A stretch of 64,000 nt of DNA from Flagellimonas onchidii (GTDB lineage Bacteria; Bacteroidota; Bacteroidia; Flavobacteriales; Flavobacteriaceae): the NCBI RefSeq assembly GCF_004804315.1, contig NZ_SRXX01000014.1, positions 1 through 64,000 on the forward strand, read 5' to 3'. The position numbers and the translations under genes were made by a program. Below, piece after piece: positions 1 through 64,000 of this stretch (positions within the stretch are counted from its first letter, which is position 1; each line of letters begins with the position of its first letter). Below the pieces are notes generated by a model that worked only from the letters and a program-made list of their open reading frames with translations, searched no databases and was not told the origin of the DNA.

Positions 1-2
1 TG

Positions 3-89
3 CAGACTTTTGAGGATTCCATACTTTTAGCAAAAGAAAAGCTCATCGAATACAATGAGCTTAAAGGTTCTTTTCAAGTGTCAGATTAA
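3..89 (+). CDS. 3' end of an unidentified gene (partial)
   Basis: An open frame enters from the left edge and ends at TAA (87-89), giving 28 C-terminal residues that finish in GSFQVSD. The piece is charged and helical-looking (AKEKLIEYNELKG). It is too short to assign a family. It converges on the SPFH gene and stops 73 bp before that gene's 3' end. It could be chance, but the composition and the clean stop fit a real gene end. Confidence 0.45.
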   Translation, partial: QTFEDSILLAKEKLIEYNELKGSFQVSD

Positions 90-162
90 CCACAACTGTC
101 AGGTTAAGTAGTGGCTAGTACACTTTAGGTTCCCTTTTTAATTATGCAAAATGTTGAACGAT

Positions 163-1089
163 TTACTCTTTTTTCTTGGTTGTTCCGGTTTTCTTCATTT
201 GCTCACCTATCATGTTGCTAGCGGTAAATGAGGCAACCATATTATTCAGCATATCGCTTCCAGCTTGTGGTGAGTTGGGGAGCAAAATTAAATTTGTATT
301 GGTTTCTTCTCCGATTGATTGTAAAGTATCATAATGCTGGGTAACAACAATCAAAGCAGAAGCTTCTTGCGAATTGATGCCAACCTTGTTCAATACTTCA
401 ACGGATTCTTCCAACCCTCTTGCAATTTCGCGTCGCTGATCGGCAATACCTTGTCCTTGCAATCTTTTACTTTCTGCTTCTGCTTTTGCTTTTTCAACAA
501 TTAAAATTCTTGCGGCATCACCTTCAAACTGTGCAGCAATTTTTTCTCGTTCAGAAGCATTGATTCGGTTCATGGCTTCTTTTACTTGTGCATCTGGATC
601 AATATCAGTTACCAGGGTTTTAATAATGTCATATCCATATTCCAACATAGCGTCTTGTAGTTCACTTTTTACCGCAATGGCAATATCATCCTTTTTTACA
701 AATACGTCATCCAGTTTCATTTTTGGAACCTCGGCACGAACCACATCAAATACATAAGAGGTAATTTGGTCGTGCGGATACTCCAATTTGTAGAAAGCTT
801 CATAAACTTTTTCTCTGATAACCACATACTGAACAGAAACCTTGAGTTTTACAAAAACATCGTCTAAAGTTTTGGTTTCAACAATAACATCCAATTGTTG
901 GATTTTAAGACTCAATCTACCTGCAATTCTTTGAACTATAGGAATCTTAAATTGAATACCTGAATTTCTAACACTGGTAAACTTTCCAAATGTCTCAATT
1001 ACAATTGCGGTTTGCTGTTTTACGATAAAAACAAAAGAGAAAAATAATAATCCAGCAATAATTAAGGCTGGAATCCAAAAGTAACCCAT
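163..1089 (-). CDS. SPFH/Band 7 (stomatin/prohibitin-like) membrane protein
   Basis: A 308-residue protein with one N-terminal membrane segment (about residues 5-24), a Band 7/SPFH domain (about 25-200) and an Ala/Glu/Lys-rich helical stretch (EKAKAEAESKRLQGQG) typical of the oligomerising coiled coil after the SPFH domain. Such proteins form ring-like scaffolds at the inner membrane and are linked to membrane-protein quality control and microdomains. The exact substrate cannot be read from the sequence. I chose the ATG at 1087-1089 (MGYFWIP) over a TTG 36 bp upstream because it places the membrane helix at the very N-terminus. It follows gltX on the same strand with 85 bp between them. Confidence 0.88.
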   Translation of the reverse strand: MGYFWIPALIIAGLLFFSFVFIVKQQTAIVIETFGKFTSVRNSGIQFKIPIVQRIAGRLSLKIQQLDVIVETKTLDDVFVKLKVSVQYVVIREKVYEAFYKLEYPHDQITSYVFDVVRAEVPKMKLDDVFVKKDDIAIAVKSELQDAMLEYGYDIIKTLVTDIDPDAQVKEAMNRINASEREKIAAQFEGDAARILIVEKAKAEAESKRLQGQGIADQRREIARGLEESVEVLNKVGINSQEASALIVVTQHYDTLQSIGEETNTNLILLPNSPQAGSDMLNNMVASFTASNMIGEQMKKTGTTKKKE

Positions 1090-1174
1090 AGCGATTTGAT
1101 TTATGATTAGTGGAATAAGGTACAAAACACCTTTTAATGATATGTATATAATTTGACGGATTTGTTACACAACC

Positions 1175-2689
1175 TTAATTGGAAAGCGAAGTAATGGCAG
1201 TTTCGATACGAGCCAGGGATTCTTTTTTTCCAATAAGCTCCAAAATATCGAACAAATGTGGCCCTTTCATATCTCCAACAATAATCAATCGTAGGGGACC
1301 CATAACTTTTCCAAAGGAAAGCTCTTGTTCGGTAATCCAGTTTTTGACTTGTTGTTCAACACGAGCAGAAGAGAAATCATCACAATTGTCAAAAATAGAG
1401 GCAACACTTTGCATTAGTGCTGGCGTACCTTCTTTCCATTGCTTTCTCACCATTTTCTCATTAAAGGAAGAAGGTGCTTCAAAAAAATAACTGGATAACC
1501 CCCAAAAGTCGGAAACAAAATTTGCACGTTCCTTAATTAGGGAAACCACTTTTTCAATAAGAGTTTTATCCAGTTGAGAATTATCAGGGCCTAATTTTGT
1601 GGCAAACTGTTTTTGGAATAATTCGGCTAGTTCGACATCATTGGTTTTTTGCAAATATTGATGGTTATACCATTTTGTTTTCTCTGGATCGAATCGTGCT
1701 CCTGATTTGTTGACGCGATCTAGGCTGAAAGCTTCAACTAGGTCATTAAGATTAAAAATCTCCTGTTCTGTTCCGGGATTCCAGCCCAATAAGGCTAAAA
1801 AGTTGACCACTGCTTCTGGAAAATAACCTGCTTCCCTGTAACCTTGGGATTCGTTCCATGACAACGGAAAAACGGGAAAACCTCCTTTTTCACCATCTCG
1901 TTTACTTAATTTTCCTTTTCCAACCGGTTTCATGATTAGAGGTAAATGAGCAAATTGTGGAGCGTTCCAACCAAAGGCGTTGTAGAGTAATTGGTGAAGC
2001 GCCAAAGAGGGCAACCATTCTTCACCACGAATCACATGGGATATTTGCATTAGGTGGTCATCAACGATGTTGGCAAGGTGGTAAGTTGGCATTCCATCAC
2101 TCTTGAATAGAATTTTATCGTCCAAGATATTGGTGTCAATTTTGATTTCACCACGAATAAGATCATTAAGGATTAAAGTCTCATCTTGTGGCGATTTAAA
2201 ACGAATCACGAAATCTTGACCGGCGTCTATTTTGTCCTTTACCTCATCTTCAGAAAGAGTAAGCGAATTGTTCAATTTTAGTCTGTTATGCCAGTTGTAT
2301 ATGAACGTTTTTCCTTTGGCTTCATGATCTTTTCTGTGAAAATCAAGTTTTTCAGGAGTATCAAAAGCATAATAGGCATGGCCCTTGTCAATTAGCTCTA
2401 GCGCATAATTTTTATATAAATGTTTTCGCTCACTTTGTCTGTATGGCCCAACTGAACCTTCTTTCCCAGGCCCTTCATCAAATGGGATGCCACACCAGTT
2501 TAATGCTTCAATAATATACTCCTCAGCTCCCTCTACGTACCTATTTTGATCGGTATCCTCAATACGGAGCACAAAATCTCCGTTATGTTTTTTAGCGAAT
2601 AGGTAGTTAAAAAGTGCTGTGCGCACACCACCTATGTGTAATGGACCTGTTGGACTTGGTGCAAAACGCACCCTTATTTTTTGATTCAT
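1175..2689 (-). CDS. gltX: Glutamate--tRNA ligase
   Basis: This 504-residue class I aminoacyl-tRNA synthetase charges tRNA-Glu with glutamate in the cytosol. The HIGH-type signature lies in PSPTGPLHIGG near the N-terminus and the KMSKS-type loop is KLSKRDG at about residue 260. The IEDTDQ motif of the Glu/Gln family is present, and the C-terminal helical anticodon-binding region is complete. Length is typical for bacterial GltX. The start is an ATG. It is divergent from the DUF4175 gene, with 128 bp between them that should contain both promoters. No discriminating evidence shows whether it also charges tRNA-Gln. Confidence 0.97.
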   Translation of the reverse strand: MNQKIRVRFAPSPTGPLHIGGVRTALFNYLFAKKHNGDFVLRIEDTDQNRYVEGAEEYIIEALNWCGIPFDEGPGKEGSVGPYRQSERKHLYKNYALELIDKGHAYYAFDTPEKLDFHRKDHEAKGKTFIYNWHNRLKLNNSLTLSEDEVKDKIDAGQDFVIRFKSPQDETLILNDLIRGEIKIDTNILDDKILFKSDGMPTYHLANIVDDHLMQISHVIRGEEWLPSLALHQLLYNAFGWNAPQFAHLPLIMKPVGKGKLSKRDGEKGGFPVFPLSWNESQGYREAGYFPEAVVNFLALLGWNPGTEQEIFNLNDLVEAFSLDRVNKSGARFDPEKTKWYNHQYLQKTNDVELAELFQKQFATKLGPDNSQLDKTLIEKVVSLIKERANFVSDFWGLSSYFFEAPSSFNEKMVRKQWKEGTPALMQSVASIFDNCDDFSSARVEQQVKNWITEQELSFGKVMGPLRLIIVGDMKGPHLFDILELIGKKESLARIETAITSLSN

Positions 2690-2817
2690 GGGTCAATTTT
2701 GAACCGCAAAGATAGTATTTGACAATACAGCAGAAAATAGTTGACAATGGCTGTTTTAACAAAAAGTTTTAAGGAGTATACTGGGCTTTCGGGTATATTG
2801 GTTATAAATATTACAAT

Positions 2818-5800
2818 TTGCAAGGCTATAACGAGATTTTAAAGAAACTTAACGAGTTTACTACCAGGTATTACTTGAAACAATTGATTCAGGGGAGTTT
2901 GCTTTTTTTATCACTTGGGCTGCTCTTTCTATTCACTGTCATGTTTTTGGAGTACATGTTATGGTTAAACCAAGACTGGAGGTTTATATTGTTCTTTGCG
3001 TTCATTGCGGTTGAGCTATTGTTGTTGTTCAGGTTTGTTCTTGTGCCCATGTTTTACCTGTTTAAGATTAAGAAGGGGCTTAGTAATAAGGAAGCTGCCA
3101 GCCTAATAGGTGTTCATTTTCCAAGTATAGATGACAAACTATATAACCTTTTAGAACTTGGCCAGGTTGGTGAAAGTTCTGAATTATTATTGGCAAGTAT
3201 TGAACAAAAAAGTAGGAACCTAAATGATTTTGCTTTTGTAAAGGCGGTAAAATTAAAGGAAAGCTGGAGCTACCTTAAGTATCTACTGGTACCGGTCGGC
3301 ATAGTTGTACTTGTTTGGATTTCAGGAAACATTGCTTCTTTTTTTGGATCATATAATAGAGTGGTTAATTATGATTTGGCTTACGAGCAACCTGCACCTT
3401 TTGAATTTCGTGTTTTGAATGAAAAATTGGAAGTCTTGGATAATGAGAAGCTTGTTATTGAAGTAGAGACTGTTGGTGATGTGAGACCGGAAAACATTTT
3501 TATAGTTATAGATGGAGAAGAACTATTGCTTCAGAAAAGGGGTGGAGTTTTTACTCATTCAATTGAGGCACCGGTTGGGGAAAATTCTTTTTTTCTAACA
3601 GCAAATGGATGGGATTCCAGAGTATACTTGATTAGGAGCTTTAGCACACCGTCTCTGGAGGATTTTAGACTGAATTTAACCTATCCGAATTATACTTTGC
3701 GTTCGCCCGAAGAAATCATTGGTACGGGTAACGCTGTTGTTCCTGAGGGAACCGAAATTACTTGGAAAGTTATTGGTAGGCATGTTGATGAAATAGTTAT
3801 GGATATGTCTGATACAGTTGTCACTTTTAAAAAAAATGAAGATTACTTCAATAATAATATGAAAGTGTACAATAGCTTATCATATGAATTAAAAAGCTCT
3901 AACTCTAATGTGAGGGATTTCGAAGTTTTAGGATATCAGGTGGAGGTTATTAAAGATGCGTACCCTTTGGTTGAGGTTGAGCAGATTTTGGACTCAATAA
4001 ACCCTAATCAGACTTTTTTTGTTGGACAGGCCTCGGATGATTATAAGGTAAATGAAATTAGGGCGGTTTGTTTTCCTTCGGATGATGCACAGGATGTTCA
4101 AAGAATTGTGTTGGAGTCACCGAAAAATAACGTACATCAGTTTTATTATACATTTCCATCTGGATTTAAACTAAAAGAAGGTAAAAGTTATAGTTTGTTT
4201 TTTGAAGTAGTTGATAATGATGAGATTAGAGGAGGAAAGGTAAAGAAAAGTAAAGTGTTCAAAACTGCTTTACTGGATGATAATCAACTGAAAAACAAAG
4301 AGTTAGATTTTCAAAACAGTGCTTTAAAGAATTGGGATAGATCGTTGAGCAAATATAAGGAGCAAAGTGAGAGATTATCTGAGATTAACCAGAAGCAAAA
4401 AAATGAAGCTAATTTAAATTTTGAAGAGCAAAACGAGATAAAGGATTTTCTGAAGAAACAAGAACTACAGGAGCAATTAATGCAAAAGTTTAGTAAACAG
4501 CTTAATAAAAGCCTTGATAAAGATGGGTTATCGGATGAAAGGAAGAAGATGCTTAAGGAAAGGTTGGAACGTCAAGAATTGGAGGCAAAGAAAAACGAGA
4601 AACTCCTGGAAGAATTAAACAAACTATCTGATAAAATTGATAAGGACGAATTAAAGAAAAAGCTTGAAGAGATTGAGAAGAACCAACGCAACGCGACTAG
4701 AAATCTAGAACAGATTTTGGAATTGACCAAGCGATACTATGTTACCGAAAAGATGACTCATTTAGCGGAAGAGTTGGATAAGCTTTCCGAGAAACAAAGA
4801 CAATTGTCGGAAATGGAATTGGGGGATAAACTTGACGAAAAGTTACAGGAAGAACTTAGTAAAGAATTCGACAATTTATCTGGCGAGATTGATAGCTTGA
4901 GAAAAGATAATAAAGCGCTCAAAAAACCGCTCGATTTTGATATAACTCCTGGAGAACAGAGGGCTGTTAAACAAGATCAAAGGGATGCAGAAGAGGAGAT
5001 AAACAAGCATCAGGGTAATCAGGAATCATCGGATGGTGAAGAGAAAGAACGAGCAGGAAATCGTATCTCACAAAAACAAAAGGCAGCAGCTCAAAAAATG
5101 AAGGAGATGAGCAATTCTTTGTCAGAAACCTCAATGAGTGGTGGGGGATCATCGGTCACAGAAGATGCCGAAATGTTGCGACAGATTTTGGATAACTTGG
5201 TTACGTTTTCTTTCAAACAAGAAGGATTGTTTGAGAATGTTGAAAATTCGGATATAGAGATTTCTCAGTTTTCAAAAATGGTAAAGGATCAGAAAGAATT
5301 AAGGGGCCTATTTGAACATGTTGATGACAGTCTTTTTTCCTTGTCGTTGCGCAGAGCTGAGTTATCTGAATTTGTAAATGAACAAATAACCGAGGTGTAT
5401 TATAATATTGATAAAGCACTCGAGAGTATTGCGGATAATCAGGTTTTTCGAGGAGCCTCACATCAACAGTATATTATAAATGCCACAAATGCGTTGGCGG
5501 ATTTTTTGGCCAACATACTTGATAATATGCAAGAAAGCATGAGCAGTGGAAAGGGAAACGGGCAGGGAAAAGGAGGCTTTCAACTTCCTGATATTATCCA
5601 AGGACAAAAGGGAATACAGGAGGGAATGAATAATGCTGGTAAGAGTGGAGAGGGTAAAGAAGGTAAGAAAGGAAACGGGGAAGAAGGCGGTAATGCCATG
5701 GGAAACAAGCAACAAGGAGATGGCCAGGGTGAAGGAAATAGGGGTCAAAAAGGGGAGTCTTTAGGTCAAAGTGGCCAGGGTGGTTTGAACGGGCCCGACG

Positions 5801-6225
5801 GAGAGGAGATGGGATTAAATGAGATTTACGAGATATATAAGGAACAACAATTTTTGAGGAAACAGTTAGAGGAGCAGTTGAAAGATATGATAAATGAGGG
5901 GGAAAGAAATTTGGCTGAAAAGTTGGTTAGGCAAATTGAAGATTTTGAAAACGATTTGTTACAGAATGGAATTACTCAGAGAACAATTAATAAGGTCAAT
6001 ACAATTCAACATCAGTTAATGAAGCTTGAAAATGCTTCTTTAAAACAGGGAAAAGAAAGTAAAAGGGAGAGTAATACAAATGACAATAAATTTCAAAACC
6101 CTGTTATCACCAAACCTGAAATCCTTGAGTATCACAATAACAATGTTGAAATATTAAATAGACAAGCGTTACCTTTGCGGCAGGATTACGACAAAAAGGT
6201 CAAGGTTTATTTTAAGAATGATTGA
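2818..6225 (+). CDS. DUF4175 family large membrane-anchored coiled-coil protein
   Basis: 1135 residues. Three hydrophobic segments lie near residues 24-47, 55-82 and 152-175, followed by a beta-rich region to about residue 490. A long Lys/Glu/Leu-rich coiled coil then runs to about 740, and a Gly/Gln/Lys low-complexity tract covers about 904-997. The architecture matches the DUF4175 family of Bacteroidota. Its function is unknown; topology suggests an envelope-spanning or periplasmic structural role. The start is TTG at 2818: there is no in-frame ATG after the upstream stop (2770-2772), and starting later would remove the first membrane helix. The 3' end overlaps ybeY by 8 bp, so the two are probably translationally coupled in one operon with mnmG. 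Confidence 0.88.
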   Translation: MQGYNEILKKLNEFTTRYYLKQLIQGSLLFLSLGLLFLFTVMFLEYMLWLNQDWRFILFFAFIAVELLLLFRFVLVPMFYLFKIKKGLSNKEAASLIGVHFPSIDDKLYNLLELGQVGESSELLLASIEQKSRNLNDFAFVKAVKLKESWSYLKYLLVPVGIVVLVWISGNIASFFGSYNRVVNYDLAYEQPAPFEFRVLNEKLEVLDNEKLVIEVETVGDVRPENIFIVIDGEELLLQKRGGVFTHSIEAPVGENSFFLTANGWDSRVYLIRSFSTPSLEDFRLNLTYPNYTLRSPEEIIGTGNAVVPEGTEITWKVIGRHVDEIVMDMSDTVVTFKKNEDYFNNNMKVYNSLSYELKSSNSNVRDFEVLGYQVEVIKDAYPLVEVEQILDSINPNQTFFVGQASDDYKVNEIRAVCFPSDDAQDVQRIVLESPKNNVHQFYYTFPSGFKLKEGKSYSLFFEVVDNDEIRGGKVKKSKVFKTALLDDNQLKNKELDFQNSALKNWDRSLSKYKEQSERLSEINQKQKNEANLNFEEQNEIKDFLKKQELQEQLMQKFSKQLNKSLDKDGLSDERKKMLKERLERQELEAKKNEKLLEELNKLSDKIDKDELKKKLEEIEKNQRNATRNLEQILELTKRYYVTEKMTHLAEELDKLSEKQRQLSEMELGDKLDEKLQEELSKEFDNLSGEIDSLRKDNKALKKPLDFDITPGEQRAVKQDQRDAEEEINKHQGNQESSDGEEKERAGNRISQKQKAAAQKMKEMSNSLSETSMSGGGSSVTEDAEMLRQILDNLVTFSFKQEGLFENVENSDIEISQFSKMVKDQKELRGLFEHVDDSLFSLSLRRAELSEFVNEQITEVYYNIDKALESIADNQVFRGASHQQYIINATNALADFLANILDNMQESMSSGKGNGQGKGGFQLPDIIQGQKGIQEGMNNAGKSGEGKEGKKGNGEEGGNAMGNKQQGDGQGEGNRGQKGESLGQSGQGGLNGPDGEEMGLNEIYEIYKEQQFLRKQLEEQLKDMINEGERNLAEKLVRQIEDFENDLLQNGITQRTINKVNTIQHQLMKLENASLKQGKESKRESNTNDNKFQNPVITKPEILEYHNNNVEILNRQALPLRQDYDKKVKVYFKND

Positions 6226-6637
6226 TTTTCATTTTGAGTCAGAACTAAAGCTGAAAGACTTAGCGAAATTCTCCGATTGGATAAGTAGGATTATTGAATC
6301 TGAAGGCTTTCAATTGGGACAAATTGATTATATCTTTTGTACTGATGATTATTTGCTAAATGTTAATCAGCAGTACTTAAATCACGACACTTTTACTGAT
6401 ATTATCACGTTTGACTATTCTAGTGGAAGAACACTTTCTGGAGATATATTTATTTCCTCCGACAGGGTTTCTGAGAATGCTAGAACGTATGGCGTTACTT
6501 TCGAAAATGAGCTTTTACGGGTTATGAGTCATGGAGTATTGCACCTGATGGGTTACGCAGATAAGACGGAAGATGAGCAAAGTGTGATGCGAACAAAAGA
6601 AGAGGAAAAGATAAAATTGTTCCACGTGGAACCATAG
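6218..6637 (+). CDS. ybeY: Endoribonuclease YbeY (rRNA maturation factor)
   Basis: A 139-residue zinc-dependent single-strand endoribonuclease that acts in 16S rRNA 3'-end maturation and ribosome quality control. The metal site is HGVLHLMGYADK: His105 and His109 are present, while the third ligand position of the usual H-x3-H-x5-H motif is Asp115. As far as I recall, Asp here is common in Bacteroidota. The gene starts inside the end of the DUF4175 gene and stops 2 bp before mnmG. Its last codons (LFHVEP) are encoded by a parS-like palindrome, so the protein tail and a DNA site share the same bases. Confidence 0.95.
   Translation: MIDFHFESELKLKDLAKFSDWISRIIESEGFQLGQIDYIFCTDDYLLNVNQQYLNHDTFTDIITFDYSSGRTLSGDIFISSDRVSENARTYGVTFENELLRVMSHGVLHLMGYADKTEDEQSVMRTKEEEKIKLFHVEP
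6618..6633. promoter_or_regulatory. Putative parS (ParB-binding) site 1
   Basis: TGTTCCACGTGGAACC is a 16-bp palindrome matching 15 of 16 bases of TGTTCCACGTGGAACA, a well-known variant of the bacterial parS consensus TGTTTCACGTGAAACA. It lies in the last codons of ybeY, 7 bp before the mnmG start. ParB loads at such sites and spreads to organise the origin region. An identical core occurs just after mnmG. Binding is inferred; no parAB genes are in this window. Confidence 0.75.
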
Positions 6638-6639
6638 GT

Positions 6640-8509
6640 ATGTTTGAAAAAGAATATGATGTTATAGTTGTTGGTGGTGGTCATGCCGGTGCTGAAGCTA
6701 CAGCCGCTGCTGCAAATATGGGTTCCAGAACACTGTTGGTTACTATGAATCTTCAGAATATTGGCCAGATGTCTTGTAATCCGGCAATGGGTGGAATAGC
6801 AAAGGGACAAATAGTAAGAGAGATTGATGCACTTGGAGGTTATAGCGGAATAATAACTGATAAATCTGCGATTCAGTTTAAAATGCTTAATAAATCTAAG
6901 GGCCCCGCCATGTGGAGTCCTAGAGCGCAGAATGATAGGATGCGTTTTGCTGAGGAATGGAGATTGGCTTTGGAAAGTACACCAAACGCTGATTTTTACC
7001 AAGAGATGGTTTCTGGGTTGTTGGTTGAAAACAACAAAGTTGTTGGGGTAAGAACCTCATTGGGTGTTGATATTCGGGCTAAGGCAGTTGTTCTTACAAA
7101 TGGAACTTTTTTGAATGGCTTAATTCATATTGGAGAAAAACAATTTGGAGGGGGCAGAGCTGGAGAAAAAGCTGCAACGGGAATTACAGAGCAGTTAGTA
7201 GACTTTGGTTTTGATAGTGGAAGGATGAAGACAGGAACCCCCCCCTAGAGTTGATGGAAGATCGCTTGATTATGGTAAAATGATTCCACAACCTGGAGAT
7301 GTTTATCCAGAGAAATTTTCGTATTTGAACACCCCGATTTTGAAAGAACAGAGGGACTGTCATATGACACATACCAGTGCTTTGGTTCATGATTTATTGA
7401 GAGAAGGGTTTGATCGCTCTCCAATGTTTAATGGACGAATAAAAAGCCTTGGCCCAAGATATTGTCCGTCCATTGAAGATAAGATCAATAGATTTGCGGA
7501 AAAAGACGCACATCAAATTTTTGTTGAACCCGAAGGATGGCACACTGTTGAGGTTTATGTGAACGGATTTTCAACTTCTCTTCCTGAGGATGTTCAGTAT
7601 AGAGCACTAAAGTCTGTCAAGGGATTTGAGAATGTAAAGTTTTTTAGACCTGGATACGCTATAGAATATGATTATTTTCCACCCACTCAGTTGAGGCATA
7701 CTCTAGAAACAAAGTTGGTAAATAACTTGTATTTTGCTGGTCAAATTAACGGAACTACAGGTTATGAGGAGGCTGCTTCTCAAGGGCTAATGGCGGGAAT
7801 AAATGCTCATTTGAAGATTAACGAAAAAGAACCTTTTATCTTAAAGAGGGACGAGGCGTACATTGGTGTTTTGATAGATGATTTGATTACTAAGGGCACG
7901 GAAGAGCCTTATCGAATGTTTACTTCAAGGGCAGAATATAGAACGTTGCTTCGACAGGATAATGCGGATTTAAGACTTACGCCAAAAAGTTTCGAACTTG
8001 GATTGGCTACGGAAGAACGAATGGGGAGAATGAAAGAGAAACAAGACAAGTCTCAAAGGTTTGTGGAATTTTTCAAGAAAACCAGTTTTGTGCCGGATGA
8101 AATCAACCCAATATTAGAGGAAGTTTCTTCCGCGGTCGTCAAACAATCAGACAAACTTTTTAAAGTGTTCTCAAGACCGAAAGTTACAATGGATCACATG
8201 TTGAGCTTGAACTCTGTTTCGGATTTTGTTAAAGAGAACCAGTTAAATTCGGAGGTCTTGGAGCAGGCAGAAATCCAAGTCAAATATTCGGGATATATTG
8301 AGAAGGAAAAAAATAATGCAGATAAGCTTCATAGACTTGAAAATGTCAAGATTCCCGAAAGCTTTGACTATTCTAAACTTAAATCACTCTCTTATGAGGC
8401 AAGGGAGAAGTTAGAGGCAATTAGACCCGTTACTATTTCTCAAGCGTCTCGCATCAGCGGGGTATCTCCATCGGACATAAGCGTATTATTGGTTTTTTTG
8501 GGGCGATAG
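6640..8509 (+). pseudogene. mnmG: tRNA uridine-5-carboxymethylaminomethyl modification enzyme MnmG, frameshifted
   Basis: MnmG (GidA) uses FAD and methylene-tetrahydrofolate with MnmE to modify wobble U34 of several tRNAs. The N-terminal part carries the dinucleotide fold (VVGGGHAGAEAT), the CNPAMGG segment and the NGTFLNG and GGGRAGE motifs. The C-terminal part carries the family's FAD/tRNA-binding and helical domains. A run of eight C (7238-7245) in the MKTGTPPR motif shifts the frame and gives TAG at 7246-7248 after 202 codons. Removing one C restores an unbroken frame of 622 residues, the normal MnmG length, so nothing else is lost. Either a homopolymer error or a real +1 mutation explains this. 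The gene is flanked on both sides by parS-like sites. Confidence 0.93.
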
Positions 8510-8517
8510 GTATATTT

Positions 8518-8533
8518 TGTTCCACGTGGAACA
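8518..8533. promoter_or_regulatory. Putative parS (ParB-binding) site 2
   Basis: TGTTCCACGTGGAACA is a perfect 16-bp palindrome 8 bp after the mnmG stop. It is identical to a known parS variant (seen for instance in pseudomonads) and differs from site 1 only in the last base. It lies between genes, so coding constraint does not explain it. The spacing between the two sites is 1.9 kb. Confidence 0.8.
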
Positions 8534-8605
8534 TGGGAGTGGTTAATCATACTTAAAAGTCATGGCTTGGTTTTTGATTGACTTAATCAGTCAAACCAAA
8601 AAGCA

Positions 8606-9151
8606 ATGAATCGAAGATTACTTCTGGGAGTTTCTTTAGTTTTTTTAACCTCTTGTATTCCATTAAGAATAGCTCCGATCATTAAAGATTATAAAATAAC
8701 TAAAGGCAAAAGATTTAAAAGAGGCTTGCCTAAAAAGTCCATGTTCATTTTTGAAGACCCTAAAGATGAAAATGAATTTTACAATTACATCAACACTAAA
8801 TTTCAACTAGAAGACTATTACGTGGATGTTGAAGTTCCTTTTATGGTAAATGGCCAAAAGTTTTATTTTTCTTTTTACGAAGTAGAGATTCCCACAAAGA
8901 CGATTAACTTGATTCCTTTAATGATTGATGGTATTTTAAGTCAAACTACAGAAATGGACCCCATGTTGGAGGAAGTTCATACATCACGTATTGGAAATTG
9001 GTATGTAGCTATTGAGATATTTAGTGATAATCAAAAGGATTGTTTACAGGAAGATTCAATTTTTAGACCTCAGCTTTTAGCGTATCTTACACAACTGAAA
9101 AACGAATACTTGAACACTGTCAACTACAATGAAGTTGTTTTTAAAAACTAG
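8606..9151 (+). CDS. Hypothetical lipoprotein
   Basis: 181 residues. The N-terminus is a lipoprotein signal (basic MNRR, hydrophobic LLLGVSLVFL, lipobox LTSC with Cys17), so it should be anchored in the outer or inner membrane facing the periplasm. The mature part is mixed alpha/beta and rich in Phe, Tyr, Asp and Glu, with no motif I recognise. It overlaps the next gene by 23 bp, suggesting an operon with the methyltransferase. I cannot assign a function. Confidence 0.75.
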   Translation: MNRRLLLGVSLVFLTSCIPLRIAPIIKDYKITKGKRFKRGLPKKSMFIFEDPKDENEFYNYINTKFQLEDYYVDVEVPFMVNGQKFYFSFYEVEIPTKTINLIPLMIDGILSQTTEMDPMLEEVHTSRIGNWYVAIEIFSDNQKDCLQEDSIFRPQLLAYLTQLKNEYLNTVNYNEVVFKN

Positions 9152-9959
9152 GGACTACTCCGTTTCCGGGGAAGACTTCGAGTTACTTTACGATGATAAT
9201 ATGGATATGCTGGTTACGAAACCACAACCAGAGAATCTTTCAGTGTACTATAACAGCGAGGTGTATATTTCGCATACGGATTCTCGGGCTACGTTTACTG
9301 ATAGGCTATATCAATGGGTGAAGCATTTTAGTCTTAAAAAAAAGATTCAACTAGTTGATAATCAGAATGTTAACGGTAATGTTTTGTTGGATTATGGAGC
9401 TGGAACCGGTGATTTTCTACTAAAAGCCAAGTCTAAGGATTATATTGTTTCTGGAATAGAACCTAACCAAAAGGCTAGAGCCAATGCGGCAATGAAAGGC
9501 TTACAGCTGGTGAAAGACATCAGTACATTGGACAAGAAGTCCTATGATGTTATAACATTATGGCACGTATTGGAACATCTGCCTAATCTAGAGAAGAAAG
9601 TTGAAGAGATTTGCAATCTGCTAGATGCAAATGGTATATTGGTAGTGGCTGTTCCAAATTATAGATCGTTTGATGCAACCTATTACGGAAAATATTGGGC
9701 GGCTTACGATGTGCCTAGACACTTGTGGCACTTTTCAAAAAAGTCAATTATTCGACTTTTTGAAAAGCATGACATGGAAGTACTTTCTATAAAGCCAATG
9801 ATATTTGATGCATTTTATGTTTCATTACTTTCTGAAAAATACAAGCAAAACAAATTGTATCTGGTCAATGCTTTTTTTATAGGACTTTGGTCAAACGTTA
9901 AAGCATACTTTTCCAAAGAGTACTCATCCCACATATATATTATAAAAAAGAGAAATTAG
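9129..9959 (+). CDS. Class I SAM-dependent methyltransferase
   Basis: 276 residues with a Methyltransf_23-type Rossmann core. Motif I is LLDYGAGTGDFL (about residue 90), the acidic ribose-binding residue follows in GIEPN, and HVLEHLPN is the typical post-motif for this subgroup, followed by PRHLWHFS. The N-terminus (about residues 5-45) resembles the short leader often seen before such cores. The family methylates small molecules, lipids or sugars and the substrate cannot be told here. The start ATG lies within the end of the preceding lipoprotein gene, so coupled translation is likely. Confidence 0.88.
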   Translation: MKLFLKTRDYSVSGEDFELLYDDNMDMLVTKPQPENLSVYYNSEVYISHTDSRATFTDRLYQWVKHFSLKKKIQLVDNQNVNGNVLLDYGAGTGDFLLKAKSKDYIVSGIEPNQKARANAAMKGLQLVKDISTLDKKSYDVITLWHVLEHLPNLEKKVEEICNLLDANGILVVAVPNYRSFDATYYGKYWAAYDVPRHLWHFSKKSIIRLFEKHDMEVLSIKPMIFDAFYVSLLSEKYKQNKLYLVNAFFIGLWSNVKAYFSKEYSSHIYIIKKRN

Positions 9960-10170
9960 ACATTTTCAGAGCCTTGAAGCGCCCTTTTTCTTAACCATAC
10001 TAAATAGGGCCGAAGGTCTAAGAAATGCTCTTAAAAATGGTTTAAAAAATTCTTTAGAATAATTAAACTTTATTTGAATTGCCAACTTCAATAAACATTA
10101 TCTATTTTACAAACAGCCTTGGTTTTTAAGATTAACAATGGGATAATCATAGTCATTAAAAAAGCTTTCC

Positions 10171-10178
10171 TATTTTTG
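10171..10178 (+). promoter_or_regulatory. Candidate -7 promoter box for the OmpH-like gene
   Basis: TATTTTTG matches the Bacteroidota -7 consensus TAnnTTTG and lies 20 bp before the ATG at 10199. I do not see a clear TTG -33 element at the expected distance, so this rests on the -7 box alone. Confidence 0.45.
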
Positions 10179-10198
10179 CGCATCATTAAATCGGAGAA

Positions 10199-10705
10199 AT
10201 GAAAAAAGGAATTGTATTACTAGTTGCATTAGTCACCGTTGCATGTCAACAAAACAAAATTGGATATGTAGACAACGTAAAACTAATGGACGGCTATCAA
10301 GAAAAAATTGATATAGAAGCAAAGTTCAAGACTAAGGTTGATGCTTTGACAAAAAAAAGAGATAGTATTTCGCAGGCGTTTCAGTTGGAACTCCAAGGGT
10401 TTCAGGCAAAGGCACAGAAAATGTCCCAGAAAAGCGCACAAGAAGAATATACTTTGTTGCAGCAAAAAGGACAGTTTGTAGGTCAACAACTGCAGCAAGA
10501 AGAACAGCAATTACAACAGAACAGCCAAACCGAAATGGACTCATTGGTTAGCAAGGTTAAAAAAGAGATAAAGGCGTATGGAAAAGCCAATGGTTTTACC
10601 TATATCCTAGGTGGTGGCGATGGAGGAGCGGTCCTCTATGGTCAGGATGCACACAACCTTACGGATGCCGTTCTGAAAATATTGAACGACAACTATAAGA
10701 AGTAA
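10199..10705 (+). CDS. OmpH/Skp-family periplasmic chaperone-like lipoprotein
   Basis: 168 residues with a short signal and a lipobox-like VTVAC (Cys16), then IGYVDNVKLM, the typical start of the Skp/OmpH fold. A long Gln/Lys/Glu-rich coiled coil (about 35-120) and the C-terminal strand region GFTYILGGGDGG follow. Skp-like proteins hold unfolded outer-membrane proteins in the periplasm. The apparent lipid anchor is a variation on the soluble form and could mean membrane tethering. It is monocistronic: a strong terminator follows at 10727-10759. Confidence 0.87.
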   Translation: MKKGIVLLVALVTVACQQNKIGYVDNVKLMDGYQEKIDIEAKFKTKVDALTKKRDSISQAFQLELQGFQAKAQKMSQKSAQEEYTLLQQKGQFVGQQLQQEEQQLQQNSQTEMDSLVSKVKKEIKAYGKANGFTYILGGGDGGAVLYGQDAHNLTDAVLKILNDNYKK

Positions 10706-10726
10706 ATAGCGACACGAAGTAAGCTG

Positions 10727-10759
10727 AAAGGCCCATCCTTAAAGGACGGGCCTTTTTTT
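10727..10759 (+). terminator. Rho-independent terminator after the OmpH-like gene
   Basis: The arms AAAGGCCC and GGGCCTTT pair, with an inner TCCT/AGGA continuation after one A-C mismatch and a loop of three bases. A run of nine T follows. It sits 22 bp after the stop codon. Confidence 0.88.
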
Positions 10760-10873
10760 TTGCATCCATTTTTCCTAATAAATTGTAAAAGTCGATTAAG
10801 GTTTCTTTCGGATTTTGTAGTTTCATTTAAACTTCCCCAGAACAATTATATATGCCAATTTGCTTTTAAAAGA

Positions 10874-13561
10874 ATGAAAAACCTGTCTTTGATAGCTTTT
10901 TTGCTATGGAGTATTTGTAGCTTTTCCCAAAGCTCTAGCGACACTACCTCAGTTTTCAATACACCGGAAAAGATTTATCTGCAGCTCGATTCCAACGAAT
11001 ACATTTCGAATCAAACCATTTGGTTTAAGGCTATTGTTACAGATTCTAGGGATCATACCCCTTCAACACTCAGTGGGGTTCTTTATGTCGATTTGATAAA
11101 TGATGATAATCAAATCATAGAGCATAAACTTGTAAAATTGAATGTTGGGCTTGGCCATGGCAACATTGATTTACAAAATGGATATCAGGGTCGTTTTTTA
11201 ATAAGAGCCTATACACAATGGAACCAGAATTTTGGCGATGATTTTATATTTCAAGAATATATTACAGTACATGGGTTAGAAGAAAGAGATAAGAATCTCT
11301 TTGAAGAACTGGTGATTGTACAGAATGAAGAAGGGGAAAAAGTTTTATCTGGCAATTTAAATTTTGATGATGAAAACCATGAAGGTTCAGATAAACTTAA
11401 TGCCTATCTGGATTGGGGAGCAGATGGAAAGGAGGTAATTGCAGAAAAAAATGGAATAACTACGTATTTTTTAAAGTCAGAAATTCCAAAGAAAAGCTCA
11501 TGGGTTAAAGTTTCCTTAGCGGATCAAAATGGATTGAACCATTCCAAGACTTTTGTAATAGAAGATACCTCTTTGGATGTTCAATTTTTCCCTGAAAGTG
11601 GGAAAATGATACAAGCATTACAAAATAAAATAGGGTTCAAAGCTATGGGATTTGATGGTAGGGGACGAAAAATCCAAGGTACCGTCTATAACAGCAGGGG
11701 AAAAGTGATAACGGATTTTCAAAGTAACGCATTGGGCATGGGTTTTTTTCATTTGACCCCAAGTCGCGATGAAACCTATTACGCCAAAGTAAGGCCAATT
11801 GAAGAAGAAAAAACGAAGGTAAAAACATATTCATTGCCCAAGGTCCACAACCATGGAACCTTACTTTCTGTTTATAAGGTAAAGGATAAAGTAAGATTTC
11901 GGATAGCTTCGAACCAACAAAAAGATGGTATTACGATTAACGCTAGCTGTAGAGGAACGGATTATTATAGGATTGAAGGATTACTACAAAATGGAAGATT
12001 GACCTCTGAAATTCCCGCAGAAGATCTTCCTGACGGAATTGTGGTTTTTACATTAATGGATGAGCAGGATAGATCAATCGCTGAACGCCTTTTTTATAAC
12101 GAGTCAGGAAAAGAGCAATTAGAAATAAAGCTTGAAACGGTTAAAACTTCTTATTCAAAAAGAGAAAAGACCTCTTTGGATATTCAGGTCTTAAAGCCCA
12201 GAAAAGATACGATAATGGCAAGCTTGTCCACAAAAGTTGTCCACAAAAATCAATGGCGGAGGGGAGTGGATGGTGATATCCGGTCGTATTTTCTTTTAGA
12301 GTCGGAGATAAGGGGGAACATAGAAAACCCAGGACGTTATTTTGACAAAAGCAACCCTGATCGCCTAAAAGATATTGATGTGTTATTGCTGACCCAGGGT
12401 TGGCGCAACTACAAACACCCAAGTGAAAGACGAGACGACATCTTTTATTGGCCACAGGAAGGCCTAGTAATAAGGGGAAAGGCAATCCATAACTCTTTCA
12501 AACATAAAAAAGAAAATATTGATTTAACCTTAGCTATGTTTGGAAAAGAAACATCAATATATTCAGCGACCAGTGACAGTTTAGGAAACTTTAAATTTTT
12601 GTTGGATGACACCTACGGTAAAAATATGCGTGTAATGCTTCATGCCAATAGCGACAGAGCAAAGAAAAAACCAAAAATATCCCTTAATGCTTGTCCTAAA
12701 CCTAAGACGAAGTTTAAAAGCGATCCATTTGCTTATAAAGTGGACACCATTACTAAGGCTCTTTTAAAGAATGAGCAGAATCGAAAAAGAATGGAAATTG
12801 TTCTGGACTCACTTTACGGAGTTACCCAATTGGAAGAGGTTATTGTTGAAGATTATAAATTGACCCCCAAACGGAAAAAGATTTATGATAAATATGGGAT
12901 GCCAGATGTGTTGATTTCAGGTGACTCTCTGTTGAAAAAGGAGAAAAAGTGGTCTTATGGTTTATACAGCATTCTTATGTTCAACTATGGTAGCGAAGTT
13001 CAAATCGAGCAATTTCCAGATGGTTTTATGCTTGCTCATGTAGCAGGTGGCCCCACTTTATTGATGGTAGATGGTCGGCTAATTCAAAAAGAAGAATATA
13101 CATATGTGCCCCATATGCCTCCTGCAATTGTAGAAAGTCTGGAGATAATCAAATTTGCAAAGAGGTTTAAACATAGTTATTTTGAGATTTTCCCAGAGAC
13201 TCCAATTATGGAGCTACCTTCCACAGGTCATATTATCTCGGTTAACACAAAGGGCAATGTGGGCCTTTATGCCAGGGATAAACCAACACCAGGAACCTTA
13301 AATACTATGTTAGAGGTATTTTCTCCTATAAAGGAATTTTATGTGCCAAAATATGACAAACCAATACCAGCGGATGAACAAAAGCCCGATTTGAGATCTT
13401 TAGTACATTGGGACCCATTACTATATGCAAATGACAACGGAAAAGCATCAACAAGTTTCTATAATGGTGACATTCCAGGGGAGTATGTTATTGTTGTCGA
13501 AGCCATTTCCAATCTGGGTCACTTGGGGTATGCCGAAACCACATTCTATGTCGAGGAATAA
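10874..13561 (+). CDS. Large exported protein with macroglobulin MG2-like and TonB-plug-like regions
   Basis: 895 residues from the ATG at 10874 (MKNLSLIAFLLWSICSFSQ), a clean Sec signal peptide with likely cleavage after SFS. Residues about 25-130 (PEKIYLQLDSNEYI and a strand-rich stretch) resemble the MG2 beta-sandwich of bacterial alpha-2-macroglobulins. Near residue 660 LEEVIVEDY and near 735 GPTLLMVDG recall the TonB plug seen in a group of Bacteroidota proteins that lack the beta-barrel. The C-terminus (GEYVIVVEAIS) is again strand-rich. The family is common in flavobacteria but uncharacterised. Alternative upstream starts would put 38 extra non-signal residues before the signal peptide. 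Confidence 0.75.
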   Translation: MKNLSLIAFLLWSICSFSQSSSDTTSVFNTPEKIYLQLDSNEYISNQTIWFKAIVTDSRDHTPSTLSGVLYVDLINDDNQIIEHKLVKLNVGLGHGNIDLQNGYQGRFLIRAYTQWNQNFGDDFIFQEYITVHGLEERDKNLFEELVIVQNEEGEKVLSGNLNFDDENHEGSDKLNAYLDWGADGKEVIAEKNGITTYFLKSEIPKKSSWVKVSLADQNGLNHSKTFVIEDTSLDVQFFPESGKMIQALQNKIGFKAMGFDGRGRKIQGTVYNSRGKVITDFQSNALGMGFFHLTPSRDETYYAKVRPIEEEKTKVKTYSLPKVHNHGTLLSVYKVKDKVRFRIASNQQKDGITINASCRGTDYYRIEGLLQNGRLTSEIPAEDLPDGIVVFTLMDEQDRSIAERLFYNESGKEQLEIKLETVKTSYSKREKTSLDIQVLKPRKDTIMASLSTKVVHKNQWRRGVDGDIRSYFLLESEIRGNIENPGRYFDKSNPDRLKDIDVLLLTQGWRNYKHPSERRDDIFYWPQEGLVIRGKAIHNSFKHKKENIDLTLAMFGKETSIYSATSDSLGNFKFLLDDTYGKNMRVMLHANSDRAKKKPKISLNACPKPKTKFKSDPFAYKVDTITKALLKNEQNRKRMEIVLDSLYGVTQLEEVIVEDYKLTPKRKKIYDKYGMPDVLISGDSLLKKEKKWSYGLYSILMFNYGSEVQIEQFPDGFMLAHVAGGPTLLMVDGRLIQKEEYTYVPHMPPAIVESLEIIKFAKRFKHSYFEIFPETPIMELPSTGHIISVNTKGNVGLYARDKPTPGTLNTMLEVFSPIKEFYVPKYDKPIPADEQKPDLRSLVHWDPLLYANDNGKASTSFYNGDIPGEYVIVVEAISNLGHLGYAETTFYVEE

Positions 13562-13595
13562 AAACCAAAATAATTGTCACTAAAGAAAAGGGCGT

Positions 13596-15593
13596 TCACT
13601 CTTCAAAATGCTTGACGCCTACTGATGCATATAATGTTTCTGGCCTAAAAATATTGCCATCCTTTATGGTGAGAACCACACGTCGAATGTCACTAATGTT
13701 CTCCACTGGATTTCCATCAACTAAAATTAGATCAGCGAGCTTTCCACTTTCAATGGAACCCAATTCATGCTCCATATTTGTGTTTTTAGCGGAGGACAAT
13801 GTGGCAAGTTGCAATACTTCGTTTGCCGGAATACCGGCCAGAACGTAATTTTCTAACTCTTTATGCAGTGCAAAACCGGGGATGGCATCCGTTCCAGGGA
13901 GAATGGTCACATTATTAACATGAAGCTCGTAAACCATGTCTAAAAGTTTCTGAAAAGAATCTTTGTATTGCTGCTCCTTTCCTTCGGGAATTGGCAGACC
14001 ACTGGAATAAAGATAGCGTCGACTTATTTGGATAGGTAGTCTATCGGCAACTACTTCGTATTGAGGGTCGACTTCGCCAGGCTTGGCAATGAACATACCT
14101 TCGAAAATGGAAACGGTTGGATCAATTTCGATTTCCCTTTCTTTCAAAAGCCTTATCAAAGCCTTAAATTCCTCGCTTTGTAAATCCAGTTCATGGGTAT
14201 ATTCTGCAACCGCAGAAAACCTAAGAGGCGTTCTAGTGTCAATGGTATCTGGCAAGAAGTTTAGCGCAACCATGTTTATATGCTGTATTTCATCAAAGCC
14301 ATCCTTTATGGCATTTTCCGCAAGCATATAGGCGGGAATATGTCCACTTACCTTCATACCAAGCTCATGGGCTTTTTGTGCGAGTGGTTTTACCCAAGAA
14401 GGAGCGATTGAACTATATAATTTTATTTGTTGATACCCATCTTTTTTGTAATCCTCAATAGCCTTTAGTCCTTCTTTCACATTTGAGATGGTCAATCCAG
14501 GCCCTGCAAAAGGACCTTTTTGGTCTATAAAACCCGCCAAGGTCACCACTCTAGGCCCAATATTGGTGTTACTGTCAAATTCCTTTTTCATTTTGATAAG
14601 CTCTCTTGAATTTGCCATATCTCGAACCGAAGTTACCCCACCCGCTAAATGAAGAATTCCGTCTTCACGCTGTACATGACAATGATTATCAAAAAGGCCA
14701 GGAAGTAAAGTTTTGTTGGAGCCATCGATGATGGTCATCCCTTCGGGAATAGTAGGATTATCAAAAGAAACGGATTCTATTCTATTTCCCTTGATCAATA
14801 CCGTACTATTTGGCAATATCTTTCCGGTGTTGGAGTCGAACATGTTTACATTTTTGACGGCCACACCATTTTTAGGAATCTCTGTCAGTTCTTTGGCGAG
14901 TTTCTTAAAGAAGGCATCTTCCTTTTTTTTCTGAAGTTCGGAAAGCTCTTCCAAAAGGTTGGTATTTTCTTCTTCAATCATAGTAAGCCATGATGAAATC
15001 GATGCAAAAATCCGGTTATCGTCATCTAACCATACATAGGAAGGCACAAATTCAAGCCCTGAAATTTCAACAATTTTCAAAGGGATGTCGTTGACCATTA
15101 CCTCCTCAATATGGGTCAACGCCACTTTTCCCATGGGTAACAGATCAAGGGAGTGGTCGGGCTTTTCCAATAGCTTTCTGATTAACAATTCCGTATCGCC
15201 CAATGTGCCATTGACGCTCGCATAAAACAATTCTTTGTCAAAAGCTTTTTCTCCTTTTTCGGTTGTGCTTTCCCATTTGGCTTTCCCATCCGTGGCTGAA
15301 AACACCTCAGAAATGGTATCCTTTAGGTAGTTTACACCTGAAATTTCAAGCGACGAGATAACCCCATTTTCATTTAGTTTGATTTTCTCTTCAATTTCGG
15401 GTCCCCTACCTCTATCGTTATAAGAATAAGAGTAAATATATGTACCATCTTTTGCCTGGGAGCTAGAAAGTTTTCCTGCGATAGTTCCTTGAATGTAAAC
15501 ACCGTACTCTTTAGCGCTATAAAGTTGTTTTTCTTTTGAAGAGTTACAGGAAATCAAAAAGAGAAACAGCATACAATAAACTGAGCTTTTCAT
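13596..15593 (-). CDS. Amidohydrolase-family lipoprotein
   Basis: 665 residues. It begins at ATG 15593 with a lipoprotein signal (lipobox LISC, Cys16). The first ~230 residues form a beta-rich region of unknown role. The rest is an amidohydrolase TIM barrel: FDNHCHV (HxH metal ligands near residue 300), VSGHIP and DEIQHIN (later His ligands) and LPGTDAIPG (active-site Asp). It most resembles imidazolonepropionase or prolidase-like exported amidohydrolases; the substrate is unknown. It faces the preceding plus-strand gene tail to tail, with 34 bp between stops. Confidence 0.87.
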   Translation of the reverse strand: MKSSVYCMLFLFLISCNSSKEKQLYSAKEYGVYIQGTIAGKLSSSQAKDGTYIYSYSYNDRGRGPEIEEKIKLNENGVISSLEISGVNYLKDTISEVFSATDGKAKWESTTEKGEKAFDKELFYASVNGTLGDTELLIRKLLEKPDHSLDLLPMGKVALTHIEEVMVNDIPLKIVEISGLEFVPSYVWLDDDNRIFASISSWLTMIEEENTNLLEELSELQKKKEDAFFKKLAKELTEIPKNGVAVKNVNMFDSNTGKILPNSTVLIKGNRIESVSFDNPTIPEGMTIIDGSNKTLLPGLFDNHCHVQREDGILHLAGGVTSVRDMANSRELIKMKKEFDSNTNIGPRVVTLAGFIDQKGPFAGPGLTISNVKEGLKAIEDYKKDGYQQIKLYSSIAPSWVKPLAQKAHELGMKVSGHIPAYMLAENAIKDGFDEIQHINMVALNFLPDTIDTRTPLRFSAVAEYTHELDLQSEEFKALIRLLKEREIEIDPTVSIFEGMFIAKPGEVDPQYEVVADRLPIQISRRYLYSSGLPIPEGKEQQYKDSFQKLLDMVYELHVNNVTILPGTDAIPGFALHKELENYVLAGIPANEVLQLATLSSAKNTNMEHELGSIESGKLADLILVDGNPVENISDIRRVVLTIKDGNIFRPETLYASVGVKHFEE

Positions 15594-15749
15594 GGAGATT
15601 ATTTTGGATTTAAACAACGAATCTTGCCAAAACTACTATGTGGAGGTTGATGGGCTTTGGATATTATAAAACTACAATATTTAAGTCTTTCCCAAAACTA
15701 TAACAACCTAAGTCCTTCCCAGTTTCCGTTTTCAAGGTACTTTGCATTA

Positions 15750-16241
15750 TTAATAATACAGTCCATTTTGTAGAATTGTAGCAATAGCTTTTTTTTCATG
15801 CAATAACACTTTTTTGTATTCCATGTCGTCCAGATTACTAATTACACCTTCGAAGTTTAGGGTATAACCAGCTAGTATTTCTCCAAAAATCAATTTTACC
15901 CTTTCCAGATGAAAATCTGAGGAAATTATGGTGAATGAAAAATCAGTTTCGAGTTTTGATAATATCGATTTGGTTTTAACCGCATCGTCTACCGTATTTT
16001 TTGAAAGGGCAAATTCCAAAAAAGCACTTTCCGGCATCCCTTTTCGCATCAAATATGTTTTTGCATAATGGGCATGAGGATGTTCTGCAGTATTAAAATT
16101 TGGACCCCACCCGCCAGTACAAATCACAAAATCTTTTTCGCTAAACAAATTCAGACAATGATTAAGTCGACTTTTCGCTATAGGTCCCAACTCCCCTGAA
16201 ACGGAGTTTGGAGAACCTAGAACAACAAGTATTTTCTTCAT
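15750..16241 (-). CDS. YdcF/DUF218 family protein
   Basis: 163 residues forming the Rossmann-like DUF218 domain: KKILVVLGSP strand-loop, FVICTGGWG, SKNTVDDAV (the family's S-x-NT-x-D/E region) and FTIISSDFHLERV. Members such as E. coli YdcF bind S-adenosylmethionine and others act in envelope or vancomycin-sensitivity traits, but the reaction is unsettled. It lies 3 bp after the DoxX gene on the same strand, so both probably belong to one operon with the polymerase subunit gene upstream. Confidence 0.83.
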   Translation of the reverse strand: MKKILVVLGSPNSVSGELGPIAKSRLNHCLNLFSEKDFVICTGGWGPNFNTAEHPHAHYAKTYLMRKGMPESAFLEFALSKNTVDDAVKTKSILSKLETDFSFTIISSDFHLERVKLIFGEILAGYTLNFEGVISNLDDMEYKKVLLHEKKAIATILQNGLYY

Positions 16242-16244
16242 TTA

Positions 16245-16640
16245 TTACTGCAGCAAATAAATCAGAAAAACAGTCGGAATAAAATAGACAACAATGGTCT
16301 TTGCACCCTCATAATCTTTGGCAACCCTTTGCCCTAACAGCAAAAACAACAAGGTGACAGCAGAAAGCAGTGCACCACATAAGGCCATATTGCTTTTGCC
16401 AGACACAAGAAATTGAAAAGCACCCACAGCACATAGAATACCAGAGACCATTTCCATTAATAAAACAATAGCCAATAGTAGAGGCACTAATCCGCTAAAA
16501 ATACTTTTCGAAAAATGCTCTTTGAGCCAACCAAGGTTGCCGCTCCAGTCCATGATTTTATCAATACCACTTTGCAATAAGGTAATGGTCAAAAAAAGAA
16601 GAATAAGAATTTGGGCCGCGTTTGCTGTAATGTGTTCCAT
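16245..16640 (-). CDS. DoxX-like four-helix membrane protein
   Basis: 131 residues with four hydrophobic segments and the FLTITLLQSGIDKI opening seen in DoxX-like proteins. The family includes subunits of quinol oxidases and other small redox-linked membrane proteins; the role here is unknown. It starts 12 bp after the delta-prime gene, forming a compact three-gene run on the minus strand. Confidence 0.72.
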   Translation of the reverse strand: MEHITANAAQILILLFLTITLLQSGIDKIMDWSGNLGWLKEHFSKSIFSGLVPLLLAIVLLMEMVSGILCAVGAFQFLVSGKSNMALCGALLSAVTLLFLLLGQRVAKDYEGAKTIVVYFIPTVFLIYLLQ

Positions 16641-16652
16641 TGTTAGTTCGTT

Positions 16653-17804
16653 TTAAGCTGCTTTGGCATGCAAAAGCCTTGTGAGCTTTATTGAGAGATC
16701 GGTGAATATGATTTTGGAATTGCCATTGCGCTCCACGTGAAAAATGGCCTTTTCCAATTCCTCAACAATTTGCTCAATATTATTTTCATGTACAAAAGGA
16801 GCAAATTTTGACAGGTCAAATTTTTCCACATGTATTTTTAGATAAACCAATTCATCGACATTATAATTCAACAAGAGCGCTTGTCGTATAGCCCTAAGGC
16901 AGTAATTCAAAAACTGTTTTTGAACTTCTCTGCCTGTTTTGGCTACTTCATCACTCCAAAGAATCAGTTCTTGTATGGCTGCTTTGTTTCCCTTAGCCTT
17001 AAAGGCGCTGCGAACCCATTGTACAAACCAACGCTCGAAAACAAGATCTTCCGAATCTTTGTTCATAAGGTCCAAAGCCTTGTTGAAATTACCATTGGCT
17101 TCATGTGCGATGGAATTGGCCTCCGACTCTTGGAGTCCATTCTTAATTAAAGCTTCTGCAATGGCACTTTCTGCAAGTGGCGGAAAATGTAAAATCTGGC
17201 AACGAGACCGAATGGTATTTATAATTTGCTCCTCATCTTCGGCCACCAAGAGCAAAACTGTTTTTGCGGGAGGCTCCTCAATCAGTTTCAATAATTTGTT
17301 TGAAGCCGCAATGTTCATTTTCTCGGCCATCCAGATGACCAAAATTTTGTAACCACCTTCATAAGATTTCAGAGAAAGCTTTTTAACCACATCCTGAGCC
17401 TCATCAACCCCAATTTGTCCTTGTTTCTTTTCAATTCCGATATGCCTGTACCAATCGAATAGGTTTCCATAGGGTTGTTCCTTGACAAACAATCGCCAAT
17501 CCTCTAAAAAATTATCGCTGACCGCATGGGATTTTATTTTATCGGAATTGGAGACAGGAAAGGCAAAATGCAAATCAGGGTGGGAGAGCGAATTGCATTT
17601 GACGTTGCAGATCTCGTTTTCCCCATGATTCTCACCATTTGTGTTTTTGCAAAGCAAATATTGTGCATAGGCAATGGCCATAGGAAGGGTTCCAGTACCC
17701 TCGTTTCCTATGAATAATTGGGCATGGGCAACACGGCCAGATTCAGCAGTGGACACCAAATGGCTCTTAATGTGCTCTAGGCCTAAAACATCTTTAAAAA
17801 GCAT
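16653..17804 (-). CDS. holB: DNA polymerase III subunit delta' (clamp-loader)
   Basis: 383 residues. The N-terminal AAA+ fold (MLFKDVLGLEHIKSHL) has a degenerate Walker A (GNEGTGT, lacking the Lys), as expected for delta-prime, which does not hydrolyse ATP. A zinc-binding cysteine cluster (CNVKCNSL) and the SNKLLKLIEEPP helix are present, as is IRSRCQILHFPP, the sensor region. It acts in the clamp-loader with DnaX and HolA. The gene is divergent from pgk with 132 bp between starts. Confidence 0.93.
   Translation of the reverse strand: MLFKDVLGLEHIKSHLVSTAESGRVAHAQLFIGNEGTGTLPMAIAYAQYLLCKNTNGENHGENEICNVKCNSLSHPDLHFAFPVSNSDKIKSHAVSDNFLEDWRLFVKEQPYGNLFDWYRHIGIEKKQGQIGVDEAQDVVKKLSLKSYEGGYKILVIWMAEKMNIAASNKLLKLIEEPPAKTVLLLVAEDEEQIINTIRSRCQILHFPPLAESAIAEALIKNGLQESEANSIAHEANGNFNKALDLMNKDSEDLVFERWFVQWVRSAFKAKGNKAAIQELILWSDEVAKTGREVQKQFLNYCLRAIRQALLLNYNVDELVYLKIHVEKFDLSKFAPFVHENNIEQIVEELEKAIFHVERNGNSKIIFTDLSIKLTRLLHAKAA
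16729..16744. promoter_or_regulatory. Weak parS-like sequence inside holB
   Basis: CGCTCCACGTGAAAAA matches 13 of 16 positions of TGTTCCACGTGAAACA, with the core CCACGTGAAA intact. It is inside coding sequence and may be chance; listed only as a lower-grade match to the two mnmG-flanking sites. Confidence 0.2.
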
Positions 17805-17906
17805 ATTTCAAAGATACATTTTTTAGGTTCTGGTACTGGCAAAGCTTTTTTTGTTGAAACTTGAAAAATATGATGCAGCCAACTAATCTAAAAAGCAGGA
17901 AAGTTT

Positions 17907-17914
17907 TACATTTG
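17907..17914 (+). promoter_or_regulatory. Candidate -7 promoter box for pgk
   Basis: TACATTTG fits TAnnTTTG and lies 22 bp before the pgk ATG. No convincing -33 TTG is visible at 19-21 bp upstream. Confidence 0.45.
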
Positions 17915-17936
17915 ATCTCTCCATAAAATCAAACAG

Positions 17937-19127
17937 ATGAAGACCATAGAAGATTTTAATTTTGAAAATAAAAAAGCCCTGATCCGTGTTGATTTCAATG
18001 TGCCATTGGATGGGGAGTTCAATGTTACTGATACTAGCAGAATAGAAGCAGCAACACCCACCATACTAAAAGTTTTGGAAGATGGGGGTAGTGCAGTTTT
18101 AATGAGTCATTTAGGAAGACCCAAAGGTCAGGTGAATCCCGATATGTCTTTGTCCCATATTTGTGAAAAGGTTTCGGAGATTGTTGGTGTTCAGGTAAAA
18201 TTTGTGGACGAATGTGTGGGCGATAAAGTTGAACAGGCCGTAGCCGAACTTCAAAGTGGAGAGGTGCTATTGTTGGAAAACCTAAGGTTTCACGCAGAAG
18301 AGGAAAAAGGAGATGAAGCTTTTGCCGAATTACTTTCCAAAAATGGAGATGTTTATGTGAACGATGCCTTTGGTACGGCACACAGGGCGCATGCATCAAC
18401 AACCATTGTGGCAAAGTTTTTCCCAGACAACAAGTGCTTCGGCTATTTGTTGGCCAAAGAGATCAAGGCCATTGAAAAGGTTATGCAAACAGGTGAAAAA
18501 CCGGTGACCGCAATTTTGGGAGGGGCCAAAGTTTCTTCAAAGATTACCATCATCGAAAATATTCTGGACAAGGTGGATAATTTGATTATCGGTGGTGGAA
18601 TGACCTACACCTTCATCAAGGCACAAGGAGGTCAGGTCGGGGACTCCATCTGTGAAGATGATAAAATGGAACTTGCGCTGGATATTTTAAAGCAAGCCGA
18701 AGCAAAAGGGGTAAAAATCCACATTCCTGTTGACGTGTTAGCGGCGGATGATTTTGACAACAACGCCAACACACAGTTTGTTGATGTCAACAAGATTCCA
18801 GATGGATGGCAGGGGCTTGATGCTGGCCCACAGTCTTTGGAAAACTTCAAAAAAGTGATTTCTGAATCCAGAACCATTCTTTGGAATGGCCCAGTGGGGG
18901 TTTTTGAAATGGAAAATTTCGCCAAGGGAACTATCGCCATAGGAAACTATATTGATGAAGCCACTCAAAATGGTGCTTTCTCCCTTGTGGGCGGAGGGGA
19001 TTCCGTTGCAGCGGTAAAGCAGTTCGGTTTTCAGGATAAGGTCAGCTATGTTTCTACCGGAGGGGGTGCAATGCTCGAGAGCCTGGAGGGAAGAACGCTT
19101 CCAGGAATCGCGGCAATATTGGGCTAA
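17937..19127 (+). CDS. pgk: Phosphoglycerate kinase
   Basis: A 396-residue glycolytic enzyme converting 1,3-bisphosphoglycerate and ADP to 3-phosphoglycerate and ATP. The N-domain shows [18 protein letters not shown] and LENLRFH (substrate-binding arginines). The C-domain shows [16 protein letters not shown] and the nucleotide-binding GGGDSVAAV and STGGGA. Length and all motifs are normal. It stands alone with its own candidate promoter. Confidence 0.98.
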
Positions 19128-19246
19128 TCCCCACGTTATGAAGTAATAGGCAAGGCGCTATTTTAAGAGATGTTTTAGACTGAAAACTTTAATATTTCGG
19201 AAAAAAACACCATTTTCGTTTGCCCCAAAACCAAACCTTGTCCAAA

Positions 19247-20878
19247 ATGAACCAAAAATTTCAAATCGCCATTGTGGCGAGCACGCTCTTTTCAGCCTCG
19301 TTCCTCTTTGCCCAAGAGACCGATTCTACGGTTGTACATAAGCAAATACCCGAAAAGGTTTTGACTGGGAATATAGATAAAGACTCCCTTTCTCCCCAAC
19401 CGGTTTTGGAACTTAAAATAAACCCTGAACAACTAGATGGGAAACAGCAGGTCATTAAAGCTGACAAAGACAATAAATTTCATCTTAGGGATCTTAAGGA
19501 AGCCAGAAACTATGACAGTCTTTGGTTAAAGGAACTACATTCAAGCGCGCAATTGTTCAGTGAAATGCTGTTGGAAGTTCAGAACCCTTCGGCCGAAGAA
19601 TTGAACGTTGTGGATTTACCTACCGATACACTCAAGGCGAGGTTGGCCCTGATGAATGAAAAAACTCCTTTCAATATTTCGTACAACCCATCTTTGGAAA
19701 GTGTGATCAAATCGTTTTTGGTGCGGAAAAAAGATTTGATGCAACGAATGATTACAGCCAGCCAATTCTATTTTCCGCTTTTTGAACAAGAGTTGGACAA
19801 TAATGATATTCCGCTCGAAATAAAGTATTTGGCAATTATAGAATCTGCCTTGAATCCCCGTGCAAGATCTCGCGTAGGTGCAAAGGGACTGTGGCAGTTT
19901 ATGTATGGCACCGGAAAAATGTACGGTCTGGATGTGAGCAGCTATGTAGATGAAAGACATGACCCCATCTTGGCCACCAAGGCCGCATGCAAGTACTTAG
20001 CCAAACTTCATGATATTTTTAACGATTGGGATTTGGCCCTGGCTGCATACAACTCTGGCCCAGGAAATGTGAACAAGGCCATTCGCCGTTCAGGAGGCTA
20101 CACCAACTATTGGAACATCAGAAGAAACCTTCCACGTGAAACTGCCGGATACCTTCCGGCATTTTTGGCGACCATGTATATTTTTGAATATGCTGATGCA
20201 CATGGGTTACAGTATAAAAAAGCGGAAAGACCGTATTTTGAAACCGATACAGTACATGTAAAAAACCTTATCACATTCGACCAAATATCCAAACTGGTGG
20301 ACATCAGCACCGAAGAATTGGAAATGCTGAACCCCGCCTATAAATTGAACATCATTCCAAAGGTAAAGGGAAAGCAATATGCCCTGAGACTACCAGTTAC
20401 CAAAATAGGCAAGTTTGTAAACAATGAAGAGGCGATTTATGCGTATGCAAAAAAAGAACTGGATTCCCTTGAAAAACCATTGCCCAAGTTCATAGACACC
20501 AAAAACCAGATTCGCTACAAGGTACGTAGTGGAGATTATCTTGGCAAGATTGCGGAACGGTACGGTGTTGGGGTAAGCCAAATCAAAAGATGGAATGGGC
20601 TTCGGAGCAATAACTTAAGAATTGGACAACGGCTTACCATTTTCCCAAGAAAGCCATATATTCCAAAACAAGCCACTAAAAAAAGCAGCTCGAAATCAGC
20701 TTCGGGAACTGTGGCAGGTGGTGCAAAGGTCCATACTGTACAAGAAGGGGACTCACTTTGGACAATATCTAGAAAATATCCAGGAGTTTCCATCGAAAAT
20801 TTACGAGAATGGAACGGTCTTAGCAGCAACAATTTAAAACCAGGCACAAAATTAAAATTGTGCGATTGTTCTTCGTAA
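19247..20878 (+). CDS. Membrane-bound lytic murein transglycosylase (MltD-like) with two LysM domains
   Basis: 543 residues from ATG 19247, with a signal peptide (cleavage near LFAQ). The SLT domain (about 170-320) includes IIESALNP with catalytic Glu199, GAKGLWQFM and AAYNSGPGNV. Two LysM peptidoglycan-binding repeats lie at about 424-470 (VRSGDYLGKIAERYG) and 494-540 (VQEGDSLWTISRKYP), both ending in SNNL-type motifs. It cleaves glycan strands to 1,6-anhydro products. The DUF4837 lipoprotein starts 12 bp later and probably shares the transcript, ending at the terminator near 21940. A longer frame begins with TTG at 19220 but would precede the signal peptide. Confidence 0.92.
   Translation: MNQKFQIAIVASTLFSASFLFAQETDSTVVHKQIPEKVLTGNIDKDSLSPQPVLELKINPEQLDGKQQVIKADKDNKFHLRDLKEARNYDSLWLKELHSSAQLFSEMLLEVQNPSAEELNVVDLPTDTLKARLALMNEKTPFNISYNPSLESVIKSFLVRKKDLMQRMITASQFYFPLFEQELDNNDIPLEIKYLAIIESALNPRARSRVGAKGLWQFMYGTGKMYGLDVSSYVDERHDPILATKAACKYLAKLHDIFNDWDLALAAYNSGPGNVNKAIRRSGGYTNYWNIRRNLPRETAGYLPAFLATMYIFEYADAHGLQYKKAERPYFETDTVHVKNLITFDQISKLVDISTEELEMLNPAYKLNIIPKVKGKQYALRLPVTKIGKFVNNEEAIYAYAKKELDSLEKPLPKFIDTKNQIRYKVRSGDYLGKIAERYGVGVSQIKRWNGLRSNNLRIGQRLTIFPRKPYIPKQATKKSSSKSASGTVAGGAKVHTVQEGDSLWTISRKYPGVSIENLREWNGLSSNNLKPGTKLKLCDCSS
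20128..20143. promoter_or_regulatory. Possible parS-like sequence inside the transglycosylase gene
   Basis: CCTTCCACGTGAAACT matches 13 of 16 positions of TGTTCCACGTGAAACA, including the continuous core TTCCACGTGAAAC (13 bp). It is better than the holB match but is within coding sequence. Confidence 0.3.
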
Positions 20879-20890
20879 ATTTAACTTGGT

Positions 20891-21880
20891 ATGAAAAAAT
20901 TAGGAACACTATGTTGCGCCATCGGAATGTTGGCGCTGTTATCTTGTAAGGATTCTGGACCAAAAAAACGATTTCTTCCCCCTTCTACCGGAGGCATTAA
21001 TTCACTAATGGTAGTGATTGACACCGATTTGTGGAAAGGCAGTGTAGGAGACAAGATAAGGGAGAATTTTGCAAAACCGGCGCCGGGGCTTACACCTCAG
21101 CAATCCATTTTCACCATTACCCAAATTCCGCCACAGGTTTTTAAAGGTGCCACGGCCTACTCAAGGTCTGTACTTTTTGTGGAAGAGGACACATTGTCTC
21201 GAGCGTATATTAAAACAAATGTATATGCCAAACCACAAAAAGTGGCTGTGATCAAGGGAGAAACCTATAACGACTTTGCAAGGAAGATTGATTCCATTTC
21301 CGGAATGGCGATTGCCGCATTCAAAAAAGTTGAGATGGAAGAAGCACAGAAGCGGTTTTTGCGTTCGCTAACCAAGGAAAAAGCTTTTGAGGAAGAATTC
21401 GGCATCAAGCTAAAAATCCCGTCGCTGTACAAACTTGGAAAACACGAGAAGAACTTTGTTTGGATGGATATTCAAATCCCGAAAGGCACCATGAACATAT
21501 TGGCTTATGAAATGCCGTGGGACAGCTTTACTGCTGACTCTACCTTTGTGGAAGATATTGTTAAGATGCGCGATTCCATTGGGAAAAAATATATTCCCGG
21601 CCCCTATGAAGGCACTTATATGATGACCGAAAAAGCATTCGCTCCATATGTGTATCCTGCACAGATAGGCGGAAAAAAAGCTGCTGAGGTACGTGGAATT
21701 TGGGAAATCAATGGATACCCCATGGCAGGGCCGTTCTTGACTTATATCATAAATGATAAAGAGAACAACAGAAAATTGGTGTTGGAAGGATTTGTCTTTG
21801 CCCCTTCCGAAGAAAAGCGCGACTACATTTTCGAACTTGAGGCTATACTAAAGACTTTAAGTTTCGAAATAACGTCTTAG
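20891..21880 (+). CDS. DUF4837 family lipoprotein
   Basis: 329 residues with a lipoprotein signal (LALLSC, lipobox Cys19) followed by the DUF4837 domain, recognisable from FLPPSTGGINSLMVVID and later GIWEINGYPMAGPF. It is a Bacteroidota-restricted family of unknown function, usually next to the LysM transglycosylase as here. This supports a role linked to peptidoglycan or envelope maintenance, though that is inference from context. Confidence 0.88.
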   Translation: MKKLGTLCCAIGMLALLSCKDSGPKKRFLPPSTGGINSLMVVIDTDLWKGSVGDKIRENFAKPAPGLTPQQSIFTITQIPPQVFKGATAYSRSVLFVEEDTLSRAYIKTNVYAKPQKVAVIKGETYNDFARKIDSISGMAIAAFKKVEMEEAQKRFLRSLTKEKAFEEEFGIKLKIPSLYKLGKHEKNFVWMDIQIPKGTMNILAYEMPWDSFTADSTFVEDIVKMRDSIGKKYIPGPYEGTYMMTEKAFAPYVYPAQIGGKKAAEVRGIWEINGYPMAGPFLTYIINDKENNRKLVLEGFVFAPSEEKRDYIFELEAILKTLSFEITS

Positions 21881-21899
21881 CCATAAAACAAGCATACAA

Positions 21900-21942
21900 A
21901 AAAGCCCAGTGATATCTCCCCAGATGTTGCTGGGCTTTTCTG
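21900..21942 (+). terminator. Terminator after the DUF4837 gene
   Basis: Arms AAAGCCCAG and CTGGGCTTT (9 bp) enclose a 20-base loop and are followed by TTCTGTTCTTT. It may serve both strands, since the small minus-strand gene ends at 21968. Confidence 0.7.
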
Positions 21943-21967
21943 TTCTTTAAATGCTTGTGGGATATTG

Positions 21968-22138
21968 TTAATCAAATGCGAATCCGGTCGCAATTCTGTA
22001 AACAAATGCGTAAAGCACAATAAAGAACATTACAAAACTGAACCAAGCAAAGATTTTAAAGTATTTTTCAATTATAAAATGGCCTAGGTTTCTAAACCCT
22101 TCCAAATAAATTTCCTTAACAAGTAGTAGTTTTTTCAT
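21968..22138 (-). CDS. Small single-pass membrane protein (56 aa)
   Basis: A 57-codon frame from ATG 22136-22138 to TAA, encoding MKKLLLVKEIYLEGFRN then an amphipathic and a hydrophobic stretch (IFAWFSFVMFFIVLYAFV) ending ATGFAFD. The regular codon use, the single membrane helix and the position between terminators support a real gene. I recall similar short proteins in flavobacteria (possibly the DUF6747 family), but cannot confirm that. Function unknown. An outer T-rich/A-rich stretch follows the start and may contain its promoter. Confidence 0.68.
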   Translation of the reverse strand: MKKLLLVKEIYLEGFRNLGHFIIEKYFKIFAWFSFVMFFIVLYAFVYRIATGFAFD

Positions 22139-22550
22139 AAGTCAGATTTTATAAGATTTAAAGACATAGCAAAGATTTGATTAAGTCCATTGGATTGAAA
22201 AACAACCAGATAAAAGGATGAAAAAAAGTGTTAAAATTCTTTTGGACGGGTCAACTTCCCTCTAGTGGAAAGGTTTCATCGATAAAGTGCAAGCTAGTGA
22301 AAACGGAACATCGAACAGAACGATCGATAAAATGCACAACCAGAGGTTTGGCAGACAAGAATTCCAAGCAGCTAACTAAAAACCTATCCATAGTCCGAAG
22401 TGTAATAGTTAAGACTTACCTTTTCAGCCTCCACACCTAGTCCGTAGCCTTCCACTCTTCACTTGTAGTCAGAAGCCTTTCGACTTTCGTAGCCAAGTCA
22501 CTTTGGCGAAGAAGGCTGGCGAAGGATCTATCCAACCACCAACTAATCCA

Positions 22551-22610
22551 CTTCCAACTTCCGACTTCCAACTTCCGACCTCTGATTTCCGACGACTGTC
22601 AACTGTCAAC
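22551..22610. repeat. Degenerate CTTCCAACTTCCGA short-repeat tract
   Basis: Units such as CTTCCAACTT, CCGACTTCCAACTT and TTTCCGACGACTG repeat imperfectly with a 7-15 base period. A reversed fragment, AGAAGTTGGAAGTTTGG, occurs at 62931-62947 upstream of the paralogous gene. It is a simple-sequence-like intergenic tract. Confidence 0.6.
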
Positions 22611-22648
22611 CATTCCCAAAACACCCCCATCCGTCAACCCAAACGGGG

Positions 22649-22663
22649 CATCCGTCAATTGGC
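22649..22663 (+). promoter_or_regulatory. Shared upstream element CATCCGTCAATTGGC (copy A)
   Basis: This 15-mer ends 64 bp before the ATG of the DUF285 lipoprotein gene; the same 15-mer ends 60 bp before the start of the second DUF285 gene (copy B). A TTTG lies 29-30 bases after the element in both. A shorter CATCCGTCAA also occurs at 22628-22637. It could be an activator site next to a weak promoter. Confidence 0.5.
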
Positions 22664-22727
22664 GCCCTGTAACAGAGGGCATATTCTCCACATTTGTACC
22701 AATTAATAACCATAAAACGCAATTTCT

Positions 22728-24563
22728 ATGAGAAATGTAAAAGTATGGATGCTGTCCCTTTTACTTATCGGGGCCGTATCCTGTAGCAAAAAAGAAGACC
22801 CTGTTCCACCAACTCCAGAGGAGAACAGCGCACCAGTGATCGACCAGAACACGCTGTCGTTCAACACCCAGGAGGACATTTCGGACACCGATGTGATTGG
22901 AACCTTGAAAGCCACCGATGCGGACGGCGATGACCTTACCTTCAGCATGGTCGCCAACAGCGAAGACCTTTTCAAGGTCACCAAGACCAGCGAGGGCGGT
23001 GCGATAAGCCTTGCGGCCGGCAAGAGCTTCGACATCCAGGAAGACTCCAAGTCCTATGAGATCACCATCGGGGTGAGCGACAAAGAGAACCCCACGGTCA
23101 ATGCCAAGGTGACCATCAATGTGGGCAATGTGAACAACCCTCCGGAGATAGCCGCGGACCAAGTGTTCGAGGTGGACGAGAATGTCGTCGGCCCGTTGGA
23201 TATAGACCCAGGAGTGGTGGCTACCGATGCCGATGGCGATACACTCATGTTTGAGATTGTGACCAGCGAGACGGACGAAGCCGATGGCCTTTTCACCATT
23301 TCGCCTAAGGAAGGAGTACTGAGCCTTGCCGATGGCAAAACGTTAGATTTTGAGGACACCTCGTCTTATACACTGACCGTTAGCGTTAGCGATGGCACCA
23401 ACGCCACGGAGGCAGAGATCACCATAAATGTGATTGATGACGGCCTGTTGTCCGACAGCCCCGACTCCTTTATCACCAAATGGACCACCGAGGAAGCGAA
23501 CTTTGAAATTGAACTGAACAGAGGTTTCTTTACCGGGGAGTTTGTATTTGACTTTACCGTGGATTGGGGGGATGGCACCGTAGAGGAAAACGTCACCGAC
23601 GGCAATGCCAAGCATACCTACACCGAGCCCGGCACCTATACCGTGGCCATCCAGGGGCAGTTTCCGGTATTAAGCCACGAAGAGGCCGTTAAATTGACCG
23701 GTTTGGAGCAATGGGGCAATATTGAATGGGAGTATCTGGAAGCAGCATTTTTAAATGTCACTAATTTGGAGTACAATGCAACGGACAGCCCTGATTTGAC
23801 CAAGGTGACCAGCCTTGCCGGAATGTTCTCCAACACCGATGTCAATTTTGCGAAAGGGGACATCAGCCAATGGAACGTGAGCACCATTACAGATATGTCC
23901 AGTATGTTCAGAAATACTGAATCTTTTAACCAGGATATCAGTGGTTGGGACGTGTCCAGCGTGACCAATATGTACACCATGTTTGGGCAGAACACATCCT
24001 TTAACCAGGATATCGGTAATTGGGATGTATCAAATGTGACAGATATGTCAGAGATGTTCAGAGAGGCCACTGCATTTAACCAGGACATCAGTGGTTGGAA
24101 CGTGTCCAATGTGACCGATATGGGCGGTATGTTCAAAAATGCAGAATCCTTTAACCAACCACTAACTTGGGGAGATAAGACCTCTATGGTAATCGTCATG
24201 GTCTCAATGTTTGATGGGGCTACAGCTTTTAACCAAGATATCAGTGGTTGGGAGGTGTCCAGTGTCATCGCTATGAGCTTCATGTTCACTGATGCCACGT
24301 CTTTTGACCAAAACTTGGGTACTTGGGACATTAGCAGTGTTACAACTATGACCGATATGTTCGATAATTCTGGAATGTCCCCTGAAAACTATTCGGATAC
24401 CTTGACAGGGTGGAACAATTTACAGCAAGTTCCCCAGGGGATTACTTTAGGAGCTGAAAACGTTAATTTTTGCGCATCACAATTAATGTTTGCGGTCAAA
24501 GACAGCCTGGCCAATAACCACGGTTGGACAATCAACGATGGCGGAAGTGTAGCTTGCCAATAG
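22728..24563 (+). CDS. Cadherin-repeat, PKD-like, DUF285 (BspA-like) surface lipoprotein
   Basis: 611 residues. A lipoprotein signal (AVSCSKKED, lipobox Cys) is followed by a Pro/Thr linker and two cadherin-like repeats (about 35-130 and 135-240, with ATDADGDDL and ATDADGDTL calcium-type motifs). A PKD-like strand region (VDWGDGTVE) comes next, then about seven 25-residue DUF285 repeats of the FNQDISGWDVSSVTNM type (about 340-540). The C-terminus (NFCASQL...NHGWTI) matches the paralogue at 60.8-62.7 kb. Such proteins are cell-surface anchored and probably adhesive. The 5' half looks more GC-rich than the surroundings. A terminator follows. Confidence 0.88.
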   Translation: MRNVKVWMLSLLLIGAVSCSKKEDPVPPTPEENSAPVIDQNTLSFNTQEDISDTDVIGTLKATDADGDDLTFSMVANSEDLFKVTKTSEGGAISLAAGKSFDIQEDSKSYEITIGVSDKENPTVNAKVTINVGNVNNPPEIAADQVFEVDENVVGPLDIDPGVVATDADGDTLMFEIVTSETDEADGLFTISPKEGVLSLADGKTLDFEDTSSYTLTVSVSDGTNATEAEITINVIDDGLLSDSPDSFITKWTTEEANFEIELNRGFFTGEFVFDFTVDWGDGTVEENVTDGNAKHTYTEPGTYTVAIQGQFPVLSHEEAVKLTGLEQWGNIEWEYLEAAFLNVTNLEYNATDSPDLTKVTSLAGMFSNTDVNFAKGDISQWNVSTITDMSSMFRNTESFNQDISGWDVSSVTNMYTMFGQNTSFNQDIGNWDVSNVTDMSEMFREATAFNQDISGWNVSNVTDMGGMFKNAESFNQPLTWGDKTSMVIVMVSMFDGATAFNQDISGWEVSSVIAMSFMFTDATSFDQNLGTWDISSVTTMTDMFDNSGMSPENYSDTLTGWNNLQQVPQGITLGAENVNFCASQLMFAVKDSLANNHGWTINDGGSVACQ

Positions 24564-24609
24564 GCACAATAGCGAAAACATTTCTTGTTTAATTTAAATT
24601 AACTATATG

Positions 24610-24646
24610 CCACCGCATGCTTTTAAAGTTGTGCGGTGGTTTTTTA
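24610..24646 (+). terminator. Terminator after the DUF285 lipoprotein gene
   Basis: CCACCGCA and TGCGGTGG pair as an 8-bp stem around a 14-base loop, followed by TTTTTTT. It begins 46 bp after the stop codon. Confidence 0.88.
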
Positions 24647-24656
24647 TATAAAACTG

Positions 24657-24768
24657 TCATTCCCATGAAAATGGGAATCCACATGAAGGCTAAGATTCCT
24701 CACATACGTTTGGAATGACATCACCGGTTTTTTGTCATTTCGAAGAAGTGTAACGACTGAGAAATCTC
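24657..24768. repeat. Interspersed intergenic repeat, copy 1
   Basis: It opens with the hairpin TCATTCCCATGAAAATGGGA, then GATTCCTCACATACGTTTGG and a TCATTTCGAAGAAGTG...CGACTGAGAAATC tail. The tail is about 80% identical by eye to 25034-25104, and the opening hairpin resembles 60691-60712. Such palindromic elements are common between genes in flavobacteria. Confidence 0.65.
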
Positions 24769-24820
24769 TCTTGTTGGTTCTACGTCATCCCACATTTGAT
24801 GCAGAAAAAGCTCCTTTCCC

Positions 24821-24920
24821 TTATGTCATCCTGAGCCTGTCGAAGGGAGGGAAAGGTGTCCCGCACTACGGGACGGAAAGGGTCAAACCACCTTCACTTC
24901 GACAAGCTCAGTGTGACATT
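24821..24920. repeat. Long imperfect inverted repeat
   Basis: TATGTCATCCTGAGCCTGTC (24822 onward) pairs with GACAAGCTCAGTGTGACATT (24901-24920) as part of arms of about 28 bp around a GC-rich centre (CCGCACTACGGGACGG). It could fold into a hairpin in RNA or single-stranded DNA. Arms like CTTCGACAAGCTCAG recur near 56105 and 62982. Confidence 0.65.
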
Positions 24921-25033
24921 GCTCAGGGAATCGGGGAAGGAACAAAATATGCCAATTGGTGAAATTCGTGTCAAACAACAAAAGCCCGTCATCATTTTGA
25001 AAGAGCATAAGGATTGAAAAATATGTTTTATGG

Positions 25034-25104
25034 GATTCCTCACATTCATTCGGAATGATTGTCGATTTTTCATCATTTCGAAAAGTGGAACGACTGAGAA
25101 ATCC
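25034..25104. repeat. Interspersed intergenic repeat, copy 2
   Basis: GATTCCTCACATTCATTCGG, then TCATTTCGAAAAGTGG and CGACTGAGAAATCC. It is colinear with the second part of copy 1 (24694-24768), including the spacing, so the two are copies of one element rather than chance matches. Confidence 0.7.
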
Positions 25105-25342
25105 AATACTGTCCCGTTTTATTGAATCAGTGAAAATTCGTGTTAAAAAAAGATTCTTGCCTTTGTAGGGATGATAAAAGCCAGTTTTATAAAAGAAAGA
25201 AAAATACTACACAACATAAAATTGTGGTTTCACAACAGCTTAACTAAAAAAGCTGTGCAACTCATCGAAATAAAAGGGTTTTTTATCGATATTTTTTGGT
25301 TCAATAATAGATTTGTAGTCCAAATCCTACTTAATACGATTT

Positions 25343-27538
25343 ATGGATTGCAACAAACCGACACCAGCAAAAACATTTCTTCCTTCTGTTTTATTAATCC
25401 TTTTCGGCATTTTTTTTGCGTTTGGTCAATCCAAATCCCACAAAGATTTTATTCAATCGCAATACAACCAGCAGAAAATTTCTCAATTGGTTTCCAAAAT
25501 GGAAATGGAATATCAATCCAAACAAACTAAAATCAATGAAGTATTAAAATCCAAGAACTGGAAGCATTTCCAAAAACAACAAGACGGTACCGTGGTCGCC
25601 TTGAAAGATATCGGAACCGACGGAACACCTCTTTTTTATACCACACTTAATGATCCTTCCAAACAGGTTTCAAGGGCCAATACTTTGTATTCAAACGGGC
25701 TTTTAGATTTGGGCATGGATGGAAGCGGATTGCAAATCGGGGTTTGGGACGCAGGAAGCGCACTTACCACCCATCAAGAATTTGATCGCAGGGCCATAAG
25801 CGTAGACAATGCAGACGAGGTTAGCTTGCACGCCACCCGCGTAACCGGAAACCTCATCTCTTCTGGTATAAAGCCCAATGCAAAAGGAGTAGCCTATGCC
25901 GCAGAGGTATTGTCCCACGATTGGACAAGGGACAAAATTGAAGTAGCCGAGGCAGCAGCAAACGGACTCTTGGTAAGCAATCATTCCTATGGCATAAAAA
26001 CCGATAGGGTTCCTGATTGGTATTTTGGTTCCTATATCAGAGTTTCCCAAGACTGGGACGAAATTATGTTCAATGCACCTTATTATTTAATGGTTGCAGC
26101 TGTAGGCAACGCACAACGGTCACATGACAATGCTTCTCCAAGTTTTGGACAAACTGCTGATGGATTTGACCTATTACTTGGATTTACAACCTCTAAAAAT
26201 GGACTTGCCGTTGCAGCGGCCAACACAAAAATTGGAAACTATGGGGATCTCAAAGAAGCCACAGTTGCAAGTTATAGCAGTTTAGGCCCCATAGATGATG
26301 GTAGAATAAAACCCGACTTAGCCGGTGACGGCACCTCTATATTTTCGACCAGTTCAAATAGTAATTCCAGCTACGATACCTCTATGGGAACTTCCATGGC
26401 AACCCCTGGGGTAACAGGATCATTATTATTATTGCAGCAATATCATGAGGAATTATACAACTCCTATATGAAGGCAGCCACCTTAAAAGGACTTGCCCTT
26501 CATACTGCAGATGATGTGGGTCCTAAAGGACCGGATTATAAAATGGGATGGGGAGTGATGAACGCAAAAGCCGCTGCGGAGCTTTTACAGAACAAAGATT
26601 ACTCCAGCCTGATACATGAGGAAAGTCTTTCAGAAGGAGAAACCTATGAACTCAAAGTTACCGCAAATGGTATAGAGGATTTGATGGTTTCTATTAGCTG
26701 GACGGATCCAGAAGGAGAATTTATCAACAGGGGAAATCTGAACGACCCCACTCCGGCACTTATCAATGACCTTGATGTCAGGGTAACCCAAAACGGAAAG
26801 ACGTTTTCTCCATGGAAATTGAATCCCGCCAAGGCAACAGATACCGCCGTCACGGGAGATAATCTTGTAGATCCTTTTGAGCGTATTGAAATTGACAATG
26901 CGAGGGGAGAGTACTTGATAACCATTACGCACAAGGGCACTTTGAAAAACGGCTTTCAGGATTTTTCCTTAATTGTTTCAGGAGCCCAGGTTTCAAGTTG
27001 TAAAGCGGAGAGCCCCTCCGGATTTGGATTACTTTCAACAGAAGAAGATTCGGCAACCATTTCTTGGGAAGAGAACTTAGATACGCTTTTTGAAATTCAA
27101 TACAAAGCCGTAAATGAAGATACATGGAAAAGCGAATTGCTTTGGGAAAACAATATAATCCTTCCTGATTTGCAAGTGGGTACAACGTATCAAGTAAAGG
27201 TTCGTTCCATTTGTACGGAGAATATTGTATCCGATTTTTCGGATGGGATTCAATTTGTATTCAAGGGAACCGATACTGAAATTTTCGATTACGAAACCTT
27301 TTCCCATAATGAAGGATTGGAGATTTCGGTCTATCCAAATCCTACAACGGATTGGTTAACCCTGGATGCAAAGTTGTCTCCCGATGCTGCATACTCTGTT
27401 GTTACAACTTCAGGAAATACCATTAAAAATGGTAAGGCCCATTCATCCATAGATGTTTCCGGTTTGGCTTCAGGGTTATATGTTTTGGTTGTGCAAGACC
27501 ATTCTGGAATAAAAAGCACCAAGTTTTACAAGAATTAA
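25343..27538 (+). CDS. Secreted S8 (subtilisin-like) serine peptidase with T9SS C-terminal sorting domain
   Basis: 731 residues from an ATG. A signal peptide (hydrophobic 12-28, cleavage near AFGQ) is followed by a pro-region and a subtilase domain with Asp136 (GVWDAGS), His163 (SLHATRVTG), oxyanion Asn256 (AAVGN) and Ser351 (GTSMATPG), all intact. A beta-rich module (about 430-550), a fibronectin type III-like domain (about 555-640) and a type A sorting domain (ISVYPNPTTDWLTL to KSTKFYKN) follow. It should cross the outer membrane through the type IX system and be released or attached to surface lipopolysaccharide. Confidence 0.93.
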   Translation: MDCNKPTPAKTFLPSVLLILFGIFFAFGQSKSHKDFIQSQYNQQKISQLVSKMEMEYQSKQTKINEVLKSKNWKHFQKQQDGTVVALKDIGTDGTPLFYTTLNDPSKQVSRANTLYSNGLLDLGMDGSGLQIGVWDAGSALTTHQEFDRRAISVDNADEVSLHATRVTGNLISSGIKPNAKGVAYAAEVLSHDWTRDKIEVAEAAANGLLVSNHSYGIKTDRVPDWYFGSYIRVSQDWDEIMFNAPYYLMVAAVGNAQRSHDNASPSFGQTADGFDLLLGFTTSKNGLAVAAANTKIGNYGDLKEATVASYSSLGPIDDGRIKPDLAGDGTSIFSTSSNSNSSYDTSMGTSMATPGVTGSLLLLQQYHEELYNSYMKAATLKGLALHTADDVGPKGPDYKMGWGVMNAKAAAELLQNKDYSSLIHEESLSEGETYELKVTANGIEDLMVSISWTDPEGEFINRGNLNDPTPALINDLDVRVTQNGKTFSPWKLNPAKATDTAVTGDNLVDPFERIEIDNARGEYLITITHKGTLKNGFQDFSLIVSGAQVSSCKAESPSGFGLLSTEEDSATISWEENLDTLFEIQYKAVNEDTWKSELLWENNIILPDLQVGTTYQVKVRSICTENIVSDFSDGIQFVFKGTDTEIFDYETFSHNEGLEISVYPNPTTDWLTLDAKLSPDAAYSVVTTSGNTIKNGKAHSSIDVSGLASGLYVLVVQDHSGIKSTKFYKN

Positions 27539-27576
27539 TATGGAGCAGTTCTATCTAAAAATTGTATCTCATACTT

Positions 27577-27604
27577 CAAAAACCTCCAAATTTCTTTGGA
27601 AGGT
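27577..27604 (-). terminator. Possible terminator for the exonuclease gene
   Basis: Read on the minus strand, ACCTTCCAAA and TTTGGAGGT pair (one bulged base) around GAAA, followed by TTTTTG. It lies just after the stop of the exonuclease gene, between convergent genes. Confidence 0.5.
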
Positions 27605-27612
27605 CATTTCGG

Positions 27613-28326
27613 TTATACTTTTTTGATGTCATCATTATTGAGCAGTTCCTCGTTTCGCAATTTTAAAAACACTTGGGCAGTAGTGACCACATCCAATTCG
27701 CAATAGGTGACGATTCTGTCCAAATCATTGTCTTTATAGAAAACATCCTTTACCATACTCCCATCCATATCCTCCTTTGGAGAAGGAATCCCCAATACAT
27801 GGGATAACAACTTTAAAGAGGTATAATGCTTGTAATCTCCAAATTTCCATAATTCCATGGTATCCAAATGGGGAACCTCCCATGGTTTCTTGCCAAATAA
27901 ATCCAATTTATAAGGCAGGTTAATACCATTGATAATCATTCTGCGAGCAATGTATGGAAAGTCAAACTCTTTACCATTATGGGCGCACAACAGGTGTTTT
28001 GCAAGGCTGAAATGCTCTTGAAGTAATTGTTTGAACGCTGTTAGCAGTTCTTTTTCCTCTCCTGAAAAGGAAGTGACCCTAAAATTTCTAGTATCTCCTT
28101 TAAAAGTAAAATAGCCGACAGAAATACAGATTACTTTGCCAAATTCGGCCCAAATTCCGGCACGTTCGTAAAACTCCTCAGCGGTGATTTCATCTTTACG
28201 CTGATATTGGGATTTTTGCTCCCAAAGTAATTGGGCAGTTTCATCAAGTTGGTCGAAATCGGGTTTTTGGGGTACGGTCTCAATATCCAAAAAAAGGATA
28301 TTCTCCAGGTTAAGTTTGTAAAGCAT
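27613..28326 (-). CDS. 3'-5' exonuclease (DNA polymerase B-like exonuclease, PF10108 type)
   Basis: 237 residues with DEDD-type exonuclease motifs: ILFLDIETVP (Exo I, Asp and Glu), HNGKEFDFPYI (Exo II) and YCELDVV (Exo III, Asp). It resembles the short stand-alone predicted 3'-5' exonucleases of Bacteroidota, likely acting on DNA ends or in repair, though no substrate data are visible. It lies 9 bp after ogt on the same strand; a shared repair role is plausible. Confidence 0.88.
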   Translation of the reverse strand: MLYKLNLENILFLDIETVPQKPDFDQLDETAQLLWEQKSQYQRKDEITAEEFYERAGIWAEFGKVICISVGYFTFKGDTRNFRVTSFSGEEKELLTAFKQLLQEHFSLAKHLLCAHNGKEFDFPYIARRMIINGINLPYKLDLFGKKPWEVPHLDTMELWKFGDYKHYTSLKLLSHVLGIPSPKEDMDGSMVKDVFYKDNDLDRIVTYCELDVVTTAQVFLKLRNEELLNNDDIKKV

Positions 28327-28335
28327 GATCTAAAA

Positions 28336-28806
28336 TTAAAAGAGAGTGGTCTGCTTAACAGGACTCTCATGTTCCAAAAGCCATTTCTTTCGGTGTAATC
28401 CGCCGGCATAACCAACAAGGTCGCCGTTACTTCCGATTACGCGATGACATGGCACTACTATCCAAAGGGGGTTTTTACCATTGGCCGAGGCAACTGCACG
28501 AATGGCTTTGGGATCTCCCAATTTTTTGGAAAGCTCAAGATACGAAACTGTTTTTCCATATGGAATTTCTTGTAGTAATTTCCATACATTTTTTTGAAAA
28601 TCAGTCCCGGATGGATTTAATTTTAAATCGAAATATTGCCGCTTTCCTTCAAAATATTCTTGAAATTGGCTTACCGCCTCCACTAAAACTTCTGGAGTTA
28701 TACCGTTAGGTTTATTCCCATCCAAAACCTTAATAGAAGCCAATCCTTTTTCATCGCCTTCAAACTTTGCCAACCCAATAGAGGTTTGTAGATAAGCAAC
28801 TTCCAC
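28336..28806 (-). CDS. ogt: Methylated-DNA--[protein]-cysteine S-methyltransferase
   Basis: 156 residues. It transfers the alkyl group of O6-alkylguanine to its own cysteine. The active site VVPCHRVIG is intact, as are the arginine finger region AIRAVASANGKNP and the GYAGGLHRKKWLL tail. The start is GTG at 28804-28806 and shares its G with the stop TAG of the upstream CNNM gene, indicating translational coupling. No Ada regulatory domain is fused. Confidence 0.94.
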   Translation of the reverse strand: MEVAYLQTSIGLAKFEGDEKGLASIKVLDGNKPNGITPEVLVEAVSQFQEYFEGKRQYFDLKLNPSGTDFQKNVWKLLQEIPYGKTVSYLELSKKLGDPKAIRAVASANGKNPLWIVVPCHRVIGSNGDLVGYAGGLHRKKWLLEHESPVKQTTLF

Positions 28807-29927
28807 TATTTTATTTCATCTTCAGCTTCAATAATTCCTAATCGTCTAGCTCTACTCTCCCAATTCTTTCTAGCAAGTACTTGGAGATCTTCGACGTTGT
28901 CACTTTCATCCATGATTTCCAATCCAAGCAAGGTTTCGATTACATCTTCCATGGTCACCAACCCACTTACTGATCCATATTCATCAACAACCAATGAAAC
29001 GTGCTCTCTCATTTCCACAAATTTTTCAAAAAGCTCTGGTATCGGTTTGTTGCGATTGGTAATCAAAATCTCCCTTTTCAATGTGGAAAGATTCGCTTTT
29101 CCTTTTTTGTTGATAATCGCTTCCAACAATTCATCTTTTAAGAAAAAGCCAGTAATGTTATCCATACGGTCCTTATATAGCGGAATCCTTGAGAACCTGA
29201 ACGGCCTATTTGTATCGAAAAATTCTTGGATAGTGGTATCTTCCGAAGCAATTTTCATAACCGTTCTGGGTGTCATCACGTCCTTGGCAAGGATTTCGTC
29301 AAATTTTAGAAGGTTTTTGATCACCTTGGATTCAGATTCTTGAAAAACACCTTCCTCGTGCGCAATGTCGGTCATAGCGGTAAAATCCTCTCGGCTCAGA
29401 ACGCTTCCATGATGCCCTTTTTTTCCAATCAATTTGGTGAAAAGTTGCAACAACCATAACAATCCAGTCCATTTCAGGAAAAAAACCATCAACTTTAGGG
29501 CTTTTGCGGTGAAATTGGCCAATTGTTTCCAATAGGTGGCGCCAATGGTTTTTGGAATAATCTCTGAAGCGACCAATATTAAAATGGTCATTATTGTGGA
29601 AACCACACCCACCATCAAATCTTCTGTAAACTCAAGACCAAAAATTGTTCGTGTGTTAGAGCCATAAAGGTTAACGTAAGCCACTTTTGCCTGCACTCCG
29701 ACCAAAATAGCCCCAACAGTATGCGCGATAGTGTTCAAGGTAAGGATGGCAATCAACGGTTTGTCTACATCTTTTTTTAACCCCTCAAGCTCCGCAGCAT
29801 ATTCCTTGCCTTCTTGCTTCTTGACATTAATGAACGTTGGGGTAATGCTCAACAAAACTGCTTCTAGAATTGAGCATAGGAAAGAAAAAAAGATGGAAAT
29901 AAACGCGTAAAAAAGGAGTAAACCCAT
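28806..29927 (-). CDS. CNNM/CBS-domain membrane protein (HlyC/CorC family)
   Basis: 373 residues. An N-terminal DUF21/CNNM module has about four membrane helices (to residue about 145), and a CBS pair follows (about 200-320; LAKDVMTPRTVMKI and YGSVSGLVTMEDVIETLLG). The C-terminal CorC_HlyC transporter-associated domain found in longer members is missing, which is a known short form. Such proteins are implicated in magnesium or other divalent cation export. It is the first gene of a run with ogt and the exonuclease. Confidence 0.88.
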   Translation of the reverse strand: MGLLLFYAFISIFFSFLCSILEAVLLSITPTFINVKKQEGKEYAAELEGLKKDVDKPLIAILTLNTIAHTVGAILVGVQAKVAYVNLYGSNTRTIFGLEFTEDLMVGVVSTIMTILILVASEIIPKTIGATYWKQLANFTAKALKLMVFFLKWTGLLWLLQLFTKLIGKKGHHGSVLSREDFTAMTDIAHEEGVFQESESKVIKNLLKFDEILAKDVMTPRTVMKIASEDTTIQEFFDTNRPFRFSRIPLYKDRMDNITGFFLKDELLEAIINKKGKANLSTLKREILITNRNKPIPELFEKFVEMREHVSLVVDEYGSVSGLVTMEDVIETLLGLEIMDESDNVEDLQVLARKNWESRARRLGIIEAEDEIK

Positions 29928-29964
29928 GGATATAATAAAGTTATACTAAAGTAATGAATAGGAA

Positions 29965-31272
29965 TCAATTTTGTGCCGAATCGTTTTGCATAGCCTCATA
30001 AAAAACCTGTTGCAATGCCGTTCGAATGTTCAATTGATATAGTTTTCTATGTTCCCTAGAAGGGTAGACCCTGTTGGAAAGAAAAATAAATACCAATTGG
30101 TATTCTGGGTCTGCCCATGCAAAAGTACCAGTAAATCCAGAATGTCCAAAGCTCTTTGGGCTTGTCAACGGAGCTGGATAAGCGTCTTTTAACTGCAAGG
30201 TATCGTTGCCTATCAAAGGTTTATCAAAGCCCAATCCCCTGCGATTTTCATTTTCGGGATATTGAATTGTGGTGAACTCCTTTACCGTTTCTTCGGAGAC
30301 AATCTGCTCGCCTTTAACTTTTCCATAGTTTTGATAGAAAAGCATAATTTTTGCCATATCATCAGCTGTGGCAAACAGGCCTGCATTTCCAGAAACTCCG
30401 CCTCGCAAAGAAGCATTTTCATCATGAACCCAACCCTGCACCACTGTCTTTCTGAAAACGGTGTCCAATTCTGCTGGTACAATTTTGTTTGAATAACCTT
30501 TTTTCGAGGGATTAAACCCTAACGTACGCGCGCCCATGGGTTTGTAAAAGGTTTCCGTTATATAGGTTTCATAATCTGTACCCGTTAGTTGTGCTATGAG
30601 TTCAGGAAAAACGAGAAAGGTAAGCCCAGAGTACCTATATTTTTTCTCTTCGGAAACTTCTGAACGATTTATCAAACGATGCATTTTTTTCAAAAAATTG
30701 TTTTTTACATAAATACCATCATAAACCTTAGTTTGAAACTTCTTGTTCGGCTTGTTTCGAATAAATCTTTTTTTGACTTTTCCATTTTTCATTACCCTTT
30801 CCAAAAAGATGATATAGGGAACCAAACCTGCCTGATGGCTCAAAATTTGCCTAAGGGTAAGGTCTTTCTTGTCTTTTCTTTTGGCCCAAGGTTTCCAGTA
30901 ATTACTAAAAGGAGTATCCAAATCCAGCTTCTTTTCATCCACTAGCTTCATTAGGGCCGGTAAAGGGCCGGTGATTTTCGTTACAGAGGCAAGGTCGTAA
31001 ATATCATTCAACCCAACTGGTTGAACACTATCGTACGTATGGTATCCATATGCCTTATGAAAAATCACCTTGTGGTCCTTCGCCACCAGGACCTGCGCTC
31101 CAGGAAAAGCATGTTCTTTTATGCCTAAGGTCATTATAGAATCTACCTTGTGGTCAATATAGGCTTCATTCATCCCTACTTGGGAAGGACTAGTATATTC
31201 TAGTTCACTTTGCCCAAAACCCTGATGCACACACGCATAAAAACAAAGCAGGAGTTGTATATATTTTTTCAT
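29965..31272 (-). CDS. Serine hydrolase, beta-lactamase/PBP4-like family
   Basis: 435 residues with a signal peptide (cleavage near GFGQ). The penicillin-binding fold is seen through SVTK (catalytic Ser and Lys, SxxK, about residue 100), YSG in KKYRYSGLTF at the YxN position, and HSGFTG for the third motif. These resemble esterase or peptidase members of the class C-like family, so antibiotic resistance should not be assumed. It stands alone, 37 bp from the CNNM gene. Confidence 0.86.
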   Translation of the reverse strand: MKKYIQLLLCFYACVHQGFGQSELEYTSPSQVGMNEAYIDHKVDSIMTLGIKEHAFPGAQVLVAKDHKVIFHKAYGYHTYDSVQPVGLNDIYDLASVTKITGPLPALMKLVDEKKLDLDTPFSNYWKPWAKRKDKKDLTLRQILSHQAGLVPYIIFLERVMKNGKVKKRFIRNKPNKKFQTKVYDGIYVKNNFLKKMHRLINRSEVSEEKKYRYSGLTFLVFPELIAQLTGTDYETYITETFYKPMGARTLGFNPSKKGYSNKIVPAELDTVFRKTVVQGWVHDENASLRGGVSGNAGLFATADDMAKIMLFYQNYGKVKGEQIVSEETVKEFTTIQYPENENRRGLGFDKPLIGNDTLQLKDAYPAPLTSPKSFGHSGFTGTFAWADPEYQLVFIFLSNRVYPSREHRKLYQLNIRTALQQVFYEAMQNDSAQN

Positions 31273-31345
31273 TTCATTTCAATAAGTCCTAAAGTTAATC
31301 CAAAACCTGAATAAAGCACTTACTGAGTCCTTCTTTTTGTATGGC

Positions 31346-32452
31346 TTAGATTGCTTCAAACAATTTCCCTGGCAATGGCCTAATTACACCCTTCATTTCC
31401 ATACCTAAAAGTGTTGAAGAAGTTTTGGGAATAGCCAATTTACATTCCAAAGCAACGGTGTCCAGTAGTTGTTTACCGTTCATCTGTAGGTACGAATAGA
31501 TTGACTGTTCTGTTTTGTCCAATTCCACAAACAGTTCTTTTTGTACTGGTGTACTCGCTTTATTTTGATTCAACTCCCATCCTAAAAGATAGATTAATTC
31601 GGCTGCTGAAGTGAGCATCTGCGCCTTTTGTCTTTTGATTAGGTCATTGCATCCTTTGCTGAACTTATCGGTTGACCTTCCTGGCACGGCAAAGACATCT
31701 CGGTTATAGCTATGTGCCAAATCTGCAGTGACCAAGCTGCCCCCCTTTTCCGCTGATTCAATTACAATTGTGGCCTCGCTGATTCCAGCAATAATTCGGT
31801 TTCGTCTCAAAAAATTCTCCCGGTCTGGATTGCTTGTGCTCCAGAATTCTGTGATAAAACCTCCATTTTTAACAACCTTTGAAACATACTTTTTATGTGC
31901 CTTGGGATATATCTGATTGAGTCCGTGTGCCAAACAGCCAACAGTCTGTAATCCGTTTTCCATGGCCAATTTTTGGATGGTTATATCGACACCGTATGCA
32001 AATCCACTTACAATAACTGGATCCAAGGGGGCAATCTCCTCGATAAAGGCCTCACAAAATGATGTGCCATAGCTGGTGATGTTTCGGGTGCCAACAACGC
32101 TGATAATTTTTCTTTCCTGAAGGTTTATGTTGCCCTCATGAAAGATAATTATTGGAGCATCAATACAATGTTTCAAGTATCGTGGATAATCATCATCTTC
32201 AAAATAAGAAAGTGATATACTGTTTTCCTGAATATAATCGAATTCTGCTTCCGCTGTTCTTTTGTAGCAAGTATCATGCAATCCTTTTAAGGTCATTTGA
32301 CCTATCCCATCGATTTTTAAAAGATGTTGCTTTTTGTCCTCAAAAACTGCACTTGGACTTCCACAGTGGGCAATCAATTTTTTGGCGGTAATATCACCAA
32401 TATTTGGAATGTTTTGCAGCCGTAGTGCCGCAATAATTTCAGGTTCAGTCAT
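31346..32452 (-). CDS. dprA: DNA-processing protein DprA
   Basis: 368 residues. An N-terminal helix-hairpin-helix/SAM-like region (QNIPNIGDITAKKLI) precedes the Rossmann-like DprA core (VVGTRNITSYG, SGFAYGVD, GGSLVTADLAHSYNRDVFAVPG), and a C-terminal winged helix carries a Leu-rich tail. DprA loads RecA on incoming single-stranded DNA during transformation. All motifs are intact. It is divergent from the HU/SPOR gene with 105 bp between starts. Confidence 0.95.
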   Translation of the reverse strand: MTEPEIIAALRLQNIPNIGDITAKKLIAHCGSPSAVFEDKKQHLLKIDGIGQMTLKGLHDTCYKRTAEAEFDYIQENSISLSYFEDDDYPRYLKHCIDAPIIIFHEGNINLQERKIISVVGTRNITSYGTSFCEAFIEEIAPLDPVIVSGFAYGVDITIQKLAMENGLQTVGCLAHGLNQIYPKAHKKYVSKVVKNGGFITEFWSTSNPDRENFLRRNRIIAGISEATIVIESAEKGGSLVTADLAHSYNRDVFAVPGRSTDKFSKGCNDLIKRQKAQMLTSAAELIYLLGWELNQNKASTPVQKELFVELDKTEQSIYSYLQMNGKQLLDTVALECKLAIPKTSSTLLGMEMKGVIRPLPGKLFEAI

Positions 32453-32557
32453 TTCGATTTGGGATAACAGTTGTTCACAAAATACAGAAATTCAAATGTT
32501 AATAAAAAGTTATCCAGCATATTTCGTTCTCTTGCTTTTTTTACAATATTTGTGGCA
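32453..32557. promoter_or_regulatory. Divergent regulatory region between dprA and the HU/SPOR gene
   Basis: It holds the inverted pair GGATAAC (32462-32468) and GTTATCC (32509-32515) plus TTGTTCACA at 32471-32479. These resemble degenerate DnaA boxes, but only loosely; a different regulator is equally possible. Both genes must be transcribed from here. Confidence 0.35.
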
Positions 32558-33502
32558 ATGCGAATCGAGTCATACATAGAAAAATTATTGTTCGATTACA
32601 ATTGTGTGGTCGTTCCCGGATTTGGGGCTTTTTTGGCTCATGGCAAATCAGCAGAACTCGATACCGTCAACAACACATTGATTCCGCCCACTAAGTCCAT
32701 TTCTTTTAACGCGCAGCTTACCAAAAACGATGGTTTGTTGGTTTCACATATTGCCAAAGAAAAGCATCTTGGTTATGAAGCGCTTTTGGAAGAAGTGGAG
32801 AGCGTTGCCAGATTATGGAAAGAAAGATTGGACCAAGGTGAAAACATTGAGCTTTTTGGTATTGGAAAACTGTGGTTGAACCATGAGCGAAAAATTCAGT
32901 TTCGACCTGAGAACAAAACCAACTTTTTAACCTCCTCTTTTGGACTTTCCGCATTTACTGCCACTCCTATTCAACGTGAAACATTGAAGGAAGAAGTTGA
33001 GGAACTTGAAGAAAAAATTCCATTCATCATTACTCCTGAAAAACGGGAACAATCTTCTTTTAGGCCTTGGTTAAAGTATGCTGCTGTGATTTTGTTAGCA
33101 GTTTCTTTGGGTTCAACCTCGTATCGTGCCTATGATGAATTGCAACAGAAACAGGTTACAGTACAGCAAGATGCGCAGCAAGAAGTTTCTCGTTTAATCC
33201 AAGAGGCTACCTTTTTTGAAAGTGCTCCGTTGGAATTGCCTGCTATAAACCTTAATGTGAGCAAAAGAAAACTTGGCAAACACCACATCATAGCAGGTGC
33301 CTTTAGAATTGAGCAAAATGCCGAAAAGAAAGTGGCTCAGTTAAAAGACAAAGGCTATAATGCATTTTATTTGGGAACCAACAGGTTTGGTCTACATCAA
33401 GTTGCATACGATAGCTTTGAAAACCCCAAAGAGGCACTTCAATTTTTAAGAAAGGTCAAACGAACCGAATCTGCTGACGCATGGATGCTTTCTGAGAAAT
33501 AA
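32558..33502 (+). CDS. HU/CCDC81-like DNA-binding protein with SPOR domain
   Basis: 314 residues starting at MRIESYIEKLLF. Residues about 1-130 match the prokaryotic HU-like (CCDC81-type) repeat pair (NCVVVPGFGAFL; ENIELFGIGKLWL). A single hydrophobic helix at about 170-188 (YAAVILLAVSLGS) follows, and a C-terminal SPOR domain (about 240-314; HIIAGAFRIEQNAEKK). SPOR domains bind septal denuded peptidoglycan, so this may link nucleoid and division site, an inference from domain order. The family is typical of Bacteroidota. Confidence 0.86.
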   Translation: MRIESYIEKLLFDYNCVVVPGFGAFLAHGKSAELDTVNNTLIPPTKSISFNAQLTKNDGLLVSHIAKEKHLGYEALLEEVESVARLWKERLDQGENIELFGIGKLWLNHERKIQFRPENKTNFLTSSFGLSAFTATPIQRETLKEEVEELEEKIPFIITPEKREQSSFRPWLKYAAVILLAVSLGSTSYRAYDELQQKQVTVQQDAQQEVSRLIQEATFFESAPLELPAINLNVSKRKLGKHHIIAGAFRIEQNAEKKVAQLKDKGYNAFYLGTNRFGLHQVAYDSFENPKEALQFLRKVKRTESADAWMLSEK

Positions 33503-33535
33503 TCCTTCCTTCTTTTAAACCTATCATCGCTTCAA

Positions 33536-33543
33536 TATCTTTG
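33536..33543 (+). promoter_or_regulatory. Candidate -7 promoter box for the thioesterase gene
   Basis: TATCTTTG fits TAnnTTTG and lies 17 bp before the ATG at 33561. A -33 TTG is not obvious. Confidence 0.4.
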
Positions 33544-33560
33544 CGCAAAATTTAAAGTTT

Positions 33561-34073
33561 ATGCGCGCGAAAACTCCAAGTGAATCACGTACCGTAATGA
33601 CCGATATGGTATTGCCAAGTGAAACCAATCCCTTAAACAATCTTTTCGGGGGAGAACTGTTGGCTCGAATGGATAGAGCGGCCAGTATTGCGGCCAGAAG
33701 GCATAGCCGAAGAATTACCGTTACTGCTTCGGTCAACCATGTGGCCTTTAACCGATCCGTTCCTTTGGGGAGTGTGGTTACCGTGGAAGCTTCTATCTCA
33801 AGAGCTTTTAGAACTTCTATGGAAATCTTTATTGACGTTTGGATGGAAGATCGTTTTACAGGCGAGCGCACAAAGGCCAATGAAGCCATTTATACCTTTG
33901 TTGCTGTTGACGAGACCGGAACACCTACAGAAGTACCTCCTTTGCAGCCCGAAACTGATTTGGAAAAGGAACGATTTGCTGCAGCGCTTAGAAGAAAGCA
34001 ATTAAGTTTGGTTTTGGCGGGCAAGATGGAACCAAATAAAGCAACCGAACTCAAGGCTTTATTTACCTCATAA
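33561..34073 (+). CDS. Acyl-CoA thioesterase (hotdog fold, YciA-like)
   Basis: 170 residues. The hotdog fold is shown by LPSETNPLNNLFGGELLARMD (broken by charge-rich flanks), the helix AARRHSRRITVTAS and the strand region FRTSMEIFIDVWME. The Asp at MDRAASIA is a likely catalytic acid. It hydrolyses acyl-CoA thioesters in the cytosol; chain length preference is not visible. It converges on the EnvC gene, 22 bp apart. Confidence 0.88.
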   Translation: MRAKTPSESRTVMTDMVLPSETNPLNNLFGGELLARMDRAASIAARRHSRRITVTASVNHVAFNRSVPLGSVVTVEASISRAFRTSMEIFIDVWMEDRFTGERTKANEAIYTFVAVDETGTPTEVPPLQPETDLEKERFAAALRRKQLSLVLAGKMEPNKATELKALFTS

Positions 34074-34095
34074 AACTGTACAGTAATTGTATACC

Positions 34096-35322
34096 CTAAA
34101 GCTGGTAAATCCAATCCTCGGGATTTAGACGATTGGAGTCTTGATAAAGATAAAACTTAAGTTTTGTAGTGCCATCAAACCGATTGGTATTTATATCGCC
34201 AATCACCTCTTTAGCAATTACTTTATCTCCTTTTTTTACATAGAGTTTGGAAAGATTATAGTAGGTGCTTATGTAATTACCATGCTTAATCTGTACACCT
34301 CTGCTCCCACCAGGAACACTTAATATGGCTATTACTTCGCCTTCAAAAATGGCTCTTGCCTGACTTCCTTCATCAGTAGCAATAGTGACTCCATTGTTCC
34401 TATGCTTTATGCCTGGATAGAGTTTATCTGCATAAACGCCATACCCTTGACTTTTAATCCCTTTTTCCACTGGCCAAATCAGCTTTCCTTTATTCGCCGA
34501 AAAATTGCTGGCGACCAACCTAGCTTCTGGAGTCAAAACAAATTTAGTGCTGCTTCCCTTTTTTCCTGCTTTTTTATTGGTGCTCGCAATAGCACTTTTA
34601 ATAAGACGTTCAATTTCCCGATCAATTTTGCGCGCTTCTCTCCGTTTTTGGGTTATAGCCTGAGTGTATTTTGATTCATTCTGTCTAATACTTGTCAACA
34701 AATCTTTCTGCACCTTAATTTCTTGGGAAAGCTCATTTTTTACCCGCTTGTTTTCTGCCAACAACCTTTCTTTCGATTTTCTTTGAGCCACCAAATCTTT
34801 GTTCAATTCACTAAGTTCTTGTGTTTTTTTGGTAATATCCTCTCCCTGTTTTTTTCGGTGCTTTGCGTATTGCTCCATGTACTGAAGTCGCTTAAAAGCT
34901 TGGTAGAAGTTCTCCGCGGATAGGAGGAACATCAATCTGTTATTCTGGGTTTTATTTTGATATGATTTTTGAATCAGTCTGGCATAATCTTCCTTTAAAA
35001 GTTTCAAATCCTCACGAAGCTTACTTATGCTTCGGATATTGACATTGATCTGTCTATTGAGCAAATTGGATTGTTGGTTTGTTACCCTGATCAACTCTTG
35101 TCTAACATTGATTTTTTGGTCCAATGCCTCCATCTGATCCAACACATTTCCTTTTTCTTTTTTTTCTGCAAAAAGAAGGCGGTTTATTTCCTTTATTTCT
35201 TTCTGAAGCCGTGCACGCTTGGCTTCCAAGGCCTTTTGCTCACTTGTCTGTGCAAATAATGAGTTCCCTAAAAGAAGTACAAGAATAAGTAAGTATGTGT
35301 AAGATGAATTCTTAAACGGCAT
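34096..35322 (-). CDS. EnvC-like murein hydrolase activator (degenerate M23 domain)
   Basis: 408 residues. A signal peptide (cleavage near LFAQ) and a long coiled coil (about 22-270) precede a LytM/M23 domain (about 295-408). The metal-ligand Asp of the HxxxxxxxD site reads as Thr in KHRNNGVTIAT, and the usual YxHL reads YYNL, so the metal site is lost. That fits EnvC, which activates amidases rather than cutting itself. It ends a minus-strand run; the DUF4292 gene ends 1 bp before its start. Confidence 0.9.
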   Translation of the reverse strand: MPFKNSSYTYLLILVLLLGNSLFAQTSEQKALEAKRARLQKEIKEINRLLFAEKKEKGNVLDQMEALDQKINVRQELIRVTNQQSNLLNRQINVNIRSISKLREDLKLLKEDYARLIQKSYQNKTQNNRLMFLLSAENFYQAFKRLQYMEQYAKHRKKQGEDITKKTQELSELNKDLVAQRKSKERLLAENKRVKNELSQEIKVQKDLLTSIRQNESKYTQAITQKRREARKIDREIERLIKSAIASTNKKAGKKGSSTKFVLTPEARLVASNFSANKGKLIWPVEKGIKSQGYGVYADKLYPGIKHRNNGVTIATDEGSQARAIFEGEVIAILSVPGGSRGVQIKHGNYISTYYNLSKLYVKKGDKVIAKEVIGDINTNRFDGTTKLKFYLYQDSNRLNPEDWIYQL

Positions 35323-35323
35323 A

Positions 35324-36109
35324 TTACTTTAATATAATTTCATCAAACCCTTTCGGAATTTTATACGGAAAATTAAGTGTTCTGTTCAATTCCAAATTTT
35401 TAAAACTCAATCCGATTGTAGTCTCTTTCATATTTTCGATGGCCACCACATTTACCTCATCTGGAAGCGCTTTTCCTGAAATATCCTGATAAGTATATTT
35501 TGCGGCAACCATGCGATTCTCATCTGGTTGGGCGATTTCTTGAGCGGATATTTTAAAATTCCTTGGTTCAATTTGAAATAAAATCTTGAACAACTCCCGT
35601 TGCTTTTTTGGTTTTAACTGATATGTACTTTGATTGATTTCTGATGCATACCTTCCTTTTCTCAAATCGAAAACAGCCTCTCCCAAAAGCAGATTCTGTA
35701 GCTTTTCAAAGTCAAGCTCAGTTCCCAAAAGGTTACTCAAATAACTGAAATCACCATCGAAGTATTCATTTTGCAGCTTGTTGTAAAAAGACACTTTTTC
35801 CGGTGTTATATGCGCTTTTACCACTCCAAAAGGTGCACTGATCCAGATAACTTTATCTTTCTCCATACGAAGGCTTACGTTGACACCCTGATCCTTATCG
35901 CCGTTTCTATAATCAATCTTCACCCTACCGCTCAATGTCTTAAAATCAGTTTGATTAGCATAGTGGTTTTCAATGATTCGTTTTGTGGAAAGTTTGTTGT
36001 CTACATCTCCCCCTGTGATTGACTTTGTCGACTTACAGGATCCAAAAACCATGAGCATCAAAAGCAAGAAAGTTGGTTTTGCCACTCTATAAAAATTCTG
36101 TTTTTTCAT
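35324..36109 (-). CDS. DUF4292 family lipoprotein (LolB-like)
   Basis: 261 residues with a lipoprotein signal (VFGSC). The body is one half-barrel-like beta domain (TLSGRVKIDYR, KVIWISAPFGVVKAHI) that resembles LolB/LolA-like folds. DUF4292 is Bacteroidota-restricted and often beside EnvC and TPR genes, suggesting outer-membrane lipoprotein or LPS handling; that is inference. Its start overlaps the stop of the TPR gene by one base (TAATG), so the two are coupled. Confidence 0.86.
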   Translation of the reverse strand: MKKQNFYRVAKPTFLLLMLMVFGSCKSTKSITGGDVDNKLSTKRIIENHYANQTDFKTLSGRVKIDYRNGDKDQGVNVSLRMEKDKVIWISAPFGVVKAHITPEKVSFYNKLQNEYFDGDFSYLSNLLGTELDFEKLQNLLLGEAVFDLRKGRYASEINQSTYQLKPKKQRELFKILFQIEPRNFKISAQEIAQPDENRMVAAKYTYQDISGKALPDEVNVVAIENMKETTIGLSFKNLELNRTLNFPYKIPKGFDEIILK

Positions 36110-37014
36110 TATAAACCTGGTTTTACTTTACCCAAATATTCCTGCGCTTTCAAGGTATTTCCAATTGCGGTATAGGCTTTTGATAGTTCCTTGTAAATTT
36201 TGTTAGCCAATACATCTTCATCCAACAAATAATCCAAAGCACTTTCCAAAACTTCAATTGCTTTCGTTGATTTTGAAGTTCGATTCAATGCCGTTCCATA
36301 TGCAAAATAGAAATAGGGCTGCAACGGATAAAGGTCCAATGCTTCCTTTGCTGTGATTTCCATTTGTTGATAGTTACTTTCTGATAATAGGGTATCTATC
36401 TTACTTTTATATTTGGTTATTGGGTCTTCATTATTGGAAGGTTCCGTAGGCGCGGAAACAGATTTTTTGCTCGTTTGTTGCAATGAATCATTGATTTTGT
36501 TTGTCAAGTCAGAAGCAAACTCAGAATTTTCTATTTCCTTCAACACGCTAAGGGCGTTTTGGTACTTTTTCTTTTTAAAATAAACCACTGCGAGGTTCTC
36601 TCGAAGTTTATTTTCTTGATATGGGATTCTTTGTTTAACCACATCAAAAGGAACTCCTTCTTTTTCCAGAATGTTTACTAAACTCTCTAAATACCAAAAA
36701 TCCGTTGGTTCCGAAATTAAGGCTTCAATGGCATATTCTTGCGCTTGTACGTATTGTTTATCCAAAAAATAGGCTTTGGCCAGCTCATAATCCACAACAC
36801 TGTTCATTGGGTCCAAATTTTTGCACTTCAAGAACAGCTCAACCGCACGGTCGTAGTTTTGTATCCCCTTTTGTTTTAGCGCTTCAAAAAAGTTTTCTTG
36901 AAACTCATCGGTATATTCTTCCAAAAAGACCTCAGCACTTTGTTCTTCCTCTTGGGTGTAAGCCCAAAAGAAACATATAAAAACAAACAAACATGTAATT
37001 ACAAATCTCTTCAT
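36109..37014 (-). CDS. Tetratricopeptide repeat protein
   Basis: 301 residues from ATG 37014 with a signal peptide (cleavage near AYTQ). Helical repeats of the TPR type run from about 40 to 170 (AVELFLKCKNLDPMNSVVDY, AQEYAIEALISEPTDFWY), and a second set at about 215-295 follows a Ser/Pro linker. It is a periplasmic protein-interaction scaffold with unknown partners. A longer frame starts at 37104 but would overlap the upstream gene and displace the signal peptide. Confidence 0.85.
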   Translation of the reverse strand: MKRFVITCLFVFICFFWAYTQEEEQSAEVFLEEYTDEFQENFFEALKQKGIQNYDRAVELFLKCKNLDPMNSVVDYELAKAYFLDKQYVQAQEYAIEALISEPTDFWYLESLVNILEKEGVPFDVVKQRIPYQENKLRENLAVVYFKKKKYQNALSVLKEIENSEFASDLTNKINDSLQQTSKKSVSAPTEPSNNEDPITKYKSKIDTLLSESNYQQMEITAKEALDLYPLQPYFYFAYGTALNRTSKSTKAIEVLESALDYLLDEDVLANKIYKELSKAYTAIGNTLKAQEYLGKVKPGL

Positions 37015-37024
37015 ATAAATACTG

Positions 37025-37043
37025 TTTTCTCCTTTGGAGAAAA
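37025..37043 (-). promoter_or_regulatory. Hairpin just upstream of the TPR gene start
   Basis: TTTTCTCC and GGAGAAAA pair as a perfect 8-bp stem around a 3-base loop. It lies 10 bp before the TPR start codon and 8 bp after the nucleotidyltransferase stop on the minus strand. It could reduce readthrough or control translation initiation. No T-run follows, so it is not a standard terminator. Confidence 0.45.
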
Positions 37044-37051
37044 AAGGGCAA

Positions 37052-38068
37052 TTATTCCAACACGGAATAATCCCCAATGCTAATAGCTTCAAAGTTGCCA
37101 TCAAAAACCACGTGGTTCCCTATCATGGCATTGTCCAAATTGGCGTTAGAAATTTTACTCTTACTTTGTATCAAGCTATTTTTTACCGTTGAGTTTTCCA
37201 ATACTGTATTGTCTCCTATTGACACGTATGGACCGACGGTGGTGTTTTTCAATATTACATTTTCTCCTATGAAGCATGGTTCAACAATATTGGCATTCTC
37301 CGTTTTTATAGAATTTGCAATCAAGTCCTCACCGTCTTTTTCTAAAAAGTCGAGCATACGCTGATTGGTTTCCACAGTTACGTTCTTATTTCCGCAATCC
37401 ATCCATTCATCAACTTTTCCTGGAACAAACTTCATGCCTTTGTCCATCATGCGTTTAATGCCATCATTTATCTGATACTCCCCACCATTTATGATATCAT
37501 TATCCAGAACATATTGCAACTCGTTCTTAAGAACACCGACATCTTTAAAATAGTAGATTCCGATTACCGCCAAATCTGAAACAAATTCCTTAGGTTTTTC
37601 TACCAATTCAACGATTTCATTTTGATCGTTTAGATTCACCACACCAAACGCTTCTGGCCTATCGACTTGCTTTACCCAAATAACACTATCAGCTGATTTG
37701 TCCAAATCAAAATCAGCGCGAATAAGGGTATCAGCATAGGCAATAACCGCTGGACCACTCAAAGAATCTTTGGCACTCATTATGGCATGTCCTGTACCCA
37801 AAGGCTCATCTTGTCTGTAAATGGAGCCTTTGGCTCCCAAACCTTCTGCCAATTGTATAAGACTGTTGACAACATCATCTCCAAAAAAAGCAGGGTCTCC
37901 CAAAATAAAGGCTACCTCTTCAATTTGTTCTCCCAAAACCTTTGCTATGTCACTCACCAATCTGTGAACAATTGGCTTTCCAGCAACTGGAATCAAAGGC
38001 TTAGGAATTGTCAATGTATGTGGTCTTAAACGGGAACCTCTTCCCGCCATAGGTACTATAATTTTCAT
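37052..38068 (-). CDS. Sugar nucleotidyltransferase (NDP-sugar pyrophosphorylase family)
   Basis: 338 residues from ATG 38068. The nucleotidyltransferase core shows MAGRGSRLRPHT (nucleotide-binding loop), IPKPLIPVAGKP and YADTLIRADF. A left-handed beta-helix C-terminus follows (NTTVGPYVSIGDNTVLEN hexapeptides). It makes an activated sugar for surface polysaccharide; the sugar (glucose, mannose or another) cannot be told. Its neighbours dut and flippase suggest an envelope operon. Upstream in-frame starts reach 38230, but overlap dut. Confidence 0.88.
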   Translation of the reverse strand: MKIIVPMAGRGSRLRPHTLTIPKPLIPVAGKPIVHRLVSDIAKVLGEQIEEVAFILGDPAFFGDDVVNSLIQLAEGLGAKGSIYRQDEPLGTGHAIMSAKDSLSGPAVIAYADTLIRADFDLDKSADSVIWVKQVDRPEAFGVVNLNDQNEIVELVEKPKEFVSDLAVIGIYYFKDVGVLKNELQYVLDNDIINGGEYQINDGIKRMMDKGMKFVPGKVDEWMDCGNKNVTVETNQRMLDFLEKDGEDLIANSIKTENANIVEPCFIGENVILKNTTVGPYVSIGDNTVLENSTVKNSLIQSKSKISNANLDNAMIGNHVVFDGNFEAISIGDYSVLE

Positions 38069-38102
38069 AAGTTTTTTAGTATAACGTATTTGGTGTTTAG
38101 TT

Positions 38103-38537
38103 TTATTGCACTCCAGTGCTACCGAAACCACCAGCCCCCCTGTCGGTATCTGAAAGAACTTCGGCCTTAACCCATTCCGCACGTTCATGTTTGGCGATAA
38201 CCATTTGGGCAACACGCTCTCCATTTTCAATTATAAAATCTTCTGAAGATAGGTTAACCAAAATGACCCCAACTTCTCCTCTATAATCGGCATCCACTGT
38301 TCCAGGGGCATTTAAGACAGTAATTCCTTTTTTAGCGGCCAAGCCACTTCTCGGTCTTACTTGAGCCTCATAACCAATGGGCAGTTCCATAAAAAGTCCT
38401 GTGGGCACTATGGTTCTTTCCAATGATTTTAAAGTAATGGGTTCATCAATATTTGCCCTTAAGTCCATTCCTGCGGAAGCCGCAGTTTCATAATGGGGCA
38501 ATGGATGTTTTGACTTGTTTATTATCTTAATTTTCAC
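38103..38537 (-). CDS. dut: dUTP diphosphatase
   Basis: A 144-residue trimeric dUTPase hydrolysing dUTP to dUMP. All five motifs are seen: [35 protein letters not shown] and the C-terminal [11 protein letters not shown]. The start is GTG at 38535-38537, overlapping the 3' end of the flippase gene by 11 bp. It is common to find dut next to a polysaccharide flippase in flavobacteria. Confidence 0.96.
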
Positions 38538-39996
38538 GTCTTAGAAATATGGCTTTTAATTTATCTCCTTCCATTTTATATACTAACCCCAAAAATAAGA
38601 AAAGTAGTATGCTACCGGCTATTAAATTTCTGTGAAATACGTAGAAGGAAAGCGCTGAAAACAAGACCGAAGTGGACATATAGAAGATAATCTTGCGCAT
38701 ATTATAAGGTACTGGATAGTATTTTCTTCCAAAATAGTAAGAGAGAAGCATCATGCTTCCATATGCGGCTAGAGTAGCCAACGCAGAAGCCGTATATCCA
38801 ATTTTAGGGATAAGTCCGATGTTGATGACCAATGTTATCAAAGCGCCTATAGAAGAAATATAGGCTCCATATTTGGTTTGATCAGTGACTTTGTACCAAA
38901 CCGACAGATTATGATATATCCCTAGACAAAAACTGCCCAACAGAATGATTGGGACAACATCGAGTCCTTCCCAATAGATTTCCTTTTTTAAAAATAGTTT
39001 TCCCAACACCTCAACAAAGACCACAACTCCAAGCAAGATTATACTCCCTAGGATTACAAAGTAATTGGTAATTTGAGCATACGTTTTTTGAGGTTTTTCA
39101 GTTTTGGAATGACTAAAGAAAAAAGGTTCAACTCCCATTCGAAACGCTGTTCCAAACAAAGTCATAAAAAGGGCTAGTTTATAACAAGCACCATAAATCC
39201 CCGATGCTATTTCCCCCTCTTCACCAGGTAGCATCTCTGTCAATAGAATTTTATCAAAAACTTCATTAATAGTAAAGGCTACCCCCGCCACCATAATGGG
39301 GCCAGCATATTTAAGCATCTGTTTCCAGATTCCAAAATCGAAATTGTAAGTGACCTTAAAATATGTGGGCAGCAACAACAATAAGGTGATTCCACTAGCA
39401 ATAATATTGGAAATCAAAACGTAATGGATTTCCCAGTTTTCTTTGTAAATGCCCGAATAAAATCCCTCACTGTTTTCCTGTGCCATTTTGGGAAGAAGAA
39501 ACAAAAAGAATATGTTCAATGAAAAGTTTATGACGACATTGGCACTTTTTAAAACGGCATATTTCATTGGTTTTTCCTGCGCCCTAAGCAATGCAAATGG
39601 AATAATGACCAATGCATCCAAAACCAAGATATAAGTGGTGTATTTTAAGTAATCCACATTAATATTGGTTATGTTGGCCAGCGTGTCTTTGATTGATAGT
39701 GCAAATACCAAAAACAACAGTGAGGACCCTAATAATGAAATCAATGATGTTGATATTATCTTTCTCTTGTCTTCTCCTTTATGAAAAAATCGGAAAAAGG
39801 CGGTCTCCATCCCATAGGCCAAAAACACATTGAAAATGGCAATCCACGCATAAATATTAGTGTATTGCCCATATTCCGCTGCGCTTTCTAGTATTGCCGT
39901 ATATAATGGCAACAAAAGAAAAGATAACACCCGTGGCAAAACCGTGGCCAAACCATAGATGAAAGTCTGTTTAAAAAGCCGTTTAAGAGGGTTCAA
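38527..39996 (-). CDS. Polysaccharide flippase (MVF/Wzx-like membrane protein)
   Basis: 489 residues with about 14 hydrophobic segments. The N-terminus [20 protein letters not shown] is typical of the oligosaccharide flippase family that moves lipid-linked glycans across the inner membrane. The start is TTG at 39994-39996: the stop TAA five codons upstream excludes an earlier start, and a later one would cut the first helix. The unusual start may lower expression. Confidence 0.87.
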
Positions 39997-40110
39997 TGGA
40001 GACTCTTGTTATATAATCATCAATAAGGTTCGCACAAGTTACGGAAAACCCTTTAGTTGCATCATTTCCATAACAATTTGTACCTTTTCAACATTAAAAA
40101 AATTCAATCA

Positions 40111-41748
40111 ATGAATATCTTTTCAAAACCATTTTTTACCATCCTTTTTACGATTGCCCTAATCTCATGTGCTGAAAAGCGTAAAGAGCACAAAACTGTT
40201 TCAATTGAAAAGCCCAATATTATTTTTATAATGTCTGATGATCATGCCTATCAAGCTATCAGTGCTTATAATGATCATTTGATTCAAACCCCAAACATTG
40301 ACCGAATCGGGAAAGAAGGAATTGTATTCACCAATGCGTGTGTAACCAATTCCATTTGTGCACCATCGCGAGCGACTATTTTAACAGGAAAGCACACCCA
40401 TATCAATGGCAAAGTTGATAATTTGATGCCTTTCGATACTACACAGGTAACCTTTCCCCAGTTGTTTCAAAAAGCGGGGTACGAAACCGCCATGTTCGGT
40501 AAACTACATTTTGGAAATAACCCAAAAGGCGTTGATGATTTTATGATTCTTCCTGGTCAAGGGCAGTATATCAACCCAGACTTCATTACACAAAACGGTG
40601 ACACTACTATAACTGGCTATGCAACGGATATCATTACAGATGTTACCTTGAACTGGCTTGATAAAAAGCGAAATCCAGAGAAGCCTTTTATGTTGATGTA
40701 TTTGCACAAAGCACCTCACCGTCCCTGGTGGCCAACACCTGAAAAATTCGAGGAATTTTATGGAAAAGAGTTCCCTTTGCCTGAGTCTCTCTTTGATGAT
40801 TACAGCAATAGGGGGTCAGCTGCAAAGACGGCAGAAATGAATTTACTGACCCATATGAAGTATTCCTATGACACCAAAGTATGGCCAGAAACCATCGCCA
40901 AAATGGGAGGCGTAACACCCAAAGTACCCGATTTGGTAAACGCATTCAATAATATGTACAGCCGTGCCACTAACGAACAAAAAGCGCAATACAAACCATT
41001 TTTGGATGCCATAAGCAAAGATTTTGAGGAAAACTGGCCGTCGATGACTTCTGAGGAGAAAATGATTTGGAAATACCAGCGCTATATGCAAGATTATTTA
41101 GCTTGTATTTCCTCAGTGGATGACAACATAGGCCGATTATTAGCATATATGGATGAAAATAGCCTTTCTGAAAATACAATGGTTGTCTACACTTCGGATC
41201 AAGGGTTTTATTTAGGGGAGCATGGCTGGTTTGACAAGCGTTTTATTTACGATGAATCTTTTAAGACTCCCTTGTTGATTCGTTGGCCTAATAAGATAAA
41301 GCCTGGTATCACCAGCGAAGAAATGGTTCAAAATCTGGATTTTGCGCAAACCTTTTTAGAAGCAGCCCAAATTGAAACTCCGGATGACATGCAAGGTGAG
41401 AGTCTAATGCCCCTTTTGACCTCGAACGAGAATGATTGGTCTAGAGATGCTGTGTACTATCATTATTATGAATACCCAGCGGAACACCAAGTAATGAGGC
41501 ATTATGGTATTGTGACTGTTGATTATAAACTGGCCCATTTCTATTATGATGTTGATGAATGGGAGCTCTACGACCGTAAAAAAGACCCTCAGGAAATGAA
41601 TAATGTTTATAATGACCCCGCCTATGCCGACGTGGTCAAAGAGCTTCATAAAAAACTAGAGGAACTACGTGTACAATATAAAGATTCGGACGAACTCAAC
41701 CAGCATTATATTGACTTGCACAAGGCAAGGACCGCGACCGCACACTGA
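40111..41748 (+). CDS. Sulfatase lipoprotein (type I, Cys-type)
   Basis: 545 residues from ATG 40111 with a lipoprotein signal (ALISC, Cys20). The sulfatase domain begins with NIIFIMSDDHAY (metal-binding DD). The formylglycine site is Cys83 in CAPSRATILTG, which needs an anaerobic or FGE maturase. LHKAPHRPWW and YTSDQGFYLGEHGW carry other ligands. It hydrolyses sulfate esters, most likely on algal polysaccharides; substrate subfamily cannot be assigned by eye. It is tail to tail with a second sulfatase, with five bases between stops. Confidence 0.92.
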   Translation: MNIFSKPFFTILFTIALISCAEKRKEHKTVSIEKPNIIFIMSDDHAYQAISAYNDHLIQTPNIDRIGKEGIVFTNACVTNSICAPSRATILTGKHTHINGKVDNLMPFDTTQVTFPQLFQKAGYETAMFGKLHFGNNPKGVDDFMILPGQGQYINPDFITQNGDTTITGYATDIITDVTLNWLDKKRNPEKPFMLMYLHKAPHRPWWPTPEKFEEFYGKEFPLPESLFDDYSNRGSAAKTAEMNLLTHMKYSYDTKVWPETIAKMGGVTPKVPDLVNAFNNMYSRATNEQKAQYKPFLDAISKDFEENWPSMTSEEKMIWKYQRYMQDYLACISSVDDNIGRLLAYMDENSLSENTMVVYTSDQGFYLGEHGWFDKRFIYDESFKTPLLIRWPNKIKPGITSEEMVQNLDFAQTFLEAAQIETPDDMQGESLMPLLTSNENDWSRDAVYYHYYEYPAEHQVMRHYGIVTVDYKLAHFYYDVDEWELYDRKKDPQEMNNVYNDPAYADVVKELHKKLEELRVQYKDSDELNQHYIDLHKARTATAH

Positions 41749-41753
41749 TTGAA

Positions 41754-43322
41754 TCAATTTGAAGACTTGATTTCATATTGCCCATGGGTCAACTCCCATA
41801 AATGGTACAGCGAATCCAACTGCTTTAACACTCCCGGGTTTTCGACGGCTACATTCTTGGTCTCTGCTGGGTCATTGGCAAGATTGTACAACTCCCATGG
41901 AGCATCTTTTCCTTCAGCAACAATTTTCCAATCTGCCTTACGCAAGGCTTTACCATCGGACCATTTCCAATATAGTGGCTTCTCCCTTTTAATGGTCAGT
42001 CCTAAAAAAGTAGGAGAAAAACTCACTCCTTCAAAGGGTTCAACTGTTTGTCCATTGTGTTTTTCCGGATAGGATGCCCCACCAACTTCCATCAAAGTAG
42101 GTAATACATCTATGAAATGTCCAACAGATTCATTTACCGTATTTGGATTCTTTATTCCCTTTGGCCAAGAAATAATCAAGGGGGTTCCAATGCCTCCCTG
42201 ATAGCTATAATTTTTATAAAATTTGAAAGGGGTATTGCTCACATTTGCCCAATTTTCCCCCAACGATTCCCAATGACCGACGGTTCCAATTTTACCATTT
42301 CCTGATATGTTGACCACCTCACTCGAAGCACCATTATCTGACATAAAAAGGATTACAGTGTTTTCCAGCTTGTTCAGTTCCTTCAGTTTTTGGATAATTC
42401 TTCCAATATTTTGGTCCATTCTATCAATCATGGCGGCATAGACCGCCATACGTAAATCTTCTTTGTCCTGTTCTTCGGGAGAAAGTGAATCCCATGGGTC
42501 AAAGACTGCATCGGAAATTCCAAAAGCATCATCTAAAAGCCCCTTTTCTTTTTGTTTTCTAATTCTCTGCTTACGAATCGTTTCATAACCTACCTTGTAC
42601 TTTCCGCGATACTTTGCAATATCTTCCGGCCACGCCATTAAAGGGTCGTGGGGAGCTGTATAGGCTAGGTAAAGAAAAAACGGAGAGGCTTCGTTTTTAT
42701 ACATTTCCATCCAATCCAAGGCATGGTCCGTAAAAGCATCTGTTGTATAAAACTCTTTCTTTGGAGTGAACGGGCGATGCATGACAGAATCAATATACCA
42801 TGTTCTATCAGGTTTTTTTTGTGCTGGTATTGGCTCTCCTTCTCTTTGCTCTCCTGGATTGAAGTGATTGGAAGCCCCATCCACTAGTCCAAAATATCTG
42901 TCGAATCCTCTGGATAAAGGGTTTTCAATACCGTGGTGCTTACCGGACCATAATGTTCTATAGCCGGCAGTTTTTAATACCTCGCCTAAGGTTATAGCAT
43001 TTTTAATAGGATTGGTGTGGGTGTTTGCAAATCCGACTTGATGAGCATATAAGCCAGTGAGCAATGCTGCCCTTGATGGAAAACATTTTGACGTATTACT
43101 GAATTGGGTATATCTTATTCCGTTTTTGGCCAATTGATCTAAGCTGGGAGTCAAAATTTCCCCGCCATAGGCCCCTATGTCTGACCAACCTAAATCATCT
43201 GCCAAAATCAATACAATGTTGGGTTGCCCGTTTTCATCATGAGAAACCGAGTTTAGACAAGAACCCAATAAAATAGAGAGTAATAGCAAAACGCAAATAA
43301 CGAAACAATTAAAATTCCCCAT
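41754..43322 (-). CDS. Arylsulfatase-family lipoprotein (type I, Cys-type)
   Basis: 522 residues from ATG 43322 with a lipoprotein signal (LLGSC, Cys22). NIVLILADDLGWSDIGAYGG supplies the metal-binding Asp pair, and Cys80 in CFPSRAALLTG is the formylglycine precursor. LAYTAPHDP and MSDNGASSE complete the core. It differs clearly from the neighbouring sulfatase, so the two likely have different substrates. A 16-residue longer start uses TTG and would precede the signal peptide. Confidence 0.92.
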   Translation of the reverse strand: MGNFNCFVICVLLLLSILLGSCLNSVSHDENGQPNIVLILADDLGWSDIGAYGGEILTPSLDQLAKNGIRYTQFSNTSKCFPSRAALLTGLYAHQVGFANTHTNPIKNAITLGEVLKTAGYRTLWSGKHHGIENPLSRGFDRYFGLVDGASNHFNPGEQREGEPIPAQKKPDRTWYIDSVMHRPFTPKKEFYTTDAFTDHALDWMEMYKNEASPFFLYLAYTAPHDPLMAWPEDIAKYRGKYKVGYETIRKQRIRKQKEKGLLDDAFGISDAVFDPWDSLSPEEQDKEDLRMAVYAAMIDRMDQNIGRIIQKLKELNKLENTVILFMSDNGASSEVVNISGNGKIGTVGHWESLGENWANVSNTPFKFYKNYSYQGGIGTPLIISWPKGIKNPNTVNESVGHFIDVLPTLMEVGGASYPEKHNGQTVEPFEGVSFSPTFLGLTIKREKPLYWKWSDGKALRKADWKIVAEGKDAPWELYNLANDPAETKNVAVENPGVLKQLDSLYHLWELTHGQYEIKSSN

Positions 43323-43370
43323 TGATAAGAATTCAATTACACTCCCATTGTTCCCTAAAAATCCGAACAA

Positions 43371-43412
43371 AAAATAAACGGTGCAACTCTAACTTTAAGA
43401 ATTGCACCGTTT
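43371..43412 (-). terminator. Terminator of the ATP synthase operon
   Basis: AACGGTGCAA and TTGCACCGTT pair as a 10-bp stem around a 15-base loop. Read on the minus strand it comes 24 bp after the atpG stop and is followed by TATTTTTTG. Confidence 0.88.
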
Positions 43413-43435
43413 TATATTAAAAGACCTTGCTTAAT

Positions 43436-44296
43436 CTAATTGTTAAGTGCTTCCGCACCTCCAACAATCTCCAGGATTTCATTAGTAATAGCTGCTTGTC
43501 TTGCTTTATTATATGTCAGTTTTAACTGATCTCTAAGCTCAGTAGCATTATCAGTTGCTTTGTGCATTGCTGTCATACGTGCTCCGTGCTCACTGGCAAA
43601 GGAATCACGAATCGCCTTGTACAATTGTGTCTTCAATGACTTTGGAATCAACTGCTCTACGATTTCGGGTTTAGACGGCTCAAAAATGTAATCAGCTGCA
43701 CCTGAAGTATCCCCTTCAACAGGAACTAAAGGTAAAAATTGCTCTGTCATTACAATTTGTGTAGCAGCATTCTTGAATTTATTATAGACCAATTCAATTC
43801 TATCATAATTCCCTTCCGTAAAGTGGTCCATCAAATCTTGGGCAATTACGGCCACATTTTCAAAGGTCAAGTCATCATAAACTTCGCTATGGTTGGCAAC
43901 AACATTGTTCTTTTTTCCAATGATGTCATTTCCCTTCTTTCCAATCGCAATAAAATCCACCTGCTTACCTGCATAGGTTTGATCCAATAAAGCGTTGGAT
44001 TGTTTTATAATGTTGGAATTAAAGGCGCCGCATAATCCACGGTTGGAAGTAATGGCTACAATCAAAACCTTGTTTACCGCTCTGTTATCGGCAAACTTGC
44101 TTCCGGCATCACCATCTAAACTTGCGCTAAGACTTTGCAATAACTCGGTAAGTTTGTTTGCATAAGGACGCATCGCTGTAATGGCATCCTGGGCCTTTTT
44201 CAACTTTGCAGCAGATACCATTTTCATGGCACTGGTAATCTGCATCGTTGAAGATACCGAGGCTATCCTGTTTCGTATTTCCTTTAGATTTGCCAT
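43436..44296 (-). CDS. atpG: ATP synthase F1 subunit gamma
   Basis: 286 residues, the central rotor shaft that couples ring rotation to catalysis. The N-terminal coiled coil (LKEIRNRIASVSSTMQIT, AMKMVSAAKL) and the C-terminal helix (NKARQAAITNEILEIVGGA) frame a Rossmann-like middle with TSNRGLCGAFN. It is the last gene of the atp run, 13 bp after atpA. Confidence 0.97.
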   Translation of the reverse strand: MANLKEIRNRIASVSSTMQITSAMKMVSAAKLKKAQDAITAMRPYANKLTELLQSLSASLDGDAGSKFADNRAVNKVLIVAITSNRGLCGAFNSNIIKQSNALLDQTYAGKQVDFIAIGKKGNDIIGKKNNVVANHSEVYDDLTFENVAVIAQDLMDHFTEGNYDRIELVYNKFKNAATQIVMTEQFLPLVPVEGDTSGAADYIFEPSKPEIVEQLIPKSLKTQLYKAIRDSFASEHGARMTAMHKATDNATELRDQLKLTYNKARQAAITNEILEIVGGAEALNN

Positions 44297-44309
44297 TTAT
44301 CTATTGGGC

Positions 44310-45890
44310 TTAAGCTCTATATTTTCCTGAAAGATCCTTACAAACTGCTGTCAAGGTTTCTGTAACCTCATCGGTCAACTTACCAGCTTTCAAAGTATCT
44401 AATACACCTCTGTGCTTGGCATTCAAGAATTCGATAAAATCAGTTTCAAATTCTTTTACCTTCTCAACAGGAACATCCTTCAACAAGTTTTTGGAACCAG
44501 CGAAAATGATGGCTATCTGATCTTCAACGGTAAATGGGTCATTCTGCGCCTGCTTCAAGATTTCCACGTTTCTACGTCCTTTTTCGATAACGTTCAACGT
44601 AGCGGCATCCAAATCGGAACCGAACTTAGCAAATGCTTCCAATTCACGGAACTGCGCTTGATCCAGTTTTAATGTACCTGCTACTTTCCTCATGGACTTT
44701 ACCTGGGCGGAACCACCTACACGAGATACGGAGATACCCACGTTAATCGCAGGACGTACACCTTGGTTGAACAAATCTTGCTCCAAGAATATCTGTCCGT
44801 CAGTAATCGAAATTACGTTGGTTGGGATATATGCAGAAACGTCACCTGCCTGTGTTTCGATAATTGGAAGAGCGGTTAAAGAACCTCCTCCTTTTACCAT
44901 TGGCTTCAATGCATCTGGTAAATCGTTCATGTTTTTTGCGATATCGTCATCAGCAATAACCTTAGCTGCACGCTCCAATAATCTTGAGTGCAAGTAGAAA
45001 ACGTCACCAGGATATGCTTCACGTCCTGGAGGTCTTCTTAAAAGAAGTGATACCTCACGATATGCAACCGCCTGTTTTGATAAATCATCATAGATAATCA
45101 AGGCTGGACGACCTGTATCCCTAAAGTATTCTCCAATCGCTGCACCAGCAAAAGGAGCATATACCTGCATAGGAGCAGGGTCAGATGCATTAGCTGCTAC
45201 AATGGTCGTATAGGCCAAAGCTCCTTTTTCTTCCAAAGTCTTTGCTATGGCAGCAACGGTAGATGCTTTTTGTCCTACAGCTACATATATACAGTACACT
45301 GGTTCACCAGCATCGAAAAATTCTTTTTGGTTCAAGATGGTATCGATACAAACGGTAGTCTTACCCGTTTGACGGTCACCGATAACCAACTCACGCTGAC
45401 CTCTACCGATTGGAATCATAGCGTCAATTGCCTTAACTCCAGTCTGCAAAGGCTCGTTTACCGGCTGACGGTAGATAACCCCAGGTGCTTTACGCTCCAA
45501 TGGCATTTCGTAAGTGTCCCCAGCAATAGGTCCTTTTCCATCAATTGGATTACCAAGGGTATCAACCACACGGCCAACAATTCCTTCACCAACATTGATA
45601 GATGCGATACGTTGCGTTCTTTTTACGGTCGCGCCTTCCATAACTTCTTTGGATGGGCCCAACAATACAACACCAACATTATCTTCTTCCAAGTTCAAAA
45701 CAATACCTTCCATACCGCCATCGAACTCCACAAGCTCACCATATTGAGCGTTGGAAAGTCCGTACACACGGGCAATACCATCACCCACTTGCAATACGGT
45801 ACCTACTTCATCCAAGGAAGCGGTAGCTTCAAAACCTGCTAATTGTTCTTTCAAAATTGCTGATACCTCAGCGGCTTTTACTCCTGCCAT
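44310..45890 (-). CDS. atpA: ATP synthase F1 subunit alpha
   Basis: 526 residues forming the non-catalytic nucleotide-binding subunit. Walker A is [10 protein letters not shown]; the [20 protein letters not shown] region and the [20 protein letters not shown] segment are the signature. The length and N-terminal beta-barrel ([18 protein letters not shown]) are normal. Only 2 bp separate it from atpH. Confidence 0.98.
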
Positions 45891-45892
45891 TT

Positions 45893-46432
45893 TTATAGAC
45901 TATTTGTAAATTCTCTTTTTAATCCGTTCAATTTGTTGGCAACACTTGCATCATATTGCAAATCGCCAACGCGAAGTACAAATCCTCCTATGATGCTTTC
46001 ATCAATCTTATTTTCAATGGTAACCTTGTTGCCAGTAATTTTAGTTACCTCTCCCAAAATCTTTTTCTCTAAATCAGCTGTCAAAGGAACCGCAGTAGTC
46101 ACGTAGGCTACATCTTCACCTTTTAACTGCTCATGTAGAATGATATATTTTAAGGCCACCTCTTGCAGCAACGCAATTCGTTTGTTATCGGTCAAAGTTC
46201 CGATTAGGCCTTTTGTGATTTCACTGGACCCCTTAAAAATCTTTTGCAAGGAACTTTTCTTTACCTCCCCTTTTACCACAGGGCTTTCCAAAAGATTCTG
46301 GAGCTCCGTGTTTTCAGAAATGGTGGCTGAAATCTCCCGCATATCCTTTTCAACGGCATCTGCCGCTTTCTTTTCGATAGCGAAATCCAAGGTTGCTTTT
46401 GCGTAGCGTATGGCTGCCCTACTCTCGTTCAT
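45893..46432 (-). CDS. atpH: ATP synthase F1 subunit delta
   Basis: 179 residues, part of the peripheral stator linking F1 to subunit b. [15 protein letters not shown] opens the N-terminal helical domain and [18 protein letters not shown] is the conserved C-terminal motif. It follows atpF by 4 bp. Confidence 0.95.
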
Positions 46433-46436
46433 CTTC

Positions 46437-46931
46437 CTAGTTCAATTTGATATCACCCAACATATCCTGAACCAACTTTTGTTGTTTCTTTTTATCGGAC
46501 AATTCTTCTTTGATTACTTTTTCCGCAATATCGATGGAAAGATTGGCTACCTGCTCTTTGATATCGGCAACGGCTGCTTTCTTTTCGCTTTCGATAGTAG
46601 CTTGGGCCTGCTTAATCATCTTATCTCCCTCAGATTTAGCCTGCTCTTTTGCTTCGGAAATGATACCTTCTTTCAATTCTCTTGCTTCTTTGAGCATAGC
46701 GTCTCTTTCAGCTCTTGCTTCTTTCAGGATACGTTCGTTGTCCGCCTGAAGATTTTGCATTTCTTTTTTGGCATCCTCAGCAGACTGCAATGCACTTTTT
46801 ATAGACTCCTCTCTTTCACTTACGGCACCTAAAATAGGTTTCCACGCAAACTTTCTTAAAATCCCCAAAAGGATTAAAAATGTAATTGCTGTCCAAAAGA
46901 CCAATCCAAACCCTGGGCTTACTAAATCCAT
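46437..46931 (-). CDS. atpF: ATP synthase F0 subunit b
   Basis: 164 residues: one N-terminal membrane helix (GLVFWTAITFLILLGILRKF) followed by a long charged helix (about 30-150), the dimeric stator stalk. The 93-bp gap to atpE holds a strong hairpin (46984-47016). Confidence 0.96.
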   Translation of the reverse strand: MDLVSPGFGLVFWTAITFLILLGILRKFAWKPILGAVSEREESIKSALQSAEDAKKEMQNLQADNERILKEARAERDAMLKEARELKEGIISEAKEQAKSEGDKMIKQAQATIESEKKAAVADIKEQVANLSIDIAEKVIKEELSDKKKQQKLVQDMLGDIKLN

Positions 46932-46983
46932 TTCTTAGTGTTTTTAACTAATTCAAATTTTGTCTTAACTATTATAAGCAATA

Positions 46984-47016
46984 GATAAGGAAGCAACCAA
47001 CCGTTGCTTCCTTATC
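46984..47016 (-). promoter_or_regulatory. Perfect 14-bp hairpin between atpE and atpF
   Basis: GATAAGGAAGCAAC and its exact complement GTTGCTTCCTTATC enclose a 5-base loop. It begins 8 bp after the atpE stop on the transcribed strand and has no T-run behind it. It may stabilise the 3' end of an atpE message or cause partial termination, helping to supply the many c subunits needed per complex. Confidence 0.75.
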
Positions 47017-47024
47017 AAAATCAT

Positions 47025-47261
<237 letters not shown>

Positions 47262-48344
47262 TTAATGATGTTCTTCTTCTGTTGCCATTCCAAAATAAAG
47301 GGCAGACAATATTGTAAAAATATATGCTTGTATAGCTGTCACAACAATTTCAATAACTGTAATAAACAATGAGAACAAAACAGAAATTGGTGCTACCGCT
47401 ATCGTTTCAAAAATGAAAATCAATGACATTAAGGCCAAGATGATAATGTGACCTGCTGTTATATTGGCAAAAAGACGAATCATAAGAGAAATCGGCTTTG
47501 TAAAAATGCCTATCAATTCTATTGGCATTAAAAATATTTTCATTGGCACTGGCACACCGGGCATCCAGAAAATATGTTTCCAGTAATTTTTATTGCCACT
47601 AAATATTGTAATAATAAAAGTGAAAACAGCCAACGTAAGTGTAAATGCGATATTACCGCTTAGGTTAGCTCCGTTTAGGATTGGTATAAGTCCAAAAACA
47701 TTATTAATCCAAATAAAAAAGAAAATAGTCAACAAATAAGGCATATACCTTTTATACTTATGCTCACCTATCATTGGCTTTGCGATATCGTCCCTAACAA
47801 AAACAATTAAAGGCTCAATAAATCCGGCGATACCTGTAGGCACATTATTTTCTGATTTTTTATACACCCTGGCAGCTGAAGTAAATATTATAATAAGCAC
47901 CAATACAGAAACCCACATCATCAATACATTTCTAGTAATTGAAATGTTTAATGGTTTTGAGGCATTTACAGGATGGTGTTTGTCATCAAATTCTATTGAA
48001 GCCGCACCTTCATTTAACTTGTATATTTTCTCGTGGAACTTGACAAATTTTTCGCCATTTTTCTCCACGACCACTTTACCGCTATCATCATGATGAAACT
48101 TACTTGACATGAATGATGTCAGGCCATTATCCGTCCATAAAATTATGGGCAAAGAAATTGAAATAGGTTTGCCGTTGAAGTCGATAACATGAAATTCATG
48201 AGCATCTTTTACGTGATGCATGATCATTTTATTGGGGTCAAATTTTTTATCTGATTCTGTGTCATCTTTATAGTTGGCAAAACCAGCAATAGGCAGTGCA
48301 AGTAAAAGTCCTAAAAAAACTGCGCCAAAAGTACTTATTCGCAT
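47262..48344 (-). CDS. atpB: ATP synthase F0 subunit a
   Basis: 360 residues, larger than the ~270 of E. coli because of a signal-like N-terminus and a His-rich periplasmic stretch (MHHVKDAHEFHVID). This is the form usual in Bacteroidota. The channel arginine lies in KPISLMIRLFANITAGH. It is the first of the F0/F1 genes in this run, 15 bp before atpE. Confidence 0.96.
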   Translation of the reverse strand: MRISTFGAVFLGLLLALPIAGFANYKDDTESDKKFDPNKMIMHHVKDAHEFHVIDFNGKPISISLPIILWTDNGLTSFMSSKFHHDDSGKVVVEKNGEKFVKFHEKIYKLNEGAASIEFDDKHHPVNASKPLNISITRNVLMMWVSVLVLIIIFTSAARVYKKSENNVPTGIAGFIEPLIVFVRDDIAKPMIGEHKYKRYMPYLLTIFFFIWINNVFGLIPILNGANLSGNIAFTLTLAVFTFIITIFSGNKNYWKHIFWMPGVPVPMKIFLMPIELIGIFTKPISLMIRLFANITAGHIIILALMSLIFIFETIAVAPISVLFSLFITVIEIVVTAIQAYIFTILSALYFGMATEEEHH

Positions 48345-48432
48345 TCGTTCGTCAGATTAAAAAATACCCTTCTAAAAATTCGGTGCAAATGTACATCACA
48401 TTATATTAACTGACAAACAATAATAACACCGA

Positions 48433-48831
48433 TTATTTATGGGCTAAAAATTGATTAATACTGTAAACTTCAAATGCTAAAAAAACGAAATAAGGAATAA
48501 AAAAATTAGTGACGTCTCCAATCTTATTTGGAGCCTCGGAAAGGAACAATGGCAAAAGAAATAGAACAACCAAAAACATCTTTAACACCATCAATAAAAT
48601 AAACGCATTAAAGACTTGAGTTTGCCCATTTGAAAATCGAAAATTAATAATAGAATAGACTATTAATACTGATATTGTGTGAAAGACATAGACATTCCAC
48701 AAGGGTATGATAAGTTCCTCTTCAGAAAACAGGGCATTCAATAAATATGCATGTAGCAAATAAAGAATTACAGCTCCAACAACTAATTGCACTATAAAAA
48801 GCAATTGACGCTTTTTAAAAGAATCTGCCAT
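48433..48831 (-). CDS. Four-helix membrane protein between atpZ and atpB (AtpI position)
   Basis: 132 residues from ATG 48829-48831 (MADSFKKRQ) with four hydrophobic segments. The position right before atpB is where AtpI-like c-ring assembly or magnesium/calcium-transport proteins normally sit. Sequence resemblance is too weak for a firm call; I recall the family as DUF6168 in flavobacteria but cannot check it. An alternative start is a TTG 9 bp upstream. Confidence 0.65.
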   Translation of the reverse strand: MADSFKKRQLLFIVQLVVGAVILYLLHAYLLNALFSEEELIIPLWNVYVFHTISVLIVYSIINFRFSNGQTQVFNAFILLMVLKMFLVVLFLLPLFLSEAPNKIGDVTNFFIPYFVFLAFEVYSINQFLAHK

Positions 48832-48836
48832 GGTAT

Positions 48837-49070
48837 TCAACGATTAGACATCTTTATAATTTGCTTAATCACAAAATATATAGAAATTAAAACCGCAAAT
48901 AAAGAACAAATAACAGTATAAACAGAGTGTTCGTTAGGAAACTTTTCGTCTAAAAAAACACCTAAATAAGTTCCCCCTCCAATAATTGCAATCATTTGGA
49001 AGGCAATTCCCGAAAATCTTGCATAGGAATTTAAGGGTTTTTTCTTCTTAGGAGACTTTTGCTGGCTCAT
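48837..49070 (-). CDS. AtpZ/AtpI family protein
   Basis: 77 residues with two membrane helices after a basic N-terminus (QQKSPKKKKPLNS). The pattern FQMIAIIGGGTYLGVFLDEKF is the AtpZ/AtpI signature. AtpZ and AtpI are linked to magnesium transport and c-ring assembly. It overlaps the bactofilin gene by 23 bp and ends 5 bp before the next membrane gene. Confidence 0.88.
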   Translation of the reverse strand: MSQQKSPKKKKPLNSYARFSGIAFQMIAIIGGGTYLGVFLDEKFPNEHSVYTVICSLFAVLISIYFVIKQIIKMSNR

Positions 49071-49479
49071 TTGCTTTGGCAGACTGCAGCTTAGATGTGC
49101 TTGAAGCAGCTTCGACTACTCCTTTGCCCATGGTACAGGCTGCGTTAAATGTAGCACCTGGCTCAACAGCTAATTTAGAAACGCTTACCGTACCTTCGAT
49201 GATGGCAGATGCCTTTAGCGAAAGCAAGTCCTTAACAGCCAATTCACCGTTGAACTTTCCTTCAATATCCGCATTTACGCATTCTACTTTTCCATTGATG
49301 TAGCCATCTTTACCGATAACTATCTTGCCTGAGGTTTTCACGTTACCTTCTAATTTCCCATCAATTCTGAAATCTGCTTCGGAAGTGATGTTTCCTTTTA
49401 TTTTGGTGTTCTTTTCAATTCTATTGGGCTGTCCTCCAAATTCTGTCATAGGTCGAGGTTTTTTGTTATCTGAAAACAT
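49048..49479 (-). CDS. Bactofilin (polymer-forming cytoskeletal protein)
   Basis: 143 residues. A repeating beta-helix core (about 25-115; NTKIKGNITSEADFRIDGKL, GNVKTSGKIVIGKDGYING) is flanked by short disordered tails. Bactofilins polymerise without nucleotide and organise envelope or cell-shape factors. The 3' end overlaps atpZ and sprE ends 6 bp before its start, so sprE, bactofilin and atp genes probably share transcription. Confidence 0.93.
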   Translation of the reverse strand: MFSDNKKPRPMTEFGGQPNRIEKNTKIKGNITSEADFRIDGKLEGNVKTSGKIVIGKDGYINGKVECVNADIEGKFNGELAVKDLLSLKASAIIEGTVSVSKLAVEPGATFNAACTMGKGVVEAASSTSKLQSAKANEPAKVS

Positions 49480-49485
49480 TGTGTT

Positions 49486-52032
49486 CTAGGGTTTTGGGGT
49501 TGAAATATGTTCTTTGTATGATTCTAAATTCTTGTGGACCTGAATGATTTTGTAATTGTTGGATAAAACTACAAAATTCTCATCGTTGATTCGGTAGTCC
49601 TTATTCTTTTTTATAAGCTCTGCATAGCCTAGGGCAAAATCCTTAGATCTAAAACCGTGAACCACGACAAATTGATCTTCCAAATTGTATATGTCTTTGG
49701 AAACAACGTTTTTGTAGTTCAAATCCTTAATCGATTCTTCCAATCGTTTTTTAAGTTTCAAAGCTTTTTCGTTATCTCGTATTTTGAATGGAAATACTAC
49801 TTTCCAATTCCCTTTTGATGCATCATCCAAAAAGACTTTGGATTCCAATTTAGGTAACTGATTGGCCACAATTTGTTCGGCTTTTTTGCCTTCGACGTTA
49901 TTCGGATAGGTCAATGCCACATAATTGAGAGCTTCTTTAAAGGCTTCGAACCCTTGTAGACGTCCTATTGCATTTGCCTTCAACATTTCAAATTTTGGAA
50001 CAATCGGGTCTCCGGTAAATTTATTGATAAACTCCTGGGACAGGGTTATTACTTGAAGGTACTGTTGCTTTTCATATAATTTATAAAGAGCAGCATATTG
50101 AGCATCTGGACTATCGGCATTACCTTCCAAAACCACTTGTGGATTGAGCAATATCTCGGCATAACGGGTGTTAGGATGATTAGTGATAATATCCTGCTTC
50201 ATATTGTCGGCCAAAGGGCTTCCTGTTTCCTCATAAATTTTGAAAAGATTGTATTTGGATGGAAGTATCAGCCTTTCTTCTGGTTCAAGGTCTAAGACCC
50301 GTTCCAACTTTGCAGCGGCCAGCAGGTTATCCTTGAATTTTTCCTTATAAATCAGTCCTAACTGATAATTAGCAAAGTTCCTTTCGCCTCTAAGACTGTC
50401 AATAACGGTAAAGTCAGTAGGTACTTGTTCCAAATAAAAATCTACGGAGTATTTCTGATCTTCAGATATGTCGGTATTGGATTGGACTCCAGCTGCAACA
50501 TCCTGTCCTGTAGCTTCGGATGGCAGTAACCTTGCTTTATTGCTCCAGCGCCAATCATCCTCCAGTGCACGATTGCCCCAACGGGTCCTAAACTCATTTT
50601 TGCCATAGCCCAAGCTGGTAATATTATAGAAATAGAACTTCCCTCTATTTTCTTTTCCTCCTTTGGTTTCGGCAAAGGCCGCAAACCCAGCCGTTGTTCT
50701 TTCCAATTCTTTTTGGGTCGCTTCCTCTTCCTTGCGTTTGAGTTCGGCAATGAAATCCTCAAAATAAGCTTTGCGTTCTGCTTCCGGCATTTCATATAAG
50801 GTGATCACACTATCGGTATGCTGTACAATGTCCTCATATTTAATTACATCCTCGAGGTTGTCCAACTTCTTTTTTATGCTCCTGTGCTTTTTGGTGTTTA
50901 CCACAAGGTTGGTCAACGTACTATCATAATAAGCTCCAGCTGTTTTGTACTCATCCATGTCAAAATAATAATCGGCCAGACTTTGATAGTTCAACGCATT
51001 TAATTTGCGCTCTGTTTTATTGGTGGACAAGGATTTATTGTAATAAGCTATGCCAAGGCTGTCGGACTCATTGGCCATATGGTATTGGGCAATCTCCCGA
51101 TAGATTTTATCAAGGAAGGGTCGATTTTCGCGATTTTCTTCCAAGTCGGTCAAGTACTCCAACAGTTCCTCTCGATTTGCATCGGTAACCTCAGTGTTCT
51201 GAATTTTTTTGAGATGTGCATTGATCATATAAACCCGTGGCGATTTTCTGTTCAACGCAATCACCTTGTCAAAAGCATAATTAGCACTATCCTTATGTCT
51301 TAGTTGGTTGTATAGCTGCCCAATGATGAATAGGTATCTTCCTCTTTCAGCATTCTTTTTGGTATAAGCTTGGGCTATCTTTAATTTTTGTATCGCCGTA
51401 TCCCTGACTTTTAAATCAATATAACACTGGGCCAATACCGCATTGGCATCTGCATATTCCTGATCTTTTAGGCTTTCATATTTGAAAAGTCTTTTTAGAT
51501 TTTTGATGGCCAACTCTGGATTATCCAAGCGCATGTTGGTCTTTTCACGCCAGATAGTGGCTTCATTTAATTTATCACTCTCAACATATTTTCGAAGCAC
51601 ATAATTGAAGGATTCTAAAGCTGGAATATAGCGTTGGTCGAAGTATCGTGCCTTTCCCAATAACAAAAATGCCTCATCAGTCTGAGGGTTGCGTTCCTCA
51701 TCCTTAATGTCCATACTATGTTTTTGAATGGCTTTTGTGGCCTTCTCCTCCGCAATTATAAAGTTGGGGTTATTGTCCTCCGAATCTAGTTTGATTTCCT
51801 CTGTAACCTCGAGGCGTTCTACGGGAAGGATTTCCCAAAAATCATCTCGGTAGTTTGAATTAAGTTCCTCTCTTCCTTGCTCAAAGGCAATATTGCCATT
51901 GTACAACACATTGTACTTGGTCTTTAGGGCATGCCAATTACGATTTATAAAGGCATCCTTTTTTGTGGAACAGGAGTTAAAAAAGACTCCCGCCAATAGA
52001 GAGATTATAAAAACTTGATGTTGAAGCTTCAA
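49486..52032 (-). CDS. sprE: SprE/PorW-type TPR lipoprotein, type IX secretion and gliding
   Basis: 848 residues with a lipoprotein signal (VFFNSC), then TPR-like helical repeats across residues about 100-360 and again about 540-700, and a C-terminal region with LEDQFVVVHGFRS that looks SPOR-like. SprE in Flavobacterium johnsoniae (PorW in Porphyromonas) is needed for T9SS secretion and gliding; length and lipobox agree. The start codon is TTG at 52030-52032, with no alternative that keeps the signal. It sits upstream of the bactofilin and ATP synthase genes. Confidence 0.87.
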   Translation of the reverse strand: MKLQHQVFIISLLAGVFFNSCSTKKDAFINRNWHALKTKYNVLYNGNIAFEQGREELNSNYRDDFWEILPVERLEVTEEIKLDSEDNNPNFIIAEEKATKAIQKHSMDIKDEERNPQTDEAFLLLGKARYFDQRYIPALESFNYVLRKYVESDKLNEATIWREKTNMRLDNPELAIKNLKRLFKYESLKDQEYADANAVLAQCYIDLKVRDTAIQKLKIAQAYTKKNAERGRYLFIIGQLYNQLRHKDSANYAFDKVIALNRKSPRVYMINAHLKKIQNTEVTDANREELLEYLTDLEENRENRPFLDKIYREIAQYHMANESDSLGIAYYNKSLSTNKTERKLNALNYQSLADYYFDMDEYKTAGAYYDSTLTNLVVNTKKHRSIKKKLDNLEDVIKYEDIVQHTDSVITLYEMPEAERKAYFEDFIAELKRKEEEATQKELERTTAGFAAFAETKGGKENRGKFYFYNITSLGYGKNEFRTRWGNRALEDDWRWSNKARLLPSEATGQDVAAGVQSNTDISEDQKYSVDFYLEQVPTDFTVIDSLRGERNFANYQLGLIYKEKFKDNLLAAAKLERVLDLEPEERLILPSKYNLFKIYEETGSPLADNMKQDIITNHPNTRYAEILLNPQVVLEGNADSPDAQYAALYKLYEKQQYLQVITLSQEFINKFTGDPIVPKFEMLKANAIGRLQGFEAFKEALNYVALTYPNNVEGKKAEQIVANQLPKLESKVFLDDASKGNWKVVFPFKIRDNEKALKLKKRLEESIKDLNYKNVVSKDIYNLEDQFVVVHGFRSKDFALGYAELIKKNKDYRINDENFVVLSNNYKIIQVHKNLESYKEHISTPKP

Positions 52033-52412
52033 AATTATAGGTAATCGTGTTTTACCTTAACTGAAAAACGCTCAGTTTATTATAAGGCTCATCGGTAAAA
52101 TGCAATTATTTTATCTTATCAGTTAAACATGCGACTAAACAACATCTGTTCAAGATAATTTCGTTTAGATATTATTTGGCTATCACGCTCTGGTTCGTTG
52201 GATGATTCGTTCATTTTGTCTTGAAACAAAACGAACCAAAAATTCAAGAAGATTTCAAGGAAATTTTTGTGTTAAAATCACAAAACCACTGGTAAATTCA
52301 TTCGCTCCATGCTCCTTTTTGCTATGCAAAACGCACTTCCGCTCGATTTACAGTTATTTCTGGGAAATCTTCACCTCAAAATTCCATTAATCCAATCATC
52401 TAAAACTACACA
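52033..52412. other. 380-bp region upstream of sprE, probably regulatory
   Basis: AT-rich, between the sprE start and the 3' end of the GlxA-type gene. A 62-codon open frame (52202-52390) has no recognisable domain and looks like fossil or repeat sequence. TAATTTTG at 52030-52037 (minus) fits a -7 box but overlaps the sprE start codon. I see no RNA gene. Confidence 0.5.
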
Positions 52413-53426
52413 TTACCAAGCTGTGGGACGTTCAAAATTGACCCTACTACGATTGTATTTTGATTTGTACGCTACAGGAGATATTCCTGCATATTTTTTA
52501 AAAACGGTGCGAAAGGCTTTTTGATCGGCATAGCCTACTTGGTACATGACCTCGTTGACATTTTGCTCCGTGGATTCCAAGCTTCGTTTGGCCGCTTCAA
52601 TCTTAACGCGTTGAATATATTCCAGAGGAGTGTTTTGAGTAGCCTTCTTAAATCTGCGGACAAAGTTTCGACTACTTATCGCATACTTTTTGGCCAATTT
52701 TTCCACCGAAATTTTATCCTTTACATTGCTTTCAATATATTTTTGAGCCTCCTTGATTGCCGAGTCGTCATGATCTTTCTGGCCTTGAAAAATGGCAAAC
52801 TGGTTTTGATCCACACGATCCATATCTATCTCAAAAAACTTGGAAAGATAAATTGCTGCTGCCCTACCGCAATATTTTTCAATAAGGTGAAGCATAAGGT
52901 TTAGAAAAGAAAATGCCCCTCCACTGGAATAGATGCCATCTTCGTCTGTGACAATTTTATTCGAAACCAAATGCACTTTGGGAAACATTTTTTTGAAAAG
53001 CTCCATCCCTGCCCAATGTGTGGCACATTGTTTTCCATCTATCAGTCCAGTCTGCGCAAGGACAAAGGCTCCCATACACATACTTGCTACTTCAGCATTA
53101 TGAACGTTTCTTTGATGCAATATCCAAGGAATAAAATCTTTGTTCTGTTCCAAATCGTCATCCAACTTATCCGGTCTAAGGGCTGGTATAAGGATTAAAT
53201 CAGTTTTTTCTATATCTCCAATGGTACTTTTACAATGAATACTGAATAAGCCATCGTACAAGGGATAGTCATTTTCCAATCCAACCAAATGGATATCAAA
53301 AAAATCATCTTCTCTCGCTCCTGTTTGTTTCAAAAACTGGTTTGCTGCCATCAATATCTTAAATGGCCCCACTACATTGCTCAAAATGGCATTGCCTTTT
53401 GGCACCAAAATACTTACATGTTTCAT
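52413..53426 (-). CDS. GlxA-type transcriptional regulator (DJ-1/PfpI domain plus AraC HTH)
   Basis: 337 residues from ATG 53426. The N-terminal DJ-1/PfpI domain (about 1-175) has the elbow ASMCMGAFVLAQTGLIDG with a cysteine at the usual position and ATHWAGME after it. The C-terminal AraC helix-turn-helix pair (about 230-325) contains KKYAISSRNFVRRFKK and the VMYQVGYADQKAFRTVFKKY signature. It likely senses a small molecule and controls neighbours; the divergent genes at 53538-55228 are plausible targets by position. Confidence 0.9.
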   Translation of the reverse strand: MKHVSILVPKGNAILSNVVGPFKILMAANQFLKQTGAREDDFFDIHLVGLENDYPLYDGLFSIHCKSTIGDIEKTDLILIPALRPDKLDDDLEQNKDFIPWILHQRNVHNAEVASMCMGAFVLAQTGLIDGKQCATHWAGMELFKKMFPKVHLVSNKIVTDEDGIYSSGGAFSFLNLMLHLIEKYCGRAAAIYLSKFFEIDMDRVDQNQFAIFQGQKDHDDSAIKEAQKYIESNVKDKISVEKLAKKYAISSRNFVRRFKKATQNTPLEYIQRVKIEAAKRSLESTEQNVNEVMYQVGYADQKAFRTVFKKYAGISPVAYKSKYNRSRVNFERPTAW

Positions 53427-53525
53427 AATCAACACATTTAAAGTTATAAATGTAATGGTAATACTTGGCACATTCAACCCTTAAAAGTGTCTTATTTCCC
53501 CTTATTCTGACCTTAACCTCTTTTG

Positions 53526-53533
53526 TAGCTTTG
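53526..53533 (+). promoter_or_regulatory. Candidate -7 promoter box
   Basis: TAGCTTTG fits TAnnTTTG and lies only 4 bp before the ATG at 53538. If used, the message would be leaderless or start downstream of that ATG; the same box pattern occurs at 59524-59531. Confidence 0.35.
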
Positions 53534-53537
53534 GGAT

Positions 53538-53852
53538 ATGGAGTTAGAAAAATTTATGGAAATCCGAGAACAGTTTTGCTTAAAGTACCCTGAGGTAACC
53601 GAAGGTAAAATGATGAGTTCTCCAGCTATTCATTACAACAAAAAGGTATTTGCTTTCTTCTCCAGAAAACAGAAAATGGTGTTCAGGTTCGGGAAAGACT
53701 ATCCCTTGGACAAGCTTACCGTTGAGGTGTCCGAATTCAACCCGTTCAAAAAGAAAAAGCCTTTGGCCGGATGGTTCGAGGTTGACTATAAATACCATGA
53801 CAATTGGGAAAACCTGGCCCATTTAGCACTCAAAACCATTCAAACATTATAA
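53538..53852 (+). CDS. Small alpha/beta protein, possibly YjbR/MmcQ-like
   Basis: 104 residues. The pattern of a helix, KMMSSPAIHYNKKVFAFF strand and DNWENLAHLALKTI C-terminal helix recalls the YjbR/CyaY-like fold that some annotators call a DNA-binding protein. Similarity is modest and I would not assign a function. It is 3 bp before the monooxygenase-like gene, so probably the first gene of a small operon. Confidence 0.6.
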   Translation: MELEKFMEIREQFCLKYPEVTEGKMMSSPAIHYNKKVFAFFSRKQKMVFRFGKDYPLDKLTVEVSEFNPFKKKKPLAGWFEVDYKYHDNWENLAHLALKTIQTL

Positions 53853-53855
53853 GCT

Positions 53856-54146
53856 ATGATCCATGTTTTTGTACCTTATAAGGTGAGGCCGGATTCTATT
53901 GAAACGGTAAAAGAAATTGTAGGGAAATTTATTTCAAAAATTGAAAAAAATGAACCTGGGACTTTGTTTTACAAATCATTTCAGCAACAGGATGATCCAA
54001 CCTATTTTACCCATGTGATGACCTTTACGGATTCGGAAGCAGAAATGCTTCATAAAAAGAGCACGTACTGTCGGGAATTTACGGATGTCTTATATCCCTT
54101 ATGTGAAATTATGCCCAAACCGATTACCCAAAATGAAATCAACTAA
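53856..54146 (+). CDS. ABM-domain (antibiotic biosynthesis monooxygenase-like) protein
   Basis: 96 residues with the dimeric ferredoxin-like ABM fold: IHVFVPYKVRPDSIETV opening strand-helix, GTLFYKSFQQQDDP and THVMTFTDSEAEMLHKKS. Family members include quinone monooxygenases and detoxification enzymes; the reaction is unknown. It is in a compact plus-strand run with its neighbours. Confidence 0.8.
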   Translation: MIHVFVPYKVRPDSIETVKEIVGKFISKIEKNEPGTLFYKSFQQQDDPTYFTHVMTFTDSEAEMLHKKSTYCREFTDVLYPLCEIMPKPITQNEIN

Positions 54147-54158
54147 AATGCAGGTCAT

Positions 54159-54818
54159 ATGATTAGCAAAACCTACACTTCTTTTTTCAAAGAATTAGCC
54201 AAGAACAACAATAAGGAATGGTTCCACGCCAATAAAAAGCGATATGAAAATGATGTCAAAGAACCTTTTCTTGGTCTTCTAGAAGCCTTATTGAGCAATC
54301 TTACTAATTGGGATCACCGTATTCTTGCCGACCCAAAAAAAGCTATGTTCCGAATTAATAGGGACGTTCGTTTTTCCAAAGACAAAACCCCATACCATAA
54401 CATTTTAAAGGCGGGGTTTTCACCTAATGGAAAAAAATCCATCCTTCCGGGATATTATTTAGGCATTGATGCCACTAGTATCCATGTTGGGGGCGGTCTT
54501 TTTATGCTACGCCCCCCTGAGCTTTCAAAGCTGAGAAACCATATTGCGGCCAGCGCTTCCGAATTAATCAAAATCACAACCGATTCAGCATTTGTTCAAA
54601 ATTTTGGGCAGTTAAGTGGAGAAAAAGCAAAACGATTGGATAAAAGTTTGCTTCCGACGGCAGAAAAAACAGATTTGATCTATAACAAACAATTTTACGC
54701 CATGGCCGAATTTCCACTAGAGCCATTTTACGATTCAGAAAATTTGGAAGAGGAGATCTTGAACCATTTTAAGGCCATCAAACCTTTGAACACCTATTTG
54801 AACCAAGCGTTCGAATGA
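54159..54818 (+). CDS. DUF2461 (TIGR02453) family protein
   Basis: 219 residues recognisable from FFKELAKNNNKEWFHANKKR and FRINRDVRFSKDKTPYH, then GYYLGIDATSIHVGGGLFM. DUF2461 proteins are widespread and uncharacterised. Length is normal. The stop overlaps an ATG of the next frame (ATGA), but I prefer a later start for that gene. Confidence 0.9.
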   Translation: MISKTYTSFFKELAKNNNKEWFHANKKRYENDVKEPFLGLLEALLSNLTNWDHRILADPKKAMFRINRDVRFSKDKTPYHNILKAGFSPNGKKSILPGYYLGIDATSIHVGGGLFMLRPPELSKLRNHIAASASELIKITTDSAFVQNFGQLSGEKAKRLDKSLLPTAEKTDLIYNKQFYAMAEFPLEPFYDSENLEEEILNHFKAIKPLNTYLNQAFE

Positions 54819-54856
54819 CAACAAGTTTATTTATTAATCATAAAAACAAGTACAAA

Positions 54857-55228
54857 ATGACAACACAAGAAGTCGCAAACAAATTAGTAAGTCTTTGCCG
54901 GGAAGGAAAACACCTAGAAGCGTATAATCTATACGCCGATGACGCTACTAGCGTAGAAATGACAGGAGTACCCAATGAGGTCACAACAGGGCGCGATAAT
55001 ATTTTAAAAGGTTATGAGTATTGGGCCAGTTCCATTGAAGAAGCCCATGGAGGAACCGTGGGAGACCCGATTGTTGTGGGCAATCACTTTGTAGTACCCA
55101 TGACAAGTGATGTCACTTTTAAAGAAGGTGGAAGAGTTAATATGGAAGAGTTTTGCATGTACCAAGTGGAAAACGGAAAAATAAAAAAGGCACAATTTTT
55201 TTATGATCCATCCGTATTTGGCGCATAA
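54857..55228 (+). CDS. SnoaL-like (nuclear transport factor 2 fold) protein
   Basis: 123 residues from ATG 54857 (MTTQEVANKLVSLC). The cone-shaped NTF2/SnoaL fold is suggested by EAYNLYADDATSVEM, GRDNILKGYEYW and the strand-rich end FCMYQVENGKIKKAQFF. These bind small hydrophobic ligands or catalyse ring closures. The alternative ATG at 54815 overlaps the DUF2461 stop but adds a tail without family resemblance. A terminator follows. Confidence 0.8.
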   Translation: MTTQEVANKLVSLCREGKHLEAYNLYADDATSVEMTGVPNEVTTGRDNILKGYEYWASSIEEAHGGTVGDPIVVGNHFVVPMTSDVTFKEGGRVNMEEFCMYQVENGKIKKAQFFYDPSVFGA

Positions 55229-55248
55229 CCTTAGATATTAAATCAATT

Positions 55249-55275
55249 AAGGCGATGTGTTCCATCGCCTTTTTT
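55249..55275 (+). terminator. Terminator after the SnoaL-like gene (likely bidirectional)
   Basis: GGCGATG and CATCGCC pair as a 7-bp stem with loop TGTTC, followed by TTTTTT. Its T-run overlaps the end of the convergent ABC ATPase gene. Confidence 0.82.
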
Positions 55276-55969
55276 ATTCTCCAAAAAAGGTTTCAAGCTC
55301 TTTCAGGGTTTCCGCAGAGGTCTGGATATCCTTTACAATTTCACCTTTATTCAAAACCACGATACGTTCACAAACTTCCGTCACATGCATCAAGTCATGG
55401 CTTGATATTAAAACGGTGACATCCTGCTTAGCGGCCAAATCCTTGATAATGGCTTTTAACCGAATCTGGGTTGTTGGGTCAAGATTAGCAAAAGGTTCAT
55501 CCAGAATGACCACTTCCGGATTACCTATAAATGAGGCAACAATACCTGCTTTTTTCTGATTTCCTTTGGAAAGGTCTCGGAGGTATTTCTTCTGTCCAAG
55601 GATTTCACCATGGAAAAAATCTTCAAAAGAGGATAGCAGTTTGTCAACATCTGCCCTATTTGCACCCCGTAAGTCCCCTATGAAGTAAAAATATTCTTCT
55701 GGAGTAAGGTAACCGATCAAAAAGGTTTCATCGATGAAGGCCGATGTAAAAGGTTTCCATGCCTCGCTCTGGTCTACTTGCACCTCATTGTTGATGATCT
55801 TGCCTGAAGTGGGTTGAATTAGATCCAACAATAAGCTAAAAAAAGTAGTTTTCCCTGCTCCATTGTTTCCAACCAATCCAAAACTTTGTCCTTTCGGGAT
55901 TTCCAAGGCTTCGACATTCAATACCAGTTGTGAGCCATATTTTTTGGTTAGATTTTGAGTTGTAATCAT
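55274..55969 (-). CDS. ABC transporter ATP-binding protein
   Basis: 231 residues with Walker A GLVGNNGAGKTTF, signature DLSKGNQKKAG (the usual LSGGQ reads LSKGN) and Walker B VVILDEPFANLDP followed by the switch His in VLISSHDL. It is most likely the ATPase partner of the DUF5687 membrane protein upstream, forming an exporter of unknown substrate. Confidence 0.93.
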   Translation of the reverse strand: MITTQNLTKKYGSQLVLNVEALEIPKGQSFGLVGNNGAGKTTFFSLLLDLIQPTSGKIINNEVQVDQSEAWKPFTSAFIDETFLIGYLTPEEYFYFIGDLRGANRADVDKLLSSFEDFFHGEILGQKKYLRDLSKGNQKKAGIVASFIGNPEVVILDEPFANLDPTTQIRLKAIIKDLAAKQDVTVLISSHDLMHVTEVCERIVVLNKGEIVKDIQTSAETLKELETFFGE

Positions 55970-55992
55970 ATAGTTTTTATTTTCAAATTATT

Positions 55993-56064
55993 GCGTCACT
56001 CTGAATTCATTTCAGGGTCTCACAATTAATCGATTGAGATTCTGAAACAAGTTCAGAATGACGC
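55993..56064. repeat. 72-bp imperfect palindromic repeat
   Basis: GCGTCACTCTGAATTCATTT at the left folds on AAGTTCAGAATGACGC at the right, with an inner TCTCA / TGAGA pair. It lies between the ABC ATPase and DUF5687 genes. A CTTCGACTACGCTCAG fragment (56107-56122) follows and is shared, in variant form, with 24897 and 62982. Confidence 0.7.
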
Positions 56065-56138
56065 ATATCTTATAATTTATCAATGTTTTAAGTGCTCTCT
56101 CATACTTCGACTACGCTCAGTAATCGGGAACAATATTT

Positions 56139-57608
56139 TTAACTATTCTTTTCTTTAAATCCGGCTATCATCCCATATTTTTTTCTTCGATATTGCTCGG
56201 TTATTGTATTCAACAATTTGTTCTTTAGAGCGAATCCAATGATTCCTAAAAGAGAGAGGGCCAACACTGCAGCTTCTAAAGAAATCAGGTAATAAAATGC
56301 TGAAAAAATTAAAATGGGCAATCCCAAAACTGGAATTATTACTAGAAATTGGATTGCGCTGGAACCCTGCATGTTCCCAACCGGACTTTTCTCAAGATCA
56401 ATTCGTTTTTTATTATAGGAACCAAAGTATAGGATCATCGGAATATTGACCCCTAAATTGTAAAGGGCACTTCCAAAGTTTATGGCCAATTTATCCCATC
56501 CAAAGTATACATAAGGAATGGTAAGTAAAAACATGGTAATCACACTTACGGAAATTAAGCTTGCTTTTGACTCCAAATATTTACGAAGTGGGATGTTTTG
56601 CGACATCATCATACTATAATAACTACTATCCCAAGCTGGAATGAATTGTCCAAAGTTGGTAACGAAAATACCGGTCATAAAAATCCCCAAAAATGCAAAC
56701 ATGGGCACCATGGTGGCGTAAATGTCTTGCAGGTAAAAAATGAGTCCATAGAATACAAACAACAAGGAAATAAAGACTTGCACTTTTGTTCTTTTATTCC
56801 GCCAGATCATCTTAAGGTCCAGCTGTAAAAAGGTGCCCATATCTCCAAAACGTCTTGTCCAAGCCAATTCTGAAGTCTTGGCCACTTTTGTTTTGATGTG
56901 TAACGAGGCATCCAAAAACAACTTATTCTTCAAATACCTAAAGTTAATCCAGTAGGTTATGATTGCCAACAAAATGGGAACAGCCACGGCTATGGGATAT
57001 TGGTAAAGCCCATGAAAAATGGGTCCAAAGAAATCTTTTACAGCAATAACCTGAAAGTAATCAAGCCCATAGAGAACCGCAATTATTCCGCCTATAACAA
57101 TCAAGGCTTTATCACTTTTGTTAACAATAAAATTTACATAGTTGATGCATAATACAATGAACAATATTGAAACCAGCCAGAACACTACATTTAAGGAGGG
57201 ATATCCCTTGATCATTAAAACAATAGCAAAAGGAACAAAGAAACACAGGGCCAAAATGTTGTACCCCGAGAAACCGGAACGTCCCAAAATATAATGTGAA
57301 ATGCTACTTTTTTTAATGGGCATGGACAACAGGGGTTTAACGTCCATTACAGGTAATTTTTGCATGAAATACCTAAAAAAGAGTTCGATTAACACCCAAT
57401 ACACTAGGTACTTGCTCAATATCCACATGGGGTTCTCGTGAGGAAACACATCCCGCAAAATAAAATATAGACCAGCTCCCATGCTTAACAAGGAAACAAG
57501 CATCCAAATCCCAAAGAAAATCATGATAATTTTTAGCGCTAGGCTCTTCCCAAAGGAAGAAGATCTGAAAAAGGCTTTCCACTGAAGGTCTATAAATCGC
57601 TTGAACAT
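56139..57608 (-). CDS. DUF5687 family membrane protein (ABC permease-like)
   Basis: 489 residues with about 10-12 membrane helices. The N-terminus (LQWKAFFRSSSFGKSLALKI) and a cytoplasmic stretch with RRFGDMGTFLQLDLKMIWRN match DUF5687, an ABC-2-like permease family of Bacteroidota. With the adjacent ATPase it should form an export system. The substrate is unknown. Confidence 0.87.
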   Translation of the reverse strand: MFKRFIDLQWKAFFRSSSFGKSLALKIIMIFFGIWMLVSLLSMGAGLYFILRDVFPHENPMWILSKYLVYWVLIELFFRYFMQKLPVMDVKPLLSMPIKKSSISHYILGRSGFSGYNILALCFFVPFAIVLMIKGYPSLNVVFWLVSILFIVLCINYVNFIVNKSDKALIVIGGIIAVLYGLDYFQVIAVKDFFGPIFHGLYQYPIAVAVPILLAIITYWINFRYLKNKLFLDASLHIKTKVAKTSELAWTRRFGDMGTFLQLDLKMIWRNKRTKVQVFISLLFVFYGLIFYLQDIYATMVPMFAFLGIFMTGIFVTNFGQFIPAWDSSYYSMMMSQNIPLRKYLESKASLISVSVITMFLLTIPYVYFGWDKLAINFGSALYNLGVNIPMILYFGSYNKKRIDLEKSPVGNMQGSSAIQFLVIIPVLGLPILIFSAFYYLISLEAAVLALSLLGIIGFALKNKLLNTITEQYRRKKYGMIAGFKEKNS

Positions 57609-57734
57609 CGGTTGGTATTTAGTTCGAAGTATTAGTATTTGGTTATGCTGATTTGTTACAAATTCAGCTACTTAACTCTAGTCAAGACTGTTTTAATAAG
57701 TTGATTGATATTTTTCTTATTGAAAGACTTCTTA

Positions 57735-58460
57735 TCAACTTGCCCTCTTCCATTTTAAGTAGAATTGTTTGTATTTTTTTGAATGCTGGATAATCATTAA
57801 GGTTTGTGCAATAAGAATAGGTGCCAAAGTCGTGTACAGAAAAACATAAACCCAAGGAGATGGTCTTTCCCACCAATACAACATAATATTGGGTATATTC
57901 ATCAACATTAAGGATGAAGTTGTCAATAAGTTCAAATAAAGACTGTGCCGGCTACCTTTAAAACAAAAAAGAAAAGGTATTGCCATCTGAATTGCAGGAA
58001 TTATAAACAAGGACAAAAAAATTATCTTTTTAATAAAATCAACATTGGTAGCGTGTTGAATCGATTGAAATAAAGAAAACCCAACAATCCCATAAATCAA
58101 CCAAAACAAAGGGTTCTTAAATACCATCAGTAAATTTGTAAACAATGATTTTCTGAAACCTCGGTTCAGTTCCTTTTGCTTTTCCATAATCAATTTTTTG
58201 TACCCAGAATTATCTGCGTAAATAGATTCATTAAAAATCCATTCCGTACGATTCTTATTCAATTTTTTGGAACGCATCTTATTGCCAAAAGCTTGGTGTA
58301 TCTCTTTAAGAGCATCGTCAAATGTTTGACCTTGTTGTATTCGGTCTTCAATTTCGGTAGCCACATGGTCCAATAGTTCAATTCGAACATCCCAAAACTT
58401 TACTTTGTTCTTAATCAAGTAATCTTCAATAAAATTGATTTGTTGTCTGGAGAGTTTCAT
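57735..58460 (-). CDS. HAAS-like membrane protein (PadR-linked), copy 2
   Basis: 241 residues. The N-terminus (MKLSRQQINFIEDYL to ALKEIHQAFG) is a helical module with LLDHVATEIEDRI, like the HAAS/DUF1700 proteins that partner PadR regulators. Four hydrophobic helices follow (about 120-230). It overlaps the preceding paralogue by 4 bp (ATGA). The function is not known; a membrane sensor or anti-regulator role is inferred. Confidence 0.72.
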   Translation of the reverse strand: MKLSRQQINFIEDYLIKNKVKFWDVRIELLDHVATEIEDRIQQGQTFDDALKEIHQAFGNKMRSKKLNKNRTEWIFNESIYADNSGYKKLIMEKQKELNRGFRKSLFTNLLMVFKNPLFWLIYGIVGFSLFQSIQHATNVDFIKKIIFLSLFIIPAIQMAIPFLFCFKGSRHSLYLNLLTTSSLMLMNIPNIMLYWWERPSPWVYVFLYTTLAPILIAQTLMIIQHSKKYKQFYLKWKRAS

Positions 58461-59122
58461 AGTTTTCTATTAATTTTTAAAACCTTGGCATGACCCATGA
58501 ATAGCCCAATAAAATTGAAAGAAAAACACAAGAGAAAAATATGGATGAACAAAAAGGTCGCAATAAATTGGTCATTTTGATAAATCCAATACAGCTTTGT
58601 AAAAACAGGGTTAAAAACAAGTAGCCAGATTCCATAATAACCCATGGTATACCTAAATAGGCTAGCCGAAATTGTTTTTACACCTTGACGGTTCATGCCA
58701 AAATATGCTACCAGCATACTTACCAAAATAAAAAGGTATATCACTCCAACTAGGGGTAAGAACGACGCTTGATCAAAACTTAGGGCTTTCAAAAAAAGGT
58801 ATGCAACTGTAAAAACAGCTAAGCTTGTAAACAATGTTTTCAAATATATTCTTTTAATGCTTCGGATGTATGAAACCAACACTATTTTTGGGCCTTTAAT
58901 CCGGTCTCCGAGCCACCAACTTTGAAAAGGGCCTAGTTCCTCTTTCCACTTGATTTGTTCCTCATCAAAGGCATCGACAAACTTCATGTTTTTGGTACTC
59001 ATGGCATTTTCTATGGAAAGCGTCATGTGGTCCAAGACCTCATACTTTATGTCAAACTGAAACAAGCCCTTTGATTCTAGATAACGGGCAATAAGATCAA
59101 CCTGTTCGTGCGAAAGTTTCAT
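58457..59122 (-). CDS. HAAS-like membrane protein (PadR-linked), copy 1
   Basis: 221 residues from ATG 59120-59122 (MKLSHEQVDLIARYL), which overlaps the padR stop as ATGA. The helical module (KYEVLDHMTLSIENAM) and four membrane helices match copy 2 in layout, though the sequence has diverged. An ATG four codons earlier exists but the paralogue supports the shorter start. The two genes look like a tandem duplication. Confidence 0.74.
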   Translation of the reverse strand: MKLSHEQVDLIARYLESKGLFQFDIKYEVLDHMTLSIENAMSTKNMKFVDAFDEEQIKWKEELGPFQSWWLGDRIKGPKIVLVSYIRSIKRIYLKTLFTSLAVFTVAYLFLKALSFDQASFLPLVGVIYLFILVSMLVAYFGMNRQGVKTISASLFRYTMGYYGIWLLVFNPVFTKLYWIYQNDQFIATFLFIHIFLLCFSFNFIGLFMGHAKVLKINRKL

Positions 59123-59457
59123 TGAATGTTCCATTTAGGGTTTACCAATTGTTGCATATTGCGGATAAACTCTTCCAGTTCAGCCAAGCGGTTTACCGTT
59201 TCTTTTTCACCCTGTTCCGTTAGTTTATAGTATTTGCGAAGGCGATTGTCCACTTTGGCCACTTCAACGTCCAATAGACCTTCAGCTTCTAATTTGTGCA
59301 GAGCAGGGTACAGGGCGCCCTCGGTGATCTTCAGTTCCCCTTTGGTCAATTCCTTTACCTTTTGGGTAATCTCATAACCATACATTTTACCCTGTTCATC
59401 CAACAGTTTTAAAATAATGGTGCTTAAACTTCCTTTATACAATTTGGAATTTGCCAT
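59119..59457 (-). CDS. PadR-family transcriptional regulator
   Basis: 112 residues. The winged-helix signature is YGYEITQKVKEL and ITEGALYPALHKLEAEGLL, followed by the wing and a dimerisation helix. It probably represses its own operon and possibly the divergent reductase gene. The start is ATG 59455-59457; an earlier TTG is in frame. All four genes down to the DUF5687 gene lie on the same strand. Confidence 0.93.
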   Translation of the reverse strand: MANSKLYKGSLSTIILKLLDEQGKMYGYEITQKVKELTKGELKITEGALYPALHKLEAEGLLDVEVAKVDNRLRKYYKLTEQGEKETVNRLAELEEFIRNMQQLVNPKWNIQ

Positions 59458-59470
59458 GGTCAAATATACA

Positions 59471-59496
59471 TAAATTTCTTATGCATAAAAATCTTA
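59471..59496. promoter_or_regulatory. Candidate operator: two 11-bp direct repeats
   Basis: TAAATTTCTTA and TAAAAATCTTA (9 of 11 identical) are separated by TGCA, giving a 15-bp period. They lie 14 bp before the padR start, inside the divergent padR/reductase region. A PadR site is plausible but unproven. Confidence 0.4.
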
Positions 59497-59523
59497 GGTA
59501 TTAATTTTGGCAAATGCAATCCG

Positions 59524-59531
59524 TAGCTTTG
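59524..59531 (+). promoter_or_regulatory. Candidate -7 promoter box of the reductase gene
   Basis: TAGCTTTG fits TAnnTTTG and is 18 bp before the ATG. A TTG sits 14 bp upstream (59507-59509), shorter than the usual 19-21, so the -33 is uncertain. Confidence 0.45.
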
Positions 59532-59549
59532 CAAAAAAATTGAATTTCC

Positions 59550-60599
59550 ATGAGTGACTTTCATTCACTAAAAATCGCTGCCGTAGATGCACTAACGCCA
59601 AACGCAGTTGCCTTGACTTTCGAAATCCCAGATGGCCTTAAAGACACTTTTACCTTTACCGCTGGCCAATATATTACCCTAAAACATATGGTAAACGGAG
59701 AAGAAGTTCGCAGAGCTTATTCCATTTCGTCAGCGCCATCTTCAGGAAAGATTACTGTGGGAATTAAAAAAGTACCAAACGGCACCTTTTCGGTTTATGC
59801 CAATGAAAGTTTGAAATCGGGTGATGAAATTGAGGTCATGCATCCTGAAGGACGTTTTGTTTTTGAACAAAATACTGCAGTTAAAAACATAGTTGCCTTT
59901 GCTGCGGGAAGTGGAATCACACCGATAATGAGTATTGCCCAAACCGTTTTGGAAGGTCATCCAGACAATACTTTCGTTTTGGTTTTTGGTAATCAATCTC
60001 CTCAAGAAACCATGTACCTAAAGGCTATTCAAGAGCTTCAAGATAAATATACCAATAGGTTTTTTGTTAAATATGTCTATAGTCGTTCTCAAGAGGAAAA
60101 TTCCCTGTTTGGTCGAATTGAAACTTCTACGGTCAATTTTATAGTGAAAAACAAGTTCAAGGAAACCACATTTGATGCTTTTTACCTCTGTGGGCCTGAA
60201 GCTATGATCAATACTGTTTCGGATACGCTAAAAAACAATGGGGTTGCCGAAGACAAAATATTATTCGAGCTATTCACCTCATCCGATACTGAAGATACCG
60301 TTGCGGAAAATTTGGATGGAAAAACCAACATAGAGGTGACCGTCGATGATGAAAGCTTTTCTTTTACCATGGATAAAAAAGCCCTGGTTTTAGATGCAGT
60401 TTTGAAAGAAAAAATTGATGCGCCTTATTCATGTCAAGGTGGTGTGTGCAGCAGCTGTATTGCACGAATTACTGAAGGCAAAGCCGAAATGGTAAAAAAT
60501 CAAATTTTGACTGATGGCGAAGTGGCAGAAGGATTGATCTTGACTTGCCAGGCCCATCCGCTCACCCCCACCTTGAAAGTAGACTATGATGATGTGTAG
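59550..60599 (+). CDS. PaaE-like FAD/2Fe-2S reductase
   Basis: 349 residues. A ferredoxin-reductase FAD domain (RRAYSISSAP) and an NAD(P) domain (FAAGSGITPIMS, FYLCGPEAMI) are followed by a plant-type 2Fe-2S ferredoxin domain with CQGGVCSSCIA and LTCQAHP cysteines. This layout matches the reductase of phenylacetyl-CoA epoxidase and related oxygenases, but no oxygenase subunits lie nearby. In flavobacteria it often stands alone as a general ferredoxin-NAD(P) oxidoreductase. Confidence 0.9.
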   Translation: MSDFHSLKIAAVDALTPNAVALTFEIPDGLKDTFTFTAGQYITLKHMVNGEEVRRAYSISSAPSSGKITVGIKKVPNGTFSVYANESLKSGDEIEVMHPEGRFVFEQNTAVKNIVAFAAGSGITPIMSIAQTVLEGHPDNTFVLVFGNQSPQETMYLKAIQELQDKYTNRFFVKYVYSRSQEENSLFGRIETSTVNFIVKNKFKETTFDAFYLCGPEAMINTVSDTLKNNGVAEDKILFELFTSSDTEDTVAENLDGKTNIEVTVDDESFSFTMDKKALVLDAVLKEKIDAPYSCQGGVCSSCIARITEGKAEMVKNQILTDGEVAEGLILTCQAHPLTPTLKVDYDDV

Positions 60600-60690
60600 T
60601 GGGTTTTAGGCATGAGGCTTCATACTTCTGATTCTGCAGTCTGACCATTGACATTTAAAAAAAAGAAATACCACGAACATTCAGGTCAGG

Positions 60691-60752
60691 TCATTCCTTT
60701 GAAAAAAGGAATCTTACACTTTAATGGATCCCGTGTCAAGCACAGGATGACA
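60691..60752. repeat. Interspersed intergenic repeat (hairpin plus 27-bp unit)
   Basis: TCATTCCTTTGAAAAAAGGA forms a small hairpin. It is followed by GGATCCCGTGTCAAGCACAG and GATGACA (60726-60752), which matches 63079-63105 in 24 of 27 bases. Confidence 0.65.
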
Positions 60753-60761
60753 GCCTGTACA

Positions 60762-60800
60762 AAATAAAAACACCGTAAACCTAAGCCTACGGTGCCTTTT
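60762..60800 (-). terminator. Terminator of the second DUF285 lipoprotein gene
   Basis: CACCGTA and TACGGTG pair as a 7-bp stem around a 10-base loop. Read on the minus strand, it is followed by TTTTTATTTTG, 20 bp after the stop codon. Confidence 0.82.
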
Positions 60801-60820
60801 CTAAAATATTATGATTCTAA

Positions 60821-62743
60821 TTAGGGTTGTGGGCAATCCACGCCACCAGCGTCGGTGATAATCCAGCCATGATCATTGGTCAATGTGTCTATGGCATCCA
60901 TTATATCAACATCATCACTACAGAAATTGATGTTTTGTGCCGACAATGTAACGCCCTGCTGTATGTCAGGTGTCTGCTCCGCCCAACCTATTAAAGTAGC
61001 AGTATAGTTTTCAGCAGACATTTTAGAATTGGTAAACATTTCAAGCATGTTTGTTACGTTCTGTATGTTCCAACCGCCAATATCACCATTGAAGGATGAA
61101 TTGCTGAACATTGTTCGCATATCAGTGACATTTCCTGTTTTCCAAACACTTAAATCCCTATTGAAATTGGCCGCTGATTGAAACATACTTTCCATAGCAG
61201 TTACATTTTCTGTGTTCCAGTTTTCTATATTCCCATTAAAGGCATCTGTAAGGGCAAACACATTGGGCATCTGTGTGATACTCGTAGTATCCCAATTACT
61301 GAGGTCTGGATTGGTAACGGCATCGGCATTTTCGAACATGGCGTTCATATTTTGCACCTGTGAAAGATCTGGAACATCCTTGGCATTGTACATCATGTTT
61401 TTGCATTCATAGAACGCACTGTTCATACTCTGCCATTCAATGGAGCCCCACTGCTCAAGGCTCAAAAGTTTTTCTTTTGTTGAGGAAAGAAACATAAGCA
61501 CAGCCGGGAAATCACCATAAATGGCTACTGTGTGAACACCAGAAGTTTCGTAAAAATGGGAAACACCAATTTCTCCAAAGCCGCTTATTTGCTCTATGTT
61601 ACCATCGCCCCAATCCACCGTAAAATCATAAGTGTAATTAGGATTCATGCCAATTGTAATTTGCTCATTGTCCATAGTGGTCTCCCAAGTGGTCACAAAT
61701 GAGTTTGGGTCTTCTGCCAGGGAATCAACAATGTTATTAACGGTTATGGCCACGACCACCTGAGCCATGTTGTTGTCGCCGTCGGTGGCCTGTACTGTGA
61801 TGTGGTGCACGGGCTCCTCGCCGTTAAAGGCCTCAAAGTCGAGTGCTTTGCCCTGGGCCAGGGTAATATCTGCCCGGTGGCGGGATCTATGGCAAAGAGG
61901 TCGTTGGCGTTCGCCCCAATGCTGTATTCAATGGTATCTCCCTCGGGGTCGGTGGCGGAGACCGGTTCTCCTATGTTTTCGCCAGCGGTCAGGTCCTCGC
62001 TTACAGTAAAGGCATAGGCCTCATCTTCGAATACCGGGAACTCGTCCCCATCGGCAAGGGTGATACTTACCTGAATATTCGTGGTAAGCTCGTCTGCATC
62101 GGATACCTGTACGGTATAATATGGTACACGGGCTCTTCCTCACCAAAAGCTTCAAAATCAAGGCTCTTGCCCTCGGCCAGACTGATCTGCCCATTTACAG
62201 GGTCTATGACGAACAGGTCGTTGGTATTCTCCGACATGGTGTAGGTAAGTTCATCGTCCTCAGGGTCGGTGGCGATCACGGCACCTATGGGCTGGGCCGG
62301 AGCAATGCCCTCATCAGCACCGAACTGGAAGGACTCCAATTCGAATACAGGAGGCTCATTGACATCGGTCACGCTAAGGGTAAAGGTGGCCTGGCAGATG
62401 TTTTAGTGTCGCTCACGCTCACATTAAGGGAGTATTCTTTTGTGCTCTCGTAATCCAATTGCTGGTCTTCGGCCAAGGTCAAAATACCTTGCTCGGATAT
62501 GGCGAAAGGGTTTTCACCAGTTAGAGTGAACTTAAGGTTGTCGCCATCATCATCAGTGGCGGTTATCTTCGTAATTTCATCTCCTGAGACAATGTCCTCG
62601 GCCATGCTGATGGACTCAACCTCGATTACGGGGGCGGTGTTTTCCTCTTCTGGTGTCGGTTTGGCGGAGTCGTCCTTGCTGCAGGCCCAAAAGAGAATAG
62701 CGATTATAGCAAGAAGTAATCCCAAATGTGTGATCTTTTTCAT
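60821..62743 (-). pseudogene. Cadherin/DUF285 (BspA-like) surface lipoprotein, three frameshifts
   Basis: A paralogue of the gene at 22728-24563 with the same order: lipoprotein signal (LFWACSKDD), cadherin-like repeats (ATDDDGDNL, ATDPEDDEL, ATDPEGDTI), a PKD-like strand region (VDWGDGNIE), DUF285 repeats and a matching C-terminus (NFCSDDV...HGWIITD). Translation needs three frame changes at 62388-62392, 62116-62120 and 61866-61870, each with five bases where three are expected just before an ACC codon. With these fixed, a protein of about 640 residues results, and the DUF285 part is intact. It may be a decayed gene, or the changes may be systematic sequence errors. The start is ATG 62741-62743. 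Confidence 0.85.
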
Positions 62744-62803
62744 GTCGAAATGGTAATTGTTTATAATCCACCAAAGTAGGGTAATGATCAATGGTTTTGG
62801 CCT

Positions 62804-62818
62804 GCCAATTGACGGATG
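62804..62818 (-). promoter_or_regulatory. Shared upstream element CATCCGTCAATTGGC (copy B)
   Basis: On the minus strand this is identical, over 15 bp, to 22649-22663, and lies 60 bp before the start of the second DUF285 gene versus 64 bp for the first. A TTTG (minus strand, 62775-62772) follows 29 bases downstream, versus 30 in copy A. Confidence 0.5.
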
Positions 62819-62964
62819 GCCCTTCGCCAAGGCTTCGGGCTATTGGTGAAGGGTCTAAAGTATTGTGTTGGTCTTCTTCGACAGAATTGCTTGGACATGA
62901 CGGCCGAAGCTTCGAGCCATGGATAAAACGTAGAAGTTGGAAGTTTGGTTCTGCATCTGTAATT

Positions 62965-63105
62965 GTCATTCCACACGGATGCTGAGCGTAGTCGAAGCAT
63001 GCCCATACTGTTAAGATTCCTGCGTTGTGCCACCGCTAAAGCTTCAGCGACACGTGGTTGAGGAATGACCGACCAAGTGGATTCCGTGTCAAGCAAGGGA
63101 TGACA
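62965..63105. repeat. Interspersed repeat region with 27-bp unit
   Basis: GTCATTCCACACGGATGCTG and GAGCGTAGTCGAAGCATG at the left, GGAATGACC in the middle and GGATTCCGTGTCAAGCAAGG plus GATGACA at the right (63079-63105). The last unit matches 60726-60752 in 24 of 27 bases, and the CGTAGTCGAAG piece matches the family seen at 56107. Confidence 0.65.
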
Positions 63106-63318
63106 TACTGGATTGATCGTAAAACATATTATGACTTCATTTGGGCTTCACTTAATGGCACACTTAGCATCATTAAGGGAGAATAGTGCTTAGAATGGCT
63201 CAGCAAAGCCATTTAATAAACCGACCAAGGGGTCGGAATGTAAAAAATGAACCAATTTATATACAAGTTGAACGTAAGTTCGGTCTAAGGCGCATAAAGT
63301 GAATCGAGTCATAAAACA

Positions 63319-63344
63319 AAAAAGCCCCGAATCGGGGACTTTTA
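63319..63344 (-). terminator. Terminator of the OmpA-family gene
   Basis: On the minus strand, CCCCGA and TCGGGG pair closely inside AAAAGTCCCCGATTCGGGGC, followed by TTTTTTG. It is 14 bp after the stop codon. The near-symmetry means it could also stop transcription on the other strand. Confidence 0.85.
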
Positions 63345-63358
63345 TTTTAATGTTTTTA

Positions 63359-64000
63359 TCACATACTGACGATAATGAACTCAGATCGCCGGTTTTCTTG
63401 ATGTTTTGTTCTGGAACATCGCACGCCGTTACCACAATCGTTCAGTAGGCGTTCTTCTCCATACCCAATGGCACTTTCAATGCGAGAAGGATCAATGCCT
63501 CTGGAGATAATATACTCTTCGGTAGATTTTGCCCTTCTATCGGACAAGTATTTGTTGTATGCCCTTTTACCTATGGCATCGGTATGGGATTCAATTTTTA
63601 TGACCATTTCGGGGTATTCTTTCATAATGGCAACAAGTTTATCCAATTCGCCAGCGGCCTGCGATGTAATATTGAAGCGGTCAAAACCAAAATAAATGTT
63701 TTCGGTATCTATCTTTTTGACCTCTTTTTCTTCAATAATAATTTCCTTTAGCTTCTTTAAAGATTGCGAAATGCTAACGGTAACATTGTTTTTGGTGGCT
63801 ACTTCGGCTTCATTTTCAAAATATCCTTTCTTCACCGTTTTCACCGTATAGTTGGTCAAAGGATTAAGGTTTTTGAAAATATAAGTGCCTTCGGGGCCAG
63901 TTTTGGCTTCTGCAACAATAACCTTGTCCTTGTTGAACAGCGCTACAGTGGCATCGGCTAGGGCGACACCCGTTGAATCATCCTCAACCATTCCTGAAAT
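63359..64000 (-). CDS. OmpA-family protein with carboxypeptidase-regulatory-like domain (5' partial)
   Basis: The frame continues past the right edge (the codons before MVEDD read ISG), so this is the C-terminal ~213 residues. A carboxypeptidase-regulatory-like beta-sandwich comes first (VALADATVALFNKDKVIV, KTGPEGTYIFKNLNP). The OmpA C-terminal peptidoglycan-binding domain follows (IYFGFDRFNI, IESHTDAIG, LSDRRAKSTEEYI). The bigger protein is likely an outer-membrane protein with WD40/TPR-like repeats upstream, as common in Bacteroidota, but that part is outside the window. Confidence 0.9.
   Translation of the reverse strand: MSGMVEDDSTGVALADATVALFNKDKVIVAEAKTGPEGTYIFKNLNPLTNYTVKTVKKGYFENEAEVATKNNVTVSISQSLKKLKEIIIEEKEVKKIDTENIYFGFDRFNITSQAAGELDKLVAIMKEYPEMVIKIESHTDAIGKRAYNKYLSDRRAKSTEEYIISRGIDPSRIESAIGYGEERLLNDCGNGVRCSRTKHQENRRSEFIIVSM

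Follow-up and report, generated by a model that had tools for sequence, protein, structure and literature searches.

The window analysed here, a stretch of 64,000 nucleotides from a Flagellimonas/Allomuricauda-like member of the Bacteroidota, carries two 16-bp palindromes, one on each side of mnmG, that are almost certainly chromosomal parS sites, the bacterial centromere. The argument for this is carried by the sites themselves, the lack of further close matches in the genome, conservation at the sides of mnmG, selection acting at the level of the DNA, the proximity of the locus to the origin in relatives and a ParB of the parS type. We regard the two sites as a chromosomal parS pair of the ordinary, well-known kind, with good support; the pair is origin-proximal, unlinked from parAB and found in a genome without a recognisable full-length SMC. 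The sites and the genes around them are given in Table 1.

Table 1. Position of the two palindromes and the neighbouring genes in the window.
Feature	Sequence	Position	Strand	Description
parS site 1 (predicted)	TGTTCCACGTGGAACC	6618-6633	.	Last codons of ybeY, 6 bases 5′ of the mnmG start codon
parS site 2 (predicted)	TGTTCCACGTGGAACA	8518-8533	.	8 bases past the mnmG stop codon
ybeY		6218-6637	+	C-terminal tail KLFHVEP; site 1 encodes its LFHVEP, including the FHVEP residues
mnmG (gidA)		6640-8509	+	Bracketed by both sites; ORFs 6640-7248 and 7280-8509
Short lipoprotein-like ORF		8606-9151		Third in order after ybeY and mnmG
SAM-dependent methyltransferase (presumed)		9129-9959	+	tblastn to L067 (G023), 53% identity
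OmpH-like gene (presumed)		10199-10705	+	tblastn to L067 (G023), 53% identity

An earlier note on this DNA had reported the palindromes as matching a known parS variant at 15 and 16 of 16 positions, with one in the tail of ybeY and the other in the gap after mnmG. The coordinates were confirmed, site 1 and site 2 have one and no mismatches to TGTTCCACGTGGAACA, respectively, and the ORF coordinates place the sites as described. Compared with the TGTTTCACGTGAAACA form of parS, site 1 has three mismatches and site 2 has two. Within the window, four matches with up to three mismatches to TGTTCCACGTGGAACA were found versus 0.26 expected from 100 shuffles. We then scanned the draft genome of 4,205,019 bases in 57 contigs, whose contig C6 has the window as its first 64 kb, and found eight places with up to three mismatches to the same pattern. 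Only sites 1 and 2 are within two mismatches; the six other places, spread over five contigs and with two of them inside the window, all have exactly three. A control pattern, the parS pattern read backwards, matched 15 places at this threshold, and the base composition predicts 0.0007 exact matches in 4.2 Mb, 0.035 with up to one mismatch and 12.9 with up to three. Given the composition expectation and the control count at up to three mismatches, sites 1 and 2 are signal and the six three-mismatch places are background. The claim that such a pair is very unlikely by chance therefore held up, with 0.035 sites expected at up to one mismatch and two observed. With TGTTYCACGTGRAACA as the pattern, two sites were again found in the draft genome at up to one mismatch, with one match for the control. 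The search at up to two mismatches that the earlier note had proposed, made here on the whole draft genome, returned just the two mnmG-flanking sites, clustered 1.9 kb apart, and no even scatter.

Conservation of the sites was examined in three sets of genomes. The family sample holds 60 genomes, our own included, each from another genus, and at least one site with up to one mismatch was present in 58 of them, with a control match in nine. A match to mnmG was found in 58 of the 60 genomes, and 56 loci were counted after leaving out G015 and G037, in which the gene is cut by contig ends; G035 has a stretch with a site but no mnmG in it and stands outside this count. Searching up to 400 bases before the mnmG start and up to 700 after the stop, sites were found on both sides of the gene in 54 of the 56 loci at up to two mismatches, in 45 at up to one and in 24 as exact matches. 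The two exceptions at the widest threshold are G023, in which mnmG has no site, and G016, which has only one two-mismatch site, downstream. Closer to our strain is a set of 80 named relatives with members of Flagellimonas, Allomuricauda, Maribacter, Zobellia and Arenibacter, in which the nearest MnmG is 91% identical to that of the window. The upstream site is present at up to one mismatch in all 78 relatives with enough flanking sequence (exact in 52) and the downstream site in all 80 (exact in 70). In eight of the 80 (L218, L224, L245, L259, L261, L262, L269 and L290) the downstream site does not adjoin the mnmG stop but is found 471–476 bases past it, at nearly the same place in each, and two further downstream sites in the family sample sit at 465 and 477 bases.

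In a sample of 70 genomes from across the phylum, the exact site was present in 54 and absent from 16; the control was found in none and mnmG in all 70. Positions were listed for 75 sites in 46 of the 54 site-bearing genomes, and among these listed sites 73 are within 6 kb of mnmG. A site lies 1.5 kb or less from the gene in 43 of the 46 listed genomes, and in 13 of the 46 the gene is flanked by exact sites at either end, a count that excludes G076 with a site inside the estimated span of the gene. Some of the listed genomes have two or three exact sites that are all upstream of mnmG, or one site 1.6–1.9 kb downstream. The number of sites can also grow locally: some genomes (L053 of G003, L049 of G057) carry additional parS-like sites no more than about 3 kb from mnmG, and G003 has five at up to one mismatch. 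Two weaker recurring look-alikes were considered and set aside. The first, CGTTCCACGTGAAAAA, is a two-mismatch parS look-alike in many relatives, located 2.3–6.2 kb downstream in many of the named loci, and is the coding sequence for AIFHVERN in what we take to be a DNA polymerase III delta′-type gene (four loci checked). The second, TCTTCCACGTGAAAC, is inside the coding sequence of a presumed LysM transglycosylase-type gene (six loci checked). Since both are conserved coding stretches and neither has a match in the window at up to three mismatches, they were not counted as parS. The window has its own DNA polymerase III delta′-type gene at 16653–17804, which encodes IFHVERN with different codons and did not score as a parS match.

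The pattern of variation shows that selection acts on the DNA of the site and not on the YbeY tail that site 1 encodes. Among 114 sites from the family sample, positions 2–4, 6–11 and 13–15 are invariant, and apart from one mismatch at position 12 all mismatches are in the first or last base; these sites were chosen by similarity, and only the placing of the mismatches is informative. Codon usage in the 78 named loci where YbeY ends in FHV(E/K) is close to fixed, with TTC in 77 of 78, CAC and GTG in 78 of 78 each and GAA in 76 of 76, although these counts come from related genomes and are not independent. Elsewhere in ybeY and mnmG the same codons make up a share of only 0.24 (TTC), 0.34 (CAC), 0.23 (GTG) and 0.62 (GAA) for their residues. 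In other genera of the family ybeY stops before the site, leaving the site intergenic.

The position of the locus relative to the origin was taken from relatives, because our own genome is a draft and contig C6 begins at base 1 of the window; the skew of the window itself was left out for that reason and because it is dominated by gene orientation. GC skew was sampled in five of the nine complete or two-contig relatives, namely the complete genomes G040, G032, G025, G014 and G023 (G021, G024, G056 and G059 were left out), using 20 stretches in each around parS together with the locus itself. Sampling was denser near mnmG, and gene orientation entered the fit as a covariate. The fitted origin was 9 kb from mnmG in G040, 23 kb in G032, 18 kb in G025 and 43 kb in G014. 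Rather than lying far from the skew minimum, the mnmG/parS locus is thus 0.2–1.1% of the chromosome length from the fitted origin in four of the five relatives. G023 has a weak skew, and its fitted origin lies at a distance of 98 kb from parS and 378 kb from mnmG, or 3.8% and 14.5% of the chromosome. Across the five genomes the best ParB match is 21–42% and dnaA 23–46% of the chromosome away from the fitted origin. When stretches at less than 95 kb were dropped and the origin was fixed at parS, the skew contrast between the arms held in four genomes, and the number of permutations out of 5000 that did as well was 0 for G040, 5 for G032, 1 for G025 and 0 for G014; the same test gave 531 of 5000 for G023, which is not significant. 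In a coarser free fit with these stretches dropped, the distance of the origin to parS was 81–122 kb for four genomes; for G032 it was 347 kb. Based on four of the five complete relatives, the sites are origin-proximal.

A search of the sampled stretches for DnaA boxes did not locate the exact oriC. No group of three TTATNCACA boxes within 600 bases was found in the five stretches near parS in each of the five genomes, and with one mismatch allowed across the 100 sampled stretches the best windows, of three boxes each, were found at distances of 800 kb and 1400 kb from the parS locus. The origin positions found in the relatives agree with two papers. A Prevotella paper describes oriC as commonly far from dnaA in Bacteroidetes (PMC4755523), and a Hi-C study of gut bacteria, two Bacteroidetes among them, set origins by parS clusters and skew with no systematic tie to dnaA (PMC10197239).

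The earlier note had stated that no parAB genes are in view. This holds for the window, outside of which they lie, and we can add that a ParA-like protein and ParB are encoded next to each other on another contig. A search for the ParB domain gave a single protein in the genome, with one PF02195 match on contig C57. The pair occupies positions 43644–45329 of this contig (8645–10330 of L068), with ParB directly behind the ParA-like protein, which we assign as such from its KGGVGKTT motif. No parS match at up to three mismatches was found on contig C57. The genes neighbouring the pair are, judged by eye, presumably dihydrodipicolinate reductase-like and signal peptidase-like. The ParB aligns with solved ParB structures and keeps the GERRFRA and ENIQR stretches. 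At the positions of R173 and G201 in Caulobacter ParB it reads GKKR and SMGHGR, an equivalence drawn by eye since the Caulobacter chain is not in the alignment. According to a published study, these two residues are absolutely conserved in ParB and are Q and R in Noc, and changing them switches the preference to NBS (PMC7383237). Judging from these residues, the ParB is of the parS-specific type. Among the relatives, G021 and G032 each have two ParB-domain proteins; the second one of G032 is the weaker match and lies about 285 kb away from mnmG. The proposal that the region is part of a ParB-organised origin domain is therefore supported by sites that are not scattered, by the skew of the relatives and by the single ParB-domain protein, with binding by that protein being predicted.

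Condensin was searched for as well. The SMC_N domain gave 22 matches in our genome, the two best of which are in frames of 396 and 568 amino acids, which we take to be the sizes of RecF and RecN. The longest matching frame, of 959 amino acids, is a weak match below the cut-off. No recognisable full-length Smc was found in the genome by this search, so these sites are not classed as SMC-loading parS, and loading of Smc by ParB at parS should not be assumed here. This agrees with the Hi-C study, where two gut Bacteroidetes yielded no known condensin (PMC10197239).

We considered whether the palindromes could have a role other than as a centromere. Since they bracket mnmG, this gene could be their target, with a transcription factor, or ParB as a repressor, using them as operators to control it. 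In the family sample the upstream site ends a median of 15.5 bp short of the predicted mnmG start and the median gap between the stop and the downstream site is 8 bp, which would suit such a role, and in general CACGTG palindromes are also targets of regulators. Despite this, we find control of mnmG very unlikely. In G023 mnmG is located at 1,278 kb and is not flanked by any site, and three exact sites are found at 997–999 kb, 280 kb away, between and beside orthologues of the methyltransferase and OmpH-like genes of the window (53% identity each). In G023 ybeY was found neither at mnmG nor beside the three sites. Our reading of this arrangement is that mnmG probably moved away and the sites stayed put, and the departure of the gene without the sites argues against a regulatory element for mnmG. 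The phylum genomes with sites that are all upstream, or at a distance downstream, do not fit an operator pair either, control of mnmG needs no downstream operator, and no further gene in our genome has a close match.

The palindromes could instead act in the ybeY-mnmG transcript as RNA hairpins that serve as processing or termination signals, given that each could form a 6-bp stem with a 4-base loop (by inspection, with no fold computed) and that both are at gene borders. The variation among the 114 family sites makes this highly improbable: on the transcript strand 13 have C-A at positions 5 and 12, which does not pair, and 14 have U-G, a nearly even split between the two asymmetric forms, and the CACGTG centre, which would partly be loop, is invariant. 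Equally improbable is that they are Noc-binding sites or chance palindromes. Related 16-bp palindromes are bound by members of the ParB/Noc family, as stated in the available part of PMC7383237, but the sole ParB-domain protein of our genome has R and G at the positions that switch to NBS, and no Noc-type protein with Q173/R201 was found. Chance is excluded by the conservation across the family, the named relatives and the phylum.

If the sites are parS, the ParB from the parAB pair on another part of the chromosome would nucleate on each 16-bp site, load as a CTP-dependent clamp and spread across ybeY-mnmG and the neighbouring genes. ParA would then move the origin-proximal ParB-parS complex into the daughter cells. 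Binding, spreading and segregation at the mnmG-flanking sites are what we infer from knowledge of ParABS systems. It is conceivable, if rather doubtful, that the flanking of mnmG by a single site to either side is itself under selection, with a two-point centromere of ~1.9 kb as the working unit in Bacteroidota, in which no Smc is recognised. ParB clamps held between their loading sites over one housekeeping gene would then form the partition complex, or mnmG expression would be coupled to segregation.

As an ordinary parS pair, the sites resemble the chromosomal parS of Bacillus, Caulobacter and Pseudomonas in being 16-bp palindromes present in few copies near the origin, with a parS-type ParB adjoining a ParA-like protein. 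In contrast to these, parB of the five complete relatives is 21–42% of the chromosome away from the origin fit, and the usual layout of the family has a single site to either side of mnmG. Other counterparts are the parS clusters of Bacteroides caecimuris and Muribaculum intestinale, from the same phylum and also without a known condensin, where parS identified by consensus together with GC skew sets an origin that is not systematically tied to dnaA (PMC10197239). In contrast to our locus, mnmG/gidA has no occurrences in the available text of that study, which describes no bracketing of a gene. The ancestral set of origin genes has been given as parA, parB, gidA, gidB and dnaA (PMC2099444, available text). 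Similar to this set, mnmG/gidA remains origin-proximal here, whereas parB and dnaA of the relatives are far from the origin with parS near it.

In the literature searched, of which the texts were available in part and which did not extend to the parS survey of Livny 2007, no statement on parS bracketing mnmG in Bacteroidota was found, and the arrangement may have been noticed before. Specialists may not know of the tight anchoring of parS to mnmG across the phylum sample, with the gene flanked by a site at either end in the family and parB distant. This suggests that parS sites at mnmG could be a simple origin landmark for draft genomes of Bacteroidota, where dnaA and parB mislead. This centromere remains close to the origin; parB and dnaA, and in a single genome mnmG as well, are found elsewhere. 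Additionally, two sites and no recognised Smc would make a simple system in which to study the action of ParB-parS in the absence of condensin loading.

The mnmG frame is split in two in this assembly at a run of eight C at 7238–7245, a break that the earlier note does not mention. The gene is in a single frame in all 80 named relatives, and the distance from its start to the fragment is 639 in all 80 compared with 640 in the window. A homopolymer error of sequencing or assembly is the most likely cause, and it is possible that the break is real. No tRNA was found in the window. Further along, two surface-protein-like genes are present at 22728–24563 and 60821–62830, which by eye we take to have cadherin-type and BspA-like repeats, and the second of these appears as three ORFs.
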